Assembly (NCBI RefSeq): GCF_003967015.1 | Contig: NZ_AP017560.1 | Location: forward strand, 2,790,001-2,854,000 | DNA: 64,000 bases | Direction: 5' to 3' | Source of the DNA: Pseudanabaena sp. ABRG5-3 | GTDB lineage: Bacteria; Cyanobacteriota; Cyanobacteriia; Pseudanabaenales; Pseudanabaenaceae | Shown here: piece by piece, positions 1 to 64,000 of the stretch | Numbering within the stretch: position 1 is the first letter of the stretch | How the letters are laid out: each line of letters opens with the position of its first letter | Notes under the pieces: generated by a model | What the model was told of the DNA's origin: nothing | The model's input: the letters and a program-made list of their open reading frames with translations, nothing else | The model's database searches: none | Program-made: the position numbers and the translations under genes

Positions 1-804
1 AAACCTATGCTTGCGTTCCCGTGCAATTGATTCATCGGCAAGACTTAACCTTTCTTGTAACTTGGCAAAAATCAGAAAGCGATTTTTGCTCAGATATTCA
101 CCGATTAACTCTATGCCCAAGGGCAAATAGCCCAGAGTATTGCAAATCTCCTTGACCGTGACAAGTTCTTTATCTACCTTTGCCGCGCCAACTATTTTTC
201 TTAACAGTTCCAGTGCCTTCTCCTCTGACAACACATCCAGAGGCACAGACTCAAAACCCACATTCAATTCCCGTTCTCTCGTCGTTACCAATACCCGCAC
301 ACGCGGATCGATGGGCATTGCCAGATCAGGGATGCTCTCCGCATTTGGCACATCATCGAGAATCACCAGTAACTTGCCAGTCTCAGGCAACCAGTTTTGC
401 CAACACCATGCCGCTTGTTCATCTAGGCTAGCCGCCTGCATCGCTTCAGGTAAATCCAGATAAGGACTAGCGATCGTCACCACAGCTTGAGCCAATCTCA
501 TCTCTCGCAAGGACAACCAATACCGCGCTACATATTCCTGTTGATAGCGAGTCGCATATTGCAGCGCAAGTTCGGTCTTACCGACACCACCCATACCCTC
601 TACCGCACAGACGATGACACCCTGATCCTCTTGCAATTTTGCATGAATCTCCGCAAGTTCTTCCTCTCGCCCCACAAAGTTTTTGGAACCCTGCCGCACA
701 TTACTCGGAATTGGCTGATTGGATTTTGTCGATGCAAAATTGAAAGTATTATTCTGCGTGTTACCCGTTCCGCCTTGACCAATATTAATTTCGGGATTGC
801 TCAC
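1..804 (-). CDS. NB-ARC STAND ATPase (NLR-like), N-terminal part, runs off the window
   Basis: Reading the minus strand from a GTG at 804 gives 268 residues without a stop up to the window edge, so the gene is partial at its 3' end. The sequence shows a P-loop GMGGVGKT, a Walker B strand LLVILDD, a sensor-like LVTTRERE and a GLPL-type motif GYLPLG, in the order expected for NB-ARC ATPases. Residues 6-22 hold the motif INIGQGGTGNTQNNTFN, which nearly matches the C-terminus of the Bell-like protein at the head of the operon. The start overlaps the end of hicB by 20 bp, suggesting translational coupling. NLR-type STAND proteins in bacteria are usually immune or cell-death switches with C-terminal sensor repeats; the sensor here lies outside the window. 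Confidence 0.85.
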   Translation of the reverse strand, partial: MSNPEINIGQGGTGNTQNNTFNFASTKSNQPIPSNVRQGSKNFVGREEELAEIHAKLQEDQGVIVCAVEGMGGVGKTELALQYATRYQQEYVARYWLSLREMRLAQAVVTIASPYLDLPEAMQAASLDEQAAWCWQNWLPETGKLLVILDDVPNAESIPDLAMPIDPRVRVLVTTRERELNVGFESVPLDVLSEEKALELLRKIVGAAKVDKELVTVKEICNTLGYLPLGIELIGEYLSKNRFLIFAKLQERLSLADESIARERKHRF

Positions 805-1084
805 GGCTCACCTCTTGCGAATCAGCGATCAAATCAGCTACAGCAATATGTGTTAAATAAAACTCTTCACCCTCGGAATCGCGCAAAGCATCCAAATAGG
901 CATCAATCCCACGCGGTTTAGGAAACTCATCGATATCGGCAAGATGTAAACCCAAAGCCGATCGCATTAATTTTGTCGTATCTTCCAAAGTCTCACCCGT
1001 AGCTATACAACCCGCCACATCAGGCGAATATGCCGAAAACCCAGTATCACTTTTTTCCAAGACGATGAGATATTGGTCAATCAT
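785..1084 (-). CDS. hicB: HicB-type antitoxin
   Basis: A 99-residue protein whose first half carries the HicB pattern (GFSAYSPDVAGCIATGETLEDT, quoted only in part: YSPDVAGCIATG), a partial RNase H-like fold that binds HicA. It lacks an obvious DNA-binding extension of standard type; the C-terminal 40 residues are polar. Its ATG overlaps the hicA stop (ATGA) and its own end overlaps the start of the NB-ARC gene. HicB normally neutralises HicA and represses the pair. Here the pair is embedded between the effector-like and NLR-like genes, so it may stabilise the locus or take part in its output; that is inference. Confidence 0.85.
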   Translation of the reverse strand: MIDQYLIVLEKSDTGFSAYSPDVAGCIATGETLEDTTKLMRSALGLHLADIDEFPKPRGIDAYLDALRDSEGEEFYLTHIAVADLIADSQEVSREQSRN

Positions 1085-1272
1085 TTTAAACCTGCCTGCC
1101 TGAGAATACTTGCCAACGTTCCTTTACGCACATCATCGCTCAACTTACCCGCCACCGTAACCTTTCCTACTTTAGTCGGATGCTTATATTGCCGATGACT
1201 ACCCACAGTATCAACCAAAAACCACCCATCAGCCTCAAGCAACTTAATCAGATCACGTACTTTCGTAGTCAT
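1081..1272 (-). CDS. hicA: HicA-type mRNA interferase toxin
   Basis: A 63-residue protein with the small dsRBD-like HicA fold pattern: N-terminal RDLIKLLEADGW, then the catalytic-histidine region GSHRQYKHP and the basic C-terminal helix. HicA toxins cleave mRNA and are blocked by HicB, encoded immediately downstream with a 4-bp ATGA overlap. The start also overlaps the stop of the upstream Bell-like gene by 4 bp, so all genes of the operon look translationally coupled. Length is normal for the family. Assignment is confident; whether it is an active toxin cannot be read from sequence. Confidence 0.87.
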   Translation of the reverse strand: MTTKVRDLIKLLEADGWFLVDTVGSHRQYKHPTKVGKVTVAGKLSDDVRKGTLASILRQAGLK

Positions 1273-1676
1273 AGATTAAAAGTATTTGTCTGTGTATTTC
1301 CTGTTCCTGACTGATCAACATTGATTTGCTTACCAATGCTAATGGTATCTCCTGATTTTAACTGTTTCTGCAAAGCCTCAACCTTAGCCGCTAGTTCTTG
1401 ATTGCTGGATAAAAGCGATCGCACCTGATCTAATAACTTCGTCACTTCAGGATCATCGGCGATCGCCTCCACATCGATTACTGCTTGTCTAGCATCAAAA
1501 TCTTCACCCGCACTAATCGCTTTTACCGTCTGTGTATTGGGAGCTTTACGGCTGAGGACTGACCAAAGCGATCGCGCCAGTTTCAATGTTTCATCGGTAA
1601 TATTTTCGCCAACCTTGGTTAACGAACCCGTTCCCACAATCGCCAACAACCCCACAATCAAAGAAACTGGCTCCAT
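1269..1676 (-). CDS. Bell-like effector protein with C-terminal amyloid-type signalling motif
   Basis: A 135-residue protein. Residues 1-20 are hydrophobic and start MEPVSLIVGLLAIVG, like the membrane-targeting first helix of HeLo/Bell cell-death domains. Helical regions follow, with a short coiled-coil stretch near residues 85-108. The last residues, from about 115, include INVDQSGTGNTQTNTFN, which matches the NB-ARC protein's N-terminus (INIGQGGTGNTQNNTFN) at 13 of 17 positions. In published bacterial systems a Bell effector with a C-terminal BASS motif is encoded next to an NLR with the same motif at its N-terminus. That context makes a membrane-acting cell-death effector the best guess. 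The Bell assignment rests on pattern only and is not proven. Confidence 0.6.
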   Translation of the reverse strand: MEPVSLIVGLLAIVGTGSLTKVGENITDETLKLARSLWSVLSRKAPNTQTVKAISAGEDFDARQAVIDVEAIADDPEVTKLLDQVRSLLSSNQELAAKVEALQKQLKSGDTISIGKQINVDQSGTGNTQTNTFNL

Positions 1677-1771
1677 ATTTGCACCAATAGATTTACCAAT
1701 ATTTTGATTTTATCTTAGCTACCAGAAACCAAAGCGATGGCTCAGTTACTTAGCTAAGGGACATGCAGGAA

Positions 1772-1832
1772 AATAAGGAACTGATTTTTTGTGGCGTAGT
1801 GAAGCCACGCCACAAAAAATCAGTTCCTTATT
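1772..1832. repeat. Long perfect palindrome, 26-bp arms
   Basis: Arms 1772-1797 and 1807-1832 are perfectly complementary around a 9-base loop. It lies upstream of the Bell-hic-NLR operon (minus) and the GT9 gene (plus), so it is between divergent genes and is not a simple terminator for either. The loop-proximal GTGGCGT/ACGCCAC resembles the tips of the palindromes near 57100 and 63190. I see nothing else in 1677-1935. Confidence 0.85.
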
Positions 1833-1935
1833 AAATCGCAGAACCCTAATTTAATTCTTGTATTAATGCTATCTGTATCAACTCCCAAAAACAAAGTAAT
1901 ATTACTTACGGTCTTCGTCTAGAGATGTATAAAAT

Positions 1936-2880
1936 ATGATGCGAATACTGGCATTGGTTCCAGGTGGGACTGGCGATCAGTTACTGTTTTTCCCGACACT
2001 GGATACCCTCAAACAACAGTATCCCAATGCCGAAATTGACGTGGTGGTTGAGCCACGCGCGATCGCTACCTATCGCATTAGCCAAGTGGCAAATCGCGTA
2101 CTTAAATTTGATTTTAACGATCGCAACTCTTTGGCAGATTTTGGCAACTTACTTGGGACAATCCGCGATCGCGAATATGATGCGGCAATTCTTAGCAAGC
2201 CAAGCTTCTCGATTAATACCTTGTTATGGTTAAGTGGTATCCCCAAGAGGATCTCATTTGCAGGGGCAGGCGACTTCTTACTAACGGATATTATTCCCAC
2301 AGATCCTCAAGAATATTTAGCAGCACAGAATCATAGCTTGCTCATAGCGCTAAATAATCAGCAATCATGTCCACCCATCAAAGTTAATCTCCCAAAAAAT
2401 GATTTAGACTGGGCGGCAGGTGAACAAAAACGGCTTGGCATTCACCAAAGCGGTTTTATCTTGCTTAACTGTGGTGCTTATGCCAATTATCCTGCGGACA
2501 GTTGGGCAACAATTGCCAGAGACATTCAATCAAAATTGCCAAATCTACCAATTGTGGCGATCGATAGTGTCAATAATGCAGACTTGCTCAAGCAACTCAC
2601 CACTAAAGTTCCAAATATTTTGATTACTAGCCCCACCGATATTGGGAAGCTTACAGCCATGATTGCCTCGGCAAATCTATTTATTTGTGCAGAAGGCGAT
2701 GCGATGCAGCTAGGTGTGGCGGTTGGCACTGCTTTAGTCGCTATTTTGGGAGCGAATACATCGGCGGCGACATTTTTGCCAATCCAAGAAAAGCGCGTGA
2801 AGTATGTGCAGGCTAGCAATGGTCAATCTCTGAAAGATATCTCGCCTAAAATAGTCCTTGCCAAGATTTGGGAAGGCTAG
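1936..2880 (+). CDS. Glycosyltransferase family 9 (heptosyltransferase-like)
   Basis: The 314-residue protein starts with the GT9 pattern LALVPGGTGDQLLFFPTL and has a GT-B layout. The second half contains FILLNCGAYANYP, in the place of the nucleotide-sugar binding loop, followed by an ASANLFICAEGDAMQLGVAVG stretch (first part quoted: ANLFICAEGD) typical of the C-terminal donor site. GT9 enzymes transfer ADP-heptose or related sugars to lipopolysaccharide core; cyanobacterial members act in envelope glycan synthesis and the sugar is often not heptose. Two tandem ATGs are possible starts (1936, 1939). The gene stands alone and ends at a strong terminator. Confidence 0.75.
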   Translation: MMRILALVPGGTGDQLLFFPTLDTLKQQYPNAEIDVVVEPRAIATYRISQVANRVLKFDFNDRNSLADFGNLLGTIRDREYDAAILSKPSFSINTLLWLSGIPKRISFAGAGDFLLTDIIPTDPQEYLAAQNHSLLIALNNQQSCPPIKVNLPKNDLDWAAGEQKRLGIHQSGFILLNCGAYANYPADSWATIARDIQSKLPNLPIVAIDSVNNADLLKQLTTKVPNILITSPTDIGKLTAMIASANLFICAEGDAMQLGVAVGTALVAILGANTSAATFLPIQEKRVKYVQASNGQSLKDISPKIVLAKIWEG

Positions 2881-2881
2881 G

Positions 2882-2911
2882 AAAAAAGGCTTGCTTGGCG
2901 AGCCTTTTTTC
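2882..2911 (+). terminator. Intrinsic terminator after GT9 gene
   Basis: An AAAAAGGCT/AGCCTTTTTT hairpin followed directly by a T run, starting 2 bases after the GT9 stop codon. It may also serve the convergent pentapeptide gene. Confidence 0.8.
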
Positions 2912-2939
2912 TTAGAATGGCTTTAAACATTTGGCATTT

Positions 2940-3620
2940 TCAGCGTTTGACATTTTCTAGAAGAGCGCCATCAAGTTTGGCAGCATGAAGATCGGTATTT
3001 CTCAGATCCGCTTCTTTGAGCTTTGCGCCATTAAAATCAGTTTTGCGGAGAACCGCCCCACTGAGATTTGCTCTCGTTAAATTTGCGCCACTGAGATTCG
3101 CCCCACTTAACTCAGTTTCGCAGAGAGAGGCATTACTCAAATTTGCCCCATTCAAATTTGCCCCACAGAGATTTGCGTCACTAAGATCAGCATTAGTGAG
3201 ATCTGCGCCGCTCAAGTTGATTCCCATTAAGTTGGCATTGCGGAGGACTGCACCACTGAGGTTTGAGCCACTGAGGTTTGCGAGACTGAGATTAACTGCA
3301 CTGAGATTTGCCAGACTAAGATTTGCACCACTGAGATTCGTCATACAAAGGGTAACATCCTGAAATGTTGCCAGACTAAGGTTTGCACCACTGAGATTAG
3401 CGAGGGTCATATTTGCTTCTCGGAGATTTGCACCCACTAGGTTTGCCCCACCCAGATTTGCTAAACTGAGATCTGTACCACTAAAGTCAGCTTTACTAAC
3501 TTCAGCATAGGCAAGATTAGCTTCGCTCAGGTCGATAGAGATGCGATACTCTTGCGATCGCCAAAAATTCCAACTACTTACCCCATTTTGTAGTTGAGCC
3601 AGATGTTCTTGATTTGCCAC
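2940..3620 (-). CDS. Pentapeptide repeat protein
   Basis: The 226-residue protein is almost entirely tandem pentapeptides of the form A(N/D)LSx (ANLSGANLSLA type), from about residue 30 to 220, predicted to form a right-handed quadrilateral beta-helix. A short non-repeat N-terminus (MANQEHLAQLQNGVSSWNFW) precedes it. There is no signal peptide or membrane segment. Such proteins are abundant in cyanobacteria and their roles are mostly unknown; a few act as DNA mimics on gyrase. A similar N-cap plus repeat design occurs at 56284-57015, but the two proteins differ in repeat wording and are not recent copies. Confidence 0.9.
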   Translation of the reverse strand: MANQEHLAQLQNGVSSWNFWRSQEYRISIDLSEANLAYAEVSKADFSGTDLSLANLGGANLVGANLREANMTLANLSGANLSLATFQDVTLCMTNLSGANLSLANLSAVNLSLANLSGSNLSGAVLRNANLMGINLSGADLTNADLSDANLCGANLNGANLSNASLCETELSGANLSGANLTRANLSGAVLRKTDFNGAKLKEADLRNTDLHAAKLDGALLENVKR

Positions 3621-3865
3621 GATCTTACCTTCGCTTTCCAGTACGGCGATTAGTAAAAATTTACAGAAAGAAACAGAAATAAATTTATATAGTGTAGGCG
3701 GTATAGACTACTGCTTCTACTCTATAGAATAAGTCAAGACTGAAAAAGTTTGATTTTGTCATGACAATTCGCAATATAAAGTGGTATATCTCAATCAATT
3801 ATTGGCAACAAATTGCTGATCTAGATAGTGATAAACATAGCTGCTCTAGAGGGAACAGGTTTAGG

Positions 3866-4771
3866 ATGATCAAATCGTTAAGCTTCAATAGCAATTCATC
3901 ATGGGCGATCGCTGCCAATTTTTTACTCATGACTGGGGTTGCCTTCGCTGATATATCATCGGTTCGATCAATGGCGATCGCTGAACCCATTGCTCAAGCA
4001 ACCTTACCGACTAACAATTGCGCCCAATTGACCAATCGCCGCTATGTGACTCTCATTAATCGCCCTGCCAATTCGCTGCCACAGTTGCCTCGATATTTAG
4101 TACTAGCCGCAGTACCTTGCAATTATCTCAATGGTTCGATGACATTCTTCGGGGGATTTGATAATGTTAAGACCTCAGCATTTCGAGCAAGTCAACTACG
4201 CGAACTTGGACTAGATGCGATCGTCTATTCCTTCAACGCCAAGGTGAATGATGTACCTGCCAATGTACAGGCGGCAGCGGTTTTAGTAGAACTAAATAAT
4301 GAACCCAATGTGGTAATTCAGCAGGTGCAATCACTCACTGGTAAAAGTGCAGTTTTAGCCACCTTTGGTAATCGCTCGGTAATTGTCGCTGCCCCGCTAT
4401 CGAGTCAGCAAAGTGCTAATGCGATCGCCACATTACTGCGTAGGCAGGGTTTTGCCGCACAGGTTATTAGTGCCGATATCATTGCCCCACCGAGTGCCAA
4501 TGCTAGTAATACGCCGCCCACTTCGGTGCCAATTTCTACCCCTTCTAACCCAACAACTAGTACTAGAGCTACCATTTATCGCGTGCTAGTTCCCAATAAT
4601 ACCGCCAACACCTTAAAACAAATACGAGCTTCTGCGCCCGATGCCTTTGTGACGATTTTTCGAGGACAATCTTATATTCAGGTGCGTACCTATACCAATC
4701 GTGACAATGCCCACCGTGAGCGAGATCGCTTAAATGCTATTTACGCAGGTACGATTCTGCTCCGAGACTAG
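3866..4771 (+). CDS. Secreted protein with SPOR-like repeats, function unknown
   Basis: I chose the internal ATG at 3866 (301 residues) because it puts a signal peptide at the start (MIKSLSFNSNSSWAIAANFL, then LMTGVAFA); the frame is open from 3761 but the extra residues look untranslated. The mature part has two segments, around residues 130-200 and 235-300, each with alternating strands and helices and a C-terminal LRRQGFAAQVI or RDRLNAIYAGTILLRD pattern that recalls SPOR domains, which bind denuded peptidoglycan. A Pro/Thr/Ser-rich linker separates them. It is probably periplasmic. The SPOR call is tentative. Confidence 0.6.
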   Translation: MIKSLSFNSNSSWAIAANFLLMTGVAFADISSVRSMAIAEPIAQATLPTNNCAQLTNRRYVTLINRPANSLPQLPRYLVLAAVPCNYLNGSMTFFGGFDNVKTSAFRASQLRELGLDAIVYSFNAKVNDVPANVQAAAVLVELNNEPNVVIQQVQSLTGKSAVLATFGNRSVIVAAPLSSQQSANAIATLLRRQGFAAQVISADIIAPPSANASNTPPTSVPISTPSNPTTSTRATIYRVLVPNNTANTLKQIRASAPDAFVTIFRGQSYIQVRTYTNRDNAHRERDRLNAIYAGTILLRD

Positions 4772-4809
4772 CAACGATGATTAATTAAAGATTAGCTAAA
4801 AAACAACCC

Positions 4810-5595
4810 ATGCCATCTATAGCATCTCGTTCTCAATCTTTAACTAATTCACAAATTAATTTAGAAAGCAATCCAGATTTGCCAGCCTATACTGTGCGTG
4901 TCAGTGATCGCGCTAAATGTGTACGCCTTGCCCTCTCCGTCGAAAATGGGTTAGAGGTAGTTGTCCCTGCTAATTACGATCACCTCAAGATCCCTGAAAT
5001 CATTCACCAAAAACGTAACTGGATCAATCGCAATCAACACAAACTCAATGAGCGGGAGGCATTTTTTCAGTCCCAAGCCCCCCATGAACTCCCCGATCAA
5101 CTTAAATTGCGATCGCTAGGTGAAGAATGGCAAATTGTATATCAACAAACTGTCACGAGATTTGGCTCGATCACCATCAAAGAAAACAGGGATCAGCGTC
5201 AGTTGGTGATCAGTGGTGATATTACCAATGTCGCATCCTGCAAGGCTCTAATTAAACAATGGTTAATGAAAACAGCAGAAAAGCAATTGTTTAGTTGGTT
5301 ACGCAGACTTAGCCTTCAAACCAATTTGCCCTATCGCACAACTGCCATCCGTGGTCAAAAAACTTTGTGGGGTAGCTGCTCTAGCGATCGCAATATTAGC
5401 CTCAACTATAAACTTCTATTTCTCGAAGCTCAGGTTGTGGAATATGTGTTGATCCATGAGCTATGCCATACCGTCCATATGAATCATTCAGCCAAATTTT
5501 GGAAGTTGGTCAGTAAGTTTGAGCCAAATTACAAAACCATCGATAAATCCCTCAATCAAGCATGGCAGATTATCCCTGCATGGCTGAGTTTGTAA
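4810..5595 (+). CDS. YgjP/SprT-like zinc metallopeptidase (DUF45)
   Basis: A 261-residue protein of normal length for the YgjP-like DUF45 family. The signature is VLIHELCHTVHMNHSAKFW near residues 216-234: the HELCH supplies two zinc histidines and the catalytic glutamate, and NHS supplies a third ligand. GQKTLWGSCSS upstream is also conserved in the family. It lacks a signal peptide and is probably cytoplasmic. The family is predicted to be a metal-dependent hydrolase, sometimes found with restriction genes; no such partner is seen here. It follows the secreted protein by 38 bp and may share its transcript. Confidence 0.88.
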   Translation: MPSIASRSQSLTNSQINLESNPDLPAYTVRVSDRAKCVRLALSVENGLEVVVPANYDHLKIPEIIHQKRNWINRNQHKLNEREAFFQSQAPHELPDQLKLRSLGEEWQIVYQQTVTRFGSITIKENRDQRQLVISGDITNVASCKALIKQWLMKTAEKQLFSWLRRLSLQTNLPYRTTAIRGQKTLWGSCSSDRNISLNYKLLFLEAQVVEYVLIHELCHTVHMNHSAKFWKLVSKFEPNYKTIDKSLNQAWQIIPAWLSL

Positions 5596-5846
5596 GCAAT
5601 CCTACATGTCTGCACCTTCGGGACTTTACAAAAATTTGAATCAGCCTTTAGGCGGATTTTCTATCCATTTACTATATTTTTGGATAGTAAAAAGTTGCTT
5701 AAAAGCATTGCCCTATAAGCAAATAAGAACTTTACCTAAGTTAACTATGTGAGCAAGCTCACAATGTATCTGTGCATCAAGTCTATGGAGATTTTGGGTT
5801 AAGCACTATACTGACATCTTGCAACTGACAAATTTGAGGTCTTATT

Positions 5847-7592
5847 ATGACTGAAAGAAAAACGAATTTACTACCTATTATTGGTGGTGCTGCTGTAGTA
5901 GTTGCTGGTGGTGTAGGAGCTTATTTTTTCTTCAATAAACCAGCCATTTTGCCTACTGGCACTAGTGCATCGGGAACTCTTACCGTTGTCCCTAAACAGT
6001 CCTTGATGGCAATGTCCATCTCCACCGATGGAGCGGCGCTTTCACAGATAGAGCAGTTTCTGTCACCAGAAACAAAAAAACTTTACGATAGCGAACTTGA
6101 GAAGTTCAGAAAGAATCTGTCTTCGAGTGATTTTGACTATGACAAGGATGTGAAGCCTTGGATTGGCAAAAATGTCACGATCGCCTTTTTGCCATCAGGT
6201 AAAACTGCCAGTCTCGCGCCCAATAGATCCCAAGCGGCTCTTCAGCCACGCTATGTTCCCATGAGCAATACAGGTTCAATCCAGTTTGTTCAAAATAAAG
6301 AGCCAGAGAAAGCTGAATCTGCCCCTAACGTTCTACTTGTGATTGAAGTAAAAGACAAGGCAGGAGCTGAGAAATTCTTGTCAGAAAAAGTCAAAACTAA
6401 GGCTGGTGGCAAAGAAAAGCAGTCGGAATATAAAGGCGTAAAAATTACGCAATATGGCGAAGGGGCAAATGCAAGCGCAACAGCGACGGTGGGAGATTAC
6501 TTAATCGTTACCCCCCGTGAGAATCTCACGCAAAAGGCGATCGATACCTTTAAAGGTGAACCTTCGTTAGCAAGTTCCATTAGTGCTGATGATCTCAAAC
6601 TCAAAAACACTGTTGCTCAAGTTTACATTCCTAATTTTGGCGAATCAATCGTTGAGCTAGCAGCATTAAATCCTAAGGCTGAAACCATTCCTCCTGAATC
6701 TTTGGAGCAATTGAAGAAAGTTAAATCGATTAACTTAGGTTTTGGTATTGATGACTCAGGTATTCGCTTTAAAGCACTAGGTAAATTCGACCCAGAGGCA
6801 ATTGCTGCCCTCAAGAACTCTCCTAACAAAATTATTGGTCAAATCCCTTCCCAAGCATTTGCTGTAATCACTGGATTCAATATCAAGAATTCATGGGAAC
6901 AGTTTGCGAAGTCAGCAGAGAAGAATGCCGAAATCAAGAAAAGTCTTGACGAAGCCAGAACTCAACTGAAGTCCTCACCATTGGCACTCGATCTGGATAA
7001 AGATATATTTGGTTGGATGGATGGTGAATATGCGATCGCCTCAGTATCTGGTAAACCCGAAGGCATTTTAGCGCAGACTCAAGGGCTTGCACCTGTGCTA
7101 CTACTGCAAACCACCAATCGTTCTGCGGGTGAATCTTTGCTTAAGAAATTGGATGATTTTATCTCGAAGAATGGTGGCAAGGTTGACAAGAAGGATGTTG
7201 GCGGTGTTGCCGTCACTGAATGGTCAGTACCAGGCGCACCAGGAGCGATCGTTTCTCACGGTTGGAGTCAGCAAGACACATTATTTCTAACGGCTTCACC
7301 AATTGTGTCCTTATTTGTACCTAAGCCTACTAGCGCCCTCGAAGCAGATCCTACCTTCAAGTCGGTAGTAAGTACTCTACCTACTAACAATGTGGGTTAT
7401 TTCTATATTGATGCCGATAAAACATGGAGCATCGTTCAAAGCTTCTTACCTGCTGCGGAGAAAGAAAAGACACCTCCTGAAGTGAAGGCTTTGATTACTT
7501 CTATCCGTGGATTGGCAGCAACGGCGGCTTATCCAAATCCAGATACTGCTGAAGTCGAAGCAATTCTTGCCTTGAAGAAAGGTGGTAAATAA
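5847..7592 (+). CDS. DUF3352 protein with N-terminal membrane anchor
   Basis: The 581-residue protein begins with a short cytoplasmic stretch and one membrane helix at about residues 9-31 (LPIIGGAAVVVAGGVGAYFF). The rest is a long extracytoplasmic domain that matches the DUF3352 style common in cyanobacteria, with repeated motifs such as LLVIEVKDKAGAEKFL and VLLLQTTNRSAGESLL in two halves, suggesting an internal duplication. Function is unknown. The stop at 7590-7592 lies about 25 bp before the palindrome that now forms the left end of the mobile island, so the island entered its terminator region. Confidence 0.8.
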   Translation: MTERKTNLLPIIGGAAVVVAGGVGAYFFFNKPAILPTGTSASGTLTVVPKQSLMAMSISTDGAALSQIEQFLSPETKKLYDSELEKFRKNLSSSDFDYDKDVKPWIGKNVTIAFLPSGKTASLAPNRSQAALQPRYVPMSNTGSIQFVQNKEPEKAESAPNVLLVIEVKDKAGAEKFLSEKVKTKAGGKEKQSEYKGVKITQYGEGANASATATVGDYLIVTPRENLTQKAIDTFKGEPSLASSISADDLKLKNTVAQVYIPNFGESIVELAALNPKAETIPPESLEQLKKVKSINLGFGIDDSGIRFKALGKFDPEAIAALKNSPNKIIGQIPSQAFAVITGFNIKNSWEQFAKSAEKNAEIKKSLDEARTQLKSSPLALDLDKDIFGWMDGEYAIASVSGKPEGILAQTQGLAPVLLLQTTNRSAGESLLKKLDDFISKNGGKVDKKDVGGVAVTEWSVPGAPGAIVSHGWSQQDTLFLTASPIVSLFVPKPTSALEADPTFKSVVSTLPTNNVGYFYIDADKTWSIVQSFLPAAEKEKTPPEVKALITSIRGLAATAAYPNPDTAEVEAILALKKGGK

Positions 7593-7615
7593 AGCTAAGC
7601 CTTATTTCAAGTGTT

Positions 7616-7665
7616 TCTAAATAGAACAGGCGCACATAGTGCGGTGCGTGTTTGTGGTGGAATGC
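7616..7665. other. Left attachment site (attL) of the island
   Basis: Outer arm 7616-7630 (chromosomal half), core 7631-7643 CGCACATAGTGCG, inner arm 7644-7665 (element half). The core is itself palindromic except for its central ATA. The outer arm pairs with the chromosomal arm at attR and the inner arm with the element arm at attR. Confidence 0.75.
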
Positions 7666-7668
7666 AAA

Positions 7669-7719
7669 CAAAAAACCCTATAAATAAAGCTCAAAACAGT
7701 TTATCTATAGGGTTTTTTG
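7669..7719 (+). terminator. Strong hairpin terminator at the island left end
   Basis: Arms of 20 bp (7669-7688 and 7700-7719) with one mismatch, ending in a GGGTTTTTTG tract. It could stop transcription entering the island from the DUF3352 gene, or leaving it. Confidence 0.75.
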
Positions 7720-7772
7720 TTGTGCAGGAAAATCGAAAATAGCCACTATTGACCACCCAAATTAACCAAAGT

Positions 7773-7790
7773 GGTCACTATTTAGGTCAC
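7773..7790. promoter_or_regulatory. Left arm-type repeat, GGTCACTATTTAGGTCAC
   Basis: This 18-mer differs at one base from 19487-19504 near the right end, in the same orientation. Each contains GGTCAC twice. A diverged copy in the other orientation lies at about 7743-7757 (CACTATTGACCACC). The pair sits just inside the att sites, where arm-type sites for an integrase or excisionase are expected. Confidence 0.6.
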
Positions 7791-7804
7791 TGCTATAATG
7801 CAAA

Positions 7805-7828
7805 AAACCGCCCCCATTGAGGCGGTTT
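7805..7828. terminator. Hairpin between arm site and integrase
   Basis: AAACCGCC (7805-7812) pairs with GGCGGTTT (7821-7828) over an 8-base loop, preceded by an A run and followed by weak T richness. It may be a terminator or an RNA leader hairpin of the integrase gene. Confidence 0.5.
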
Positions 7829-7855
7829 AAATCTTTTAATTACAAAACGAAATAT

Positions 7856-8944
7856 ATGGATAGATTAGCACAAGCTAACTCTAGGCTAAAAGAAGATAGA
7901 TCGAGATGCTCGATTGAGCAGAGAGGCGATCGCTTATTGCTTAGGGCAACTTTGCCCCCAAAGCCAAGCGCATCGCGACAGGATTGGCATAGGCAAAGAA
8001 TATTTTTAAAGGTCAACGCAACGGCGGCGGGCATAGCATTTGCAGAATCTGAGGCTAGGAAAATAAGCGCCCTGCTCGATCAAGGTCTATTTGACTGGAC
8101 ACCCTACCTAGCGATCGACAAAGAGGGCGAATTAACTTTTGACCAATGGCTAGAAAAATTTAGGCAGCATAAATTAGCACAAGGTATCAGCGAAACCACT
8201 TGGAAAAAAGACTACGCAGACTCAATAAAAATTCTGGAAGATTTTGAAATCGAAAAGGCGATTGCCGCAATTTACAAAATCACACCTAACACCAGAAAAA
8301 GACATCGTACCTGCTTTGCAATTTCCGCTTTTTTTAAATTTGCAGGAATGCAAATAGACCTCAAGCCATACAAGGGGAACTATTCGCCAGCAACGGTCGA
8401 GCCTCGCGACATCCCAACCGATGCAGTCATTCAAGATTGGTACTTTAAAATAAAGGCCACTTTATGGGCTTCATCATTTGGCATCCTAGCAACCTACGGC
8501 ATCAGACCTGAAGAGTTAACCCTGCTAGACTTTGCCGAGATGCCAGTACTGATCGTGCATGGCGACAAGTCCAATAATAGCGATCGGCGAGTTTACCCGA
8601 TCTACCCTGAATGGGTTGACCTATTCGATCTAAATAACTGTGTAATGCCTCGTACTCAAAATACTGGTAAGCAGTGCTGTCACCAATTTTCTAGATACAA
8701 AATCCCATTTACCCCCTACGATTTGCGCCATGCTTGGGCCATTAGATCGATGGAGTTCGGTTTACCTTTAGAATTGGCAGCCGAGCAAATGGGTCATACT
8801 ATGCTGATTCATTCGCAGACTTACCACAAGTGGATAAGCGATCGCCACCACAAGCAGGTATTTGATCGCATCATGGCGAAACCAGACAGGATAACACCGC
8901 CAATTGCTACGAGTAGATTAGTTTTGATTAATGGAGGGGCTTAA
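7856..8944 (+). CDS. int: Tyrosine recombinase (island integrase)
   Basis: I start at ATG 7856 (362 residues); the frame is open further upstream but that lies in the 7805-7828 hairpin. The N-terminal half is an arm-binding and core-binding region (LTFDQWLEKFRQHKLAQG is SAM-like). The catalytic half shows the first Arg in TYGIRPEELTLLD, a Lys in HGDKSNNSDRR, the HxxR box in YDLRHAWAIR, and MGHT with the nucleophile Tyr in QTYHKW. The gene lies next to the left att site, as usual for integrases of integrative elements, and should catalyse integration and excision at CGCACATAGTGCG. Confidence 0.88.
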   Translation: MDRLAQANSRLKEDRSRCSIEQRGDRLLLRATLPPKPSASRQDWHRQRIFLKVNATAAGIAFAESEARKISALLDQGLFDWTPYLAIDKEGELTFDQWLEKFRQHKLAQGISETTWKKDYADSIKILEDFEIEKAIAAIYKITPNTRKRHRTCFAISAFFKFAGMQIDLKPYKGNYSPATVEPRDIPTDAVIQDWYFKIKATLWASSFGILATYGIRPEELTLLDFAEMPVLIVHGDKSNNSDRRVYPIYPEWVDLFDLNNCVMPRTQNTGKQCCHQFSRYKIPFTPYDLRHAWAIRSMEFGLPLELAAEQMGHTMLIHSQTYHKWISDRHHKQVFDRIMAKPDRITPPIATSRLVLINGGA

Positions 8945-8947
8945 TAT

Positions 8948-9382
8948 ATGGGAAATGCGGATTCTCTAGTCTTTGTATTATGGTCAACATTTTTCAACGC
9001 AATGGTTATTTGGCTAGTCAAAGACACTAAGCCTGTATTTTTCAGGTTCATCCTACTTTTATTCATGTTTTACTTTATGCAGTCAAACCTTGTTAATCTT
9101 GCAAAGCTTGTTGGTCATCCCTTGCAAATAACAATTCCTACTCAAATCTCGCTTTCTATTTTTCTTGCTTGGTTTACTTCTTTACTGAATCAAAATAAAC
9201 AGGTGTCAGCGCAATCATCAAGCCAAAGAACCTATCTAGAAGTAGTCACAGAACTTTTGCAGGGCGATCGCGCCGCAGCAATCAGATTGTTTAATTACAA
9301 CAAGGAAAAATTTGGCGGCAAAACAGATGAATGGCTATGGCAGAAAGTAATTAGAGATATCGAAAGGGATAGGCGCTACTAA
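8948..9382 (+). CDS. Small membrane protein of the island, unknown function
   Basis: This 144-residue protein begins 3 bases after the integrase stop, so the two are probably co-transcribed. It has three hydrophobic stretches in the first 90 residues (about 6-23, 29-50, 62-80) and a soluble C-terminal tail of about 55 residues (YLEVVTELLQGDRAAAIRLF). The tail pattern resembles a small helical domain seen at the C-terminus of other cyanobacterial unknown proteins. No family was recognised. A lysis or membrane-exclusion role is possible but unsupported. Confidence 0.6.
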   Translation: MGNADSLVFVLWSTFFNAMVIWLVKDTKPVFFRFILLLFMFYFMQSNLVNLAKLVGHPLQITIPTQISLSIFLAWFTSLLNQNKQVSAQSSSQRTYLEVVTELLQGDRAAAIRLFNYNKEKFGGKTDEWLWQKVIRDIERDRRY

Positions 9383-9612
9383 GAAAGGCGATCGCCTTTT
9401 TGTTGGGGTGGACGCGGGAAACCTATATACCAGCAAATTTCACAATACAAATCTATGTGGGCATGGTACATAGACTCATCAAACATCCAAGGATTTAGCC
9501 ACATTTTTATCAAAGTGTATCCGTCATAAGCGCCTTTAACCTCTTCAGCCAATCCATAGAGGTAGCACTTGATGAAAGAAAAAAATCGAAGAAACCATAA
9601 TTTTGTATTCAT
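9379..9612 (-). CDS. Small hypothetical protein, last gene of the minus-strand block
   Basis: Starting at ATG 9612 gives 77 residues, Trp- and Tyr-rich, with one or two weakly hydrophobic helices (FLRFFSFIKCYLYGL) and the C-terminus RPPQQKGDRLS. It overlaps the end of the convergent membrane-protein gene by 4 bp. The DNA encoding PPQQ (TGTTGGGGTGGA, 9401-9412) repeats at 9660-9671 in the end of the upstream gene, suggesting a duplicated or recombined 3' end. It could be a chance frame; composition is protein-like but I recognise nothing. Confidence 0.4.
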   Translation of the reverse strand: MNTKLWFLRFFSFIKCYLYGLAEEVKGAYDGYTLIKMWLNPWMFDESMYHAHIDLYCEICWYIGFPRPPQQKGDRLS

Positions 9613-9654
9613 ACCCAAATTGTAAAAGGCGATCGCTAAATTAGCGGATCGCCT

Positions 9655-10047
9655 TTACTGTTGGGGTGGAGTATTACAAAAATATTGCGATCGCCTTTCG
9701 TTACCATCCCACTGATTAGTGGGTAAATAAGTGGCACGTTCACGACGGATTTGATTGAGTTCAATAAGAACCTCTTTGTCAACCTCAGCGCTTTGATGAA
9801 TAATTTGCCGCAATTCTTGAATAAGAGCTTGGATGACATCGCGTTCCTCATTAACCCTTGTAAGTAAATTCTGGAAAACAATATCAAACTGCTCTCGTTC
9901 ACGGTTGATACGTTCCTGCTCATTTTTCTGTTCGCGCTTCGATCTCTCGACTGCGATCGCCGCCATTTCTGTATAGTAATTTCTTGCTAAAACACCAACC
10001 CAACCAACGCCGCCAATAATAGCCAGTGATGCCGGGTCCATACTCAT
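9655..10047 (-). CDS. Membrane-anchored coiled-coil protein of the island
   Basis: The 130-residue protein has an N-terminal hydrophobic segment (residues 6-24, LAIIGGVGWVGVLARNY) and then a long charged helix from about 30 to 110 (RSKREQKNEQERINREREQ), predicted coiled coil. It ends in FCNTPPQQ. The start overlaps the stop of the upstream gene by 4 bp (ATGA), so it belongs to the minus-strand operon. The architecture (one membrane helix plus coiled coil) fits spanin- or scaffold-like small proteins, but no homology is evident. Confidence 0.6.
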   Translation of the reverse strand: MSMDPASLAIIGGVGWVGVLARNYYTEMAAIAVERSKREQKNEQERINREREQFDIVFQNLLTRVNEERDVIQALIQELRQIIHQSAEVDKEVLIELNQIRRERATYLPTNQWDGNERRSQYFCNTPPQQ

Positions 10048-10400
10048 GATCCTGTATATCCAAAAATTGAAATAGTCGCCTGAGACAGTCTTTTTGCTAA
10101 ACGAAAGCGCAAAGAAAAAGGCGGAAATGGTTCCAGAAAAACAACCCGATCTTGATTTAGGTAAATAGAATAATCTTTGATTTCAGCCGACACATTACCA
10201 GCATTTATGATTTGACTAAAGTTACCCGCCCACTTACGAGAAGAAGTGAATTGAGTGCTGGTAACTTTAATCCTGATACCCACCTGATTAAACGAAGGGG
10301 TATCGAAAGTGGCAATTGGGAGCTGCAAGAAATCAAAGAATTCAGCCGTAAAGCTTTGCAGATACACTAATTGCCACAAACTAGGATTTGATAAATCCAT
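10044..10400 (-). CDS. Beta-rich unknown protein of the island
   Basis: A 118-residue protein without signal or membrane segments. Alternating polar and hydrophobic residues (GIRIKVTSTQFTSSRKW, DYSIYLNQDRVVFLEPF) suggest a beta-sandwich. Its start directly abuts the stop of the preceding paralogue gene and its stop overlaps the next start. Position inside a block of short co-oriented genes is compatible with a virion or surface component, which is inference only. Confidence 0.6.
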   Translation of the reverse strand: MDLSNPSLWQLVYLQSFTAEFFDFLQLPIATFDTPSFNQVGIRIKVTSTQFTSSRKWAGNFSQIINAGNVSAEIKDYSIYLNQDRVVFLEPFPPFSLRFRLAKRLSQATISIFGYTGS

Positions 10401-10769
10401 CTAGACCACGCTGATCACAGTCCAGTCACGAGTAGTAACGCCACCAAGCTTAAGTGTCTTACCCTTTAAACCAGTGGAACCATCCTTAGCAGTAGTAACC
10501 GATTGTTTGTCGCAAATTAGCTCAATCTGTCTGGTTTCCTCGTCGTCACCAGTTCCACGACGGACTGTAACTTTTAGTAATTGAGCGGCAGTAGATTTAC
10601 CCGCAAGACGCTTGGTGATTGGGATAATCTCATCAGCAGATGAAGAAGCAGCAACACCCAAAATAGTGCCGATCGTCGCATTGTAGATCTCTGGATCGAG
10701 GCGAAACTTCAAAGCGGCTCCAGTAGAGCTGCCGATTGGAATAAAACGATCTTCTAGCTTTGTAGCCAT
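10401..10769 (-). CDS. Unknown island protein, paralogue of the 10818-11165 product
   Basis: The 122-residue protein shares a clear pattern with its neighbour: VTVRRG...RQIELICDKQSVTT...LKGKTLKLGGVTTRDWTVISVV against VSVSKG...RRVPLICDLEKLTT...LKGKSLNLGITPTAWAVKRVSNG. The shared core is LICD, LKGK-LxLG and TxxW-V. It is small, beta-rich and positively charged, with no membrane helix. Tandem paralogues of this size in a structural-type operon could be coat or fibre subunits; I cannot place them in a known family. Confidence 0.65.
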   Translation of the reverse strand: MATKLEDRFIPIGSSTGAALKFRLDPEIYNATIGTILGVAASSSADEIIPITKRLAGKSTAAQLLKVTVRRGTGDDEETRQIELICDKQSVTTAKDGSTGLKGKTLKLGGVTTRDWTVISVV

Positions 10770-10817
10770 AATTTATTTATTGAAATGAATGATTTGTTTA
10801 GGAAAGAATAGAAAAAA

Positions 10818-11165
10818 TTAGCCGTTGCTAACTCGTTTTACAGCCCAAGCTGTGGGCGTAATGCCAAGATTTAATGATTTGCCTTTCAAAGCGGCTTCAA
10901 TAGTGGTCAGTTTTTCTAAGTCGCAAATCAAAGGAACCCTGCGAGACTTGCGGCCCTTGGACACACTTACCAATACGCGACCAACCTTATTACTACGTCT
11001 CGCTTGACGCTGTGAAACATCAATAATCGTAGATCCAGCAGGCGGCTCTGTTTGTGTCAAACCAGTAGCTAAAGCGATATCAGAATCGTAGATAGTTTTG
11101 TCTACTTGAAGGCGAAAAAAGGTGTTTGTATTCACCTTGACCAAAAATGGATCTAGTCCAGCCAT
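10818..11165 (-). CDS. Unknown island protein, paralogue of the 10401-10769 product
   Basis: A 115-residue basic protein (RQARRSNKVGRVLVSVSKGRKSRR) that shares the LICD...LKGK-LxLG...TxxWxV core with the downstream protein, so the two arose by duplication. It follows a 126-bp gap after the 285-residue gene; that gap (11166-11291) may hold a promoter but no clear one was seen. No signal peptide. The duplication and subsequent divergence suggest two subunits of one assembly. Confidence 0.65.
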   Translation of the reverse strand: MAGLDPFLVKVNTNTFFRLQVDKTIYDSDIALATGLTQTEPPAGSTIIDVSQRQARRSNKVGRVLVSVSKGRKSRRVPLICDLEKLTTIEAALKGKSLNLGITPTAWAVKRVSNG

Positions 11166-11291
11166 AAAAAATAATTACTTAACGTTAAAGCCATATCACC
11201 ACACCCCGAAAGCCTTGGCAATACTACAGCGTAGCTACAGTTGATGGTCTGAAACCTATAGGTTTCTGGTTTACTTGTCGATGAATCTCCA

Positions 11292-12149
11292 CTAAACCGA
11301 GCGACTAATCAGGGGTATCTTTTTAAATTTCCCAAAAGTCACATATGCGGTTTTTAGATAGCAAGTAGCAATTGGACGCTGCTTGGGTAGTTTCTCTGGA
11401 ACGGTCAAAATATTGATAGTTTGCGTAATTGAGAAATTTTTTTCACTTGTACTTGTTGTTAACCTATCCCAGTCGGGCGTTTTGTCCCTCACTGCCAGCA
11501 CTTTTGTGATCACCTCTTTGGCTTCAGTTTCACTAACTAAACTCAAAATAAATTCAAATCCATTCTCTTTATCGCGGTAGCTATATTTATTCCTTCCTTT
11601 TTCCAATCTATAAGTAGAAGGAAAAGCTATATTAATTTCGCGCCTGAGTTCGCTTAAATCGGTTTGGGTGATTGAGCTGATAGTCTTTTCGGTAATTCTA
11701 AAACTTATCAAAGCATCAACTCTTCTTCGCCTTGCTAGTATTGCGGTTGACTTCTTTTCAATGAAATGCAGATGTACGTGAGGCTTGCCAGTAGCGCTGA
11801 TGGGGATATCATCATAATTAGGCAGCAATACAGGAGCATCAGGATCTTTCATGTACTCTAAAATCTTTGCTTTCACCCACATGTCTGCAAAAGAGTCATT
11901 GTCTTCTATTAAGCAGTCAGTTCTAAGCACTCTGCGCGGTGAGTCCAATGCAGTGACCTTGCTAGGGTCGTATGGAGTGCCGTCGGTGGGGGCATCATAT
12001 ACATCTGCAAATACTTCCCTAACTTCTCTATTATGGAGCTGCCTAAGCGTATTCTGGCGGCGCTCAAATGGACTGCTAGCCTGTAGATTGCTGCCAGTTG
12101 GGTTTAATGGCTGATCTTGATTCTTCCCAACAGTAATTTTTGCGGACAT
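11292..12149 (-). CDS. Unknown 285-residue island protein
   Basis: No family recognised. The N-terminal 45 residues are polar and probably disordered; the remainder looks alpha/beta (HVHLHFIEKKSTAILARRRR, then LISFRITEKTISSITQTDL). Motif FILSLVSETEAKEVITKVLAVRD looks like a compact domain core. It overlaps the 634-residue gene by one base (TAATG-type junction). Being directly coupled to the largest gene, it may encode a partner of that protein. Confidence 0.65.
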   Translation of the reverse strand: MSAKITVGKNQDQPLNPTGSNLQASSPFERRQNTLRQLHNREVREVFADVYDAPTDGTPYDPSKVTALDSPRRVLRTDCLIEDNDSFADMWVKAKILEYMKDPDAPVLLPNYDDIPISATGKPHVHLHFIEKKSTAILARRRRVDALISFRITEKTISSITQTDLSELRREINIAFPSTYRLEKGRNKYSYRDKENGFEFILSLVSETEAKEVITKVLAVRDKTPDWDRLTTSTSEKNFSITQTINILTVPEKLPKQRPIATCYLKTAYVTFGKFKKIPLISRSV

Positions 12150-14053
12150 CAGTTTGTTTCCTCAGGCGCTCTAACAATTGAGAAATCATTAATCTTGAAA
12201 ACGCTCTCTTCTCTTTTCTCTTGCTTTGCATCCGATTCAGGCTTGTTTTCGGGCGCTCCAGTACCTACGGGCTTGTTTTTCAGGGCATTTTCAAGCTCTT
12301 GGCGATTGGTTTTCAATTCGTTAACGGATTGTTGGACACTAACGATATTTCCAGTAATCGCCGCGACGTTTGATGTCCCTTGCTCCAGTGCCTCGAGCTT
12401 ATCCATGAAGGCGTTAAACCTAGTCACGTTCTGGCTTTGCGCCCCATAGGCATCCTCGCGAACCATACCAGCATTTCTGAGGGCATTCATTAGGGTTCCT
12501 ACTCGATTACTCGTCAGCTCAGCAATCGCCGTTGTACTATCGAGAATGTTTTGAACATTTGAGAGCAAATTAATTCCAGATTGATAGACACGATTTGCCT
12601 GTATCCAAGTCTCTGTCAGCGCTGTATAGTTTGCATTTCCGATAATTCCTTTGATTAAATTTTCAAAGGACTTTCCGATTATTTGAGTTACCCCTTGCTG
12701 GTTCCCATCTTTATCTTTAATCTGCAATCCTAAAGCTTGTAACCCACTATCTAAGGCACTTCCAAGGGTATCGCCAATTCCCCTAGTAAGCATTACAGCA
12801 TTGTGAATCACCGTGATCATGGTGATGTACTGCATTGCTTTATCTATCAGCGAATTGTTCCATAGAGCGCCAACCCTATCAAATATCTCACCAGCTTTAG
12901 AAAGGATGCTTGCGAGTACACCTTTTTGAGCTTGCTGTTCAACTGCTATAACAGTGAGTGCAGCAGATTGGGCGGCGGCGTTGGTGTCTCTAGCCACTTG
13001 CGCCGCGTCTAATTTTGCCTCTAAGGGATTCTTAATAGCATCCTTAAGTTGTGAAGTACAGCTCGGAGATTGCAATGATCTGCAACTGCCCGTTTGCGCG
13101 GCGTTTTCAAGATTTTGAGTACTTGTATTGTTCTTGATGTCATTGATGTTATTGCTGATAGTCCCTTGACTGGCTTGAATTACACCAAGAATAGAGCCAA
13201 TCTCAAATAGCTTGGTGTTGATATTTCCCAATTCTGAAGGAGTTGGCACGAAAGGCGATCGCCTGTCTTCTTCCTTTTTGGGAGTAGTGGGTGGTCTCTT
13301 GGGTGTGATATCGGGAAGGTTTGGAGTCAGGATTGGAGCTTTAAGCTTAGGATCTAAATTCATTGCGAAACCTTCACCAAGCCTGATAGAGCCAATGCCT
13401 AAAGCCGCTCTACCATCAAGAGGCTTGCCATTACCCCACCCCAACGCTGGCGAAAAATTGGGAGGGGTAATCACAGGCATATTGCGCTGTTTCCGATCTA
13501 GCTCACTCTCTGTACCCGAAAAGCCACTAGATTCAGTGCTAGTCGGGGTTTCTATGCTTACATCGGGCAAACCATCAAGGCGAATAATAGAATTAATTCT
13601 GATTCCTATTACATCCCTACCCAATCCGTAATATGAATTGCCGCCGCGGTTAAGCCTTTGGGAGCCATCCATATATGGTAGATACCAATTACCACCCTCT
13701 TTGTAGGGAATCCCTATCTTTCCTTGCAGGTCTCTGGTTTCGGTATTACCTACGCCTTGACTAACGAGGTCAGTAAAGTTGACTCGGTACATTATGCCCG
13801 AAACCTGTCCGCCATTAAAGGGGGGTGGTTCTGATACGGTGCGTTTTCCTGCGATTGCCTCAACCTTTGCAAGCTGAGTCCCCAAAAAGCTGTAGCCGCC
13901 AGCTCTGCCTATTATTTCTGTGGCAATTGTGCCAACGGCTATGGGAACCAGAATAGCGCCGCCGATGGTAACTGGTTTTGGGAGTGACGCTGGACTTATA
14001 TATCCCGAAACAGCGCTAGTTCCCAGTGTGGGAGTATAAGGCGATGCAAGCAT
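12149..14053 (-). CDS. Large unknown island protein (634 residues), possible structural or tail-like protein
   Basis: The largest gene of the island. Residues 25-50 are hydrophobic with Gly (VTIGGAILVPIAVGTIATEI). A Pro-rich linker with PKRPPTTPKKEE lies near residue 250, then a long helical region to the end with hydrophobic Ala/Ile-rich segments (AALTVIAVEQQAQKGVLASI; MQYITMITVIHNAVML) and a C-terminal coiled coil (VQQSVNELKTNRQELENALK). Two close cysteines (SCRSLQSPSC) could form a disulfide. This modular, helix-rich shape recalls tape-measure or injection proteins, but no motif proves it. Confidence 0.6.
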   Translation of the reverse strand: MLASPYTPTLGTSAVSGYISPASLPKPVTIGGAILVPIAVGTIATEIIGRAGGYSFLGTQLAKVEAIAGKRTVSEPPPFNGGQVSGIMYRVNFTDLVSQGVGNTETRDLQGKIGIPYKEGGNWYLPYMDGSQRLNRGGNSYYGLGRDVIGIRINSIIRLDGLPDVSIETPTSTESSGFSGTESELDRKQRNMPVITPPNFSPALGWGNGKPLDGRAALGIGSIRLGEGFAMNLDPKLKAPILTPNLPDITPKRPPTTPKKEEDRRSPFVPTPSELGNINTKLFEIGSILGVIQASQGTISNNINDIKNNTSTQNLENAAQTGSCRSLQSPSCTSQLKDAIKNPLEAKLDAAQVARDTNAAAQSAALTVIAVEQQAQKGVLASILSKAGEIFDRVGALWNNSLIDKAMQYITMITVIHNAVMLTRGIGDTLGSALDSGLQALGLQIKDKDGNQQGVTQIIGKSFENLIKGIIGNANYTALTETWIQANRVYQSGINLLSNVQNILDSTTAIAELTSNRVGTLMNALRNAGMVREDAYGAQSQNVTRFNAFMDKLEALEQGTSNVAAITGNIVSVQQSVNELKTNRQELENALKNKPVGTGAPENKPESDAKQEKREESVFKINDFSIVRAPEETN

Positions 14054-14056
14054 TTT

Positions 14057-14365
14057 TTAGCCTAGTAGGTATGAAGGGGCGGCAGTAGACGACACTTCTT
14101 GAAGGGTTTTCCAAGTGGGCAAACTCAAGCCTATTTTGGTTGGATCGATCTTCACGATCGCTACCGACTGCTGACGTTGGATGCCCTCACTATCAGGGAA
14201 ATCCCCAAAGCTACAGCTCTGCTCGGACGCATCACCAACCTTCCGAATAAATCGATCTTTTGTATTCGCCACACCCAAAACAATCGCACTCCAAGCATTT
14301 AGCTCTTCAAAAGTGGTGATTTGTCTTGTACCAGTTGGAAGCATGGAAGAGTTGAAGGCTGTCAT
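14057..14365 (-). CDS. Unknown 102-residue island protein, first gene of the minus-strand block
   Basis: A small soluble protein (TTFEELNAWSAIVLGVANTK; DRFIRKVGDASEQSCSFG) starting the leftward operon, 3 bp before the 634-residue gene. No family recognised. The divergent intergenic region upstream (14366-14574) carries palindromes and would hold its promoter. Confidence 0.6.
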   Translation of the reverse strand: MTAFNSSMLPTGTRQITTFEELNAWSAIVLGVANTKDRFIRKVGDASEQSCSFGDFPDSEGIQRQQSVAIVKIDPTKIGLSLPTWKTLQEVSSTAAPSYLLG

Positions 14366-14420
14366 TTGATTTTTTTAATTCGATAACAGCATTAAATCTG
14401 TCCCCGAAATTATTCGCAAT

Positions 14421-14569
14421 TTGACGGTTAGTGTCTCACTTCTACATAGAAATGAGAATATTAAAATTGCTCTGTGATTTAGCTAGGATAAGCATTTCGG
14501 GGTATAAATAGGAGTGAGTGTTTTTTATCTTCTCTCACTTGTTTATCCATTTGAAATTAAAGTGAGAAG
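14421..14569. promoter_or_regulatory. Divergent control region with repeated TCTCACTT boxes
   Basis: 14434-14457 is an imperfect palindrome (TCTCACTTCTACATAGAAATGAGA read as two arms around ACAT). TCTCACTT recurs at 14533-14540 and inverted as AAGTGAGAAG at 14560-14569, just before the small recombinase ATG. TTGACG at 14421 and TACATA at 14443 could be a rightward -35/-10. The boxes look like operators for a regulator acting on both the leftward block and the rightward recombinase. Confidence 0.5.
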
Positions 14570-14574
14570 TTGTA

Positions 14575-15177
14575 ATGGGGAAGAATAATCGATTCGGTCA
14601 AGCGGAAATTTTGAATGATGCCGAGCTGGACAGAATTTTTAAGCATCTGAAAAATCGTGAGCATAAATTATTTTTTGCCATTGCCAGATATTCGGGGGAA
14701 AGATTTGGCGCGATCGCTAAATTAAAAATCAGTGATGTCTATGGACCCGGCTATGTACCACTTGATGAGCTAACTTTTCCTGCGAATATTCGCAAGGCAT
14801 CTCCCAACGGCGATCGCTCGACTCGTCAGGTCATGGTATTTGAACGCTTTGCCGAAGCATTGACCATTTACAAGCCACGCGATCGCTACCCCGATCTACT
14901 ATGGCTTTTCCCAAGCAGCATCAAGGAAGGAAAACACATTAGCTGGTCTGCTGCTGATAAGTGGTTACGTGCTGCGGTTGAACGCGCTGGTCTATCCCAT
15001 CGTGGTATTTCTGGGCATAGTTTGCGGCGCTCGTTCATCACGAAGCTATATGAAAGTGGTATGGACATTCACCAACTGCAACAGGTCACAGGGCATAAGT
15101 CGATCTCTGTGCTTCAGAAATACATCGGTAAGAATCCTGTGAAGCTCAAAGAGTCAATGTCTAAGATTTTTGCCTAG
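14575..15177 (+). CDS. Minimal tyrosine recombinase (catalytic domain only)
   Basis: The 200-residue protein covers essentially the catalytic domain: first Arg in YSGERFGAIAKLKISDV, HxxR box in ISGHSLRRSFITKL, and TGHKS followed by the nucleophile Tyr in LQKYIG. The usual N-terminal SAM-like core-binding domain is absent or reduced to about 15 residues. It is unlike the 362-residue integrase and is the second recombinase of the element. It could resolve replication multimers, invert a segment or assist integration. Its 3' end overlaps the convergent gene by 24 bp. Confidence 0.8.
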   Translation: MGKNNRFGQAEILNDAELDRIFKHLKNREHKLFFAIARYSGERFGAIAKLKISDVYGPGYVPLDELTFPANIRKASPNGDRSTRQVMVFERFAEALTIYKPRDRYPDLLWLFPSSIKEGKHISWSAADKWLRAAVERAGLSHRGISGHSLRRSFITKLYESGMDIHQLQQVTGHKSISVLQKYIGKNPVKLKESMSKIFA

Positions 15178-16068
15178 TGCTAAACATATTTCCTTTGCAG
15201 TTGCGCCCGATCGCCACAGGGTTTCTATGGACTCAACCATTTTGTTAGGAACGTGATGGTGTACGAGTTTTCCAGAAATTCCTACATAGACATAGCGCCT
15301 ATACCAGTAGGATTTTGCTCCCTTTATTACTGGCTGATAATGCTCAAAATAGCCGTGGAGATCGGGAGCTGCGGTTTCTGGAAAAGTATCGATTTTATTA
15401 GGCTTTTCCAGAAATTCTCTAAGGGTGTTAGAGCCTCTGTAGTGATATCTGTCGATTGTTCCGTCATCCCATGCGATCATCTGTCGCGTGATTTTTTTGC
15501 GCTTGTCGAATTGTTCCTCGGTAATAGTGCCGATCTTGCCTTCCATGCCAAAGCCCTTGGCAACAAAAACGACGCGATCTCCTACGGTTAAGTGAGCATC
15601 GGAGCCTTGCAGTATTTCTAAGCTTGGTGAGCCAAGCTCTAGATTATGGCTTTCGACGGTTTCACTGGTTTGGATGTTGATGCAGCGATCGCTTAGGTGA
15701 ACCACCTTGCCTATATTGCCGTTTTCAAGATTGCGAACATGATCACCCAGCTTGATTCCCACTGGTAAAGAGGGTTTAGGTTTGGGCTTTTTGGCTTTTT
15801 TGGGCTTAGAAATTTCTGGAAGAATATCGATTTTGCTAGGCTGTGGTGTTTGCGGTTCGAGCAAATCTGCGACTTTAACAAGCAGGTCTAATGAATATTC
15901 ACTTTCTTTGAGGTGTGGACATTCCATTTTTGGGAAGTCTTGCCATCTGATGTAGTAATGGGTTGCCATTTCCCACACGACCTCACCTATACCGCGCTGT
16001 TTTTGGTATGGCAATTCGGGCGACGCATAGGTAACGCGATCGCCTATCTCAAATTTTGGCTGCCTCAT
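15154..16068 (-). CDS. Protein with three SH3/KOW-like repeats, island, unknown function
   Basis: The 304-residue protein contains three units of the pattern GD-x-V...G-x-IG-x-V: near residues 7-45 (IGDRVTYASPELPYQ, GIGEVVWE), 105-130 (GDHVRNLENGNIGKVVHL) and 160-200 (GDRVVFVAKGFGMEGKIGTI). These resemble small SH3/KOW barrels. Lys/Pro-rich linkers (KPKKAKKPKPKPSLPVG) separate them. The C-terminal 70 residues (YWYRRYVYVG..., ATAKEICLALG) form another domain with a possible HTH-like end. Nucleic-acid binding is plausible. It overlaps the winged-helix gene by 4 bp and so is probably co-expressed with it. Confidence 0.65.
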   Translation of the reverse strand: MRQPKFEIGDRVTYASPELPYQKQRGIGEVVWEMATHYYIRWQDFPKMECPHLKESEYSLDLLVKVADLLEPQTPQPSKIDILPEISKPKKAKKPKPKPSLPVGIKLGDHVRNLENGNIGKVVHLSDRCINIQTSETVESHNLELGSPSLEILQGSDAHLTVGDRVVFVAKGFGMEGKIGTITEEQFDKRKKITRQMIAWDDGTIDRYHYRGSNTLREFLEKPNKIDTFPETAAPDLHGYFEHYQPVIKGAKSYWYRRYVYVGISGKLVHHHVPNKMVESIETLWRSGATAKEICLALGKNLRH

Positions 16069-16973
16069 GATTTGATACCCAACTTTGCTCTGATTTGGGC
16101 GATCGCACTTTGAGCAACTGGAGAATTAGGAGAAGCTACTTCTACCTTCTCAGGTACATAGGGTTTGTACGGTGCTTTCGGCATTAATGAGGCTTTGTAG
16201 TCGGTTTCCCACTTCTTCCAGCTCTTGGCATCAAACTTGGCAAAATAGGCGGCGCGGCGCGAAGCGCTTGGGAAAGACTTGTTTAAGGTTTTTAAAATAA
16301 ATTCTTCGACGGCGGCGCGGGTAGGTTTACCCTCACTAGTCCCGTTTGCATTACCAACAGTGCTTAATTGCAAATCTGTTTTTGGTTCCAGAATTTCTTC
16401 AAAGTCCTGTGGTTCTTCATCTTCGTTGCTTAAAAGCAAATCTTCATCCTGTGGATTATCCTCAATTGCCTGTGGATTATCCTCAAATGCTTTTCTAATT
16501 TCTGCGATCGCCTCATCTACAGAAATTTCATTATTGTCCTCGATGCCTCCAAAATTTTCTTGTTCAAGCTCTTGATCAAGCTTGAATAAGTTTGAAGAAG
16601 TATGAGAGGTTGTAGAATCCGCTTCTAGATTGAGTTCTAGCTGTCGTTCGCGATCCTCATTTCGCCTAGGCGATCTTGATTTCGCCATGGCGATCCTCAT
16701 TTCGCCTAGGCGATCTACATTTCGCGTGACGAATGACTTTGCACGCTCCCAAATTAATAGCCCCAATGATGCGAGTTTGTTTAGGGCAAGTTGGACAGTT
16801 CTTTGAGTCATGCCCAAAGTTTCTGCGATCGCTTTGGTGCAAATTTCGACTCTGCGATCGCCAAATGGGTCAAGTGTTTTGTAATGAAGGTAAACCCGTA
16901 ATTGGGCATTAGTAAGCTGCGAGTTGATAGCTAAAAACTCATCACTCGTTAGTCGGTAATGTGCGTGTGTCAT
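16065..16973 (-). CDS. Winged-helix protein, possible replication initiator
   Basis: I start at ATG 16973 (302 residues); a GTG at 17012 would add 13 basic residues. Residues 1-90 form a winged-helix domain: LTNAQLRVYLHYKTLDPFGD, then the HTH AIAETLGMTQRTVQLALNKL and a wing. The middle is acidic and repetitive (QAIEDNPQDEDLLLSNEDEE) and the C-terminus has a Lys/Trp-rich segment (FAKFDAKSWKKWETDYKASL). Plasmid and phage initiators often have this HTH, and the gene itself contains four exact 20-bp tandem repeats, so it may be a Rep whose origin lies within it. That is inference; it could also be a regulator. Confidence 0.65.
   Translation of the reverse strand: MTHAHYRLTSDEFLAINSQLTNAQLRVYLHYKTLDPFGDRRVEICTKAIAETLGMTQRTVQLALNKLASLGLLIWERAKSFVTRNVDRLGEMRIAMAKSRSPRRNEDRERQLELNLEADSTTSHTSSNLFKLDQELEQENFGGIEDNNEISVDEAIAEIRKAFEDNPQAIEDNPQDEDLLLSNEDEEPQDFEEILEPKTDLQLSTVGNANGTSEGKPTRAAVEEFILKTLNKSFPSASRRAAYFAKFDAKSWKKWETDYKASLMPKAPYKPYVPEKVEVASPNSPVAQSAIAQIRAKLGIKS
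16651..16730. repeat. Four tandem 20-bp repeats (iteron-like)
   Basis: Units at 16651, 16671, 16691 and 16711, consensus CGATCCTCATTTCGCCTAGG. Units 1 and 3 are identical, unit 2 differs at four bases and unit 4 has diverged mainly in the last bases. The period equals about two helical turns, and each unit joins to the next as GGCGATC...TTTCGCC, an interrupted inverted repeat. They lie inside the winged-helix gene. Confidence 0.8.
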
Positions 16974-17039
16974 TGCTCTAGATCGGTGAGGTTTACGGCT
17001 CGCACGTTCCACGGTGAAAAGCTGTAAGCAGTCGGTTAT

Positions 17040-17294
17040 CTATGGCTTGATTATTGTGGGTGGTTCATCTATTGGGTGGCGTGATGCAAAGTCATCAGGT
17101 AATTCATCAAGAGATATACCAAGCGCTTTGCAAAGCTTTTTTGTTTGAGATGGGGTCAGTTTTGGTTGAACTTCTCCCCTTTCCCATCTAGCTATCGTAT
17201 TGCCAGTTACACCAATCTCCTTACCCAATTGTTCTTGGGTCATAAATCTAAGTCTTCTTAGCATTTGCAATGGGGATTCGGGTTCTTTAGACAT
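17040..17294 (-). CDS. XRE/Cro-CI family repressor
   Basis: Starting at ATG 17294 (84 residues) gives a compact HTH_3 protein: LRRLRFMTQEQLGKEIGVTG followed by NTIARWERGEVQPKLT and LCKALGISLDEL. The longer open frame upstream is not used in my view because it crosses the promoter area. Its place between the replication-type block (minus) and the early small-gene operon (plus) is where a lysogeny-type switch would sit. AT-rich repeated ATACA boxes upstream are likely its operators. Confidence 0.83.
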   Translation of the reverse strand: MSKEPESPLQMLRRLRFMTQEQLGKEIGVTGNTIARWERGEVQPKLTPSQTKKLCKALGISLDELPDDFASRHPIDEPPTIIKP

Positions 17295-17298
17295 TGAA

Positions 17299-17360
17299 AT
17301 TATACATACAAAGATAGTTTTTATACACGCTTGACATACAGCTATACATTTGCGTATAGT
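17299..17360. promoter_or_regulatory. Repressor switch region: rightward promoter and ATACA operator boxes
   Basis: Rightward promoter: TTGACA at 17331-17336, 18-bp spacer, TATAGT at 17355-17360. Leftward: TATAAT at 17304-17299 (minus strand), only 4 bp before the repressor ATG, which would give an almost leaderless mRNA as for lambda cI from PRM. TATACA-like boxes occur at 17301, 17322 and 17344 and overlap both promoters. Confidence 0.65.
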
Positions 17361-17562
17361 TTTAGCAACAAAGCAAAGACAGCACCCCAACCGCTAAGGC
17401 TTGAGCGCTGTCTTTGACGAAAAATTCTTAAGTTTGATTTTCGCACGTTCCACACAGGCTAAAAGCTCCTTACCTCTGTAAGTAGCCGTGATTTTCATGC
17501 GACTTGATAACCGCAAACCTTACCCAAATTAAAACTATGGCGCGATCGCTCAACAAAACATC

Positions 17563-17835
17563 ATGAAACCAAAATACGAACTGCAATCAGTATCAGAAAC
17601 AGACAAGTTTGAGGCGATCGCCTCTCTTCTTGCTCTTGCTACAACAGTCCTTTTTGCAGAAAAAGAGGCAGAGGATTTGCTAACCCAAGCCGAAATGCCC
17701 GAAAGGTTAATGGCTTATTTTCAAGGCATTAAAAACCTTGACCTAAAGACAAAATCTTTGATTTCAGCAATATTCGCTGGAGAAGTAGCGGAAGCCATCC
17801 GTAAACCCTCAAAAGGATTTGGAAAAATCAGATGA
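17563..17835 (+). CDS. Small hypothetical protein, first gene of early rightward operon
   Basis: A 90-residue helical protein (FEAIASLLALATTVLFAEKE, then LMAYFQGIKNLDLKTKSLIS) with no recognised family. It is the first gene after the rightward promoter at 17331. Its TGA overlaps the next start in ATGA. It contains one HIP1-like site but otherwise has the AT-leaning composition of the operon. Confidence 0.6.
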   Translation: MKPKYELQSVSETDKFEAIASLLALATTVLFAEKEAEDLLTQAEMPERLMAYFQGIKNLDLKTKSLISAIFAGEVAEAIRKPSKGFGKIR

Positions 17836-17999
17836 CCCCCGAACAATTTCTGGAAACCGTCGCACAAATGAGGAAGCTCCAAAAAGAGTATTTTGCAACC
17901 CGCGACAAAGGCATTCTAGACCGATGCAAATTCGCAGAGCGCCTAGTTGATCTGCACATCCAAAAAGCCCAAAATCCACAGATTGAACTATTTCAATAA
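17832..17999 (+). CDS. Small hypothetical protein (55 residues)
   Basis: A short gene, MTPEQFLETVAQMRKLQKEY at the N-terminus and ending QIELFQ. It overlaps the upstream gene by 4 bp (ATGA) and the downstream gene by 1 bp (TAATG), which argues that it is a real, translationally coupled gene. Predicted to be two charged helices. No family recognised. Confidence 0.6.
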   Translation: MTPEQFLETVAQMRKLQKEYFATRDKGILDRCKFAERLVDLHIQKAQNPQIELFQ

Positions 18000-18253
18000 T
18001 GCTTAACTCTCAATCCCAAAACCTAGAGCGCAATGAAATCTTAGCCACTGCCACCCCTTGGCAGATTGCCGAGCTAATCAACTTCCTAGCTCAAAATCTT
18101 GAGCCATTCTACAACCCCGATCCATCCGATAAAACCGAAAGGCTAAGCCACAATCCCTTATTTGCCGACTTAGCCAAAGAGCCTACAACAATCAAGCTCT
18201 ACGCTATCCAAGCTTTGAGTAACACGCTAGATCGCATTTACGAAGCTAAATAA
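17999..18253 (+). CDS. Small hypothetical protein (84 residues)
   Basis: Helical soluble protein (ATPWQIAELINFLAQNLEPF, then LYAIQALSNTLDRIYEAK), coupled by a TAATG junction to the preceding gene. No known domain. It is part of a run of six or seven short overlapping genes that looks like a phage or plasmid early operon. Confidence 0.6.
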   Translation: MLNSQSQNLERNEILATATPWQIAELINFLAQNLEPFYNPDPSDKTERLSHNPLFADLAKEPTTIKLYAIQALSNTLDRIYEAK

Positions 18254-18254
18254 A

Positions 18255-18305
18255 ATGCCTAACCCAATCGAAACAACCTACTTTGACTTCTTCAAGAAAA
18301 AATGA
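18255..18305 (+). CDS. Possible 16-residue coupling peptide
   Basis: ATG at 18255 opens a 16-codon frame (MPNPIETTYFDFFKKK) whose TGA overlaps the next ATG at 18302 in ATGA. It fills the only gap in an otherwise fully coupled chain of genes, so it may be translated mainly to pass ribosomes on. It is too short for certainty. Confidence 0.3.
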   Translation: MPNPIETTYFDFFKKK

Positions 18306-18520
18306 AACAACAACCCATCGCTCACCCCATCGGACGTTACTACTCTTCCAGAACTCACCCCTTACCCCAAGAGGTTGAAGCCTACCTAGAGCGTCTACCC
18401 CTAGCTCAAAAAATCTCCCTCGCCACCGCACTCCTAAACCAGTGCAACACCGTTTTTGCTAACGCCCCTAACCTCTCCGTAGTCCGTCCTACCCTAACCG
18501 ATGAGGACACATCAGCATGA
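18302..18520 (+). CDS. Small hypothetical protein (72 residues)
   Basis: Begins MKQQPIAHPIGRYYSSRTHP and continues with a helical segment (YLERLPLAQKISLATALLNQ). No family recognised. Its stop overlaps the next start by 4 bp. Part of the early rightward operon of the island. Confidence 0.55.
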   Translation: MKQQPIAHPIGRYYSSRTHPLPQEVEAYLERLPLAQKISLATALLNQCNTVFANAPNLSVVRPTLTDEDTSA

Positions 18521-18723
18521 AGCAATTACTAGTTGAGAATGCAATTTCTAGCCTGATTGCATTATCGCCAGACGCTTTCAACTTTGAGATAGCCTTAAGC
18601 ATTTTGGACATATTGATTCTTGAATGTGACCACTATCTAAGCGTTGAAGACACTATGAGCGCTCTGGTATCCGCAAGAAATGTCCTAGCAAACCATATAG
18701 ATTCACAACAGCAGGAATCATGA
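18517..18723 (+). CDS. Small hypothetical protein (68 residues)
   Basis: A short helical, acidic protein (AISSLIALSPDAFNFEIALS; LDILILECDHYLSVEDTMSA) coupled by ATGA overlaps to both neighbours. No known family. The hydrophobic pattern looks like a helical bundle rather than a membrane protein. Confidence 0.55.
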   Translation: MKQLLVENAISSLIALSPDAFNFEIALSILDILILECDHYLSVEDTMSALVSARNVLANHIDSQQQES

Positions 18724-19235
18724 TCAACCAAGAAATTTTTGAACAGCAAGTCAAAGAACTTGCATCAATCCAAACCATGCAGCTTGCTATGCCACCCGAC
18801 AAAGGTTATATGCTAGCCGCCGTCGTTCAAGCCGCCGCAATTTGTCTAGATCTGCCCGAAACAACCCAAGCTTTTTGCAAAGAATTTGTCAAAGGATTTT
18901 GCGATCGCTACCGTGAGCAGATGCCCTCAGTTGTGAAAGCGATCGAGGATGCTTGGGAAAATCCCAACCTCATGACCGATGAAGAATTTGAAGAAGCCCT
19001 AGGCGAAAAATGGCAGCGCATAGCGGCGGATATCGAACAAGAGATGAGCGGTGAAGTCAAAATCATCATTGATAAACCGCATCAGGGCGCTTTATGCCCT
19101 ATCAACGGTGAGCCATGCTCTAAAGAAGGCAATTTCTATTACTATCCAAATGACTGCCCACATTGGGATATTTGCGAAGACATCGCACATGAAAGGGCTG
19201 AAGAAGAGCTTCATATGTTTAATACCCGCGATTAA
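18720..19235 (+). CDS. Hypothetical protein with Cys-rich C-terminal segment (171 residues)
   Basis: The N-terminal 100 residues are helical. The C-terminus holds cysteines and histidines in ALCPINGEPCSKEG and PNDCPHWDICEDIAHERAEE, compatible with a small metal-binding site. No family recognised. It overlaps the preceding gene by 4 bp and ends 4 bp before the excisionase-like gene, so the chain continues to the right end of the element. Confidence 0.6.
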   Translation: MINQEIFEQQVKELASIQTMQLAMPPDKGYMLAAVVQAAAICLDLPETTQAFCKEFVKGFCDRYREQMPSVVKAIEDAWENPNLMTDEEFEEALGEKWQRIAADIEQEMSGEVKIIIDKPHQGALCPINGEPCSKEGNFYYYPNDCPHWDICEDIAHERAEEELHMFNTRD

Positions 19236-19239
19236 GCCT

Positions 19240-19443
19240 ATGAGCCAAAAAAAGTACATTTCAACAGGTGAAGCATTACAAATTCTAGGTATTTCGCGGG
19301 AAACCCTCCGCAAATACCTCAAAGAATTTAAGCACGGTGTCCATTACCAAGATCGCCGTCGCAAAGGTGCTAGAAAATCTAGCCTATTTTTCAACATTGA
19401 AGCCATATATGACTACTGGCAGACTAGACCCGAAAAAAGGTAA
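19240..19443 (+). CDS. xis: Excisionase/MerR-like HTH protein (putative Xis)
   Basis: I use ATG 19240 (67 residues); the frame is open upstream to 19051 but that overlaps the preceding gene. The sequence ISTGEALQILGISRETLRKY is a typical winged HTH of the excisionase/MerR type, followed by basic RRRKGARKS and a C-terminal strand. It is the last gene before the right att site, and the repeat GGTCACTATTTCGGTCAC starts 44 bp after its stop. Small DNA-bending proteins of this type direct excision with the integrase. Promoter control comes from the early operon, so excision would follow loss of repression. Confidence 0.68.
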   Translation: MSQKKYISTGEALQILGISRETLRKYLKEFKHGVHYQDRRRKGARKSSLFFNIEAIYDYWQTRPEKR

Positions 19444-19486
19444 CGACCAAAAATAGTGAACATTGATTAATTAAGTATTTATTAAT

Positions 19487-19504
19487 GGTCACTATTTCGG
19501 TCAC
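19487..19504. promoter_or_regulatory. Right arm-type repeat, GGTCACTATTTCGGTCAC
   Basis: One mismatch to 7773-7790 at the left end. A diverged inverted copy, GACCAAAAATAGTGAAC, lies at 19445-19461. Likely binding sites of integrase or excisionase. Confidence 0.6.
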
Positions 19505-19543
19505 GTCCCAAATATGCTATCACCTGAATTATTTATCCAGAAA

Positions 19544-19600
19544 GCATTCCACCACAAACACGCACCGCACATAGTGCGCCTGTTCTATTTTTGTTCTAAA
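19544..19600. other. Right attachment site (attR) of the island
   Basis: Inner arm 19544-19565, core 19566-19578, outer chromosomal arm from 19579. The chromosomal arm overlaps the stop codon (19585-19587) of the HxlR gene, so the original target was the terminator-like palindrome at the end of that gene. Confidence 0.75.
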
Positions 19601-19962
19601 TATTTTCTGCCCCAAAGGTGCATTGCATCTAGTACAGGTTGTAGAGTTTTTCCTAAAGCAGTCAGAGAATATTCCACCTTAGGCGGAACCTGCATGTAAA
19701 TTTCACGATGAATCAAGCCATCACGTTCCATTTCCCGTAATTGCTGCGTGAGCATCTTTTGAGTGATGCCATGTAAGCTGCGATGCAATTCTCCAAAGCG
19801 TCTTGTACCATTAAATAATTCATGCAAAATCAACACTTTCCAACGCCCACCGATCGCATCAAGGGTTGCCTCGACGGGACAGCTAGGGCGATCGCCTTGG
19901 TATGAGCCACTGCAAATAATTTCTGGATCAGCATCAATAAAGGTATTAATCGTTTGGTTCAT
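19585..19962 (-). CDS. HxlR-family transcriptional regulator
   Basis: The 125-residue protein has the HxlR winged-helix pattern: CPVEATLDAIGGRWKVLILH, LFNGTRRFGELHRSLHGIT, then MLTQQLREMERDGLIHREIY. A Cys before the domain (SCPVE) is the usual redox- or electrophile-sensing residue. It is divergent from the CDGSH and pirin genes, which it likely represses through the repeats between them. Its stop codon lies in the arm of the palindrome used by the mobile island. Length is normal. Confidence 0.9.
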   Translation of the reverse strand: MNQTINTFIDADPEIICSGSYQGDRPSCPVEATLDAIGGRWKVLILHELFNGTRRFGELHRSLHGITQKMLTQQLREMERDGLIHREIYMQVPPKVEYSLTALGKTLQPVLDAMHLWGRKYLEQK

Positions 19963-19974
19963 AGTATCTTTTTG

Positions 19975-20021
19975 GTATGTACCTTACAAAAAAGTGCATA
20001 CTTTACGTTAAGAGTGCATGT
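19975..20021. promoter_or_regulatory. Probable HxlR operator
   Basis: GTATG at 19975-19979 and CATAC at 19997-20001 form an interrupted palindrome, and AGTGCAT occurs twice exactly 20 bp apart (19993, 20013). The region lies between the divergent hxlR and CDGSH genes. Confidence 0.55.
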
Positions 20022-20077
20022 CAATTATATTGGAATAGTTGAAAGTTGAACCAATCACCATAAGGAATTAAGGGAAA

Positions 20078-20314
20078 ATGAGCGAGCCTAAAATTGTTGA
20101 TAAGAAGCCTGTTGTATTGGAACTAGAACCTAAAACTTATTACTGGTGTACCTGCGGAGAATCCACCAATCAGCCCTATTGTAACGGCGCTCATAAGGGT
20201 ACTGAGTTTACTCCCCTTGCCTTTGAAGTCACAGAAACGAAGAAGGTTGCACTTTGTCTATGCAAGCATACGGGCAATGCTCCCTTCTGTGATGGCGCAC
20301 ATACCAAACTTTAA
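20078..20314 (+). CDS. CDGSH-type iron-sulfur protein with two sites
   Basis: A 78-residue protein with two CDGSH-like motifs: [18 protein letters not shown] and [18 protein letters not shown]. Each has the three-Cys one-His pattern that binds a labile 2Fe-2S cluster. Such twin-motif small proteins are soluble and thought to act in electron transfer or redox sensing. It begins 115 bp from the HxlR start on the opposite strand and is followed by the pirin gene in the same direction, so all three probably form one redox- or electrophile-responsive unit. Confidence 0.9.
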
Positions 20315-20388
20315 CTTTTAACTTTATTGTCGATTGTCGGTATTTTGTACCAACAAATCAACTAGAAGAGTCAACTAGGAGAGAATCT

Positions 20389-21087
20389 ATGCTCACTATT
20401 CGGAAATCAGAAGAAAGAGGACATGCCAATCATGGTTGGCTCGATAGTTATCACACTTTCTCCTTTGCGAACTACTACGATCCACAGCATATGGCTTTTC
20501 GCGCCTTGCGTGTAATTAATCAGGATCAGATTGCTGGTGGTAAAGGATTTGGCACACATCCCCACCGTGACATGGAAATCATCACCTATATGCTTGATGG
20601 CTCCTTAGAGCATAAGGACAGCATGGGTAATGGCTCAATCATTCGCGTTGGTGATGTGCAGAGAATGAGTGCAGGCACTGGGATTACCCATAGTGAGTTT
20701 AATCCTTCAGCGACAGAAACTGCCCATTTATTGCAAATCTGGATTTTGCCTAATCAACAGAATGTTACCCCCAGCTATGAGCAGATTTCCTTCTCGCGAG
20801 AAGAGAAGTTAAACCAGTTAAGACTGATTGCTTCACCCGATGGGCGCGATCGCTCAGTGACGATTCATCAGGATGCAAATGTATATGCCTCAATCCTTGA
20901 AGATGGCGCAGATGTAACTCATGCAGTCAATCCTAACCGCTATGCGTGGATACAGGTTGCTAGAGGCAGTGTATTAGTTGGCGATCGCTTGCTCAATGCT
21001 GGTGATGCAATTTCTAGTGATCAAGCTGGCGATTTGAAAATCACTAGTCAAGGTAATGCAGAAATTCTCGTTTTCGATTTGGCATAA
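20389..21087 (+). CDS. Pirin-family cupin protein (YhaK-like)
   Basis: The 232-residue protein has the pirin N-terminal cupin with metal ligands in [18 protein letters not shown] and [12 protein letters not shown] (HxH...H...E). Start region [18 protein letters not shown] is typical. Bacterial pirins of this kind may have quercetin dioxygenase activity or act as redox-sensitive regulators. The gene follows the CDGSH gene by 74 bp with a GGAGAG ribosome-binding site. Confidence 0.9.
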
Positions 21088-21126
21088 ATAACTTCATGGG
21101 GATATTGCGTCACAACATCCCCATGA

Positions 21127-21918
21127 TTAAGTCTTAATGCAGGGTTGATAATGGCTCATAGCTTGATAATCAAGCTGCCATGGAGATGATGATTCTAACT
21201 CATGTTTGATATAGCGCGAAGTTTGCACCACCCAACCCGATAGATATTGTGGATTGGGTGGATGTAGATACTCTATAATCTGAGACTCTACTTTGACTTG
21301 CCAAGGTTTTGGTGTAGAACCCCATAGACTGGATTCAACTTTACCTTCTTGTTCTAATACCCGAAATCTTAGTTGTAAGGGAATGGAAGTATGGTTGCGA
21401 ACTATTAAGTCTTTGTAGCCACTAGCTACGGCTGCATCTTGTCCCAAGGTGTAAAACCTTGATTCTCCATAGGCATCAATGCTATGGCAATGTCTTTCTA
21501 GAATCTGGCAGCCAGCATAAAGTAATGTATTAAAAATATTGGTGGCAACTAAACATAAGCCACCGCCCACATCGGTGAGTACTTGTCCACGCACAAACAC
21601 TGGGGCATCCCGAAATCCATTGGATTTGGTAGGATTGCCGACGCGATCGCTAAAGCTAAAAATCTTACTGGGAGCAAAGTTCAGGCAATCAATTCTTTGA
21701 GCAGCTAGTTGTAAGTTCCAAATTCGATTAGCTCTAACTTCTGTTGTGCCGCGATCGGGAATTGGAGTGCTAGTTTCTATCCATTTATGGGGATATTGCT
21801 CTACGTCATAGTGATTTTGATGTCTAGCATAATGAAAAGGATATCCCTTAGATAGAGATTTCGCATATTTGAGGCTATTGCGAATTGGCTTTTTAAAAGC
21901 TTGCCAGACTTGCTGCAT
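21127..21918 (-). CDS. VanW-family protein
   Basis: The 263-residue protein holds the VanW core: PSKIFSFSDRVGNPTKSNGF and VGGGLCLVATNIFNTLLYAG with HCHSIDAYGESRFYTLGQDA downstream (the second His motif). There is no clear signal peptide. VanW occurs in some vancomycin-resistance clusters but its biochemical role is unknown, and members are widespread without resistance genes. It is convergent with the pirin gene. It lies near murG, but on the other strand, so a cell-wall link is only suggestive. Confidence 0.85.
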   Translation of the reverse strand: MQQVWQAFKKPIRNSLKYAKSLSKGYPFHYARHQNHYDVEQYPHKWIETSTPIPDRGTTEVRANRIWNLQLAAQRIDCLNFAPSKIFSFSDRVGNPTKSNGFRDAPVFVRGQVLTDVGGGLCLVATNIFNTLLYAGCQILERHCHSIDAYGESRFYTLGQDAAVASGYKDLIVRNHTSIPLQLRFRVLEQEGKVESSLWGSTPKPWQVKVESQIIEYLHPPNPQYLSGWVVQTSRYIKHELESSSPWQLDYQAMSHYQPCIKT

Positions 21919-21974
21919 ATCCTAAACTCTCATAAATCTAAAATATGAGGATAGGCAACATCCTCTGCTAAATA

Positions 21975-22060
21975 TATAGCTGTTGCCAAGTTTATTAAAA
22001 GAGGATAGCGGTGCTTTGTGCTGCCATTCTTTTTTTAGGTTATAAGCGGTTGCAGCTATA
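21975..22060. repeat. Small MITE-like repeat with TATAGCTG ends
   Basis: TATAGCTGTTGCC at 21975 and its near reverse complement ending GCAGCTATA at 22060 bound an 86-bp AT-rich segment. TATAGC also begins the repeats at about 22136 and 29102. Noncoding. Confidence 0.5.
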
Positions 22061-22156
22061 TTGTTAATTTTTACATAATAGATCACCTATGGCAAAGCCT
22101 CAAAATATTCAAAATATTAAGGTGGCACTTCTTTTATAGCTACAGTCACTTGTCTG

Positions 22157-22228
22157 AGGACAAATCAAAACCCAAGAATTGATTGGCGGCGCTCCGCGCC
22201 GCCAATCAATTCTTGGGTTTTATGTCCT
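22157..22228. repeat. Long palindrome of the AACCCAA...TGGCGGCGC family
   Basis: Arms 22167-22192 and 22196-22221 are perfect (26 bp) with a 3-base loop; AGGAC/GTCCT extends the outside after a small bulge. Relatives are at 29129-29179 and 48532-48578. The rest of 21919-22369 shows no gene. Confidence 0.85.
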
Positions 22229-22369
22229 AGTACACTTGGCGATAGCATAAGATTTGGGATACTTGCGAAATGTTGGAAAGTTGCCATGAAATCGTTACAA
22301 TACTCGCAGTGAAGAATCAAGTATTCGTCATATTCAAATATTTGCAACATCTAGAGACTTGTAATAACT

Positions 22370-23494
22370 GTGGGCGCAACTAATCACACCGAAAACCAGC
22401 TGAATTTACAATCATTGAAGAAACCTAAAATTGTATTGACAGGTGGTGGTACTGGTGGTCATGTTAGTCCCAATCTTGCTTTAATTCCTGCCCTCGAAGC
22501 TGATGGTTGGGAAATTATCTACATCGGCTCTAGCAATGGCATAGAGAAGCAGCTTGTGGCGGAAGTAGGACTTCCCTACTACGGTATCTCTTCAGGAAAA
22601 TTGCGGCGTTATTTTTCTTGGCAGAACTTTATCGATCCTTTCAAAGTGATTAAGGGCATATTTGATGCTTACTTTGCGATCGCCAAAATTAAGCCCCAAG
22701 TAGTTTTTTCTAAAGGCGGCTTTGTGACGGTTCCTGTAATCTTTGCGAGTTGGTTGCAACGGATTCCTGTAATTATCCATGAGTCAGACTTCTCCTCAGG
22801 TTTAGCCAATCGCCTCTCACTTCCCTTTGCCACCAAGGTCTGCGTTACTTTCCCTGAAACTGCTAAGAACTTAGCAAAATATGGTTCTAAAGTGAAGCAT
22901 ACAGGCTTGCCGATTCGTCCTGATATTCGTAATGGTGATGTAGATAAAGGTAGAGCTTTTTGTGGTATTTATGGAGACTTACCAGTTCTATTTGTAGTCG
23001 GGGGGAGTACAGGTTCCGCCAAAATCAATCAAGCGGTGCGATCAGTTTTAGATACGCTCACCCAAAAGTATCAAGTGATTCATGCCTGTGGTAAGGGCAA
23101 TCTTGATCCCAATCTCAAAGATCATCCACGCTATTGTCAATTTGAATATTTAGGAATAGAACTGGCGGATGTGTTAGCACTGGCGGATTTGGTGGTATCC
23201 AGATCGGGTGCGAATGCGGTATTTGAGTTCTTAACTTTACGCAAGCCAAATTTGTTAATTCCTCTATCAAAATTATCGAGTCGCGGTGATCAGATTCTGA
23301 ACGCGAAGTCTTTTCAATCGCGTGGCTACAGTGCCGTTCTCTTTGAAGAAGATTTAACCAGTGAGAGCTTATTAACAGCGATCGCGGATTTAGATCAGCG
23401 TCGTGATGAGTATATTCAAAACATGAACCAGAGTGAGGATGCTAATGCGATCGCCCAAATTGTAGAACTAGTTAAAGCTTTTTCCGAAAAATAA
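22370..23494 (+). CDS. murG: UDP-GlcNAc:undecaprenyl-PP-MurNAc-pentapeptide GlcNAc transferase
   Basis: The 374-residue protein carries the MurG signatures: GGGTGGHVSPNLALIPAL near residue 24, PVIIHESDFSSGLANRL, VVGGSTGSAKINQAV, and the donor-binding LADLVVSRSGANAVFEFLTL. It makes lipid II from lipid I at the inner face of the plasma membrane. It starts with GTG, with a GTAATAAC context and no strong ribosome-binding site; about 20 residues precede the usual MurG start. The 3' end overlaps the convergent ClC gene by 23 bp. Confidence 0.93.
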   Translation: MGATNHTENQLNLQSLKKPKIVLTGGGTGGHVSPNLALIPALEADGWEIIYIGSSNGIEKQLVAEVGLPYYGISSGKLRRYFSWQNFIDPFKVIKGIFDAYFAIAKIKPQVVFSKGGFVTVPVIFASWLQRIPVIIHESDFSSGLANRLSLPFATKVCVTFPETAKNLAKYGSKVKHTGLPIRPDIRNGDVDKGRAFCGIYGDLPVLFVVGGSTGSAKINQAVRSVLDTLTQKYQVIHACGKGNLDPNLKDHPRYCQFEYLGIELADVLALADLVVSRSGANAVFEFLTLRKPNLLIPLSKLSSRGDQILNAKSFQSRGYSAVLFEEDLTSESLLTAIADLDQRRDEYIQNMNQSEDANAIAQIVELVKAFSEK

Positions 23495-26075
23495 TAATTG
23501 TCCTGTCACTATTGCGGGCGATCGCTTCAGGAATATTGCCATGAAGCATTTGTTGGAAAAAGTTTTCATGACTTGCACCAAGCATAATTACATCACTGCG
23601 TTGCTGATTGGCGAGATCGACGATCGCATCGGCGGTTGATTTGGCACAAACGGCAATTTGACCGACGGAGAACCGCAAAGATTTATATAAGGATTCTGCA
23701 TATTTTTCCATTTGGCTAGATTCATAATCTTTGTCCGACGGTGCAAAGACCTGACAGAGATAAATTTCGGGATAGGGGGAAAGATGGATTAGGGCAGGGA
23801 GCCACAGTAGCGCATTTTCGGTGTTGGAACCACCAGAAATGGGAATTAACCAACGATTGAAGGAAATATTGGGCTTCTTAAATTCCTGTTTAAAGGGATT
23901 AAATTTTTGGAGGCGATCACTAAATTTTACCAGCATCACATCACAACTTGCTTGCTGCACCACTGTATCCACGATATCGCCGAGGATTCTTTCTGGTGAT
24001 ACTGACTTACCATGCCAACCAATTAAGAGCAGATCATTATCGCGATCGCCTGCTATTTCTAAAATTGCTTGACTAATATCATGGGCAACTCGCACCTGTG
24101 TATGTAGAGAAACCTGTTTCAATTCCGCCGCCACCGTTGCCGTTTGGAATAGCGCCAAACTAGGATTTAAATCGACGGGGGTTTCCGATAGGGATAGATG
24201 GGGTGCGAGGGTAATAATATGTAGGCATTCTAATTCGTAGTTACGAGCGTCCGCGATCGCTAAGCCAATTTCAATCAAGTAGGGTGCTGTCTGGGGATTG
24301 CTTAAGGGTAATAGCAGTCGTCCTTTACCTGTGGCAGTACCCCGTCTCTGATAAACCAGATAGGAAGGTTTTGTGGTTTTAGAACTGACTCCCCGTAAGC
24401 GTTTAGCTTGAGCACGGAGAATATCGCTGCGGGTGATAATTCCCACAAGTTTATGGCGATCGATGACTGGTAAACGGGACAGCTTGTAATAGGAAAGCAA
24501 ATAGAGAACTTGAGATAGGCTTTCCTCTGGGCTAACGGTAATCGGTTTAGTCGTCATGATTTGAGAAATCTCCATATCTCCCGACAGCTTTCTCTCGCGC
24601 ACTTTCCCCAAATCCATTTGAGTGATAATGCCCACCAATTCATCATTGGCAACAACAGGGAAACCACGATGGCGCGATCGCCCGAAAAACTGCATCGCTT
24701 CATCGATACTCATCTGCTCAGGTAATGTCTCTACCTGACGCTGCATAACATCCGCCGCTCGCATTCCATTCCATAATCCTTCGGTCACAATTTCCGTTTG
24801 CAGATAAATTCCCTTTAGCTCTAATAATCTTGTATACAGAGAATGAGGCGCATATTTTTCGGAGCAGAGATAGGCAACCACGCTGGTAATCATCAAGGGC
24901 AAGATGATATTAAAATCCATCGTAATCTCAAATACAATCACAAATGCTGTGATGGGAACCTTTGCCACTGCCCCAAAGAATGCCCCCATTCCCGAAAGCG
25001 AATAGGTCGCTAGAGTTCCTATTCCCAAGAAAGAATGCTCTAAATTTCCCACCAATGAACCTAGGGCTGCCCCTAAAATCAAACTCGGTACAAATAATCC
25101 CCCGGGAGTTTCGGCACTACAGGCAACCAGCGTCAAGATAAAGCGCACCACAAAGGCTCCTGCTGTAATCTGCCAATCTGATTGCCCCATCGCCAAAAAT
25201 AGCTGTAAGCCTGAACTATCACGGAAGTCAATCGGTAACATCGAGATCGCTATTCCTGACAAACAACCTGCGATCGCAATTCGCCATGATAATCCCATCC
25301 GAAAGGTTTGGCGATTCCATTTCGTCACATTAATAACGCTGTTATTAAACAATGCGGCAAACCAGCCAACTAGTATGCCCAGCAGTAATAAAAATGGAAT
25401 TTCTTGAGCCGAAAATTGCACCTGAGGAATAAATTGACTCAAGCCCTGTCCTGTCAAGATTCGCGAAACCACACCACCAATAAATGAGGCAAGAATTGCT
25501 GTACCCAAGGTCAAGCTAGAAACATCATGTAGCAGTTCTTCGATCACAAATAGCACACCTGCGATCGGCGCGTTAAATCCTGCGGCAAGTCCTGCGGCGG
25601 CTCCTGCGGCGATCAATTGCCTTTGATATTCGGGCGAATTGGGAATCCATTGGCTCACCTGTCCTGCGATCGCTGCCCCAATTTGCACCGTGGGACCTTG
25701 CCTACCAAGGGCTAATCCTGAACCCAATGACAAAATTGTGCTAGCTAGCTTGACAACTGCCACACGAAAATTGAGCGCCACAGGAATATACCCGAGGGCT
25801 GCCTTAACTTGGGGAATACCACTACCTGAAGCCTCCGTAGCAAAATTCTCAATTAAGAATCCTGATAGAAATCCCCCAGTTAGTCCAATTAAAGGTAACG
25901 CGATCCATGCGGGTATTGCTTGGGCAATATGGACGCGCCATCCTCCTAGCCAACCAATGCCCAGTTTTAAAACTACCGCCGCTAAGCCTGCAATTAGACC
26001 AATTAGACAGGCTTCGGCAATGGCTAACCGTTTCGGATTCAACCATTTTTGTAATAAGGACACCAAAAATGCCAA
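23472..26075 (-). CDS. ClC-family anion channel/transporter with CBS pair and Usp domains
   Basis: 867 residues in three parts. Residues 1-430 form the ClC membrane domain with GSGIPQVKAAL and LALGRQGPTVQIGAA. Residues about 445-560 hold two CBS domains (MQRQVETLPEQMSIDEAMQF; IMTTKPITVSPEESLSQVLY). Residues 580-867 hold two universal-stress-type domains (LLIGWHGKSVSPERILGD; VIMLGASHENFFQQMLHGNI). The gating Glu of the GREGP motif is replaced by Gln (Q126), as in the E148Q variant of the E. coli protein, which would uncouple protons. The CBS and Usp parts may sense nucleotides. Convergent overlap with murG. Confidence 0.92.
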   Translation of the reverse strand: MAFLVSLLQKWLNPKRLAIAEACLIGLIAGLAAVVLKLGIGWLGGWRVHIAQAIPAWIALPLIGLTGGFLSGFLIENFATEASGSGIPQVKAALGYIPVALNFRVAVVKLASTILSLGSGLALGRQGPTVQIGAAIAGQVSQWIPNSPEYQRQLIAAGAAAGLAAGFNAPIAGVLFVIEELLHDVSSLTLGTAILASFIGGVVSRILTGQGLSQFIPQVQFSAQEIPFLLLLGILVGWFAALFNNSVINVTKWNRQTFRMGLSWRIAIAGCLSGIAISMLPIDFRDSSGLQLFLAMGQSDWQITAGAFVVRFILTLVACSAETPGGLFVPSLILGAALGSLVGNLEHSFLGIGTLATYSLSGMGAFFGAVAKVPITAFVIVFEITMDFNIILPLMITSVVAYLCSEKYAPHSLYTRLLELKGIYLQTEIVTEGLWNGMRAADVMQRQVETLPEQMSIDEAMQFFGRSRHRGFPVVANDELVGIITQMDLGKVRERKLSGDMEISQIMTTKPITVSPEESLSQVLYLLSYYKLSRLPVIDRHKLVGIITRSDILRAQAKRLRGVSSKTTKPSYLVYQRRGTATGKGRLLLPLSNPQTAPYLIEIGLAIADARNYELECLHIITLAPHLSLSETPVDLNPSLALFQTATVAAELKQVSLHTQVRVAHDISQAILEIAGDRDNDLLLIGWHGKSVSPERILGDIVDTVVQQASCDVMLVKFSDRLQKFNPFKQEFKKPNISFNRWLIPISGGSNTENALLWLPALIHLSPYPEIYLCQVFAPSDKDYESSQMEKYAESLYKSLRFSVGQIAVCAKSTADAIVDLANQQRSDVIMLGASHENFFQQMLHGNIPEAIARNSDRTIIIFRKKL

Positions 26076-26127
26076 GGGATTAATTTAGGGAATAATGATA
26101 TTGATGTTGCGGCTTTATTGAGCAGCT

Positions 26128-27495
26128 TTATTCATGGCAGTGAACTAGTTTTAAGGCATCACTAGAGCCAACTACCGAAATTGCGGGAGTTGTAAAATAT
26201 TTTTGCGCGACATTTTGGACATCAGCCTCGGTTACTGCCTCGATCGCTTCAACAAATTTGTGATCGAATTCTAAGCCTAAGCCCATCACCTCGTACCAAC
26301 CGTAAACTTGGGCGATTTGGCTATTGGTTTGCTTACCGAGGGCATATTGTCCGAGTAATTTGCTCTTGCAAGTGCTTAGTTCCTCAGCAGTAAGCGGAGT
26401 ATTGGCTAAGCGTTCACATTCATGACGTAAACCTGCGAGGGCTGTACCTGTATTTTGAGAGGCAGTCCCCATATAGGCGACAAATTGCGAGGTTTCTAAA
26501 CGGGTGGGATAAAATGCCGAGACTTCGTAGGCAAGCCCACGCTTTTCACGTAATTCCACAAAGAGTCGGCTCGATAAACCATTGCCTAAATAGGTGGAAA
26601 TAATTTTGATGGCAGCATAGTCGGGAGAATGCACCGATGGGGCGGGATAGCCGATCATCACGATCGCCTGTTGGGTGTCCTGTTGATGGGTGACTAATAG
26701 GGGCTGAAAATTTGGTTCAGGGGTGTTAAATCCAACGGATTGTGGGGATTGCCAATCACCAAAGGCTTCCTCGACAAGGGCGATCGCCTGTGCAGAGGAA
26801 ATCTTACCTGCAATACTTACGACCATTTGATCGGGGCGCAGATGCTGGCGATGAAAATCCACTAAATCTTCACGGGTAATTGCCCTGACACTCGCCTCAG
26901 TACCTAAACTCGAAAACCCATAGGGATGATCGCCATACATCAAATGTTGCAAGCGATCATAGGCAATCGTAAAGGGGCGCTCCTGCTGCGATCGGATCGA
27001 TTGAATCGTTAAGCGTCTTTCAAGATCAAGTTCACTATTGGGAAAGCTAGGCGATCGCAAAATTTCTGATCCCAAGAGCAACATGTCATGAAAATCTGAA
27101 GTAATGGTTTTCAATGACAATACAAAATAATCGCTGGAAGCCTCAGTACCTAACGAAGCCCCGATTGATTCGACTTGCTCAGCAATTTCTAAGGAAGAAT
27201 AGCGCTCTGTTCCGCGTGTCAGTAATGAGGATGCTAAATGGGTAAGCCCAGATTTTGCTGGAGTTTCCACCCGCTCACCACCTGCAAAAAAGCAACGCGC
27301 CGCAATGATATCTGCCGTCGGATTTTCGGTGACCAAGACGACGATGCCATTGGATAGCACCAAGCGATCGCTAATTCGTTGTGAGACTGCTAGTGACAAA
27401 TCTTTCACCCACTTAATAAAAACTGATAGGAGGTGACGCAAAGCACCACCTCCTAATAAATATCTCACAAATTCACTAAATATGACGGAAATCAA
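26128..27495 (-). CDS. M16-family peptidase-like protein without the zinc motif
   Basis: A 455-residue M16 protein with the family's two halves and the R/Y motif region (GLSSRLFVELREKRGLAYEV). The position of the HxxEH zinc site reads LTHLASSLLTRGT, so the catalytic residues are missing. This is the inactive partner of the active M16 gene upstream (27680-28996), as in bacterial pairs related to mitochondrial processing peptidase alpha/beta. The first 35 residues, rich in Leu/Val, may not be translated as shown; the true start is uncertain. Confidence 0.88.
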   Translation of the reverse strand: MISVIFSEFVRYLLGGGALRHLLSVFIKWVKDLSLAVSQRISDRLVLSNGIVVLVTENPTADIIAARCFFAGGERVETPAKSGLTHLASSLLTRGTERYSSLEIAEQVESIGASLGTEASSDYFVLSLKTITSDFHDMLLLGSEILRSPSFPNSELDLERRLTIQSIRSQQERPFTIAYDRLQHLMYGDHPYGFSSLGTEASVRAITREDLVDFHRQHLRPDQMVVSIAGKISSAQAIALVEEAFGDWQSPQSVGFNTPEPNFQPLLVTHQQDTQQAIVMIGYPAPSVHSPDYAAIKIISTYLGNGLSSRLFVELREKRGLAYEVSAFYPTRLETSQFVAYMGTASQNTGTALAGLRHECERLANTPLTAEELSTCKSKLLGQYALGKQTNSQIAQVYGWYEVMGLGLEFDHKFVEAIEAVTEADVQNVAQKYFTTPAISVVGSSDALKLVHCHE

Positions 27496-27529
27496 TCCTT
27501 ACAGCGATTTTTGCTCCAATCTTGAATAA

Positions 27530-27660
27530 TACTTGACGCACCCCTCATCCCCCAACCCCTTCTCCCGCAGGAGAAGGGGAGTAAGATTTTTTTCTTGTTC
27601 CCCTCTCCTGCGGGAGAGGGGCTAGGGGTGAGGGCAAAGAGCACTTTGGTGTGCCAAGTA
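27530..27660. repeat. MITE-like element with two inverted G/C-rich units
   Basis: Ends TACTTGACGCACC (27530) and GGTGTGCCAAGTA (27648-27660) are 13-bp terminal inverted repeats with two mismatches. Inside, two copies of a CCCTCA-CCCC-A-CCCCT-CTCCCGCAGGAG unit face each other (27541-27581 and 27600-27634). Related units occur at 43271 (inside mfd) and 46670. Confidence 0.75.
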
Positions 27661-27679
27661 TATGAATGCCTAAAGATTG

Positions 27680-28996
27680 TTATGTAGGAACCGCACAGGT
27701 AACGATGTAATTTTCGAGGGACAGATATTTTTTGACTAGATTTTGTAAATCCGATGGCTGTACCTTGCGAATGATTTCACAATAAGCATTTGACCAATCC
27801 GTGCATAGCTCCTCACAACCTAGCAAGCTGTGATAGCCCAAAAAATTAGCTAACTGACTTGGCGACTCCAACGCAAAGATGAATTGATTGCAGAGAGATC
27901 GCTTAGCTTTATTAAGTTCTGCCTCAGCGATCGGATAATTTTGTAAATCTTGCACTTGCTGGATAATTTTATGCTCAACCATCTCTAAATTCTCAGCATC
28001 CAAATATGCCGAAATTGTAAATAGCGCCGCCTCTTGCTGTAATGCAAAGCTGCCAGCAATGTCCTGTACCAAATTTGACTCCTCCAGCAATTCCCGCACT
28101 AAACGCGCTGATCGCCCCTCGGTCAAAATCATCGTCACCAACTCAAGCTGAATTGCATCCTCTAAATTGGCAACACTTGCGCCCATCCATGCCATATTCA
28201 GGCGGCTATGCTGCAACATTGGCAAGCTAATTGTGTCACGACGCATGGTCGAAGTTGGTAAGGCTTGAGTATTTAGAGCCTCAGGAGAAACGTTACTTAA
28301 AATATTTTTAGGAACATTTCTGGAAAAGGTATTCCGAGTAAAGGCAGCATCTACGACTTTGATTGCCTCTTCACGAGTGATCGCCCCTGCGATCGCCACA
28401 GTCATATTTTCAGGACGATAATTTGCACGATGATATTCACGCATTTGAGTAGCCGTGATCCCAGAAACTACCGCTTCAGATCCCAAGACCGAACGGCTAT
28501 AAACGTGATCACCATAGGCAGTTTCCATGAGGTGCTGATAGGCAATCCAGTCGGGATCGTCCATCGCTTGGCGCAATTCCTCAAGCACGACTAAACGCTC
28601 TTGCTCCAACTCCTGCTCATCGATCTTTGCTTCCAGCAACATTTGCGAGAGATAGGGCAAGGCGATCGCAAATCGACTAGCCGCTACCGTAAAGTTGTAA
28701 TGGGCATAGTCTAAACTTGTTGCCGCATTAGATGTCCCACCTTCAGACTCGATGACCAAATCAAATTCGCCCGCCGCGATCGCCTCAGTCCCCTTAAAAA
28801 TCATATGCTCTAGGAAATGCGCCATTCCTAGACAGCTTACGGGATCACTAGTTGCTCCTGCCTTTACCCACACATCAACGCTCACAACTGCGGATGCTGG
28901 CATCTCTTGATGCACGAGGGTGGCTCCATTTCCCAATCTTAGAAAAGTCGCTTGAGGCGAGACTTTTGCTGCTATGCGATCGCAGGTAATTGGCAC
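27680..28996 (-). CDS. M16-family zinc metallopeptidase
   Basis: The 438-residue protein has the zinc motif HFLEHMIFKGT (H60-x-x-E63-H64), with the third Glu expected near residue 140 in LEQERLVVLEELRQAMDDPD, and the C-terminal ARLVRELLEESNLVQDI. It is the catalytic half of a two-gene M16B pair with the downstream inactive homologue; together they would form the clamshell peptidase. The gap between them holds a repeat element. The role in cyanobacteria is unclear; plausible substrates are peptides or transit-type sequences. Confidence 0.92.
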   Translation of the reverse strand: MPITCDRIAAKVSPQATFLRLGNGATLVHQEMPASAVVSVDVWVKAGATSDPVSCLGMAHFLEHMIFKGTEAIAAGEFDLVIESEGGTSNAATSLDYAHYNFTVAASRFAIALPYLSQMLLEAKIDEQELEQERLVVLEELRQAMDDPDWIAYQHLMETAYGDHVYSRSVLGSEAVVSGITATQMREYHRANYRPENMTVAIAGAITREEAIKVVDAAFTRNTFSRNVPKNILSNVSPEALNTQALPTSTMRRDTISLPMLQHSRLNMAWMGASVANLEDAIQLELVTMILTEGRSARLVRELLEESNLVQDIAGSFALQQEAALFTISAYLDAENLEMVEHKIIQQVQDLQNYPIAEAELNKAKRSLCNQFIFALESPSQLANFLGYHSLLGCEELCTDWSNAYCEIIRKVQPSDLQNLVKKYLSLENYIVTCAVPT

Positions 28997-29128
28997 AATA
29001 ATTATTTATTAAAAAATGCTGATAATTTTATTATGAAGCGTATTTACAATTGCATAGTGTTTAATGCTACATAATTCGCAACATTATTTTGCACCCAGAC
29101 TTATAGCTGTCGTCACTTGATATTAGGG

Positions 29129-29179
29129 AACCCAAGAAGCGAGTGGCGGCGCTTTGCGCCGCCACTCGCTTCTTGGGTT
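29129..29179. repeat. Long palindrome of the AACCCAA...TGGCGGCGC family
   Basis: Perfect 24-bp arms 29129-29152 and 29156-29179, loop TTT. Same ends and tip as 22167-22221 but a different middle (GAAGCGAG instead of GAATTGAT). TATAGC sequences lie outside both ends. The rest of 28997-29306 holds no gene. Confidence 0.85.
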
Positions 29180-29306
29180 TGGTTCTAACAGACATCCAGA
29201 TATAGCATTACTAAAGATGAAAGACGTTGATTTGCAAGATTTCCCATCTTTTGGGTAAATTTACAAGCCAAAATTACGATATACACAATCTCAAACTTAA
29301 TGAATT

Positions 29307-29783
29307 ATGGATCAGGAGATAGCTTTACCCAATTCTGAAACAGGAATGCGTTTAGTAGCGATCGCCATATTGCAATATCAAGATCAATTTTTGATGCAGC
29401 TACGTGATGATATTCCCACCATCGTTCATCCAGGGGTTTGGACAATGTTTGGTGGACATCTAGATATAGGAGAAAGTCCAGATATAGGAATCTGTCGTGA
29501 GTTAAATGAAGAAATTGGATATATACCCAAGCAAATTAGCCTGTTTCGCAGCTATATAGACGATCAGGTACAACGGTATGTTTTTTACGGTGTTTTAGAT
29601 GTAGGACTAGATCAACTTGAGCTGAATGAAGGCTGGGACATGGACTTACTGTCACCTGAACAGATTGCGAGCGGCTCCCATTACTCTAGTCGAGCCTTAC
29701 AGCAACGTCCCCTTGCGCCTAGTCATCAACAGATCATGTTAGATTTTCTATCATCTTCAGAGAGCCGTATTAATATGTTGTAA
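29307..29783 (+). CDS. Nudix hydrolase
   Basis: The 158-residue protein has a full Nudix box: GHLDIGESPDIGICRELNEE followed by IGY, i.e. G-x5-E-x7-R-E-U-x-E-E-x-G-U. It would bind Mg2+ and hydrolyse a nucleoside diphosphate linked to another group; the substrate cannot be read from sequence. The following gene starts 46 bp later and may be co-transcribed. Confidence 0.9.
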   Translation: MDQEIALPNSETGMRLVAIAILQYQDQFLMQLRDDIPTIVHPGVWTMFGGHLDIGESPDIGICRELNEEIGYIPKQISLFRSYIDDQVQRYVFYGVLDVGLDQLELNEGWDMDLLSPEQIASGSHYSSRALQQRPLAPSHQQIMLDFLSSSESRINML

Positions 29784-29828
29784 TGTGTGTGATGCTTCGT
29801 GACAGATTTTAAATGCGGAGAGAATTGG

Positions 29829-31187
29829 ATGAGTATTGCAACGGATAAACAAAAATGTCTAGATTGTTTGGCACAATCGATCGCCGACCTGCAAGGTCAA
29901 GTTGACAACGAGCAATTGACTAAAATCTCCAATTTGATTATTCAGACGATGACTGGTCCATGGCGATCGTTTCATACACCTAACCACATTTTTGAGGTAG
30001 GTGCTGGGGGAGATGCGATCGAAGTAATATCGGCATTATTTCATGATCTCGTTTATGTACAGGTCGATCAAGGCATTAGTGTCAATATCAGTCGCTATAT
30101 TTCACCCTATATCAAAGAAGATCGCGAGCAATTAGTAATTCTTGAGCCACCCGAACTTCAAGAAGATGTAATTTTTCAGATAGTACTAATGCTATTTGGC
30201 TTTAGTCATGGTCAAGCGTTACTACCGATGTCTGGGCAAAATGAGTTTCTTAGTGCAATCATTGCAGGTAAAGCTTTAGAGAATATTCTGCCGCTAGCCA
30301 AGTTGACAGAGATCGCCGCTTGTATTGAAGCAACAATTCCATTTCGTCCTCAACCAGCTTCAGGCTTAACCTCCTCTGATTTACTATTTGGTCGCTTGGT
30401 CAATGCGAATGAAGTATTCCAATTAGGATGGAATGATGATGAAATTGCCGAAATCGTCAAACGCTCTGTACGATTGTCAAATCGTGATGTCGAGAATTTT
30501 GCCAGTCCTAATTCCTCCCATTTTCTCAACAATACTTGGAACTTAATTCCTGAAACAAATCACGATCTCAAGAACGTTAATTCCTATACGGTGCATGGTT
30601 ATCGGGTTTCCATGCAGAAGATGGAAGGATTTATGAACTTCCTGTCTCCTGAAATCGTGTTTCGTCGCTATCGCAACGAACCAGACGAGAAATCCTATTA
30701 CAAATTACTTGCTCAAACCAAGCAAAATCTAGAAGTATCGCGACTATATCTAGGCACAAAATTAACTTCGATCGCAATTTTAGAAGCCCTATCATTTCGG
30801 ATTGGTGATGATATTCCGCTCTCCACAATGATGGGAGAATTGCCGCGTGAGGATAAGCTGGTTATTGGCTTAGAGAAGTTCTTGCCTGAAATTACTGATC
30901 CTCACTTACCTTCAACTCCCATCGAAGCCGAAGTATTAGGACTACTCGAAAAAGGTCGCACAGTTGACTCTAGCTATGATATTAAGAATTCTCCCGTGGC
31001 TACCTTTATGGTCAAAGCGATCGGGTTTTCAGAGATGCAGCGAATGTTGGGACTATCTAAGGAGTTTTTTAAAGGTAACTTGACCCATGAGCAACTGATC
31101 GCCAATTGCGATTCCTATGTAATTGAAACAATCAAAAATGCAGTGGTACAGTTGTTTGACTCGCGCAAAGCCGCACTTTCACAATAA
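29829..31187 (+). CDS. HD-domain-like protein, function unknown
   Basis: I choose ATG 29829 (452 residues), preceded by GGAGAG, over an upstream GTG at 29799. The N-terminal 150 residues look like an HD phosphohydrolase core: WRSFHTPNHIFEV and ALFHDLVYVQ place His, His-Asp in order. The remaining residues are helical without a known domain. The end contains a helical segment (ATFMVKAIGFSEMQRMLGLS). Lying after a Nudix gene it may act in nucleotide metabolism, which is inference. Confidence 0.55.
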   Translation: MSIATDKQKCLDCLAQSIADLQGQVDNEQLTKISNLIIQTMTGPWRSFHTPNHIFEVGAGGDAIEVISALFHDLVYVQVDQGISVNISRYISPYIKEDREQLVILEPPELQEDVIFQIVLMLFGFSHGQALLPMSGQNEFLSAIIAGKALENILPLAKLTEIAACIEATIPFRPQPASGLTSSDLLFGRLVNANEVFQLGWNDDEIAEIVKRSVRLSNRDVENFASPNSSHFLNNTWNLIPETNHDLKNVNSYTVHGYRVSMQKMEGFMNFLSPEIVFRRYRNEPDEKSYYKLLAQTKQNLEVSRLYLGTKLTSIAILEALSFRIGDDIPLSTMMGELPREDKLVIGLEKFLPEITDPHLPSTPIEAEVLGLLEKGRTVDSSYDIKNSPVATFMVKAIGFSEMQRMLGLSKEFFKGNLTHEQLIANCDSYVIETIKNAVVQLFDSRKAALSQ

Positions 31188-31221
31188 AAAACTTCATCAA
31201 ACCCAATTAGATTTAGGAGGA

Positions 31222-31662
31222 CTATTCTATTGATCTTACTGAAGCATCAACAAAGGCATAGTCCGCCACAACTTTACCATTAATAATATGTTCTTGTAGT
31301 ACTCGTTCTAGTACCTCTGGGGTTGCGGAATGATACCAAACACCATCGGGATAAACTAATAAAATAGGACCGCGATCGCATACTCGTAAACAATTAGCCT
31401 TAGTGCGAAAGATTTTGGCTTCGAGGTCAAGTTCTTTAAGACGGCGTTTGAGATAGTCCCATGCTTGCAACCCTAGTTCTTTTTGACAGCAGAGGGGTTT
31501 CGTTTGGTCTGCACAGAGAAATAAATGCTTTTCGATTTGAGGAATTGCTAAATTCGCCGCACGGGTCGCGAGTTGCTGTTTGATAACATCTAAATCTAAA
31601 ATAATCTCCTGATTTGCTATTTCAGTTTCAGGATTAACTTCTACACAATTTGGTTGATTCAT
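31222..31662 (-). CDS. Thioredoxin-like 2Fe-2S ferredoxin
   Basis: A 146-residue protein with the pattern of the thioredoxin-fold ferredoxins: [20 protein letters not shown] and [20 protein letters not shown], giving Cys at about residues 49, 57/58, 85 and 89 for the cluster. These proteins are common in cyanobacteria and related to the NuoE-type cluster domain. It is divergent from the response regulator gene, 49 bp apart. Confidence 0.88.
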
Positions 31663-31711
31663 ATAAACAGGAGATAATTAAAGATAATGTCTTACTACTT
31701 TTACTTTTCTA

Positions 31712-32383
31712 ATGAAAATTTTGTTAGTTGAAGATGATGAGCGTATCGCCGCCGCACTAACAGAGGCATTAACTGACTATCATTATGTCGTAGATGTGGC
31801 ATCAGATGGAGAGCAAGGATTTACATTTGTGCAGACATTCCCATATGAGTTGCTAATTTTGGATGTAATGCTGCCCAAATTAGATGGCATTGAGCTATGT
31901 CGGAAGATTCGTCACAATGGTTATAAAATGCCAGTCTTGATGCTCACGGCAAGAGATACCTATCATGACAAAGTACAAGGACTTGACGTGGGAGCCGATG
32001 ATTATGTAGTTAAGCCTTTTGATCTAAATGAGTTATTAGCAAGAATTAGAGCCTTACTACGAAGGGGTACTACCGAGTTAACGATGTTCTTAGAATGTGG
32101 AAATCTACATCTTAATCCTAATACTTATGAAGTTACCTATTCTGGTGAAGCTTTGCATTTAACACCGAAGGAATATCGGATTTTAGAGTTACTATTACGC
32201 CATCGCGATCGCACTTTTAGTAAATCAGAAATCATCGATCATCTTTGGTCATTTACAGATCCACCTAACGAAGAAACCGTAAAAGTTCATATCCGTAGCT
32301 TAAGACAAAAATTAAAAAATATAGGGGCAAGGCAAGACTTAGTTGAAACTGTATATGGTCTGGGATATCGCATTAAATATTAG
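31712..32383 (+). CDS. OmpR-family response regulator
   Basis: The 223-residue protein has a receiver domain with the acidic pocket (EDD at 7-9), phospho-acceptor D51 (LLILDVMLPKLDG), T79 and K101 (VVKPFD), then a winged-helix effector from about residue 125 (LTPKEYRILELLLRHRDRTF...GLGYRIKY). It sits 30 bp before the histidine kinase gene, so the two form a two-component system. The signal is unknown; the similar RppA and ManR-type regulators of cyanobacteria sense redox state or metals. Confidence 0.93.
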   Translation: MKILLVEDDERIAAALTEALTDYHYVVDVASDGEQGFTFVQTFPYELLILDVMLPKLDGIELCRKIRHNGYKMPVLMLTARDTYHDKVQGLDVGADDYVVKPFDLNELLARIRALLRRGTTELTMFLECGNLHLNPNTYEVTYSGEALHLTPKEYRILELLLRHRDRTFSKSEIIDHLWSFTDPPNEETVKVHIRSLRQKLKNIGARQDLVETVYGLGYRIKY

Positions 32384-32413
32384 TAAACAATCATTAAATC
32401 CATATGAGTACTA

Positions 32414-33823
32414 ATGAATTTTAGGAATTACTTAAAACGATTAATCCGACTATGGATTGATCACCCATTTAACTCTTTACATTTACGTTTGTTATGTGCA
32501 TATTTAAGTGTAATGAGTGCAGTATTAGGAATCATCATCCTTTTTGTTTATCAATATTTTGCTAATAATCTCTACGATAAGATTGATCGTCAACTCAGAA
32601 ATTTAGCTGATGCTGCGGCTCATAGTCTGCCTACATTAAAAGCAAATCCTCATCATTATCAGACACCTCGTATGCTTGATAATGATGGTGATTTAGATAT
32701 TCAGTGGCAGGATATTCAGCAACAGCAACAAACTGTGGAATGGTTTGATGCAAATGGTGAATTATTAGCACAATCAGGCAAAAAAATTCCTAAAATTCCT
32801 CTAGTAAAGACTGATATTGTTGCTCAGGTGCAGAAATTAGGGCATAGCCAAAGTGATCTAGATAATTCAGTTTATAAAGACTATGACAATCTAAGATTTC
32901 TAACTATTCCTGTATATTTAGCAAGTTATATTAATGATCAAAAGTCACCACAAAAGAGCCTGATTGGATATGTACGAGTTAGCGAATCTGGGGAGGAAAT
33001 AGAAGAAGAACTAGAAAGACTACTATGGGCTTTAGGTTGGGGTGGATTGTTGGCTGTCTTTTTGAGCAGTATGGGTGGTTGGTGGCTAGTGAAGCAAACC
33101 TTGCAACCAGTTGAACAGAATTATGAACAAATGCGCCAGTTTACGGCTGATGCTTCCCATGAATTGCGAAGTCCCCTAACTGTAATTAAAACCTCTGTGG
33201 ATGTAATTCGTAGTCATCCTGAACGTATTCATAGTGCTGATGTCCAAAAAATGAATGCGATCGCTCAGGCTATAGAGCAGATGAGTCATTTGGTTGAAGA
33301 TTTATTATTTATGGCAAGGTTTGATAATACTGAGGTTAGCGATCTCCATAGTCATAAATTGCTATTTTCACCCAGTGAATTATTGGAAGATTTAGTGGAA
33401 GGTCTAGAACCGCAAATTCAGGCAAAAAATATCACATTACAGACCAATATCAATGAACCGCAGCTAGAGCAAACCAATATTTATGGAGATCCTCAACAAA
33501 TTCGTCGCCTGTTAATGAACCTGCTCGAAAATGCGATCGCCTACACTCCGAAATCGGGGGAAATTAGATTAATGTTGCTAGCAGATCAAGAGTTTTTGGA
33601 AATAAAGATTACTGATACAGGTATAGGAATCGCCCATGATGATCTAGCCCATGTATTTGAAAGATTTTGGAGGGCAGATCGGGCGCGTACTAAACGATCG
33701 GGTGGATCAGGACTGGGGCTGTCCATTGCTCAAGCGATCGCTAAAAGACATAGCACAGTCATTAATGTGAGTAGTGAGATTGGTTTGGGCAGTAGTTTTA
33801 GCGTGAAGTTTCCCTATAAATAA
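32414..33823 (+). CDS. Membrane histidine kinase
   Basis: The 469-residue protein has a membrane helix at about 23-52, a periplasmic sensor of about 140 residues, a second helix at about 200-222, an H box with H249 (DASHELRSPLTVIKTSVDVI), an N box (LLMNLLENAIAYTP), and G boxes (ITDTGIGIAHDD; GGSGLGLSIAQA). It is the partner of the preceding response regulator. The stop codon lies in the left arm of a hairpin at 33820-33848. Confidence 0.93.
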   Translation: MNFRNYLKRLIRLWIDHPFNSLHLRLLCAYLSVMSAVLGIIILFVYQYFANNLYDKIDRQLRNLADAAAHSLPTLKANPHHYQTPRMLDNDGDLDIQWQDIQQQQQTVEWFDANGELLAQSGKKIPKIPLVKTDIVAQVQKLGHSQSDLDNSVYKDYDNLRFLTIPVYLASYINDQKSPQKSLIGYVRVSESGEEIEEELERLLWALGWGGLLAVFLSSMGGWWLVKQTLQPVEQNYEQMRQFTADASHELRSPLTVIKTSVDVIRSHPERIHSADVQKMNAIAQAIEQMSHLVEDLLFMARFDNTEVSDLHSHKLLFSPSELLEDLVEGLEPQIQAKNITLQTNINEPQLEQTNIYGDPQQIRRLLMNLLENAIAYTPKSGEIRLMLLADQEFLEIKITDTGIGIAHDDLAHVFERFWRADRARTKRSGGSGLGLSIAQAIAKRHSTVINVSSEIGLGSSFSVKFPYK

Positions 33824-33848
33824 AGGCGGCGCGATACGCCGCCTTTAT
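33820..33848 (+). terminator. Terminator hairpin overlapping kinase stop codon
   Basis: ATAAAGGCGGCG (33820-33831) pairs with CGCCGCCTTTAT (33837-33848). The kinase TAA is 33821-33823. Confidence 0.75.
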
Positions 33849-33930
33849 CTTTGATTTTTCCTTTCCGAGTTCTTTACTTTTTTTCGCCATAATCTACTCA
33901 TTCACACAAATTGACCAGTCCAAAGTAACC

Positions 33931-34233
33931 ATGAAGAAAATCAACTGGCGCAAAATCCATCGATTCATTGCTCCTATTTTATTCCTGCCACTTTTGCTAA
34001 CCACTATTACAGGAGTTGCCTATAGGTTGGGAAGAAGTTGGTTTGATATTCCTAAAGGGAAAGGAACATTATCAGAAACCTTACTCACAATTCATCAGGG
34101 AGGATTCTTAGGGGAACAGCTTAGACCATTCTACGTTTTACTTGACGGTCTAGGATTAATTGCACTGATCGTAACGGGGATAATTATGATGGGGCTTTTT
34201 GGGAAACGTCCTCGCCGCCAAGTCGATATTTAG
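33931..34233 (+). CDS. PepSY-associated transmembrane protein
   Basis: The 100-residue protein has an N-terminal basic segment (MKKINWRKIHRFIAPILFLP) and two membrane helices (about 13-30 and 72-93), in the style of short PepSY_TM proteins, here without a PepSY domain. It follows the two-component system by about 107 bp and could be its target or accessory, but its promoter is probably separate. Stop codon lies in the arm of a hairpin (34228-34270). Confidence 0.72.
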   Translation: MKKINWRKIHRFIAPILFLPLLLTTITGVAYRLGRSWFDIPKGKGTLSETLLTIHQGGFLGEQLRPFYVLLDGLGLIALIVTGIIMMGLFGKRPRRQVDI

Positions 34234-34270
34234 TAGAAAAGCTACCCTTTAGGTAGCTTTTCTACTAAAT
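34228..34270. terminator. Bidirectional terminator hairpin
   Basis: Perfect 19-bp arms 34228-34246 and 34252-34270; the upstream gene's TAG lies at 34231-34233 inside the left arm, and the convergent gene ends at 34276. Confidence 0.8.
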
Positions 34271-34275
34271 ATTAT

Positions 34276-34857
34276 TTAGGGATTTAACTCGTTAATGACC
34301 TTATCGGTTTTACGGAATTTCAGTTCGGGAGGAGCATCGGGTAAATTTAGCAAATCACGAATTGCGGTGTCTAATTCTTCAAAACCAAAAATACCTTCGC
34401 GATCAAAGCTAACTTTACCATCACCATCAATTAGAACTGTTTGGGGAACTGTACCTTTGTAGTAATAAGCTTCTTCAGTGGGAGTATAGCTCTCTTTCTC
34501 TAAATCTAACCCATCAACAGGAATTGCAATTAAGCTGAGACTTTTGCCATAAAAGCCTTGTGCGAGATTAAGGATTGGTGAAAATCTCTTGCAGTCAGCA
34601 CTATCATCCACATAAAAAACTACCATTGCGGGGCGACCTAGCTGAAGTGACTGGGCTAGACTGATTCGAGGTGGCACAATCGAGCCATTACCACCATAGA
34701 GAGCAAATATATTGCCGTCATAGGTATCATCGGTGAGTCTTGCTTGGGCAGGTTGAGCATTACCAAATACTGTTCCTAACAATATGCTGAGGCTGATACA
34801 ACTAGCGATCGCTATACAAAGTCCTAAATTAAAATATTTTTTCAGCCAATTTCTCAT
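34276..34857 (-). CDS. Thylakoid photosystem I accumulation factor (thioredoxin-like)
   Basis: I start at ATG 34857 (193 residues). An N-terminal helix (YFNLGLCIAIASCISLSILL) with QPAQARL looks like a signal peptide or anchor for lumen or thylakoid. The rest has a thioredoxin-like fold (PAMVVFYVDDSADCKRFSPI, TVPQTVLIDGDGKVSFDREG) but the active site shows only DDSADC, so it lacks the CxxC pair. It matches the cyanobacterial protein annotated as photosystem I accumulation factor. Recognition is from family pattern; the precise role here is not shown. Confidence 0.78.
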   Translation of the reverse strand: MRNWLKKYFNLGLCIAIASCISLSILLGTVFGNAQPAQARLTDDTYDGNIFALYGGNGSIVPPRISLAQSLQLGRPAMVVFYVDDSADCKRFSPILNLAQGFYGKSLSLIAIPVDGLDLEKESYTPTEEAYYYKGTVPQTVLIDGDGKVSFDREGIFGFEELDTAIRDLLNLPDAPPELKFRKTDKVINELNP

Positions 34858-34983
34858 TATCGTCAATATAAATTCTACTTCTATCAAACACTATATAGCG
34901 CTTTTTAAGCGCTTAAGGTACGGGTTTAAGTTCTTGTCGAAGGCGGGACATAGTATCCATAGGCAGGATGCACAAAACAAACT

Positions 34984-35037
34984 AAAACCCAGAAATGTAG
35001 CAGTAATTTATAAATTGCCACTACATTTCTGGGTTTT
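34984..35037. repeat. Palindrome near the folE 3' end
   Basis: Perfect 17-bp outer arms 34984-35000 and 35021-35037, with an inner imperfect AATTTATAAATT. The AAAACCCA ends resemble the 22167 and 29129 repeats. Confidence 0.75.
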
Positions 35038-35051
35038 AAAAAATCGCCAAA

Positions 35052-35816
35052 TTAATCTCCAAATCCGTGGGCACGAATGAGGTCAAAAAATTCTTTTTTC
35101 ATATGTGGGTCATGACGGAAAGAACCGCGCACGATTGAGTTCACCATTTTGGTTTCAGGCTCCTTAACTCCGCGCCAAGTCATGCACATGTGCTGAGCCT
35201 TGATCACAAAGGCTAAACCTTTAGGCTTGATCAGATTTTCGATTGTATCAGCAACCATAATCGCTGCTTCCTCTTGGATATGGGGACGGCTCATTACCCA
35301 GTCCACGATCCGATTAAATTTGGAAATGCCAATAACGCGATCGCTAGGGACAATGCCAATCCATGCTTGTCCGACAATGGGGACAAAGTGGTGAGAACAT
35401 GCCGAACGGACAGTAATTGGTCCAAGGGTATAGATTTCATCTAGTTCCTTAGCATTGGGGAAGTCAGTAACCTTGGGCATGGGGTGATAGCGTCCCTTGA
35501 AGACTTCATCCACATACATTTTGGCAACACGTTTTGCAGTTTCTTTGGTGTTGTGATCATTTGCCGTATCAATAATCAAAGAGTCAAAAACACCTTGCAA
35601 CTTGCCTTCAATTTCTTTTTTTAGCTCTTCTCTCTCAATATCGCTAATGTGATGGGCGATCGAGTCATTCGCAAAATAAGGATCTCCAGCCGCTACGACG
35701 CGATCGCGAATAATTTGCGAGATTGCTTTTCTGGTGGGTAGAGGTTCGAGGACTTTTGCGTTTTTTGAATCGTTCTCAGAATTATTGGTGACAGGGCGGG
35801 AGATACTGATCGTCAT
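35052..35816 (-). CDS. folE: GTP cyclohydrolase I
   Basis: The 254-residue protein shows the FolE core: zinc ligands in VRSACSHHFVPIVGQAWIG and AQHMCMTWRGVKEP, and the catalytic-site motif GISKFNRIVDWVMSRPHIQE. The N-terminal 50 residues are longer and variable. It makes dihydroneopterin triphosphate, the first step to folate and, in cyanobacteria, pterin glycosides. It stands alone; 35817-36315 upstream contains no gene. Confidence 0.93.
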   Translation of the reverse strand: MTISISRPVTNNSENDSKNAKVLEPLPTRKAISQIIRDRVVAAGDPYFANDSIAHHISDIEREELKKEIEGKLQGVFDSLIIDTANDHNTKETAKRVAKMYVDEVFKGRYHPMPKVTDFPNAKELDEIYTLGPITVRSACSHHFVPIVGQAWIGIVPSDRVIGISKFNRIVDWVMSRPHIQEEAAIMVADTIENLIKPKGLAFVIKAQHMCMTWRGVKEPETKMVNSIVRGSFRHDPHMKKEFFDLIRAHGFGD

Positions 35817-36315
35817 GGTGTGATACTTACTAGATATCCAGTGAATTAACTTAAAACTGAGGAAGCGAAAAAAATACCGAGAAAACAGTGATTAAACATC
35901 AAAATTTTGTGTTTGAGGCTCATCAAATCTACCTGCATAAAAAGGTGATTGATTAGAATTTCAAACTAGAAAATTTAATATATTGTCCCATATTCGCAGA
36001 TCTGTGGAGGTTATCGCTTCTCTCAATAGATTGAACTTTCTCAATCCTTATTTAACATTCCTACATAATTCTAGACTATTCTTTACTAGCTTGAAGAGGC
36101 AAAAGCCAAAAGATGAGATGTGCCGCTTTTTTCTGTGTGCCTTTTTCTAGCTTTTGATTGATGAACTATCCGCTAGATCTTCCGATGTATTGATAAATAA
36201 ACCTTTGTATCCTCCATCACTTATAAATTTTAATAGTCAATAAAATAAATAAAAAATTAAAATATCTATAGACAAATACTTATAGATATTTCTTGAATAA
36301 GTATATTTACTAAAA
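35817..36315. other. AT-rich intergenic region, no gene seen
   Basis: About 500 bp upstream of folE with stop codons in all frames and no convincing RNA motif. It should hold the folE promoter. No tRNA or riboswitch pattern was recognised. Confidence 0.6.
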
Positions 36316-36542
36316 TAACGTGAGTTCAACGAAAATACCCAATGGGAAGAATCGCACAGCAATTCTTCCCATTGGGTACAATTTGCTAATTTTTAACGCG
36401 AGTTCGGGATAATTTGTGACGGGCTTTGAGAGAGGGTTTGCGTAGCAAACCCTCTCTCAAAGCCTCAAAGTAAAAGCCTTGCTTAGCAAGGCTTTTACTT
36501 TGGGGCTTTTAAAATTTGCCAGCTTAACCTGAACTGACGTTA
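36316..36542. mobile_element. MITE with terminal inverted repeats and three internal hairpins
   Basis: Ends TAACGTGAGTTC (36316-36327) and GAACTGACGTTA (36531-36542) are 12-bp inverted repeats with one mismatch, both bounded by TA. Inside are palindromes at 36336-36378 (17-bp arms), 36422-36464 (19-bp arms) and 36466-36502 (17-bp arms). A further AACGCGAGTTC lies at 36396. No transposase. The right end abuts the SDR stop codon. Confidence 0.68.
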
Positions 36543-36546
36543 GTTG

Positions 36547-37293
36547 CTAGAAAACGCCTGCATTGGGCATCAATACGAGGTCATTGATAATTGCATCGGC
36601 GGGAAGATTTACTAAGGTCATAATCGATTCTGCGACGGTGGCAGGACTGAGCATGGCGGCACGATTAAAATTTGGTGGCACTTTATCGCCAAGGGTATCC
36701 CATAGTGGTGTATTCACCGATCCAGGGCAAATGGACATAACTTTGATGCCATGAGGTTGTTCTTCGGCTGCAACTGCCTGCGTTAATCCTAGTAAAGCAA
36801 ATTTACTAGCGCAATAGGCTCCCCAATTAGGAAATCCTTGTTTTGCGGCGATCGAGGCAACATTGATAATTGTGCCGCTTTTTTGCGATCGCATGGTGGG
36901 CAAGACAGCTTGTAGGCATTGAAAGACACTGGTGAGATTTAGGTCAAATAACTTCTGCCACTCATCAAGGGGCATATCAATTAGTTCGCCAATATAGGCA
37001 CTACCTGCATTGTTAATCAAAATATCGACACCACCCAGATCGGTGATGACCGATTGGATTTGCGATGATACTTTGGTGGTGTCACCGAGATCAATGGCAA
37101 ACCCTTTAGCATTAGATTCTGTGGGTAATTCACTTAAAATGCGATCAGGATTGCGACTGACTAAAGCTACCTGTACGCCTGCTTGAATGAGCCGTAGCGA
37201 CACTTCTTTGCCAATGCCACTACTAGCTCCAGTAACAATCGCTCGCTTACCTGTTAATTTTCCTGCTAATTTAACTGATACTGTATCTGACAT
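36547..37293 (-). CDS. Short-chain dehydrogenase/reductase
   Basis: The 248-residue protein has the classical SDR cofactor site TGASSGIGKEVS near residue 19, NNAGSAYIG, the catalytic Ser-Tyr-Lys (INVASIAAK, then YCASK), and PGSVNTPLWD. The cofactor preference is probably NADP, as a basic residue follows the second strand (SRNPD). The substrate is unknown; it resembles 3-oxoacyl-ACP reductase-like SDRs used as generic oxidoreductases. It is divergent from the membrane-protein gene 38 bp away. Confidence 0.9.
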   Translation of the reverse strand: MSDTVSVKLAGKLTGKRAIVTGASSGIGKEVSLRLIQAGVQVALVSRNPDRILSELPTESNAKGFAIDLGDTTKVSSQIQSVITDLGGVDILINNAGSAYIGELIDMPLDEWQKLFDLNLTSVFQCLQAVLPTMRSQKSGTIINVASIAAKQGFPNWGAYCASKFALLGLTQAVAAEEQPHGIKVMSICPGSVNTPLWDTLGDKVPPNFNRAAMLSPATVAESIMTLVNLPADAIINDLVLMPNAGVF

Positions 37294-37331
37294 GGTTTCA
37301 CTTGTTTTCCCTTAGTCTATTGCAAAAGTCG

Positions 37332-37907
37332 ATGTCAAAAAAAGTGGGCTGGAGCTTTTGGTGGCTATGGACAATCGCTCACGTTATTGGTAGTGCGGTT
37401 TTGCCATTGCTGGTTTGGCAAGATCCTTACGATCTGCGATCGCGGATTTTTCTCAATGAAATCTTGCAGGGTATTGGTGTTTCCCTTGCTCAGTCTATGG
37501 TTCTACGCGATCGCTTTACCAAAGAGGGCTGGTGGTTACCCTTAAGCCTAATTGGGTGGACGATTGGCATGACACTGATATTTTTTGTGCCATCACTATC
37601 AATTCATGTCCATCTATCCAACTTTCCCCCGATGACACTGCTGATAATTGATTTTGCAATCATTGGGACAATCGTGGGTATCTGCCAATGGCAATTGCTA
37701 AAGTCATTTCGGACAGGTGGTTTGTGGTTATTTGCCAGTCCGATCGCTTTGTCCCTCAGCATATTTGGTTTACAGCTAGGCTATATGGCAAAATCATCCG
37801 CATTAGCAACAGCTTTACAAGGCGTTATCTATGGTGCAATTACAGGATTAGCCGCCATCAAAGTTTTGCGATCGCCCAAAATATTGCCTAAATCTAGAAA
37901 GCAATAA
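37332..37907 (+). CDS. Membrane protein, unknown function
   Basis: I use ATG 37332 (191 residues) rather than TTG 37302. The protein has four to five hydrophobic helices (WFWWLWTIAHVIGS-like start; WLPLSLIGWTIGMTLIFFVP; LLIIDFAIIGTIVGICQW; ALQGVIYGAITGLAAIKVL). No family was recognised, though the GxxQ/W-rich repeats resemble cyanobacterial tandem-TM unknowns. Stop codon lies in a hairpin shared with the convergent gene. Confidence 0.65.
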   Translation: MSKKVGWSFWWLWTIAHVIGSAVLPLLVWQDPYDLRSRIFLNEILQGIGVSLAQSMVLRDRFTKEGWWLPLSLIGWTIGMTLIFFVPSLSIHVHLSNFPPMTLLIIDFAIIGTIVGICQWQLLKSFRTGGLWLFASPIALSLSIFGLQLGYMAKSSALATALQGVIYGAITGLAAIKVLRSPKILPKSRKQ

Positions 37908-37935
37908 AGTGCAGCGCAGAGCGCTGCACTTTATT
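37903..37935. terminator. Bidirectional terminator containing both stop codons
   Basis: Perfect 15-bp arms 37903-37917 and 37921-37935. The plus-strand gene stops at 37905-37907 and the minus-strand gene at 37931-37933, one in each arm. Confidence 0.8.
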
Positions 37936-38443
37936 CAGGTGCCGCCTCTACAAATCGCAGATCGCGTTTTAAGAAAGTCTTCTCCCCTGCATCAGTCTCT
38001 ACCGTTGCCCGAATTAGACTCGTCCGCACTACCAATAATTTCGCCATGTAATAGGGGCTATCAGCTTCTAGAACCAATACGCGATCGCCAATCTGTAAAG
38101 GTCGAATCGTGGGGATGGGCATAACTCTTTGGCTAGCTGAGGCTGAGTCGAGATCATTTTTGGGAGCATAGTCTAAGGACTCAGAAGATGAAACCCGATC
38201 ATTAATCAGGCTTTCTACATATTGTTTAAGCTTACGTTCTAAAGCCAATTCCAAGACGGCAAAGCGATCTTGCTCATCATCCTGTTCAGGAATACCATCT
38301 AAAACATGCTGTAAACCCTGAATTAGCAGCTCTGTTTCAGTTTTGCCAGTTATTCTGACTTTTTCCAACAAAGCTGTATAGAGTTCGCTAGATAGTTCGA
38401 GCGTTAATAAGTGACTATTCGGCTGCATATCAGAGCGTTCCAT
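37931..38443 (-). CDS. Unknown soluble protein, possible RHH-like N-terminus
   Basis: I use ATG 38443 (170 residues); a longer frame to 38509 is less likely. The N-terminal 45 residues (TLELSSELYTALLEKVRITG, then KTETELLIQGLQ) resemble a ribbon-helix-helix or antitoxin-like domain. The C-terminal 60 residues contain IGDRVLVLEADSPYYMAKLL and ATVETDAGEKTFLKRDLRFV, an SH3-like barrel. A charged linker joins them. No family match; DNA or nucleoprotein binding is possible. Confidence 0.6.
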   Translation of the reverse strand: MERSDMQPNSHLLTLELSSELYTALLEKVRITGKTETELLIQGLQHVLDGIPEQDDEQDRFAVLELALERKLKQYVESLINDRVSSSESLDYAPKNDLDSASASQRVMPIPTIRPLQIGDRVLVLEADSPYYMAKLLVVRTSLIRATVETDAGEKTFLKRDLRFVEAAPE

Positions 38444-38545
38444 TGTAGATATTGTTGATAAGATGATGAATGGCTGTGCCACAAATGTTATATCCAGTCT
38501 AAATCCCAAATCAAAATCAAATCAAAAGGTAACGTAGGAAACTCT

Positions 38546-38998
38546 ATGTCTGTCGAAGTCGGTCAAAAAGCTCCAGATTTTACTTTGCCTAGCGATCGCG
38601 GCGACATTACCCTCAGCCGCTATGAAGGTAAAGCCAATGTTGTACTTGCCTTTTATCCTGGGGACTTTTCTCCACTCTGCACTAGTGAGATGCAATGCTT
38701 TGCCGATGATTGGACAAAGTTTCGTGAAGCTGGGGCAGAGATTCTCGGTATTAGTACCGACCCCATTGATAAACATATTTCTTTTTCTAAAAAATTAGGT
38801 TTGCAGTTTCCCCTGCTCAGCGATCGCAATCAAGAGGTTTGCAAGAAATATGGTGTAGCTGGTTTATTTGGTAGTAAACGAGCCTACTGCATTGTTGATA
38901 TTCATGGCATCGTGCGTTATAAACACATTGAATTTTTACCAGTTTTCAAACGTGAAGATTCGGAACTCTTAGTCGTATTGAGAAGTCTTAAATCTTAA
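38546..38998 (+). CDS. Peroxiredoxin (AhpC/TSA, BCP type)
   Basis: The 150-residue protein shows the Prx core: QKAPDFTLPSDRGDITLS and VLAFYPGDFSPLCTSEMQCF with peroxidatic Cys in LCTSE, a second Cys in MQCF, and YCIVDIHGIVRYKH. The AhpC/TSA fold reduces H2O2 and organic peroxides using thioredoxin. The arrangement of the resolving Cys is BCP-like or atypical. Start ATG has a ribosome-binding site GGTAAC upstream. Confidence 0.9.
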   Translation: MSVEVGQKAPDFTLPSDRGDITLSRYEGKANVVLAFYPGDFSPLCTSEMQCFADDWTKFREAGAEILGISTDPIDKHISFSKKLGLQFPLLSDRNQEVCKKYGVAGLFGSKRAYCIVDIHGIVRYKHIEFLPVFKREDSELLVVLRSLKS

Positions 38999-39063
38999 GC
39001 TGAAGCTCCAGAGCGTAAAGGATTAATCATCTTCAGCTTATAAATCAGTTGGGGATGTTACCT

Positions 39064-39444
39064 ATGAAATCTGTAAAAATTTGCTCTCTAATACTTGCAG
39101 AGATCACCGCTCTAATTACTTTTGTGCCACAATTTACCGCCAGTGCCAGCGCTCAATCCGTTACTGATAAAAGCTGTGTTGCTGATGTCATCGGAGAAGA
39201 TATTGGTTCACAGGTAAATATTCGTTCTGGTGCAGGTACTATTTTTAGTGTGATCGGCACTGTATCGGTCGGTAATCGCGTAATTGTAGTCAATGATGAT
39301 CAAGACAAAAGTGGTGTGGTGTCTCCCTTTAAGCGCACCGATAGCCAAGGGGAGGTTTGGTATCTCACAACAAGATTGAGACAAAGTCCTTACAAAGGAT
39401 GGATGAGAGCCGACTTCTTAAAACTAAATTGTCCTTATCCTTAA
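39064..39444 (+). CDS. Secreted SH3-domain protein
   Basis: Start is ambiguous (ATG 39055 or 39064); I prefer 39064, preceded by GGGGATG. Residues 1-30 are a signal peptide (MKSVKICSLILAEITALITF...SASA). The mature domain (CVADVIGEDIGSQVNIRSGA, then GTIFSVIGTVSVGNRVIVVN) is a bacterial SH3 domain, with GWMRADFLKLNC at its end. Such domains bind cell-wall peptides or ligands. Probably periplasmic. Confidence 0.82.
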   Translation: MKSVKICSLILAEITALITFVPQFTASASAQSVTDKSCVADVIGEDIGSQVNIRSGAGTIFSVIGTVSVGNRVIVVNDDQDKSGVVSPFKRTDSQGEVWYLTTRLRQSPYKGWMRADFLKLNCPYP

Positions 39445-39448
39445 AAAT

Positions 39449-39477
39449 ACAAAGGGAGCGCAAGGCGCTCCCTTTGT
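39449..39477. terminator. Terminator hairpin between SH3 gene and ispD
   Basis: ACAAAGGGAGCGC (39449-39461) pairs with GCGCTCCCTTTGT (39465-39477), immediately before the ispD stop (39478). Convergent genes, so probably bidirectional. Confidence 0.75.
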
Positions 39478-40164
39478 TTATGATTGACGCTGTTTCAAAA
39501 TAAATTCAGCGATCGCTAAATCTTGAGGAGTCGTAACCTTGAGATTAGTTTCTTCACCCATCACAATTTGCACTGCTAAACCAACCTTCTCAAATAGAGC
39601 CGCATCATCAGTCACTTCCCAACCGAGATCAACTGCCTTCAGATGAGCCTTTTTGAGTAAATCCACTTGAAACCCCTGAGGAGTCTGGGCTGCCCAGAGA
39701 TGATCACGATTGGGCGTATTGACAATAGTTTGCCCATCGACAATTTTAATGGTGTCCTTAACTGGTACAGCAGCGATAAAACCCTGCATCGTTTTTAAAG
39801 ACTCATCACAGCGATCAAACAGTTCAGGAGTTGCTAGACATCTCGCTCCATCATGAATTAAGACGCGATCACCATCGGTTGGTAAAGCCTTTAATCCATT
39901 AAATACAGAAGCTTGGCGCGTATCTCCCCCTTGGATGAGGCGAATCGTTTTTGTGGTATTGAGACTGTTAAATATTTTCTGAAACTCAGGATAGTCATGG
40001 GGTTGAGCTATGACACCAATCCAAGCGATCGCCTGAGATGCGATCGCCGCTTCGAGAGTCCATTGCAAAATTGGTTTGTCGAGTAGGGGTAGTAGCAATT
40101 TATTGCGATCGGCTCCCATACGTTTGCCACTACCCGCCGCAGGAATTAATAGATGACAGGTCAT
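39478..40164 (-). CDS. ispD: 2-C-methyl-D-erythritol 4-phosphate cytidylyltransferase
   Basis: The 228-residue protein has the nucleotidyltransferase start LIPAAGSGKRMGADRNKLLL, the GGDTRQASVFNGLK motif, VLIHDGARCLATPELFDRC and WAAQTPQGFQVDLL, all diagnostic of IspD. It forms CDP-ME in the MEP isoprenoid pathway feeding carotenoid, chlorophyll phytol and quinone synthesis. It is probably co-transcribed with the DUF2839 gene upstream, 3 bp before it. Confidence 0.94.
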   Translation of the reverse strand: MTCHLLIPAAGSGKRMGADRNKLLLPLLDKPILQWTLEAAIASQAIAWIGVIAQPHDYPEFQKIFNSLNTTKTIRLIQGGDTRQASVFNGLKALPTDGDRVLIHDGARCLATPELFDRCDESLKTMQGFIAAVPVKDTIKIVDGQTIVNTPNRDHLWAAQTPQGFQVDLLKKAHLKAVDLGWEVTDDAALFEKVGLAVQIVMGEETNLKVTTPQDLAIAEFILKQRQS

Positions 40165-40167
40165 AGG

Positions 40168-40386
40168 TTAATCAGCCAAGTGCCACCAGCCAAAGGCGGG
40201 TCCAATAAAGCGGATCGTTACCCAAATGGCTACGGTGACACCAATGCCATACCAGGCCGCCTGTGTGGAAATTTTCACAAATGCGTCGGCTTTGTCTTTG
40301 GTCAAAAAAGGTACCCAAGAGGCGATCGGCTCAGATTTGCCATAGTTTTCGCCTAATACTTCCTTGCGGCGCTTTGACTCGCCCAT
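40168..40386 (-). CDS. DUF2839 small membrane protein
   Basis: The 72-residue protein (start ATG 40386) reads MGESKRRKEVLGENYGKSEP and then one or two hydrophobic helices (QAAWYGIGVTVAIWVTIRFI) with the ending WWHLAD. It matches the cyanobacterial DUF2839 family. Function unknown. It lies directly before ispD on the minus strand. Confidence 0.85.
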   Translation of the reverse strand: MGESKRRKEVLGENYGKSEPIASWVPFLTKDKADAFVKISTQAAWYGIGVTVAIWVTIRFIGPAFGWWHLAD

Positions 40387-40463
40387 AATTTTTGCTCCTA
40401 AACTCACAATTCATCTAAATGATATCAGTTGATATCAGCTTGGTTTCTATAGCAATGCTAAAT

Positions 40464-40613
40464 GGTTTGTGGAAGCGCACCCCAAAGGGGTGGGGAGCAT
40501 CTCACTTTGGCGTAGTCCCAATTTTCCTAAGCCTAGAACAAGGGGCTTAAGCCCCTTGTCTTTGCCAAATGTTCCAAAGTGAGATGCTCCCAAGGGGTGC
40601 GCTTCCACCAACC
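40464..40613. repeat. 150-bp nested palindromic element
   Basis: Outer arms 40464-40483 and 40594-40613; second pair 40492-40510 and 40574-40591; innermost 22-bp palindrome 40538-40559 (ACAAGGGGCTT...). It can fold into one long cruciform. Region 40387-40788 holds no gene. TATAGC lies just upstream at 40448. Confidence 0.8.
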
Positions 40614-40658
40614 ATTCAAAAGTCTATTGTTACAGCCTGTTGAGGCTTAAAGTAGTAC

Positions 40659-40707
40659 AGAGAAATTTTTGAAAACGCGGCGAAGCCGCGTTTTCAAAAA
40701 TTTCTCT
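40659..40707. repeat. Perfect palindrome, 23-bp arms
   Basis: Arms 40659-40681 and 40685-40707 around a GAA loop, downstream of mfd (minus). It could terminate mfd transcription. Confidence 0.8.
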
Positions 40708-40788
40708 GGTTTTCAAATAAGCGCAAAGCGCTGTATGCTGCTTGCTATGAGGGCAGCACAACAATATCAGTTTTAAGCTTAATCTTTA

Positions 40789-43700
40789 TTAGTTTCTCGC
40801 AAGGTGCATAGTATCTAGCCATTCGATGAGGCTATCAAGCTGTTTGTCATGGGAGAGTGTGCCTAAGCCTCTGACGGTGACATTGCCTTTGCTGTAGACA
40901 AAGCGCGATCGCACATGACTAGGGAGATGCTCATGGAGGATCTTCCATGCAGGCTCTTCCATTTTTGATTCGAGAACAACATGTTGTTTGCCATCGGGTT
41001 TAATGCGTGAGAAGCCGATCCTCTTAGCAATCAGCTTTAATTCCATGACTTTAATTAATTGCATCGCAGGGGCAGGGACTTTACCGTAGCAATCGTTCCA
41101 TTCCTCAATAATTTGGGCGAGTTCGCGGCGTGAGGTTACGGAAGAGACGGCCCGATAAGCGCTCATCTTGCGATCGCCATCGGGAATATATTCCGCAGGA
41201 ATAAAGGCGGTAATCGGTAGATCCACTTGGGTATCATCGACTTCAGGGATTTCCGAGCCGCGTATTTCCGCGATCGCTTCTTGGAGCATCTCCATATAAA
41301 GATCAAAGCCGATCGTATTAATTTGTCCCGACTGCTCTGCACCAAGGATATTGCCAATACCTCTAATTTCCATATCGCGCATGGCTAATTGGTAGCCTGA
41401 GCCGAGATGGGTAAATTCCTGAATTGCCTTGAGGCGTTTCCGCGCCACATCGGTGAGTTCACCTTTTTCTTGATAAAAGAGCCATGCGTGGGCTTGGATG
41501 CCTGCACGACCGACGCGACCCCGCAATTGATAGAGTTGGGAAAGACCAAATCTCTGGGCATCTTCGATGATGATCGTATTTACACGCGGAATGTCTAAAC
41601 CTGATTCGATAATCGTGGTACAGATCATCATGTCTGCTTCCCCACTACTGAAACTGAGCATCGTTGTCTCTAGTTCAGATTCGGGCATTTGTCCGTGGGC
41701 GATCGCCATGCGTACTGAGGGCAACATTTCATGGACTCGCGCCGAAACTTCTTCGATATCATCAATGCGCGACACGACATAGAAAATCTGTCCGCCGCGA
41801 TCGAGTTCCTGACGGATGGCGGCGCGAACTAGTTCGGAGTTATAACGCGATAAATGCGTCATGATCGATCGCCTTGATGGTGGTGGTGTCGTAATCAGAC
41901 TCATCTCGCGCACCCCAGACATTGCCATATACAGGGTTCTGGGAATTGGAGTTGCCGAGAGCGTCAGCACATCCACTTCCGTTTTCATGGTTTTGATTTT
42001 CTCCTTCTGGGCAACCCCAAAGCGTTGCTCTTCATCGATAACAAGTAACCCCAAATCCTTAAATTCCACATCCTTGGCTAATAGTTGATGCGTACCGACG
42101 ACGATATCTAATTCGCCTGTTTTCAGCTTACGGATAATTTCTTTCTTTTCGGAAGTGCTTTTAAAGCGATTGAGTAGTGCAATATTCACGGGATAGGCGG
42201 CATAGCGTTCTTGGAGACTATGGTAATGTTGCTGTGCGAGAATAGTTGTGGGAACGAGTAGCGCCGCCTGTTTGCCAGAAGTCACTGCTTTAAATATCGT
42301 GCGAATTGCCACTTCCGTTTTCCCAAAGCCAACATCACCGCACACAAGGCGATCCATCGGACGCGCACTTTCCATATCTTGCTTGACATCCTGCGTTGCC
42401 TTTAACTGGTCAGGTGTGGCTTGATAAGGGAAAGAATCTTCCATTTCCTGTTGCCAAGGATTATCGGGTGGAAAGGAATAGCCCACCTGTTGCGATCGCT
42501 TAGCGTATAGTTCCAATAGGTCAAAGGCAATCTTCTTAATGGCTTTCTTGGCTTTAGCGGTGCTATTTGTCCAAGCCTTGCCTGTCATCTTGTGCAGTTC
42601 GGGCTTCGCCTCATGCATCCCCCGATAGCGCGACAGGATCGACATCTGATCGACGACAACGCGCAGCAGTCCATCGGCATATTTGAGAACCAGATATTCG
42701 CGAGTTTCCTTGTTGACTGTCAGCTTCTCTAGTTTGACAAATTGACCGACTCCATGATTTTTGTGAACGACGTAATCCCCAGGGGAAAGCTTATTAAGAT
42801 CAACCTGTTTCGAGGCTGCCCTGCGGCGCTTGCGGACATAGTTGGGTGTGCCGAGGGCGTGCTGTCCAAAAAACTCGCGATCGCTAATCACCGCAATTCT
42901 ATAAGTCGGCAAGACAAATCCTTGAATTTCAGCAATGCCTGAATATTTCAAAGCGACGGCTATGCGTAAATTATGGGTTTTGTCGATCGCAGGATAATCG
43001 CGAACATTGGGAATGAATTGGGCTTGGCAATCATGCTCTTGCAAGAGGGCAACGGTGCGCGAAGGTTGGGCGGAAATGAGAATGATTTTGTATTTCTGTT
43101 CGCGATAGTCACGGATGGTTTGGGCAAGCTTCCCAAATTGGTGAGGGATGGCGGGAACCGATCGGCTAGACATATTTACGCCACGATTTTCTTCCGCAAG
43201 TTCAAAGAGATCGAGGCGATCGAATTTATTGATGTCGGCTAAACATTCCGTAAAGGAGCGATGGAGGATTCCCTCACCCCCAGCCCCTCTCCCATTGGCA
43301 GAGGGTGGTAAGAAAGATGGAAAAAGTTCTGCGGCGGATTCGTACCAGCGATCGCAATGGGCTTGACATTGTTCTAGCTCGTCAATGACGACTAGACATT
43401 GCTCTGGATTAGGCAAATAGTCTAAAAGCGAAGCGCTTGAAAGCGGATGAACTGCAAATCCCTTACTGCTAAATTCATCGTCAGGATCTTGATCGGGAAA
43501 TTCTAAGCTGCCTAAAATATGTCCGTAGCTAATGGGCGTTAGTAAAACGGAAGGGATACTGTCTAAGGCTCGCTGCGTTGCAGGATCGAATTCGCGAATC
43601 CTCTCAATCTCATCGCCGAACCAGTCAATCCGCACGGGCATTTCGCTAGATACGGGGAAAATATCGATAATATCGCCACGCCTTGCCCATTGCCCCTCAG

Positions 43701-44229
43701 TTTCAACCGTAGAAGCATTTTCATAACCCATGATTGTGAGATTTTCCGCCAAATCCCGCAGCTTAATCTCGCAACCAACTTCTAGTTGGAGGCAATAGTC
43801 ATTAAATGCTTGAGGACTGGGTAAATGCTTTTGTAGAGCGCGATCAGTTGCCACGATCGCCATTTTTTTCTTGTCCCCTTCCTGCTGATCCCAATCCGCT
43901 AAATCCGCCAATACCTGCATCTGTCCCCAGATTACCTCTGACTCAGGCTGATATGGCTCATAGGGCAACATATCGGAGTTGGGATAGTAATGGACAGTAG
44001 CCCAGCCCATCGTCTCTAGCTGCACCGCCCAGCGTCCAGCCTCCTCAATGGTAGAGGTGATCACCAGCATGAGCTTTTCTTCTTTTTGGCTCAGGGTAGA
44101 GCTAACCAAACCTTTACCGACTCGCGATAAGCCTGAAAGGGTGAGATGGCGTGATCGCACCAGTTTACTCTCTAGTTCATCAGTGAGAGGCGATCGGATT
44201 AATGAACGGATGACAGAGGAAAATGGCAT
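40789..44229 (-). CDS. mfd: Transcription-repair coupling factor
   Basis: 1146 residues, close to the usual Mfd length. The UvrB-like homology region occupies the N-terminal part, the RNA polymerase interaction (CarD-like) domain reads [20 protein letters not shown], and the RecG-like translocase has Walker [17 protein letters not shown] near residue 634, VIDEEQRFG and [20 protein letters not shown]. It displaces stalled polymerase and recruits UvrA. Residues 306-320 are [13 protein letters not shown]-type, encoded by an intergenic-type repeat unit (43271-43305) that lies in frame. Confidence 0.94.
43271..43305. repeat. CCCTCACCCC-type repeat unit inside mfd
   Basis: This 35-bp stretch matches the units at 27600-27634 (inverted) and 46670-46707, which lie between genes. 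Here it is translated in frame within mfd. Confidence 0.7.
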
Positions 44230-44694
44230 GAGCTAGATAAATTAAATGAGCGATTTTACAGATACAGTAAGCGGAGCTTATCACTAAGTCTAGCAATAAG
44301 TAGGATAGGGTTAGAGGCAGTATGAATTTATCGATATGCTGTTTCTAGACTGCAAGATATGGCGTACATCAAAGTTTTGAAGCCTCTTTCTCAAGTCACA
44401 GCTACAATATCTGGTACTTTAACCTTTTACCTAAGATCAACCCATAAATAATCGCTGATGTTGCCGATTATTGCGGAATCTTAGTATTTATCGATTAAAT
44501 AATCTTCGTAAATTACACTAGGGTTATAACCATCACCTTATTAGATTAACCATCAATTTTTTCTTGATTTATAGGGTTCTTTACGCAAGCGATTTACAAA
44601 TGGCTATTTCCCCGCCGAATGTAGGGAAACACCCCCCGTACTTCACTAGACTGGGACACTATAAATTGATTTAACTATAGATCTTGCAATACCT
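44230..44694. other. Intergenic region between mfd and acs, no gene seen
   Basis: No coding frame or tRNA. A TTTCCC/GGGAAA hairpin of 6 bp with an 11-base loop lies at 44607-44629, followed by CACCCCCCG, about 75 bp upstream of acs. It could be a leader or operator. The acs promoter should lie here. Confidence 0.5.
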
Positions 44695-46665
44695 ATGTCT
44701 CAACCCACGATTGAATCCGTTTTACAAGAAAAGCGCTTATTTGAGCCATCGGCTGAGTTCTCGCAAGCTGCTCACATTAAGAGTTTAGAAGAATACAAAC
44801 AAATATACGATCGCGCCGCCGCCGATCCTGCTGCTTTTTGGGCAGACCTTGCGGATAAAGAATTACATTGGTTTGAGAAATGGCACACCGTTCTCGATTG
44901 GCAACCCCCATCGGTGAAATGGTTTGATGGCGGCAAAATTAATATCTCCTATAACTGCCTCGATCGCCACTTAACTACATGGCGCAAGAATAAGGCGGCT
45001 CTAATTTGGGAAGGCGAAAATGGCGATTCGCGCACCCTCACCTATGCCCAATTACATCGCGAAGTATGTCAGTTTGCTAATGCCCTTAAGCAATTAGGAG
45101 TGAACAAAGGCGATCGCGTTGGGATTTATATGCCAATGATTCCAGAAGCGGCGATCGCCATGCTTGCCTGTGCCAGAATCGGCGCAGTACATGGTGTGGT
45201 ATTTGGCGGGTTTAGTGCTGAAGCTTTGCGCGATCGGCTTGTGGATGCCGAAGCAAAATTGGTGATCACTGCCGATGGTGGTTGGCGTAAGGACGTAATC
45301 GTGCCATTAAAAGACCAAGTAGATAAGGCGATCGCTAATGGAGCCGTACCTTCCGTTACCGATGTGCTAGTTGTGAAGCGCACAGGTCAGAATATCCATA
45401 TGAGTGCTGGTCGCGATCATTGGTGGCATGACCTCCAGCAAGGTGTTTCCGCGAAATGTGAAGCCGAACCAATGGAAAGCGAAGATATGCTGTTCGTTCT
45501 CTATACTTCAGGTAGCACAGGCAAACCAAAGGGAGTCGTCCATACTACCGCAGGCTATAACCTCTATAGCCACATGACCACCAAATGGATTTTTGACCTC
45601 AAGGATACCGATGTCTATTGGTGTACTGCTGATGTAGGCTGGATTACAGGACATAGCTACATTGTCTATGGCCCTCTCTCCAATGGTGCAACGACCTTAA
45701 TGTACGAAGGAGCACCGAGAGCATCAAATCTCGGTTGTTTCTGGGATGTGATTGAGAAATATCAGGTCACGGTTTTCTATACCGCACCTACCGCGATCCG
45801 TTCCTTTATCAAAATGGGCGAACATCATCCGAATACGCGCGATTTAACTTCGCTCCGTCTTTTAGGAACTGTCGGCGAACCGATTAACCCCGAAGCTTGG
45901 ATGTGGTATCACCGTGTCATCGGTGGTAGCCGTTGCCCAATTGTCGATACATGGTGGCAAACGGAAACAGGCGGGATTATGATTACCGCATTACCGGGGG
46001 CAATTCCTACGAAACCTGGTTCTGCCACACTTCCATTCCCCGGCATTATCCCCGATATTGTCGATTTGGAAGGTGATCCAGCACAATCGAATGAAGGTGG
46101 CTATCTGATCGTGCGTCATCCTTGGCCGGGGATGATGAGAACGGTTTACGGCGATCCAGAGAGATTCCGCAAGAGCTATTGGGAACATATTCCACCGAAG
46201 GATGGTAAGTATGTCTACTTTGCGGGTGATGGCGCTCGCAAGGATGAGGATGGCTATTACTGGGTGATGGGTCGCGTGGATGATGTGATCAATGTGGCAG
46301 GACACCGTTTAGGCACGATGGAAATCGAATCGGCGCTAGTTTCCCATCCTGCGGTGGCGGAGGCTGCCGTAGTCGGTAAGCCCGATGAAGTCAAGGGTGA
46401 AGATATCTTTGCCTTTGTGATTCTCGAAGGCGATCGCCAACCTAGCGATGAACTTGCTAAGGAATTGAAGAAACACGTTGTTGCCGAAATTGGTGCGATC
46501 GCCCGTCCCAGTGAGATTCGCTTTGCGGAGGCATTACCCAAAACGCGATCGGGCAAAATTATGCGGCGTTTATTGCGATCTCTGGCGGCTGGTCAAGAAA
46601 TCACCAGTGATACTTCAACTCTAGAAGATCGTTCGATTCTTGATAAATTGAGAGAGGGAGCTTAA
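44695..46665 (+). CDS. acs: Acetyl-CoA synthetase
   Basis: The 656-residue protein has the AMP-forming signature [20 protein letters not shown], the acetate-pocket region [19 protein letters not shown], and the C-terminal hinge plus [11 protein letters not shown] with the conserved lysine that is acetylated for control. It activates acetate to acetyl-CoA via acetyl-AMP. Length fits Acs. The gene stands alone. Confidence 0.95.
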
Positions 46666-46669
46666 ATTA

Positions 46670-46707
46670 CCCTCACCCCAACCCCTCTCCCAGTCTGAGA
46701 GGGGGCT
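46670..46707. repeat. CCCTCACCCC-type repeat unit after acs
   Basis: CCCTCACCCCAACCCCTCTC at the left, with a short CCCAGTCTGAGAGGGGGCT hairpin end; matches units in the 27530 element and in mfd. Confidence 0.7.
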
Positions 46708-46722
46708 AATTACAAGAGAAGC

Positions 46723-48414
46723 TTAACTAACTGCAACTTGAAATGGAGCAACTCGCCAGAGTTGCTCTAATTTTGTGGCTGGCATCGTCAAGTAGAGAAT
46801 ATCTCCTGCACTGAGAGAAGCTTCTAGCAAATTCCATCCGTGAATCGTTTGACAGGCAGTTTCAATATAAAGCGGTACAAAATCCGCAGTCATTGAGGCT
46901 TCACATACAGGTTTGCCGCAGAAGGGATGATTGGGGGTTATCATCGTAGCGATCGCTACCCACAGGCTATCAGCAACAATGCCATTACCGAGAATACGTC
47001 CACCTAAAGCAGAGGAAGCAAAGGCAGGAGCCGCAATTTCAGGAGGACTAAGTACTGCCTCAAAATCAAAGACTTCCTGCGCCATCCCTGCATAATAGGG
47101 ATCGTCATAGCGCACAACTACACGACAACGGGGGGCAATTCCTTTGGCATTGAGAGCAATTTCCAGATTCGCCGTATCGTTGCTAGTGACAGCGAGTAAA
47201 CTTTCGGCTTTATCTAGATTGGCGGCTTTGAGCGTAGCAGGCAGACTTGCATCGCCATGAATGACAGGGATATTATGCGATCGCACCGTATCTAAAAAGC
47301 GATTATTAGGATCACGTTCGATGATCAGAACTTCATAACCATAGTTCACTAATTGCATGGCTGTCTGTACACCCACACTTCCCAAACCACAAATCACAAT
47401 ATGATTACGTTGTGGTACTCGTGCTGCATCCCAGAAGTTCCGTAACCGTGAGCCGAGAATAAAATCATTGAGAATCGCGTAGAAAATCCCAATTACTGCC
47501 GTACCAATCAGCATCATGATGATGGTAAAGGCTTTGATGCTATCAGTGGCATGTTCTACTACCTGTTCATTTCCGCCTGCTCCGGTAATCATCCCTACAG
47601 AGAAATAGAGCGCATCTACTAAGGAAACTCCCATCTGAAAGCTGGTATAGATAACCGTTGCCGAAAAAATGGTTAACAACAAGGCGATCGCTGTAAATAA
47701 AACGGCTCTCCCATGTTCATGAAAATGGCGAAAGCCCATAAACAACTTCGATATTTTTTGCAAGATCGGACGCGAGGCAGTTCTGACGCTGGGTTGTGTG
47801 CCTATCAAAAGGCGATCGCCAATCTGTAATGTGCGCCCACTGAGTACAGCGCTTACAAGATCAACCTTAGTTTCATCGTAGGGGAGGTAATAGATCAACA
47901 TCCGCGTGCGATCTTCCCAAAACTCCGATAGGGGCTTACCAAACCAAGGATGCCGCTCATCAATATATTCTTCGTGAATCGGCCAAATTTGGTTAAAGAG
48001 TCGCAACTGCCCGATCGCTTCACTACCCATCGCGCTAAAGGCAAATACGGGGGCTGCCAAAGCCGCAACGCTCATGGTGACGTGATTAGGGAGGGTTAAA
48101 TCTAAGCGTGTACCTAGACTAGAGTTAAACAGACGATTAATAATTCTGACATGGGGGTTAAGGACTCGCGCCTGCATCAAGATGCTGAGATTGCGGGTTT
48201 CATCGGCTCCTGCCAAAATCAAAGTCTGAGCATCTCGAATTCCTGCGGCTAGCAAAGTCTCCGCCGCCGCCAAATCACCAATCACAATTTCTGCATCTGC
48301 TTGGTGAATGGGCTTGTCATGAATGCCAATCACAAAGCAACCTTGCTGCTTGAGCAGGCTCAAAATCTTGTAACCCGTTCGGTCTAGACCACAGACGATA
48401 ATGCGGGGTTTCAT
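46723..48414 (-). CDS. Two-RCK ion channel (TrkA-N plus ion channel)
   Basis: 563 residues: RCK/TrkA-N domain 1 at about 3-130 (IIVCGLDRTGYKILSLLKQQ), a membrane pore region at about 240-325 with two helices and the loop YFSVGMITGAGGNEQVVE, and a second RCK domain (NHIVICGLGSVGVQTAMQLV) at about 340-470. The pore loop has T-G-A-G-G where potassium channels have T-V-G-Y-G. NAD(H) or other ligands probably bind the RCK domains. It is divergent from the TMEM175-like channel gene, 221 bp apart. Confidence 0.85.
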   Translation of the reverse strand: MKPRIIVCGLDRTGYKILSLLKQQGCFVIGIHDKPIHQADAEIVIGDLAAAETLLAAGIRDAQTLILAGADETRNLSILMQARVLNPHVRIINRLFNSSLGTRLDLTLPNHVTMSVAALAAPVFAFSAMGSEAIGQLRLFNQIWPIHEEYIDERHPWFGKPLSEFWEDRTRMLIYYLPYDETKVDLVSAVLSGRTLQIGDRLLIGTQPSVRTASRPILQKISKLFMGFRHFHEHGRAVLFTAIALLLTIFSATVIYTSFQMGVSLVDALYFSVGMITGAGGNEQVVEHATDSIKAFTIIMMLIGTAVIGIFYAILNDFILGSRLRNFWDAARVPQRNHIVICGLGSVGVQTAMQLVNYGYEVLIIERDPNNRFLDTVRSHNIPVIHGDASLPATLKAANLDKAESLLAVTSNDTANLEIALNAKGIAPRCRVVVRYDDPYYAGMAQEVFDFEAVLSPPEIAAPAFASSALGGRILGNGIVADSLWVAIATMITPNHPFCGKPVCEASMTADFVPLYIETACQTIHGWNLLEASLSAGDILYLTMPATKLEQLWRVAPFQVAVS

Positions 48415-48531
48415 TGCTTATACGCGATCGCGATCGCTACCCATAGGACTATCGCAACTATTGTGAGCTATAGATGACATTACGACTGTAGCTCACAACA
48501 CGAATTAGAATTTAGGCGTTAGGACATAAAA

Positions 48532-48578
48532 CCCAAAATACAAGTGGCGGTGCGACGCACCGCCACTTGTATTTTGGG
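48532..48578. repeat. Long palindrome of the CCCAA...TGGCGGTGC family
   Basis: Perfect 23-bp arms 48532-48554 and 48556-48578 around a single base. Ends and tip match the repeats at 22167 and 29129 but with AATACAAG in the middle. AGGACA lies just outside, as in the first copy. Confidence 0.85.
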
Positions 48579-48635
48579 CATTGTTATATTATTAAATCTT
48601 AAATTTGCAGTAAGTGGTAGAGGAGTATACACAAC

Positions 48636-49220
48636 ATGGAGAAAGGGAGATTAGAAGCCTTTAGCGATGGGGTGATTGCCATTATCATCACCATTATGGT
48701 GCTGGAATTGAAGATTCCCCATGAAGCGGACTTAGCTGCACTGCGACCATTGATTCCAGTGTTTCTGAGCTATGTACTCAGCTTTATTTATCTTGGCATT
48801 TACTGGAATAACCACCATCACTTGTTACAGGTAGTTCGACAGGTGAATGGAAGTATTCTATGGGCAAATCTGCATCTACTATTTTGGTTGTCACTAATTC
48901 CTTTTGTGACGGGATGGACAGGTGAAAATCATTTTGCACCTGCGCCAGTGGCCCTGTATGGAATAGTGCTACTGCTCTCAGCGATCGCCTATTTCATCCT
49001 CAGCCGTGTGTTGATTGCACATCATGGCAAAGATTCTACCCTAGCGATCGCCCTTGGACGAGACTTGAAGGGTAAGGTGTCAGTAGCCATTTATGCCCTA
49101 GCAGTTCTCCTTTCATTTGTGAACTCATGGTTGGCTTTCTCAATGTATGTTTTAGTTGCGATCATGTGGCTAATACCCGACCGCCGCCTTGAAAAAGCAA
49201 TAAGCTCCTATGGAGAGTAA
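48636..49220 (+). CDS. TMEM175-family potassium channel-like protein
   Basis: The 194-residue protein begins with the FSDGVIAIIITIMVLELKIP signature that lines the TMEM175 pore, and has six hydrophobic helices with an intervening YLGIYWNNHHHLLQ motif. Bacterial TMEM175 proteins (DUF1211) form potassium or cation channels as tetramers of one repeat. It is neighboured by the two-RCK channel gene. Confidence 0.9.
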   Translation: MEKGRLEAFSDGVIAIIITIMVLELKIPHEADLAALRPLIPVFLSYVLSFIYLGIYWNNHHHLLQVVRQVNGSILWANLHLLFWLSLIPFVTGWTGENHFAPAPVALYGIVLLLSAIAYFILSRVLIAHHGKDSTLAIALGRDLKGKVSVAIYALAVLLSFVNSWLAFSMYVLVAIMWLIPDRRLEKAISSYGE

Positions 49221-49279
49221 ATCTATGAGAATGCCATTGTTTTATGGCTAGATTATAGTGTTCTTTGTGAATAAATTGC

Positions 49280-50065
49280 TTAAAGCTCTATTAAATCTCT
49301 TAGAAAATTCACTAAAGACTGAATAGCTGGGAGCTGTTGAGCAGTATCGTCACTAATCCATTTGTCATCAGCAATGCTAGTGGTATTAGTTTTACCTGGT
49401 TTAAGAACACTTGCTACTGTTGCTATAGTTGCCTTGTCTTTGTCAAATCTCTTCCATTTTATTTCAGAGAACTGATTGATATAATCCTTAGCTCTTTTCA
49501 TGTAAATTGGATAAGCAATCTCACCGCACTCACAGAGCAAGGTATCTAAAACCCCTTGATCTGAATTATTTGGTAGTATGTATATCCCTAAATTTAGTGA
49601 ACCTTTCACTACAGTACCAGCCTGATCGGGAAAGTTTGGGAAATATGCTTTTAATTTATCGCAGTATGTTTTAGCTATTTCATCAGGAGTCTTTTTATCG
49701 GCATCAAGAATAATTCCAAAGCCTGAAAAAGCTTCAGGATCAACATTAGATAGAGCATCACTTATATTTTGAAGAATGCTATTATCTTCTACAATCAATT
49801 TTTGGAGTAGGTTACTACCTTCCCCAACATAGATAGCTATCGACAAATCATCAGTATGCAAAATTGTTGGCATATTCAGCCTTGTGTAATACTTCTTTGT
49901 TTTTCTAGGATTGTAAGAAGGAACAAGTGCTTGCCATAAGGATTCTAGTGATTCTGTTTCCTGATCCCAAGGAGCAAAGCCTAGGAATTTATGCAAAACT
50001 CTTGCTACAAAAGCTTGGTCATGGTTACCTTCAACGACTATCAATACACAGCGTCGATTCATCAA
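49280..50065 (-). CDS. TOPRIM-domain protein (DUF3226), likely nuclease partner
   Basis: The 261-residue protein shows TOPRIM acidic residues: E12 in LIVVEGNHDQAF and D121/D123 in GFGIILDADKK. The remainder resembles DUF3226. TOPRIM proteins of this kind (OLD, AriB) cut nucleic acid or tRNA in a metal-dependent way. Its ATG overlaps the stop of the AAA gene by 4 bp, so the two form an operon. Neither gene contains a HIP1 site, unlike neighbours, which suggests a recent arrival. Confidence 0.8.
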   Translation of the reverse strand: MMNRRCVLIVVEGNHDQAFVARVLHKFLGFAPWDQETESLESLWQALVPSYNPRKTKKYYTRLNMPTILHTDDLSIAIYVGEGSNLLQKLIVEDNSILQNISDALSNVDPEAFSGFGIILDADKKTPDEIAKTYCDKLKAYFPNFPDQAGTVVKGSLNLGIYILPNNSDQGVLDTLLCECGEIAYPIYMKRAKDYINQFSEIKWKRFDKDKATIATVASVLKPGKTNTTSIADDKWISDDTAQQLPAIQSLVNFLRDLIEL

Positions 50066-51219
50066 CGAACCTCCATACCCAAATTTTCTCGCAGGCGTTT
50101 TAATCTAGTCCAGTCATGTCTAACTACTTTTGTTTGATTTTCTTTTGGTTCAAGTCTATAAAGTACTAAATCTAATGATTCATGATTGACAGCTAATAAA
50201 GAATCTATGGCTTCTAAGCTATGAGTAGTTGCAAAGATTTGTACATTCATTTCTTTGCTCCATTTTGCTAACCATTGAAAAGAATTTTGTAAGGCTTCTG
50301 TATGAATTGTTGATTCGAGTTCATCAATTAATAAGATACCTCCTTTTACACTCGCAAGTTTTAGAGCAATATGCAGTAAGCGCCGCACACCATCACCAAA
50401 TGAACTTAAAGGAACAAGCCCAAGCTTCTTGTGTTGAATATAAATGTTGATTCGAGATGATGTTGATTCAGGAGGCAATAGAATCTCTATATCTGAAATA
50501 TTTTGATCCATTTGCATTAATAATGCTAATACATCAGATTTAAAATTATAAAAACTCGCATCTGACAACAATCGAATCTGCCCAATATTTGAACGATGTG
50601 ATGTTGGTGTGACTATAGATATAGGCAATTTAAATTCTTTTTTTGTAGACTTCTTAGATAGAAGAAAATCATTCTCCCAGAGTTGATATTTTCCAGAAAA
50701 AACAGGGGCTTGTTCATCAAATAGCATTAGTTGATCATCATATAACTCAATTTGTAAATCTAAACCTTTTCTTACTTCTTCTTCTTCTTCAATAACTTGA
50801 TCATCTTCATCATCACCATTAATTGGATCATTCATATGAATAAATTGTTTTCTTTTTTCAGGAAAAAACATTCCTTCAATATCTTCATACACTGCTTTGA
50901 TTCTCTTAACAGCAAAATCCCCATCTCCAGATATAAAAATAGTACCTATATGAGGTATATCTTTATTAAAAAGCCATCTTAGAGCATCAAGTGGTAGTGT
51001 ACGGGAAGAACTAAATATTTCTTCTCTTTGTCTAGCAGTACTTATCCAACCTCTTAAATCTAGTGGATCACAATAAATTGATAGAGCTTCAAGAACACTA
51101 GTTTTGCCTGAATTGTTAACACCAACAAGCAAATTAATTTGTCCGAGGTCTTTTAGCTCAAGTTCTTTTAGACCTCGGAATTGGTGAATTGTGATGTTTT
51201 CTAGGTTTCTGTTAGTCAT
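50062..51219 (-). CDS. OLD-type AAA ATPase (AAA_21)
   Basis: The 385-residue protein has Walker A VGVNNSGKTS (33-41), the signature-like SFGDGVRRLLHIALKLASVK, Walker B GILLIDELES near residue 295 and TTHSLEAIDSL as the switch His. An acidic insert (DDEDDQVIEEEEEVRKGLD) occupies the middle. ABC-like ATPases of the OLD/AAA_21 group often operate with TOPRIM nucleases in anti-phage systems (OLD, PARIS, Gabija). The first gene of a two-gene operon, 33 bp downstream of rlmD on the same strand. Confidence 0.87.
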   Translation of the reverse strand: MTNRNLENITIHQFRGLKELELKDLGQINLLVGVNNSGKTSVLEALSIYCDPLDLRGWISTARQREEIFSSSRTLPLDALRWLFNKDIPHIGTIFISGDGDFAVKRIKAVYEDIEGMFFPEKRKQFIHMNDPINGDDEDDQVIEEEEEVRKGLDLQIELYDDQLMLFDEQAPVFSGKYQLWENDFLLSKKSTKKEFKLPISIVTPTSHRSNIGQIRLLSDASFYNFKSDVLALLMQMDQNISDIEILLPPESTSSRINIYIQHKKLGLVPLSSFGDGVRRLLHIALKLASVKGGILLIDELESTIHTEALQNSFQWLAKWSKEMNVQIFATTHSLEAIDSLLAVNHESLDLVLYRLEPKENQTKVVRHDWTRLKRLRENLGMEVR

Positions 51220-51251
51220 TGGCTTATCTTAACGCAGCAAGACTTTTTGAT

Positions 51252-52616
51252 TTATGCCTTAGTCAAAAAGGCGATCGCCTCAACGTGAGAAGTCTGTGGG
51301 AAGAAATCAATAGGTTGAATGCGGGTGAGTTGATAGCGATCGCCTTCACACAACAACTTGAGATCTCTGGCTTGGGTAGCGGGATTACAACTGACATAGA
51401 CAATACGCTCAGGAGCATTTTCGCGGAGGAAAGTAATTACTTCAGGTTCACAACCTTTGCGGGGAGGATCGAGAATCACGATATCGGGTTGTAAATTGAG
51501 AGTGCTGATCAATTCTTCAACTTTACCAGTGTGGAAAACCACGTTATCAATACCGTTGAGTTCAGCATTGAGTTTGCCTTGGGCAGTAGCCTGTGGTTGG
51601 ATTTCAATCGCGATCGCCTGTTTGACCTGTTCGGCTAATGGTAAAGCGATCGTGCCAATGCCAGCATAGGCATCTAAGAGAACTTCCGTCCCTTCTAGTT
51701 GCAATTCTGATTCGATAATGTTGAACATCTTCTCTGCTTGCTCTGTATAAACTTGAAAGAAGGTATCACCACGCAGACGGAAGGTTAGACCCGCAAATTT
51801 TTCTAAGAGATAGTCTTTACCCGCAATGCAACGGCTCTCACGTCCAAAAATGGCATTGGTTTTATCAGGATTGCAATTGAGAATTACACCCACAACCTTG
51901 TCGTAACGCTCTAGCCATGTCTGGGCAAATACTCCTAAATTCGGCACATCCCAATCACGGGCAACAATGGTTATCAGAATCTCGCCTGTATGTCTGCCAA
52001 TACGCAGTCCTAAATGGCGTAGTAAGCCTGTATGAGCATTCTCATCATAGATTTCCCAGCATTGATTATGGATATCCATTTTCAATTCAGCAAGCATCGG
52101 ATCGAGGCGTTCATCTTGGGCAGGGCATTGATTGAGATTGACGATTTTATGGCTTCCTTTTTGGTAGTAGCCCGCTTTGAGATTGCCATCTTTGCCAGTA
52201 GCTAGGGGATAGGTCACTTTATTGCGATAATGCAAGCTATCTTTCGCACCGACGATTGGGGAAATGAGTTCTTCTAAAAGATCAGCATCAAAGCCGCCTA
52301 TTCTTTGTAATGCTTGGAGAACGATGTTTTGCTTGGTTCGCAGTTGGGTAGGATAGCTGACGGCTTGCCACTGACAACCACCGCATTTGTCAGCAACAAT
52401 GCAATTAGGACGGACGCGATCGCTTGATGGCGTTAAAATTTTTTCAATACTTGCATGGGCAAAGTTTTTTTTCACAAACTCTAGCTTTGCAGCAATGCGA
52501 TCACCGGGAACAGTATTAGGAACAAAGATCGCGATATTTTCATAACGTCCGACTCCATCACCGCTATCAGCAAGATCGTCAATGGTAAGCGTAATTTTTT
52601 GTCCCTGTAGTAGCAT
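51252..52616 (-). CDS. rlmD: 23S rRNA (uracil-C5)-methyltransferase, RumA/RlmD type
   Basis: The 454-residue protein has an N-terminal TRAM domain (TIDDLADSGDGVGRYENIAI), a Cys cluster (NCIVADKCGGCQWQAV), and the SAM-dependent core with DAYAGIGTIALPLAE, DPPRKGCEP and the catalytic VSCNPATQARDLK. RumA methylates U1939 of 23S rRNA; RumB/TrmA relatives use other sites, so the exact position is not certain. Confidence 0.88.
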   Translation of the reverse strand: MLLQGQKITLTIDDLADSGDGVGRYENIAIFVPNTVPGDRIAAKLEFVKKNFAHASIEKILTPSSDRVRPNCIVADKCGGCQWQAVSYPTQLRTKQNIVLQALQRIGGFDADLLEELISPIVGAKDSLHYRNKVTYPLATGKDGNLKAGYYQKGSHKIVNLNQCPAQDERLDPMLAELKMDIHNQCWEIYDENAHTGLLRHLGLRIGRHTGEILITIVARDWDVPNLGVFAQTWLERYDKVVGVILNCNPDKTNAIFGRESRCIAGKDYLLEKFAGLTFRLRGDTFFQVYTEQAEKMFNIIESELQLEGTEVLLDAYAGIGTIALPLAEQVKQAIAIEIQPQATAQGKLNAELNGIDNVVFHTGKVEELISTLNLQPDIVILDPPRKGCEPEVITFLRENAPERIVYVSCNPATQARDLKLLCEGDRYQLTRIQPIDFFPQTSHVEAIAFLTKA

Positions 52617-52722
52617 AGTTTCCTAAATTTATTGACTAAGGCAACGCAAAGCATTGCCTGTTTTGTAACCCTTGAAGAGCATTTCAAAGTGTTTGGTTTC
52701 TAGCGTTAAGCGCTGAATAAAA

Positions 52723-53229
52723 TCAATCTGTACCTCCCCACGACCAAATGGGATTACCATCCTTTACTTCTTGTTTGAGAATAGTAGGCATATAACCATT
52801 AGGATCATACATTGCTGTCATGTCCAAAATTAGATAGACATTGCCTTCAGTAAATTGCATTCTTAAAAATGAATGTTGTTGCAATCCTCCACGATCAGCA
52901 CTACTAAGCCCTGCGGCTGCATGACAGTTTTGATATTTAGGTTGGAGCTTAGCGCCCCAAACAACGCTAAATTCATTACTTGCGACAATTTTAAACTGAT
53001 CTGCTAACCACCTTAGTTGTGCTGTACCATCCAGTATGTAAGCTGCTTGAACGTTAGGGCGTACTTTTTGACTCACTACAACTTCTTTGGGGCAGATTGA
53101 TTCATTGGCGTTGCGAACAGTAGGATGAACTTTAAGCTTCAAGCTTTCGGCTGAAGACTTACTAGGCATCTGGAGGATAACAACTTGTGCGATCGCCAAA
53201 GCAATGAAAAATGCCTTATTCTTAAACAT
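52723..53229 (-). CDS. Secreted hypothetical protein
   Basis: The 168-residue protein has a signal peptide (MFKNKAFFIALAIAQVVILQ, cleaved near PSKSSA) and a mature domain with three cysteines (ICPKE, QNCHAA). No family recognised. Probable periplasmic location. The N-terminal region is basic, the rest mixed alpha/beta. Confidence 0.65.
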   Translation of the reverse strand: MFKNKAFFIALAIAQVVILQMPSKSSAESLKLKVHPTVRNANESICPKEVVVSQKVRPNVQAAYILDGTAQLRWLADQFKIVASNEFSVVWGAKLQPKYQNCHAAAGLSSADRGGLQQHSFLRMQFTEGNVYLILDMTAMYDPNGYMPTILKQEVKDGNPIWSWGGTD

Positions 53230-53324
53230 GGTTGGGGCTTATAAGGGTTCTTAATCTGACCAAATTGGTCAAGATTTTCTCCTGACTAGGAGATTTTGCT
53301 CAAGCGTCGAGCGCTGGATGATTT

Positions 53325-54521
53325 ATGACTATGCAAATTCGATTGTTTCAAATACAAGATAGCGATCGCATCGCCCAACTATTCCATGATACTGTGCGCG
53401 AGGTGAATATTCGCGACTATTCGCCTGAGCAGGTAAAGGCTTGGGCTCCCGATGACTTGTATTTCACCAACTGGACAGAAGATTGTAGTAACAACTTTAC
53501 CTATGTTGCGGAAGAAGATGGCGAAATTATTGGCTTTGCTCAACTAGAAACTAATGGTCATATCGATTGTTTCTTTTGTCATAAGGACTATCAGCGCTGT
53601 GGTGTGGGGACGCGGCTATATCGTGCCATTGAAGCAAAGGCTCTGGAATTGAAAATTGATCGCTTATTTGTGGAAGTGAGCATTACCGCGAGGGCCTTTT
53701 TTAAAAGTCGTGGCTTTAGGGTGGTAAAAGAACAACAAGTTGCTTGTCGTGGTGAAAAACTCACTAACTTTGTGATGGAGAAGTCTCTAGCAAAATATCT
53801 AGAGAAACCAGATCGGTTTGTGGTGGCGACTTTCTATCACTTTGCTGATTTGACTGATTACCGAGAAATGCGATCGCCCATTACAGATTTTTGTAACAGC
53901 AATGACCTCAAGGGGGTAATTTTACTAGCACCAGAGGGGATTAATTCCACAATTGCAGGTAGTCGTGAAGGCATTGATGCTTTATTAAGTTATTTACGTT
54001 CTGATCCGCGTTTACAAAATTTGGAACATAAGGAAACTACTTCTGATGTCATTCCTTACAACAAGCTGCGAGTAAGGCTTAAAAAAGAATTAGTGAAGTT
54101 TGGCGTGTCAGGTATTGATCCTAGCAAAGAGGTGGGAACCTATGTCGATCCTAAGGATTGGAATGCGTTAATTTCTGACCCAGAAGTAATCGTTATTGAT
54201 ACGCGCAATATTTACGAAGTGGAATTCGGTACTTTTAAAGGAGCGATCGATCCGAATTTAGACTTTTTCCATGAGTTTCCCAAATATGTCGAGGAAAATT
54301 TAGGTGCTAATAAGCAACAAAAAATCGCCATGTTCTGCACAGGTGGCATCCGTTGCGAGAAGGCAAGTGCCTATATGCTGGCTCAAGGCTTTGATGAGGT
54401 TTACCATCTCAAGGGTGGCATTCTCAAATATTTAGCCGAAATTCCTCCCGAAGAAAGTCTTTGGGAAGGCGAATGTTTTGTCTTTGACGATCGCATTGCG
54501 ACTAAAGGTTCTGCAATTTAA
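53325..54521 (+). CDS. GNAT acetyltransferase fused to TrhO-type rhodanese
   Basis: 398 residues in two parts. Residues 4-150 are a GNAT domain (EIIGFAQLETNGHIDCFFCH, QRCGVGTRLYRAIEAKALEL). Residues 158-398 match TrhO/YceA: VATFYHFADLTDYREMRSPI and the rhodanese active site MFCTGGIRCEKASAYML with Cys338. TrhO makes 5-hydroxyuridine at tRNA position 34. The linkage suggests the acetyltransferase acts on the same tRNA or enzyme, but this is inference. The stop is within a hairpin arm. Confidence 0.88.
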   Translation: MTMQIRLFQIQDSDRIAQLFHDTVREVNIRDYSPEQVKAWAPDDLYFTNWTEDCSNNFTYVAEEDGEIIGFAQLETNGHIDCFFCHKDYQRCGVGTRLYRAIEAKALELKIDRLFVEVSITARAFFKSRGFRVVKEQQVACRGEKLTNFVMEKSLAKYLEKPDRFVVATFYHFADLTDYREMRSPITDFCNSNDLKGVILLAPEGINSTIAGSREGIDALLSYLRSDPRLQNLEHKETTSDVIPYNKLRVRLKKELVKFGVSGIDPSKEVGTYVDPKDWNALISDPEVIVIDTRNIYEVEFGTFKGAIDPNLDFFHEFPKYVEENLGANKQQKIAMFCTGGIRCEKASAYMLAQGFDEVYHLKGGILKYLAEIPPEESLWEGECFVFDDRIATKGSAI

Positions 54522-54562
54522 TTTATTGGTGCGGCTAAGCCGCACCAATAAATTAAATTGCA
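54512..54562. terminator. Bidirectional terminator containing both stop codons
   Basis: Perfect 24-bp arms 54512-54535 and 54539-54562, loop TAA. The GNAT-TrhO stop (54519-54521) and the Uma2 stop (54553-54555) lie in symmetric positions, so both proteins end in AI. Confidence 0.85.
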
Positions 54563-55323
54563 TCAGGATCTACGCCTATTGACCGTAAATAAGCTGCTAA
54601 TTTTTCCTTTTGTTGACGTTCTTGGTCAGCGATCGCTTGCATTTGTTGTTTGGCTAGGCGTTCTTGTGCAGCCATGATTTCAGCATTAACTGCTCTCTCG
54701 TTAGCAGTCAAATAGCGATCGCCTGAAGCGTTATACCAATAGAGCCATTCACGCTGCCAAGCAATATGTTCTCCCTGTTCATAACCGAGAGCCAAATCGA
54801 TTTCTGGCAGCCAAACGCGGTTATTCTCAATGGGTAAAAGTTCGTATTTACCAGCAATCAGTCGATAAACTTCTAATCTCTGCCTATTTTTAAATCTTCC
54901 TCTACGTCCACTTAAGGGATTGTAAATCGCATAGTAGAGAATACCTAATGCTTGGTAATCGGCTAACTTATCCTCATATTCACTGTTATAGCGCTCAGAG
55001 ACAACCTCTATTGTCAAAATCGGCATAATGTTCTGCTCTTCCCACAGTACATAACTGAGCCTTCCTCTCTCACCCATATCATGCTTGACTCCCATCGCGA
55101 GAAAGCCATCAGGCACGATCGCAGGTTCGTCAGGATTATAGTAAATCCCCATATCCACTCCGAAGTACCAATCATCACGCTCTGCCCAAATAGAGGCTAA
55201 TAAACTCAGCAGTAAATTTGGGATGTCATTTTGTAACTGATTATCCACAGGCGTTTCATCAGATGATGGCAATTCTTCAGCAGTGGGAAGAATCCGATTA
55301 GTTGGATAAGTGAGGTTAACCAT
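54553..55323 (-). CDS. Uma2-family (DUF820) putative endonuclease
   Basis: The 256-residue protein has the Uma2 pattern: LPSSDETPVDNQLQNDIPNL, a DMGERGRLSYVLWEEQNIMP strand pair, LTIEVVSERYNSEYEDKLAD with the Asp-Glu-x-Lys nuclease-like arrangement, and YQALGILYYAIYNP. The C-terminus is a Gln/Glu-rich coiled coil (QERLAKQQMQAIADQERQQK). Uma2 proteins are abundant in cyanobacteria with unknown role. Confidence 0.9.
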   Translation of the reverse strand: MVNLTYPTNRILPTAEELPSSDETPVDNQLQNDIPNLLLSLLASIWAERDDWYFGVDMGIYYNPDEPAIVPDGFLAMGVKHDMGERGRLSYVLWEEQNIMPILTIEVVSERYNSEYEDKLADYQALGILYYAIYNPLSGRRGRFKNRQRLEVYRLIAGKYELLPIENNRVWLPEIDLALGYEQGEHIAWQREWLYWYNASGDRYLTANERAVNAEIMAAQERLAKQQMQAIADQERQQKEKLAAYLRSIGVDPDAI

Positions 55324-55377
55324 AGCTTGTACAAGCGCGGTGTTAAGTTACCGCAATTCTAACAGATTGCACAGTAT

Positions 55378-55416
55378 CTAAGCATTAGGGTGGGCAATGC
55401 CCACCCTAATGCTTAG
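55378..55416. terminator. Hairpin overlapping the inositol monophosphatase stop
   Basis: Perfect 18-bp arms 55378-55395 and 55399-55416, loop AAT. The stop codon at 55406-55408 lies in one arm. Confidence 0.8.
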
Positions 55417-56224
55417 GGATAAATGGCTTGGCTATTTCCTGAGCCATTGGTAAGAGTTCAGGATGGCTCACTACTAAAGTTGGAAAACTACGGCTACTAT
55501 AATCTTTACCCATTTCTAAGGGAAAGATATTTTGAGAAGCTTCTAAGGGAACCCAAATTGCACCGATCGCTTTCAATATCACCCATACAGCCGCAATATC
55601 CCAAATCTTGGGAGTAGCTTCCACTGCGCCAATGGTGGAACCGATCGCCACGGTTAAAATGTTATAGCTAGCTACACCTAACATCCGCAATTTAAAAGGG
55701 AACTTAGATCTGCCCATTTTTTCGAGACTGCGGGAACAGGCGCTAAAGAAATAATTGCCAAGTGCATCAGGATCAGGCGCAACTTCAGGCAAATGAATCG
55801 GTGTGTCGTTGAAAAATGCTGCTGAGCCATTCTCATCTGACCAACCGTAAATATTTTGACGTAATGGCGGTATAGCAACATATCCAAATACAGGCGTACC
55901 ATAATGCAATAAGCCTAGAGAAATTCCCCAAATGGGAATTCCGCGTGCAAAGTTTGTTGTGCCATCGAGGGGATCAACTACCCAAGCCCATTCGCGATCA
56001 GGCAAAATTTGAGTAGATTCTTCTGTTAAAACACCAAATTCAGGAAATTCTTTTTCGAGAGCTGCTTTGATATAGGCATCCGCCCAGCGATCGCTTTTTG
56101 TCACAAGGCTACCATCGTCCTTAGCGATCGCCACTCGCGCCTGTTCAAAATCGGAAAGCAGGCGATCGCCTACTTGTTGAGTTAGTTCTTGGATAAAGGG
56201 AAGAATTGATGGCAAGTTATTCAT
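55406..56224 (-). CDS. Inositol monophosphatase family protein
   Basis: The 272-residue protein has the metal-binding motifs of the family: EFGVLTEES, VVDPLDGTTNFARG and WDIAAVWVILKAIGA. It would be a Mg2+-dependent phosphatase acting on inositol phosphate or a related substrate (such as fructose bisphosphate or PAP). Cytoplasmic. It ends in a palindrome that provides its terminator. Confidence 0.92.
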   Translation of the reverse strand: MNNLPSILPFIQELTQQVGDRLLSDFEQARVAIAKDDGSLVTKSDRWADAYIKAALEKEFPEFGVLTEESTQILPDREWAWVVDPLDGTTNFARGIPIWGISLGLLHYGTPVFGYVAIPPLRQNIYGWSDENGSAAFFNDTPIHLPEVAPDPDALGNYFFSACSRSLEKMGRSKFPFKLRMLGVASYNILTVAIGSTIGAVEATPKIWDIAAVWVILKAIGAIWVPLEASQNIFPLEMGKDYSSRSFPTLVVSHPELLPMAQEIAKPFIPKH

Positions 56225-56283
56225 TATTGATTTTTATGATTAGGTTCATCTTTAAAGATATGCGCCGCACGTCTTTAAGATGT

Positions 56284-57015
56284 TTAAGTCCAGATAATAC
56301 CTGATAAATTTGCCTCTTGTGTTTGCATTGCATCGGTGACAGCATCGGCAAGTTTCGCCTTACTTAAATTCGCCTTATAAAAATTCACACGGGTGAGATC
56401 AGAACCTTGTAAATTCGCGCTAGTTAAGTCTGATTCGCTCAAATCTGCATCACAAAGGCTTGCCCCATATAGACTAGCAAAAGTTAAATCCACTTCTGAA
56501 ATAGTTGCCTTATTCAAATTTGCGCCATTGAGACTAGAGCGACTCATATCTGCCCGTTGCAATATTGCCTCAATGAGGTTAGCTCCAAACAACCGTGCAT
56601 CCCTGAGCATAGCCTCACTGAGATCTGCACGATTTAGCTTGGTTTTGCCCATATTTGCCCCAACTAGCTTGGCACGAGGTAGTTTTGCCTTACTCAAAAT
56701 AGCTTTATACAAATTCACGCCATATAGCTTGGCATCACTGAGATTAGCTTCACTGAGGTCAGCTTCCCCTAAATCTGCACCACTAAAATTTGCACTAACG
56801 AGCGTAGCGCGATAAAGCTTAGCCCCATTAAGGTCTGCTCCGTTGAGTTTGGCATGGCTCAGGTTTGCGCCATAGAGACTTGATTCACTGAGATTCGCTC
56901 CACTGAGATCGGCATGGCTTAAATCAATTCCATTCATATCAGTTTTGCTAAGATTGACTCCCGCAAAGTTGCGGCGACCTGAATGGTAGCTGTTGATTAG
57001 TTCACTGACTTCCAT
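56284..57015 (-). CDS. Pentapeptide repeat protein
   Basis: The 243-residue protein starts MEVSELINSYHSGRRNFAGV and continues as tandem pentapeptides (ADLSGANLSESSLYGANLSH style) to the end. Predicted beta-helix; no signal peptide. Function unknown, as for most cyanobacterial pentapeptide proteins. It lies 155 bp from gvpG on the same strand. Confidence 0.9.
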   Translation of the reverse strand: MEVSELINSYHSGRRNFAGVNLSKTDMNGIDLSHADLSGANLSESSLYGANLSHAKLNGADLNGAKLYRATLVSANFSGADLGEADLSEANLSDAKLYGVNLYKAILSKAKLPRAKLVGANMGKTKLNRADLSEAMLRDARLFGANLIEAILQRADMSRSSLNGANLNKATISEVDLTFASLYGASLCDADLSESDLTSANLQGSDLTRVNFYKANLSKAKLADAVTDAMQTQEANLSGIIWT

Positions 57016-57091
57016 AAGTTTTTCAATAGATAAATTTCGTTAAGCAATAACACATGCAAGAAGTAGCTGGGCGCAATTAAATATAAAGCCT

Positions 57092-57132
57092 AAAAGCCTG
57101 TGGCGCACGCTGCGCGTGCGCCACAGGCTTTT
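57092..57132. repeat. Palindrome with GTGGCGCACGC tip
   Basis: Perfect 19-bp arms 57092-57110 and 57114-57132, loop TGC. The tip GTGGCGCACGC...GCGTGCGCCAC matches 63171-63217. Confidence 0.8.
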
Positions 57133-57170
57133 GAACTGATTTTTTAATAATACCAAGCCACTTACATGTG

Positions 57171-57404
57171 TTATTGCTCTTGTTCTTGCTCATCCATTTC
57201 TGCTTCCATTGCTTCTAAAATCTCTTGTTCCTGTGCCATAAAATCTTCTTCACTAATATCACCAAGATCGAAGCGAAGTTGTAAAGTGGTAAGACGTTTT
57301 TGGAGATTTTCAGTTTTTTCTAATTCTGTAGTTGCCCGTTCTTCGATTTGTTCTGCAATCCAGAGTAAACCATCAAGCGGTGCTGTCAGTAGTTGCCATA
57401 CCAT
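57171..57404 (-). CDS. gvpG: Gas vesicle protein GvpG
   Basis: The 77-residue protein reads VWQLLTAPLDGLLWIAEQIE and then RFDLGDISEEDFMAQEQEIL, the GvpG pattern with a charged C-terminus. GvpG is a minor protein needed for gas vesicle assembly. No other gvp gene is in the window, so it is an orphan here; it may be controlled separately or be a relic. Spacing to the neighbours shows no operon. Confidence 0.78.
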   Translation of the reverse strand: MVWQLLTAPLDGLLWIAEQIEERATTELEKTENLQKRLTTLQLRFDLGDISEEDFMAQEQEILEAMEAEMDEQEQEQ

Positions 57405-57493
57405 AGGAAAATGTACTCTCTGTTATGAAATTTAATTGTGAAATTTAGTATGTCTTGTTAATCAGAACATACTGGTGATGAAACTCGTAATCT

Positions 57494-58606
57494 ATGCTAA
57501 ACCTTGCTTATCAATATGGGGTACGTCCCCTTCTATTTTCACTCGATCCCGAAGCTGCCCATCATCTAGCGATCGCCTCTTGTCGTCGCATTAGTGAATC
57601 CTCAATACTCCAAGCGATCGCCAAGTCTACCTTTTACTATAGCGATGCGCGGCTATCACAAACCCTATGGAACTTAAAATTTGATAATCCTGTAGGCTTA
57701 GCGGCAGGTTTTGATAAAAATGCTGAAGCGATCGGGGCATGGGAAAATCTAGGCTTTGGTTTTGCAGAAGTGGGGACAATTACCGCGAAGGGGCAGTCAG
57801 GCAACCCCCAGCCAAGGTTATTTCGCTTACCGAGCGATCGCGCTGTATTAAATCGCATGGGCTTCAATAATCGGGGTGCAGCCGCTACAGCGATCGATCT
57901 CCAAAATTATTTAGCAAATCACAAACTTAGCATTCCCCTCGGTATTAATCTCGGTAAGTCCAAAGTGACCGAACTAGCTGAGGCAAAATTTGACTATGCC
58001 GAAAGTTTGCGATCGCTATACGATTTTGGCGATTACTTTGTGGTTAATGTGAGTTCACCCAATACGCCGAATTTACGGGATCTACAAGCTACTGAGCAGT
58101 TATGTGGGATTCTGGCGGAATTACAACCAATTAATACTGCTAATAAACCAATTTTGGTAAAAATTGCCCCTGACTTGAATGACACAGACATTATCGAAGT
58201 CGTTAAAGCTAGTCAGTCCTATGGTGTGGCTGGAATCATCGCCACGAATACAACGATTTCTCGCCAAAATCTCACGACTACGCATCTGTCAATGACGGGT
58301 AAACCTGTGACTGAAGAGGCAGGTGGCATCAGTGGTCAGCCTGTACGCGATCGCTCTTTGGTAGTCATTAATCTCATCTGGAAAACCACAAATGGCAGTT
58401 TGCCGATTATTGGTGTAGGCGGCATTTTTACAGCAGAGGATGCTTGGCAAAAAATTACGGCTGGCGCAGCGATCGTGCAGGTTTACACAGGCTTAATTTA
58501 TGAGGGACCTTTAGTTGTCAAGCAGATTTTGCAAGGCTTAGTGGCTAAGCTCGATGCTCATGGTTTAGATAACATTCAACAAGCGATCGGGTTAGCGCAC
58601 AAATAA
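57494..58606 (+). CDS. pyrD: Dihydroorotate dehydrogenase (class 2)
   Basis: The 370-residue protein has the class 2 signatures: N-terminal amphipathic helix (AYQYGVRPLLFSLDPEAAHH), NPVGLAAGFDKNAEAIGAWE, NRMGFNNRGAAATAIDLQ, NVSSPNTPNLRDLQ, and IIGVGGIFTAEDAWQKI for FMN binding. It uses quinone at the membrane and feeds pyrimidine synthesis. The stop codon lies inside the terminator hairpin. Confidence 0.94.
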   Translation: MLNLAYQYGVRPLLFSLDPEAAHHLAIASCRRISESSILQAIAKSTFYYSDARLSQTLWNLKFDNPVGLAAGFDKNAEAIGAWENLGFGFAEVGTITAKGQSGNPQPRLFRLPSDRAVLNRMGFNNRGAAATAIDLQNYLANHKLSIPLGINLGKSKVTELAEAKFDYAESLRSLYDFGDYFVVNVSSPNTPNLRDLQATEQLCGILAELQPINTANKPILVKIAPDLNDTDIIEVVKASQSYGVAGIIATNTTISRQNLTTTHLSMTGKPVTEEAGGISGQPVRDRSLVVINLIWKTTNGSLPIIGVGGIFTAEDAWQKITAGAAIVQVYTGLIYEGPLVVKQILQGLVAKLDAHGLDNIQQAIGLAHK

Positions 58607-58642
58607 AGACAAGGGGCTAAAGCCCCTTGTCTTTATTTGTGC
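58597..58642. terminator. Terminator palindrome overlapping the pyrD stop
   Basis: Perfect 22-bp arms 58597-58618 and 58621-58642; the pyrD TAA is at 58604-58606. Confidence 0.85.
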
Positions 58643-58725
58643 CATAGAATTGCGTTTAAAAATCCAGAAGCATGACCCCCTAAATTTCCCAATTCTGGGG
58701 GACTTGAGTAAAAATTAGCAAAAAC

Positions 58726-59163
58726 TTAAGTTAGCCCTGTACTGCCGAACCCACCAACTCCGCGATCGCTTGTTCCTAATTCTCCTTCAATATACTGAGC
58801 TTGAATTACTGGTTTTAAGACCAACTGAGCGATTTTTTGTCCCTTAACAAAGGTATAGGCTTCCTTACCCAAATTAATCACAATCACTTGAATTTCGCCG
58901 CGATAGCCCGCATCAACAGTACCAGGGGAATTAAGAACGGCAATGCCATGTTTGAGCGCTAATCCACTTTTAGGGCGCACTTGGATCTCATAACCAATGG
59001 GAATATCTACGGCTAAACCCGTGGGAATAGCGGCGCGATCGCCTTGTTGCAAAGTGACTTCAGCGACGGAATAGACATCAGCCCCAGCATCACCAATATG
59101 GGCATAGCTAGGAACCTGTGCATCAGGATGTAGCTTTTGGAATTTAATTTCTACGGTTTGCAT
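58726..59163 (-). CDS. dut: Deoxyuridine 5'-triphosphate nucleotidohydrolase
   Basis: The 145-residue protein contains the five dUTPase motifs, e.g. AGADVYSV, RPKSGLALKHGIAVLNSPGT, VDAGYRGEIQVIVINLG and the C-terminal P-loop-like RGVGGFGSTG. It hydrolyses dUTP to dUMP, providing dTMP precursor and keeping uracil out of DNA. Normal length. Confidence 0.94.
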   Translation of the reverse strand: MQTVEIKFQKLHPDAQVPSYAHIGDAGADVYSVAEVTLQQGDRAAIPTGLAVDIPIGYEIQVRPKSGLALKHGIAVLNSPGTVDAGYRGEIQVIVINLGKEAYTFVKGQKIAQLVLKPVIQAQYIEGELGTSDRGVGGFGSTGLT

Positions 59164-59192
59164 GAATTTAAGGTAGTACTAAAAATTGCAGG

Positions 59193-59235
59193 AGCATGGG
59201 ATTAGGATATGCAGCGTACATCCTAATCTCATGCT
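59193..59235. repeat. Imperfect palindrome between dut and kinase gene
   Basis: AGCATGGGATTAGGAT (59193-59208) pairs with ATCCTAATCTCATGCT (59220-59235), one mismatch. Both genes are on the minus strand, so it lies downstream of the kinase stop on its upstream side; could be a regulatory or terminator hairpin. Confidence 0.6.
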
Positions 59236-59253
59236 TATTAATTGGTCGATGTC

Positions 59254-61005
59254 CTAAAAAGTATTGGGATTTTTAGGGGTAGAGATGGGTTGTGGTGGCT
59301 CGGGTGCGGGTTCGATAGGATTAGGAACTGGCGATGGCGATCGCGTTGGTTCAGTAGAACTAGGAGTGGGTGAAGGAGGGAATCTTGGGGATTCCGTAGC
59401 TCTAGGACTATTGGAAGGATCGGCTGATGGGCTAATTGTGGGTGATTCTGTAGGTGTAGCTGTGGCGCTAGGTTTGACTGTGGGTGTTAATGTTGGCGTT
59501 TTAGTTGGTGTTGGTTGTGGTTTAGGGGTAACTTTGCGAGTTACCTCTAGATTGTAGGTAGTTTCTTGAGAGCTAGTAGTTTTGATCTTGATGTAGTAAG
59601 TTCCAGATTTGGGCAATTTACCTTCCCAATATCCTGTTTTATTATCTTTAGCTGCATTATCTAAGCTGACCTGATCTGCACTTTCAATAGTCATTTGCAA
59701 ATTGTCGCCATTGGTAAGAGATACGGTCAAAAAGTCGTCTCTTTCTCCAGTAAGGCGAACATTCACAATTTTCCCAGCCACAATCTTATCGTTGATAGAT
59801 TTGCGATTTAGACCTTCGTTATCATTGAGGTCAAGCTTGATATTGGTCACAGTTGGATCATTTGTGGCGCTAGTTGGCGAAGTAATTGCTGTTTCCGTAG
59901 GATTGGAAGTAAGACGATTGCGACTAAAAAAGAAGGAAGTAACGGCCCATGAGCCAATCCCTGCAACTAAAATGATCAGAATTCCAACAAACCAGTTCAC
60001 ACCACCGCCATTACCAGATTCATTAACGCGATTGGAGTTATTGGTTCCATAATTTGCGGAATTGCGATTATTTACTCCCGCCACTACCGTTCTTTGCGGA
60101 ATTGTCGCTGCAACATTCGACGGTACTGCCCGTCCGACTGCATAGGTCTTTGCCCCTGAAAAAGAAGCTTGGGCAACCTGTAGAGCCTGCATCACCTCAT
60201 CCGCCGATCGATAGCGATTGGTGGGCTTGTAGCTCAACATTTGATTGATTACTCTCGCAAAGGCAGGGTTAACATTGGCAAACTGCTGCCAATTCCATGC
60301 CAGATTGATGCTATCAAATAGTTCGGAGGGTTCTCGACCCGTCATCAGCACAATGGAAGTTACCGCAAGGGCATAGAGATCGCTATTGGCATAGGCATTT
60401 CCCGACTGCAATTGCTCTGGTGGTGCATAGCCTGCTTTACCTGCCACCGTTGATGCAGGTATACCCATTTGGGAATTGAGTTTGGCATTAGTTTCTTGGA
60501 CTACACCAAAATCAATTAGCACAGGTAAATTGTCCTGCGATCGCAACATCAGGTTTTCAGGCGAAATATCGCGGTGAATGATGTTGTGACTATGCAGATA
60601 GCTCAGCACTGGCAAAAGCTGCTGCATCAAGGCAAAAATTTCATTTTCGGAAAAGGTTTGACCTGTTTTTAATCGCTCAAGGAGCAAATTGCGATAATTT
60701 TTACCTTCTACATAGTCTTGAACTAGGAGTAGCCTTCCCTCTGACTCAAAGGTAGCGCGAAACTCTGGTACTTGGGGATGGCGAATTTGATAGAGTACCG
60801 TGGCTTCACGCCGAAACAATTCCTTCGCTTTTTCGGATACCTCTAGGGAATCTTGGGGAGGAATAAATTCTTTGAGAACACAGGTTTCGTTAAAGCGCTC
60901 TAGGTCTTGCGCTAGATAGGTGCGCCCCATACCACCCTGTCCAATCGTTGAGCGGATAGCATAGCGACCTTTAAGAACAAAACCTTGGGGGAATGGGGAT
61001 TGCAT
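59254..61005 (-). CDS. Serine/threonine protein kinase with PPC-like extracellular domain
   Basis: 583 residues: kinase domain 12-275 with GQGGMGRTYLAQDLE, catalytic loop IIHRDISPENLMLR and DFG in PVLIDFGVVQETN; a membrane helix near 332-355 (WFVGILIILVAGIGSWAVTS); a PPC-like beta-domain about 385-487 (LKSGTYYIKIKTTSSQETTY-type); and a Pro/Thr/Ser-rich tail. The sensor lies outside the membrane or in the lumen. Signals and targets are unknown. Confidence 0.92.
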   Translation of the reverse strand: MQSPFPQGFVLKGRYAIRSTIGQGGMGRTYLAQDLERFNETCVLKEFIPPQDSLEVSEKAKELFRREATVLYQIRHPQVPEFRATFESEGRLLLVQDYVEGKNYRNLLLERLKTGQTFSENEIFALMQQLLPVLSYLHSHNIIHRDISPENLMLRSQDNLPVLIDFGVVQETNAKLNSQMGIPASTVAGKAGYAPPEQLQSGNAYANSDLYALAVTSIVLMTGREPSELFDSINLAWNWQQFANVNPAFARVINQMLSYKPTNRYRSADEVMQALQVAQASFSGAKTYAVGRAVPSNVAATIPQRTVVAGVNNRNSANYGTNNSNRVNESGNGGGVNWFVGILIILVAGIGSWAVTSFFFSRNRLTSNPTETAITSPTSATNDPTVTNIKLDLNDNEGLNRKSINDKIVAGKIVNVRLTGERDDFLTVSLTNGDNLQMTIESADQVSLDNAAKDNKTGYWEGKLPKSGTYYIKIKTTSSQETTYNLEVTRKVTPKPQPTPTKTPTLTPTVKPSATATPTESPTISPSADPSNSPRATESPRFPPSPTPSSTEPTRSPSPVPNPIEPAPEPPQPISTPKNPNTF

Positions 61006-61061
61006 AAAACATTAACTAAATGAATATAAATAGCTTAAATTTGGCTTTGCCGAATTTAAGC

Positions 61062-61583
61062 CTAATACCGTACTGCCATTGCGCTACCACGAATCAAATA
61101 TTTGGGACCTTCAATATCAATGGATGTGCCAACCTTGACCTTTTCATTACCAAATACAACACCATCATTGGTGACTCTAGCGGTAGCTTCAAGGGTGAGG
61201 GCTAGGTCAGACTGGGATGTGGACACCGCACGGGGATCGTCAAACAATACTGGAGAACCATCGGCTTTGGCGGCAACAACTTGGGGGGTGGAGATGCTGA
61301 CTTTTTTAATGGTGACTTCGCCCCGTGGCTGGTTGCGAATGATGATATTTACTTTGTCGCCAATCTTGATCAGATTTTGGGGATTAGTTGCACTCAAACC
61401 TCGTACATTCATGTCTACTTGGACAGTTTTGTTTTCAGCAGATAGCATTTGTGCGATCGAGCTGCCGCTATTACCGGGGACAACGAGTAAGCCGATGAGG
61501 ACGATCAGGATTGTGGCGATCGCGCCGATGTCCAAAATGCTAAGTTTGCCAAATAAACGACCTTGCCGATCTAAAATTGCCAT
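61062..61583 (-). CDS. DUF4330 protein
   Basis: The 173-residue protein has an N-terminal region RQGRLFGKLSILDIGAIATI leading into a membrane helix (residues 17-37) and a soluble domain with NPQNLIKIGDKVNIIIRNQP and GTSIDIEGPKYLIRGSAMAV. It matches the DUF4330 family of cyanobacteria. Function unknown. The next gene starts far upstream, so it is probably monocistronic. Confidence 0.85.
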   Translation of the reverse strand: MAILDRQGRLFGKLSILDIGAIATILIVLIGLLVVPGNSGSSIAQMLSAENKTVQVDMNVRGLSATNPQNLIKIGDKVNIIIRNQPRGEVTIKKVSISTPQVVAAKADGSPVLFDDPRAVSTSQSDLALTLEATARVTNDGVVFGNEKVKVGTSIDIEGPKYLIRGSAMAVRY

Positions 61584-61715
61584 GCGTATTTGCTGAATGT
61601 AACGGTTGAAATAGGTTTAAAGGTTAAAAAATTGAAGAGGCGAGTAAACGCCGTCAGCATTACAGTATAAGCGTAAATTGAATTTGTTCAGCCATGCAAA
61701 GTAGGTTTACAAAAT

Positions 61716-62342
61716 TCACTTTGCCTTTGGTAAAGCGTTCAATAGCTCTTCAGTAATGATTTCGCTCATGATGCTCGATAGTTTGGGCAAAAGGATATCG
61801 TTAGTGCGGCTCATCGAATCAACCGCAATCTGTGGCAAGACACTAATTGCTTTTTTACCTGTTGAGGATTTGTAAAAACCAATGATATCGCGCAGTTCTG
61901 ACTCCGTAAAATACTTGTCATAGATAGGATAGGAAACTTGCTCCACCAATTGATTGAGATCAATCTTTTTAAGTACGCGATCGCGATATTTAATCGCCAT
62001 CCGTGACACGATGTCATTAAATTGTTTCTGCACTTCGGGGCGATCGCTACCTAGCGCAGGTACAGTTTTCAAAATTGTTGATACTAGCTTGGGTAATTCG
62101 GCCCGTACCATCGCGTCCATAATTTGGTTCGCATTTTTACCTGATTCAGTGATTTCCAACAGTTCTTTAATCAATTCACGCTTTTCTGATGAAATTACAG
62201 GTGCGACTGATTCGGCTGGCTTCTTGGTTTCACTGCTCTCTTGCGGAACTTGAGCGATCGCCTTATTTAAACTTGATGACGGCAATGCCGCAGTTGTCAG
62301 TAATGCAGAAATGGCAATGGTTGCAAAAATACGATTGAGCAT
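61716..62342 (-). CDS. DUF2059 secreted protein
   Basis: The 208-residue protein has a signal peptide (MLNRIFATIAISALLTTAAL) and, from about residue 55, a helical DUF2059 domain (RELIKELLEITESGKNANQI, FTESELRDIIGFYKSSTGKK). Found widely in bacteria without known function; in the periplasm. Confidence 0.85.
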   Translation of the reverse strand: MLNRIFATIAISALLTTAALPSSSLNKAIAQVPQESSETKKPAESVAPVISSEKRELIKELLEITESGKNANQIMDAMVRAELPKLVSTILKTVPALGSDRPEVQKQFNDIVSRMAIKYRDRVLKKIDLNQLVEQVSYPIYDKYFTESELRDIIGFYKSSTGKKAISVLPQIAVDSMSRTNDILLPKLSSIMSEIITEELLNALPKAK

Positions 62343-62398
62343 AGTTGTATTAATAAGTAGACGGTATTTATAAGTTGGATTGTTGCAAACTAACCCAA

Positions 62399-63019
62399 CT
62401 ACTGATATTTGTCGAGATTGTAAGCAAGTTTATCGGCGATCGCTGTTACCCAATTTTCATCCTGTTTCGTATAACTACGGGGGGCACTAGCGCCTAATAC
62501 CATGACTCCTTTTTCGCCCAGAGGTTGCACGATTACGCCCTGAGTATTTTCGGGTAAATAGTCAAACTCCACTCGTCCAGGGTAAAGCTCTAATTTGACC
62601 AGATATACAGGCTTTTGGGTTTTCATCACCCTTTGAGCGATCGTGCCAATATTAACTTGCTTGCTTTTGCCTAAAATCCCTCTGCGGAGGATAGTTTGGC
62701 GATCGTAATAAACAGCGACCACTTTGGTAACTGTATTAGTTAGCAAAATATGCGAAGCCCAAGCTAATTCCGTCTTAACTGCCTCTGGTAAATTTTCTGC
62801 AATTTCAAAACCTTCTTCCCCCACTAAAGTTACTGCCTCGGGTAATTTTGGTTGCACTTGCTGCCATAGCAAACCAATTAAAATCAAAACTGCGCTCAAT
62901 AAAATCCCCAAGGCATCAGCCCGTGACTGACTAGAGGTAAGATTTGCCGTCACCATTCGATTAGCTAATAGCGCCAATCCACCCACTATCCCCACCACAA
63001 GGGGCAAATATCGAATCAT
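62399..63019 (-). CDS. Complex C cofactor assembly protein (CCB2/CCB4 type)
   Basis: The 206-residue protein has two N-terminal membrane helices (about 3-20 and 36-55; LPLVVGIVGGLALLANRMVT) followed by a soluble domain. It fits the CCB2/CCB4 family required for covalent attachment of heme c(i) to cytochrome b6 on the stromal side, known from Chlamydomonas and plant studies. The cyanobacterial protein is expected in the thylakoid membrane. Confidence 0.82.
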   Translation of the reverse strand: MIRYLPLVVGIVGGLALLANRMVTANLTSSQSRADALGILLSAVLILIGLLWQQVQPKLPEAVTLVGEEGFEIAENLPEAVKTELAWASHILLTNTVTKVVAVYYDRQTILRRGILGKSKQVNIGTIAQRVMKTQKPVYLVKLELYPGRVEFDYLPENTQGVIVQPLGEKGVMVLGASAPRSYTKQDENWVTAIADKLAYNLDKYQ

Positions 63020-63170
63020 TGTTACTCCTAATCAACTCCTAAAAACCTAAAATAGATCACTCTGTCATAATACTGAGTTTGTTGGTAACGCTTAAAGGTA
63101 AAGTTTTGAAAGACATTAATTTGAAAGAAATTAGCCTTTATTTAATCGTTTAATAGACTTTAAGTAGCAT

Positions 63171-63217
63171 AACCAAAAACTGTGGCGCACGCGCAGCGTG
63201 CGCCACAGCTTTTGGTT
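63171..63217. repeat. Palindrome with GTGGCGCACGC tip
   Basis: Arms 63171-63192 and 63196-63217, one mismatch. It lies between divergent genes (CCB on minus, lhgO on plus). Same tip as 57092-57132. Confidence 0.8.
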
Positions 63218-63255
63218 ACTTAAGCAACACAAGACTAAGTAAAGAGGAATGTAGC

Positions 63256-64000
63256 ATGTATGACTTCATTATTATAGGTGGTGGAATTGTTGGTCTTGCA
63301 ACGGGAATGACTTTGAGTCAGCAACATCCTCACGCCAAACTGTTGATTTTAGAAAAAGAAAACCAATGGTCGTTACACCAAACAGGTAATAATAGCGGTG
63401 TGATTCATTCTGGTATTTACTATAAACCAGATAGTTTTAAAGCTAAATTCTGCCGTGATGGTAATGCCTCTATGGCGGCGTTTTGCCAGAAATATGATAT
63501 TGGTCACGAAATATGTGGCAAGGTAATTGTCGCGACCCATCCCCAAGAGTTGCAGTTACTTGAAGATCTTTATCAACGTGGTCTCGCCAATGGACTTAAA
63601 GTAACAAAAATCAGTGCCGAAGAAGTTAGAGAAATTGAGCCCTATGTAAATTGTGTTGCGGGGCTGCGTGTATTTTCCACAGGGATTGTCAACTACCGCC
63701 AAGTATGTACGAAGCTAGTTGAGCTAATTCAGGATAAAGGGGCTGAAATCTTACTCAATGCTCAAGTTACGCAGATCAGAGATATTTCTGGAGGCAAAGA
63801 GATTATTACAAATGCAGGAACTTTTGTAACTCGAATGCTGATCAATTGTGGTGGACTACAAAGCGATCGCCTAGCCAAATTAGATCATGTTGATCCACAG
63901 GCACAAATTATTCCTTTTCGTGGCGAATATTACGAGTTAAAGCCTGAAAAGCGCCACTTAGTAAAAACCCTTATTTATCCTGTTCCTAATCCTAATTTTC
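63256..64000 (+). CDS. lhgO: L-2-hydroxyglutarate oxidase, N-terminal part
   Basis: The frame is open from ATG 63256 to the window edge (248 residues). It begins with the FAD-binding motif YDFIIIGGGIVGLATGMTLS and contains LHQTGNNSGVIHSGIYYKPD and VFSTGIVNYRQVCTKL, the pattern of LhgO/YgaF-type FAD-dependent oxidases. The enzyme oxidises L-2-hydroxyglutarate to 2-oxoglutarate. The rest of the gene is outside the window. Confidence 0.9.
   Translation, partial: MYDFIIIGGGIVGLATGMTLSQQHPHAKLLILEKENQWSLHQTGNNSGVIHSGIYYKPDSFKAKFCRDGNASMAAFCQKYDIGHEICGKVIVATHPQELQLLEDLYQRGLANGLKVTKISAEEVREIEPYVNCVAGLRVFSTGIVNYRQVCTKLVELIQDKGAEILLNAQVTQIRDISGGKEIITNAGTFVTRMLINCGGLQSDRLAKLDHVDPQAQIIPFRGEYYELKPEKRHLVKTLIYPVPNPNF

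Follow-up and report, generated by a model that had tools for sequence, protein, structure and literature searches.

The chief new point to emerge from the window (the whole 64,000-nucleotide stretch of Pseudanabaena DNA analysed here) is one of location: a two-gene ATPase-TOPRIM operon lies just 3' of rlmD, at the place where sibling species hold other defence gene pairs or the remains of them. Our best reading, argued by analogy, is that this operon is a PARIS/AbiL-like candidate pair at an integrase-free swap site.

On the minus strand, in a common orientation, the window contains an rlmD-type 23S rRNA (uracil-5-)-methyltransferase gene (51252..52616; Pfam tRNA_U5-meth_tr and TRAM), whose 3' end is the putative swap site; a 32-nt gap between its stop codon and the ATPase start (51220..51251), common to two further operon-bearing genomes (G005, G019) and preserved in a relic in a third (G002); a gene encoding a 385-residue ABC/SMC-like ATPase (50062..51219), the protein proposed to act as sensor and to hold the nuclease; and a gene encoding a 260-residue TOPRIM protein of the DUF3226 family (49280..50062, counted from ATG), the proposed effector. 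A TMEM175-like gene (48636-49220), itself patchy in the genus (8 of 26 genomes), converges on the operon from the opposite side. The ATPase matches Pfam AAA_15/AAA_21 (3.8e-21 and 4.6e-20) and its partner matches DUF3226 (1.5e-29), with the Toprim model marginal (0.08). Both reading frames, their families, the Walker motifs and the TOPRIM acidic residues are thus as an earlier note on this DNA described them; the close, co-oriented placement behind rlmD and the presence of other systems there in relatives go beyond that note. A consensus scan detected no promoter in the 32-nt gap, a result of little weight, sites in the region being no commoner than in shuffles.

Both proteins retain their characteristic motifs, all encoded on the minus strand. 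Across 18 homologues of the ATPase, K39 and T40 of Walker A (GVNNSGKTS, residues 33-41, 51097..51123) and D299 and E300 of Walker B (ILLIDE, residues 295-300, 50320..50337) are invariant; a signature, GDGVRR, and an H-loop, TTHS, are also present. Across 15 TOPRIM homologues the same is true of E11 and D15 in the motif VEGNHD (50018..50035), of D120 and D122 in the DxD motif (49697..49705) and of K210, while position 173 is D or E and T174 is conserved (D173-T174, 49541..49546). Together these residues resemble those that, in Burkholderia OLD, bind the two metals or assist catalysis (E400, E404, D455, D457, E508 and K562; PMC6755086), in which E400 and E404 have the spacing of E11 and D15 (PMC6755086). 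D173-T174 would be the counterpart of E508 (metal B) and K210 that of K562, these last two being matched by place in the sequence rather than by residue-level superposition. TOPRIM residues are numbered here from an ATG at 50062, a likelier start than the TTG at 50065 from which the DxD pair becomes D121/D123. The choice also decides the overlap of the two genes, given earlier as 4 bp: that figure holds for the TTG start, and the ATG start leaves a single nucleotide (TGATG).

In each of the three operon-bearing Pseudanabaena genomes (the window genome, G000, as well as G005 and G019), the operon begins about 33 nt past the rlmD stop. Downstream of rlmD in G002, which is closely related to the window genome, 44 nt match the operon leader and the first ATPase codons and are followed by a transposase-like ORF; this is an operon relic. 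Septu stands between rlmD and leuB in G008 and G022 (PtuA 1.4e-149 and PtuB 3.4e-65 in G022, the genome tested, to which the G008 DNA is 90% identical). HEC-03 occupies the site in G012 (ATPase 2.8e-122, PIN-like partner 7.7e-34), where about 54 nt from the 5' end and about 53 nt from the 3' end of a Septu module are retained before leuB. A Septu end is also retained in G019, G003 carries a 313-nt HEC-03 end 4.7 kb behind rlmD, and in G010, G017 and G020 rlmD lies directly beside leuB with no insert. Across these siblings, then, the rlmD site has gained and lost three kinds of ATPase-nuclease module. The broader proposition that rlmD is trailed by defence genes across all cyanobacteria was rejected, no ATPase pair following rlmD in 20 genomes of other genera (ORF starts judged by eye). 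Separately, in an unrelated cyanobacterium (G045, L148), a probable MNT/HEPN pair was seen downstream of rlmD.

The synonymous divergence of these genes bears on how the operon came to be there. Between the window and G019, the TOPRIM gene has a dS of 0.47 (near 0.2 for the greater part of codons 1-140) compared with 1.32 for rlmD and 0.99 for acetyl-CoA synthetase (ACS), indicating at least one exchange between Pseudanabaena lineages. Between the window genome and G005, the operon values (0.92 and 1.07) equal that of rlmD (1.07), which is host background. Since this divergence is at background, the site is the same in three species and the relatives in the collection scan are all cyanobacterial, the operon is not explained by one single foreign arrival. 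The recent transfer suggested in the earlier note therefore stands as movement between lineages of the genus and falls as a single foreign event. A rival for the history only is that the operon is an old, vertically inherited resident of the rlmD site, lost many times and with little or no horizontal exchange. This would account for the G005 values as well as for the site and 5' leader common to the three species; it is contradicted by the low TOPRIM dS between the window and G019 and by the rlmD clades of G005 and G019, which are separate and have Septu or HEC-03 in their nearest members, and we regard it as unlikely. In G002, ACS and a TrkA-type gene lie side by side, about 240 kb away from rlmD; relative to that genome, the junction in the window is a rearrangement.

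One genome, G019, preserves what may be traces of entry. Between its operon and leuB stand 92 nt that are a second copy of the 3' end of rlmD, most similar to that of G020 (87%). Upstream of about -240 nt its rlmD resembles those of its sisters G008 and G017, and the last stretch is nearer other lineages (compared in windows, by eye). This pattern fits entry by recombination within rlmD and illegitimate joining at the distal edge, and it is the second rlmD 3' end that suggests this mode of joining. Generalizing, immunity modules of two genes, an ATPase and a nuclease (PDC-M38, Septu, HEC-03), could be swapped without an integrase at the 3' end of Pseudanabaena rlmD. Each would come in on DNA bearing a donor rlmD 3' end, with homologous recombination at one edge and an illegitimate join at the other, would borrow rlmD transcription, and would leave short relics when lost; a DUF3226 pair at metH would be a second such site. 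We hold this full scenario tentatively, at somewhat less than an even chance.

That other pair, an ATPase and a DUF3226 protein about 30% identical to those of the window, lies behind metH in the window genome (L093, G000:C1:4350000-4366000; near 4359122-4360830). The metH-linked pair occurs in at least 10 Pseudanabaena genomes, in two classes of allele, with identities of about 90% and 60%, that cut across host kinship. Its TOPRIM dS is about 0.55 compared with 1.25-1.55 for metH, in two same-allele-class pairs for which metH was compared (these dS figures come from five of thirteen comparisons).

Base composition also sets the operon apart. The window contains 118 HIP1 sites where 0.7 would be expected, with none between 49052 and 51270, so the HIP1-free patch described earlier is real (49052..51270, no strand assigned; HIP1 count and GC scan). 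Its value as a sign of transfer is weaker than had been proposed: a HIP1-free stretch of 1.94 kb has P = 0.028 for a given stretch (Poisson estimate), and the gap is only the second-longest in the window, the longest being 3.3 kb. We accordingly rejected HIP1 absence as sole proof of transfer and used GC and dS instead. Low GC is the stronger signal: no stretch of 1.94 kb in the window is poorer in GC than the operon patch, at 0.341 (mean 0.433, sd 0.027), and the next lowest separate stretch has 0.363. Operon GC is below that of the flanks in other cyanobacteria too (15 loci measured, 14 of which lack HIP1), indicating that low GC goes along with the operon genes.

Rather than standing at this place in all relatives, the operon occurs in just 3 of 26 genomes of the genus, and across the phylum in 25 of 386 sampled genomes and 19 of 142 genera (E 1e-30). 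Relatives in the genome contig collection number 18 loci, all cyanobacterial, with the ATPase directly upstream of the TOPRIM gene in every one. No homologues were found in viral contigs, phages or plasmids, and with all 18 collection loci cyanobacterial we rejected a non-cyanobacterial or mobile-element donor. In other cyanobacteria the flanking genes are for the most part ordinary ones, not rich defence islands. In Phormidium tanganyikae (L105:2433-6762), rbcL and an rbcX-like gene precede the operon, which lies where rbcS would be expected. In a member of another family (G042; L091, G042:C4:278000-294000), the TOPRIM gene is split by about 2.6 kb that includes transposase-like fragments.

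Among known systems the closest likeness is to PDC-M38, a candidate ATPase-nuclease system in PADLOC-DB. Both of its models are matched here by adjacent, overlapping genes, the ATPase by PDC-M38A (1.5e-72, residues 4-385) and the TOPRIM protein by PDC-M38B (6.2e-16 for the best model; 6e-12 for another, residues 4-259); PDC-M38 is a computed, in-silico candidate and the B match is modest (6e-16). A literature search found no paper naming or testing PDC-M38 and none mentioning DUF3226. The next known system for the ATPase is AbiL of Lactococcus (AbiLi, 3.4e-40, weaker than PDC-M38A), likewise an ATPase-TOPRIM operon. No AbiLii model is among the PADLOC matches of the TOPRIM protein up to E = 1. 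AbiLii belongs to the RloB family (PMC10440598), whereas the protein here is DUF3226 and has no profile similarity to RloB (hhalign probability 0.7% against 12 RloB proteins). The match of the ATPase to AriA of PARIS (1.2e-22) is of a generic AAA_21 type. PARIS also pairs a separate ABC ATPase with a TOPRIM nuclease that follows it and bears two-metal-type motifs, but its nuclease, AriB, is of the DUF4435 family. DUF4435 (PF14491) gives no Pfam match in the TOPRIM protein, and the hhalign comparison with 9 DUF4435 proteins (probability 0.7%, 16 columns) extends no further than a 16-residue motif, upholding the earlier assignment to DUF3226 and not to the DUF4435 of PARIS. By sequence the pair is neither PARIS nor AbiL; it is likened to both in its working, not in identity. 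OLD and Gabija (GajA) likewise combine an ATPase fold with a TOPRIM domain bearing E, DxD and second-metal residues, the last with a putative counterpart here, but fuse the two, which are separate genes here and in 18 of 18 collection loci; no GajB-type UvrD-like helicase lies beside the pair, its neighbours being rlmD and TMEM175. Septu has a related ATPase fold and the same rlmD site in sibling species, and differs in having PtuB where the pair has a TOPRIM nuclease (PADLOC gives no PtuB match for the second protein).

AlphaFold models built from alignments of 15 (TOPRIM) and 18 (ATPase) relatives have mean pLDDT of 80 and 78, respectively. The TOPRIM model matches archaeal PH0156 of Pyrococcus (2p62; Z 15.2 over 223 residues), and matches the C-terminal TOPRIM domains of OLD proteins at Z 7.3-8.2, near the common-arrangement level and above unrelated rows. 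In the PDB, phmmer found no close solved relative of the TOPRIM protein and a profile search gave PH0156 only, at a marginal E of 0.028. The ATPase model matches condensin, Rad50 and SMC heads, PtuA and GajA (VIA Z 17-20; up to 19.6 for condensin/Rad50/SMC), with PtuA at Foldseek 5e-12 and Z about 18. By predicted structure, then, the nuclease sits closest to PH0156 and to TOPRIM domains of the OLD type, the ATPase to PtuA and to Rad50 and SMC heads. The central part of the ATPase (about residues 100-180) is 18-50% identical between operons, compared with 80-100% over most of the ends. It may be a fast-changing sensor; it also overlaps a low-confidence, acidic, probably disordered stretch of the model, and its variability may instead reflect relaxed constraint and not an arms race.

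The PADLOC matches to PDC-M38A/B, the patchy distribution and the defence pairs of siblings at the same spot make this a good candidate for an anti-phage system, as had been proposed, and we think a defence function probable. In PARIS, three AriB TOPRIM nucleases are held by a hexamer of the ATPase until a phage trigger sets them free to cut tRNA (PMC12409363); AbiL and related AAA-TOPRIM_OLD pairs behave as toxin and neutraliser in toxicity assays, and abortive infection is the role suggested for such pairs in the same study (PMC10440598). We borrow these mechanisms only by analogy, because the TOPRIM family here differs from those of AriB and AbiLii. On this PARIS- or AbiL-like model of a two-gene, PDC-M38-like module, the SMC/ABC-type ATPase would oligomerize and keep the TOPRIM nuclease inactive, sense a phage protein or activity, and in response free or activate the nuclease, probably a two-metal OLD/RNase M5-type enzyme, whose cleavage of RNA (likely tRNA) or DNA would halt the infected cell's growth. 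That the protein is an active nuclease is more probable than any precise target. Placed 32 nt past the end of rlmD, co-oriented with it and with no integrase of its own, the module would probably be read through from rlmD, and could be traded between species at a fixed swap site via recombination in or beside that gene.

The toxicity results, the strict pairing and the overlapping genes would suit a stand-alone toxin-antitoxin (addiction) module, in which the ATPase neutralises a TOPRIM toxin with no dedicated phage trigger. We consider this distinctly improbable, given that the authors of the toxicity work themselves suggest abortive infection (PMC10440598), that addiction does not predict a site in common with Septu, and that easy loss of the operon (the G002 relic, the broken G042 gene) fits it poorly. 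A housekeeping pair for DNA repair or recombination, a RecF/Rad50-like ATPase with a TOPRIM nuclease, is very improbable: Rad50 and SMC heads are among the best fold matches and NCBIfam RecF matches the ATPase N-terminus (1.4e-12, below cut-off), but so sparse a distribution within genus and phylum, low GC and loss by relic are untypical of housekeeping genes.

The preferred reading, a defence pair, adds a natural history to the PDC-M38 immunity candidate and to its TOPRIM effector family, DUF3226, for which no literature was found, and it defines a two-protein set that can be tested. With three types of system and their relics at one site in one genus, the 3' end of rlmD is a place to search for new systems, and suggests that small defence modules may swap without integrases or prophages.
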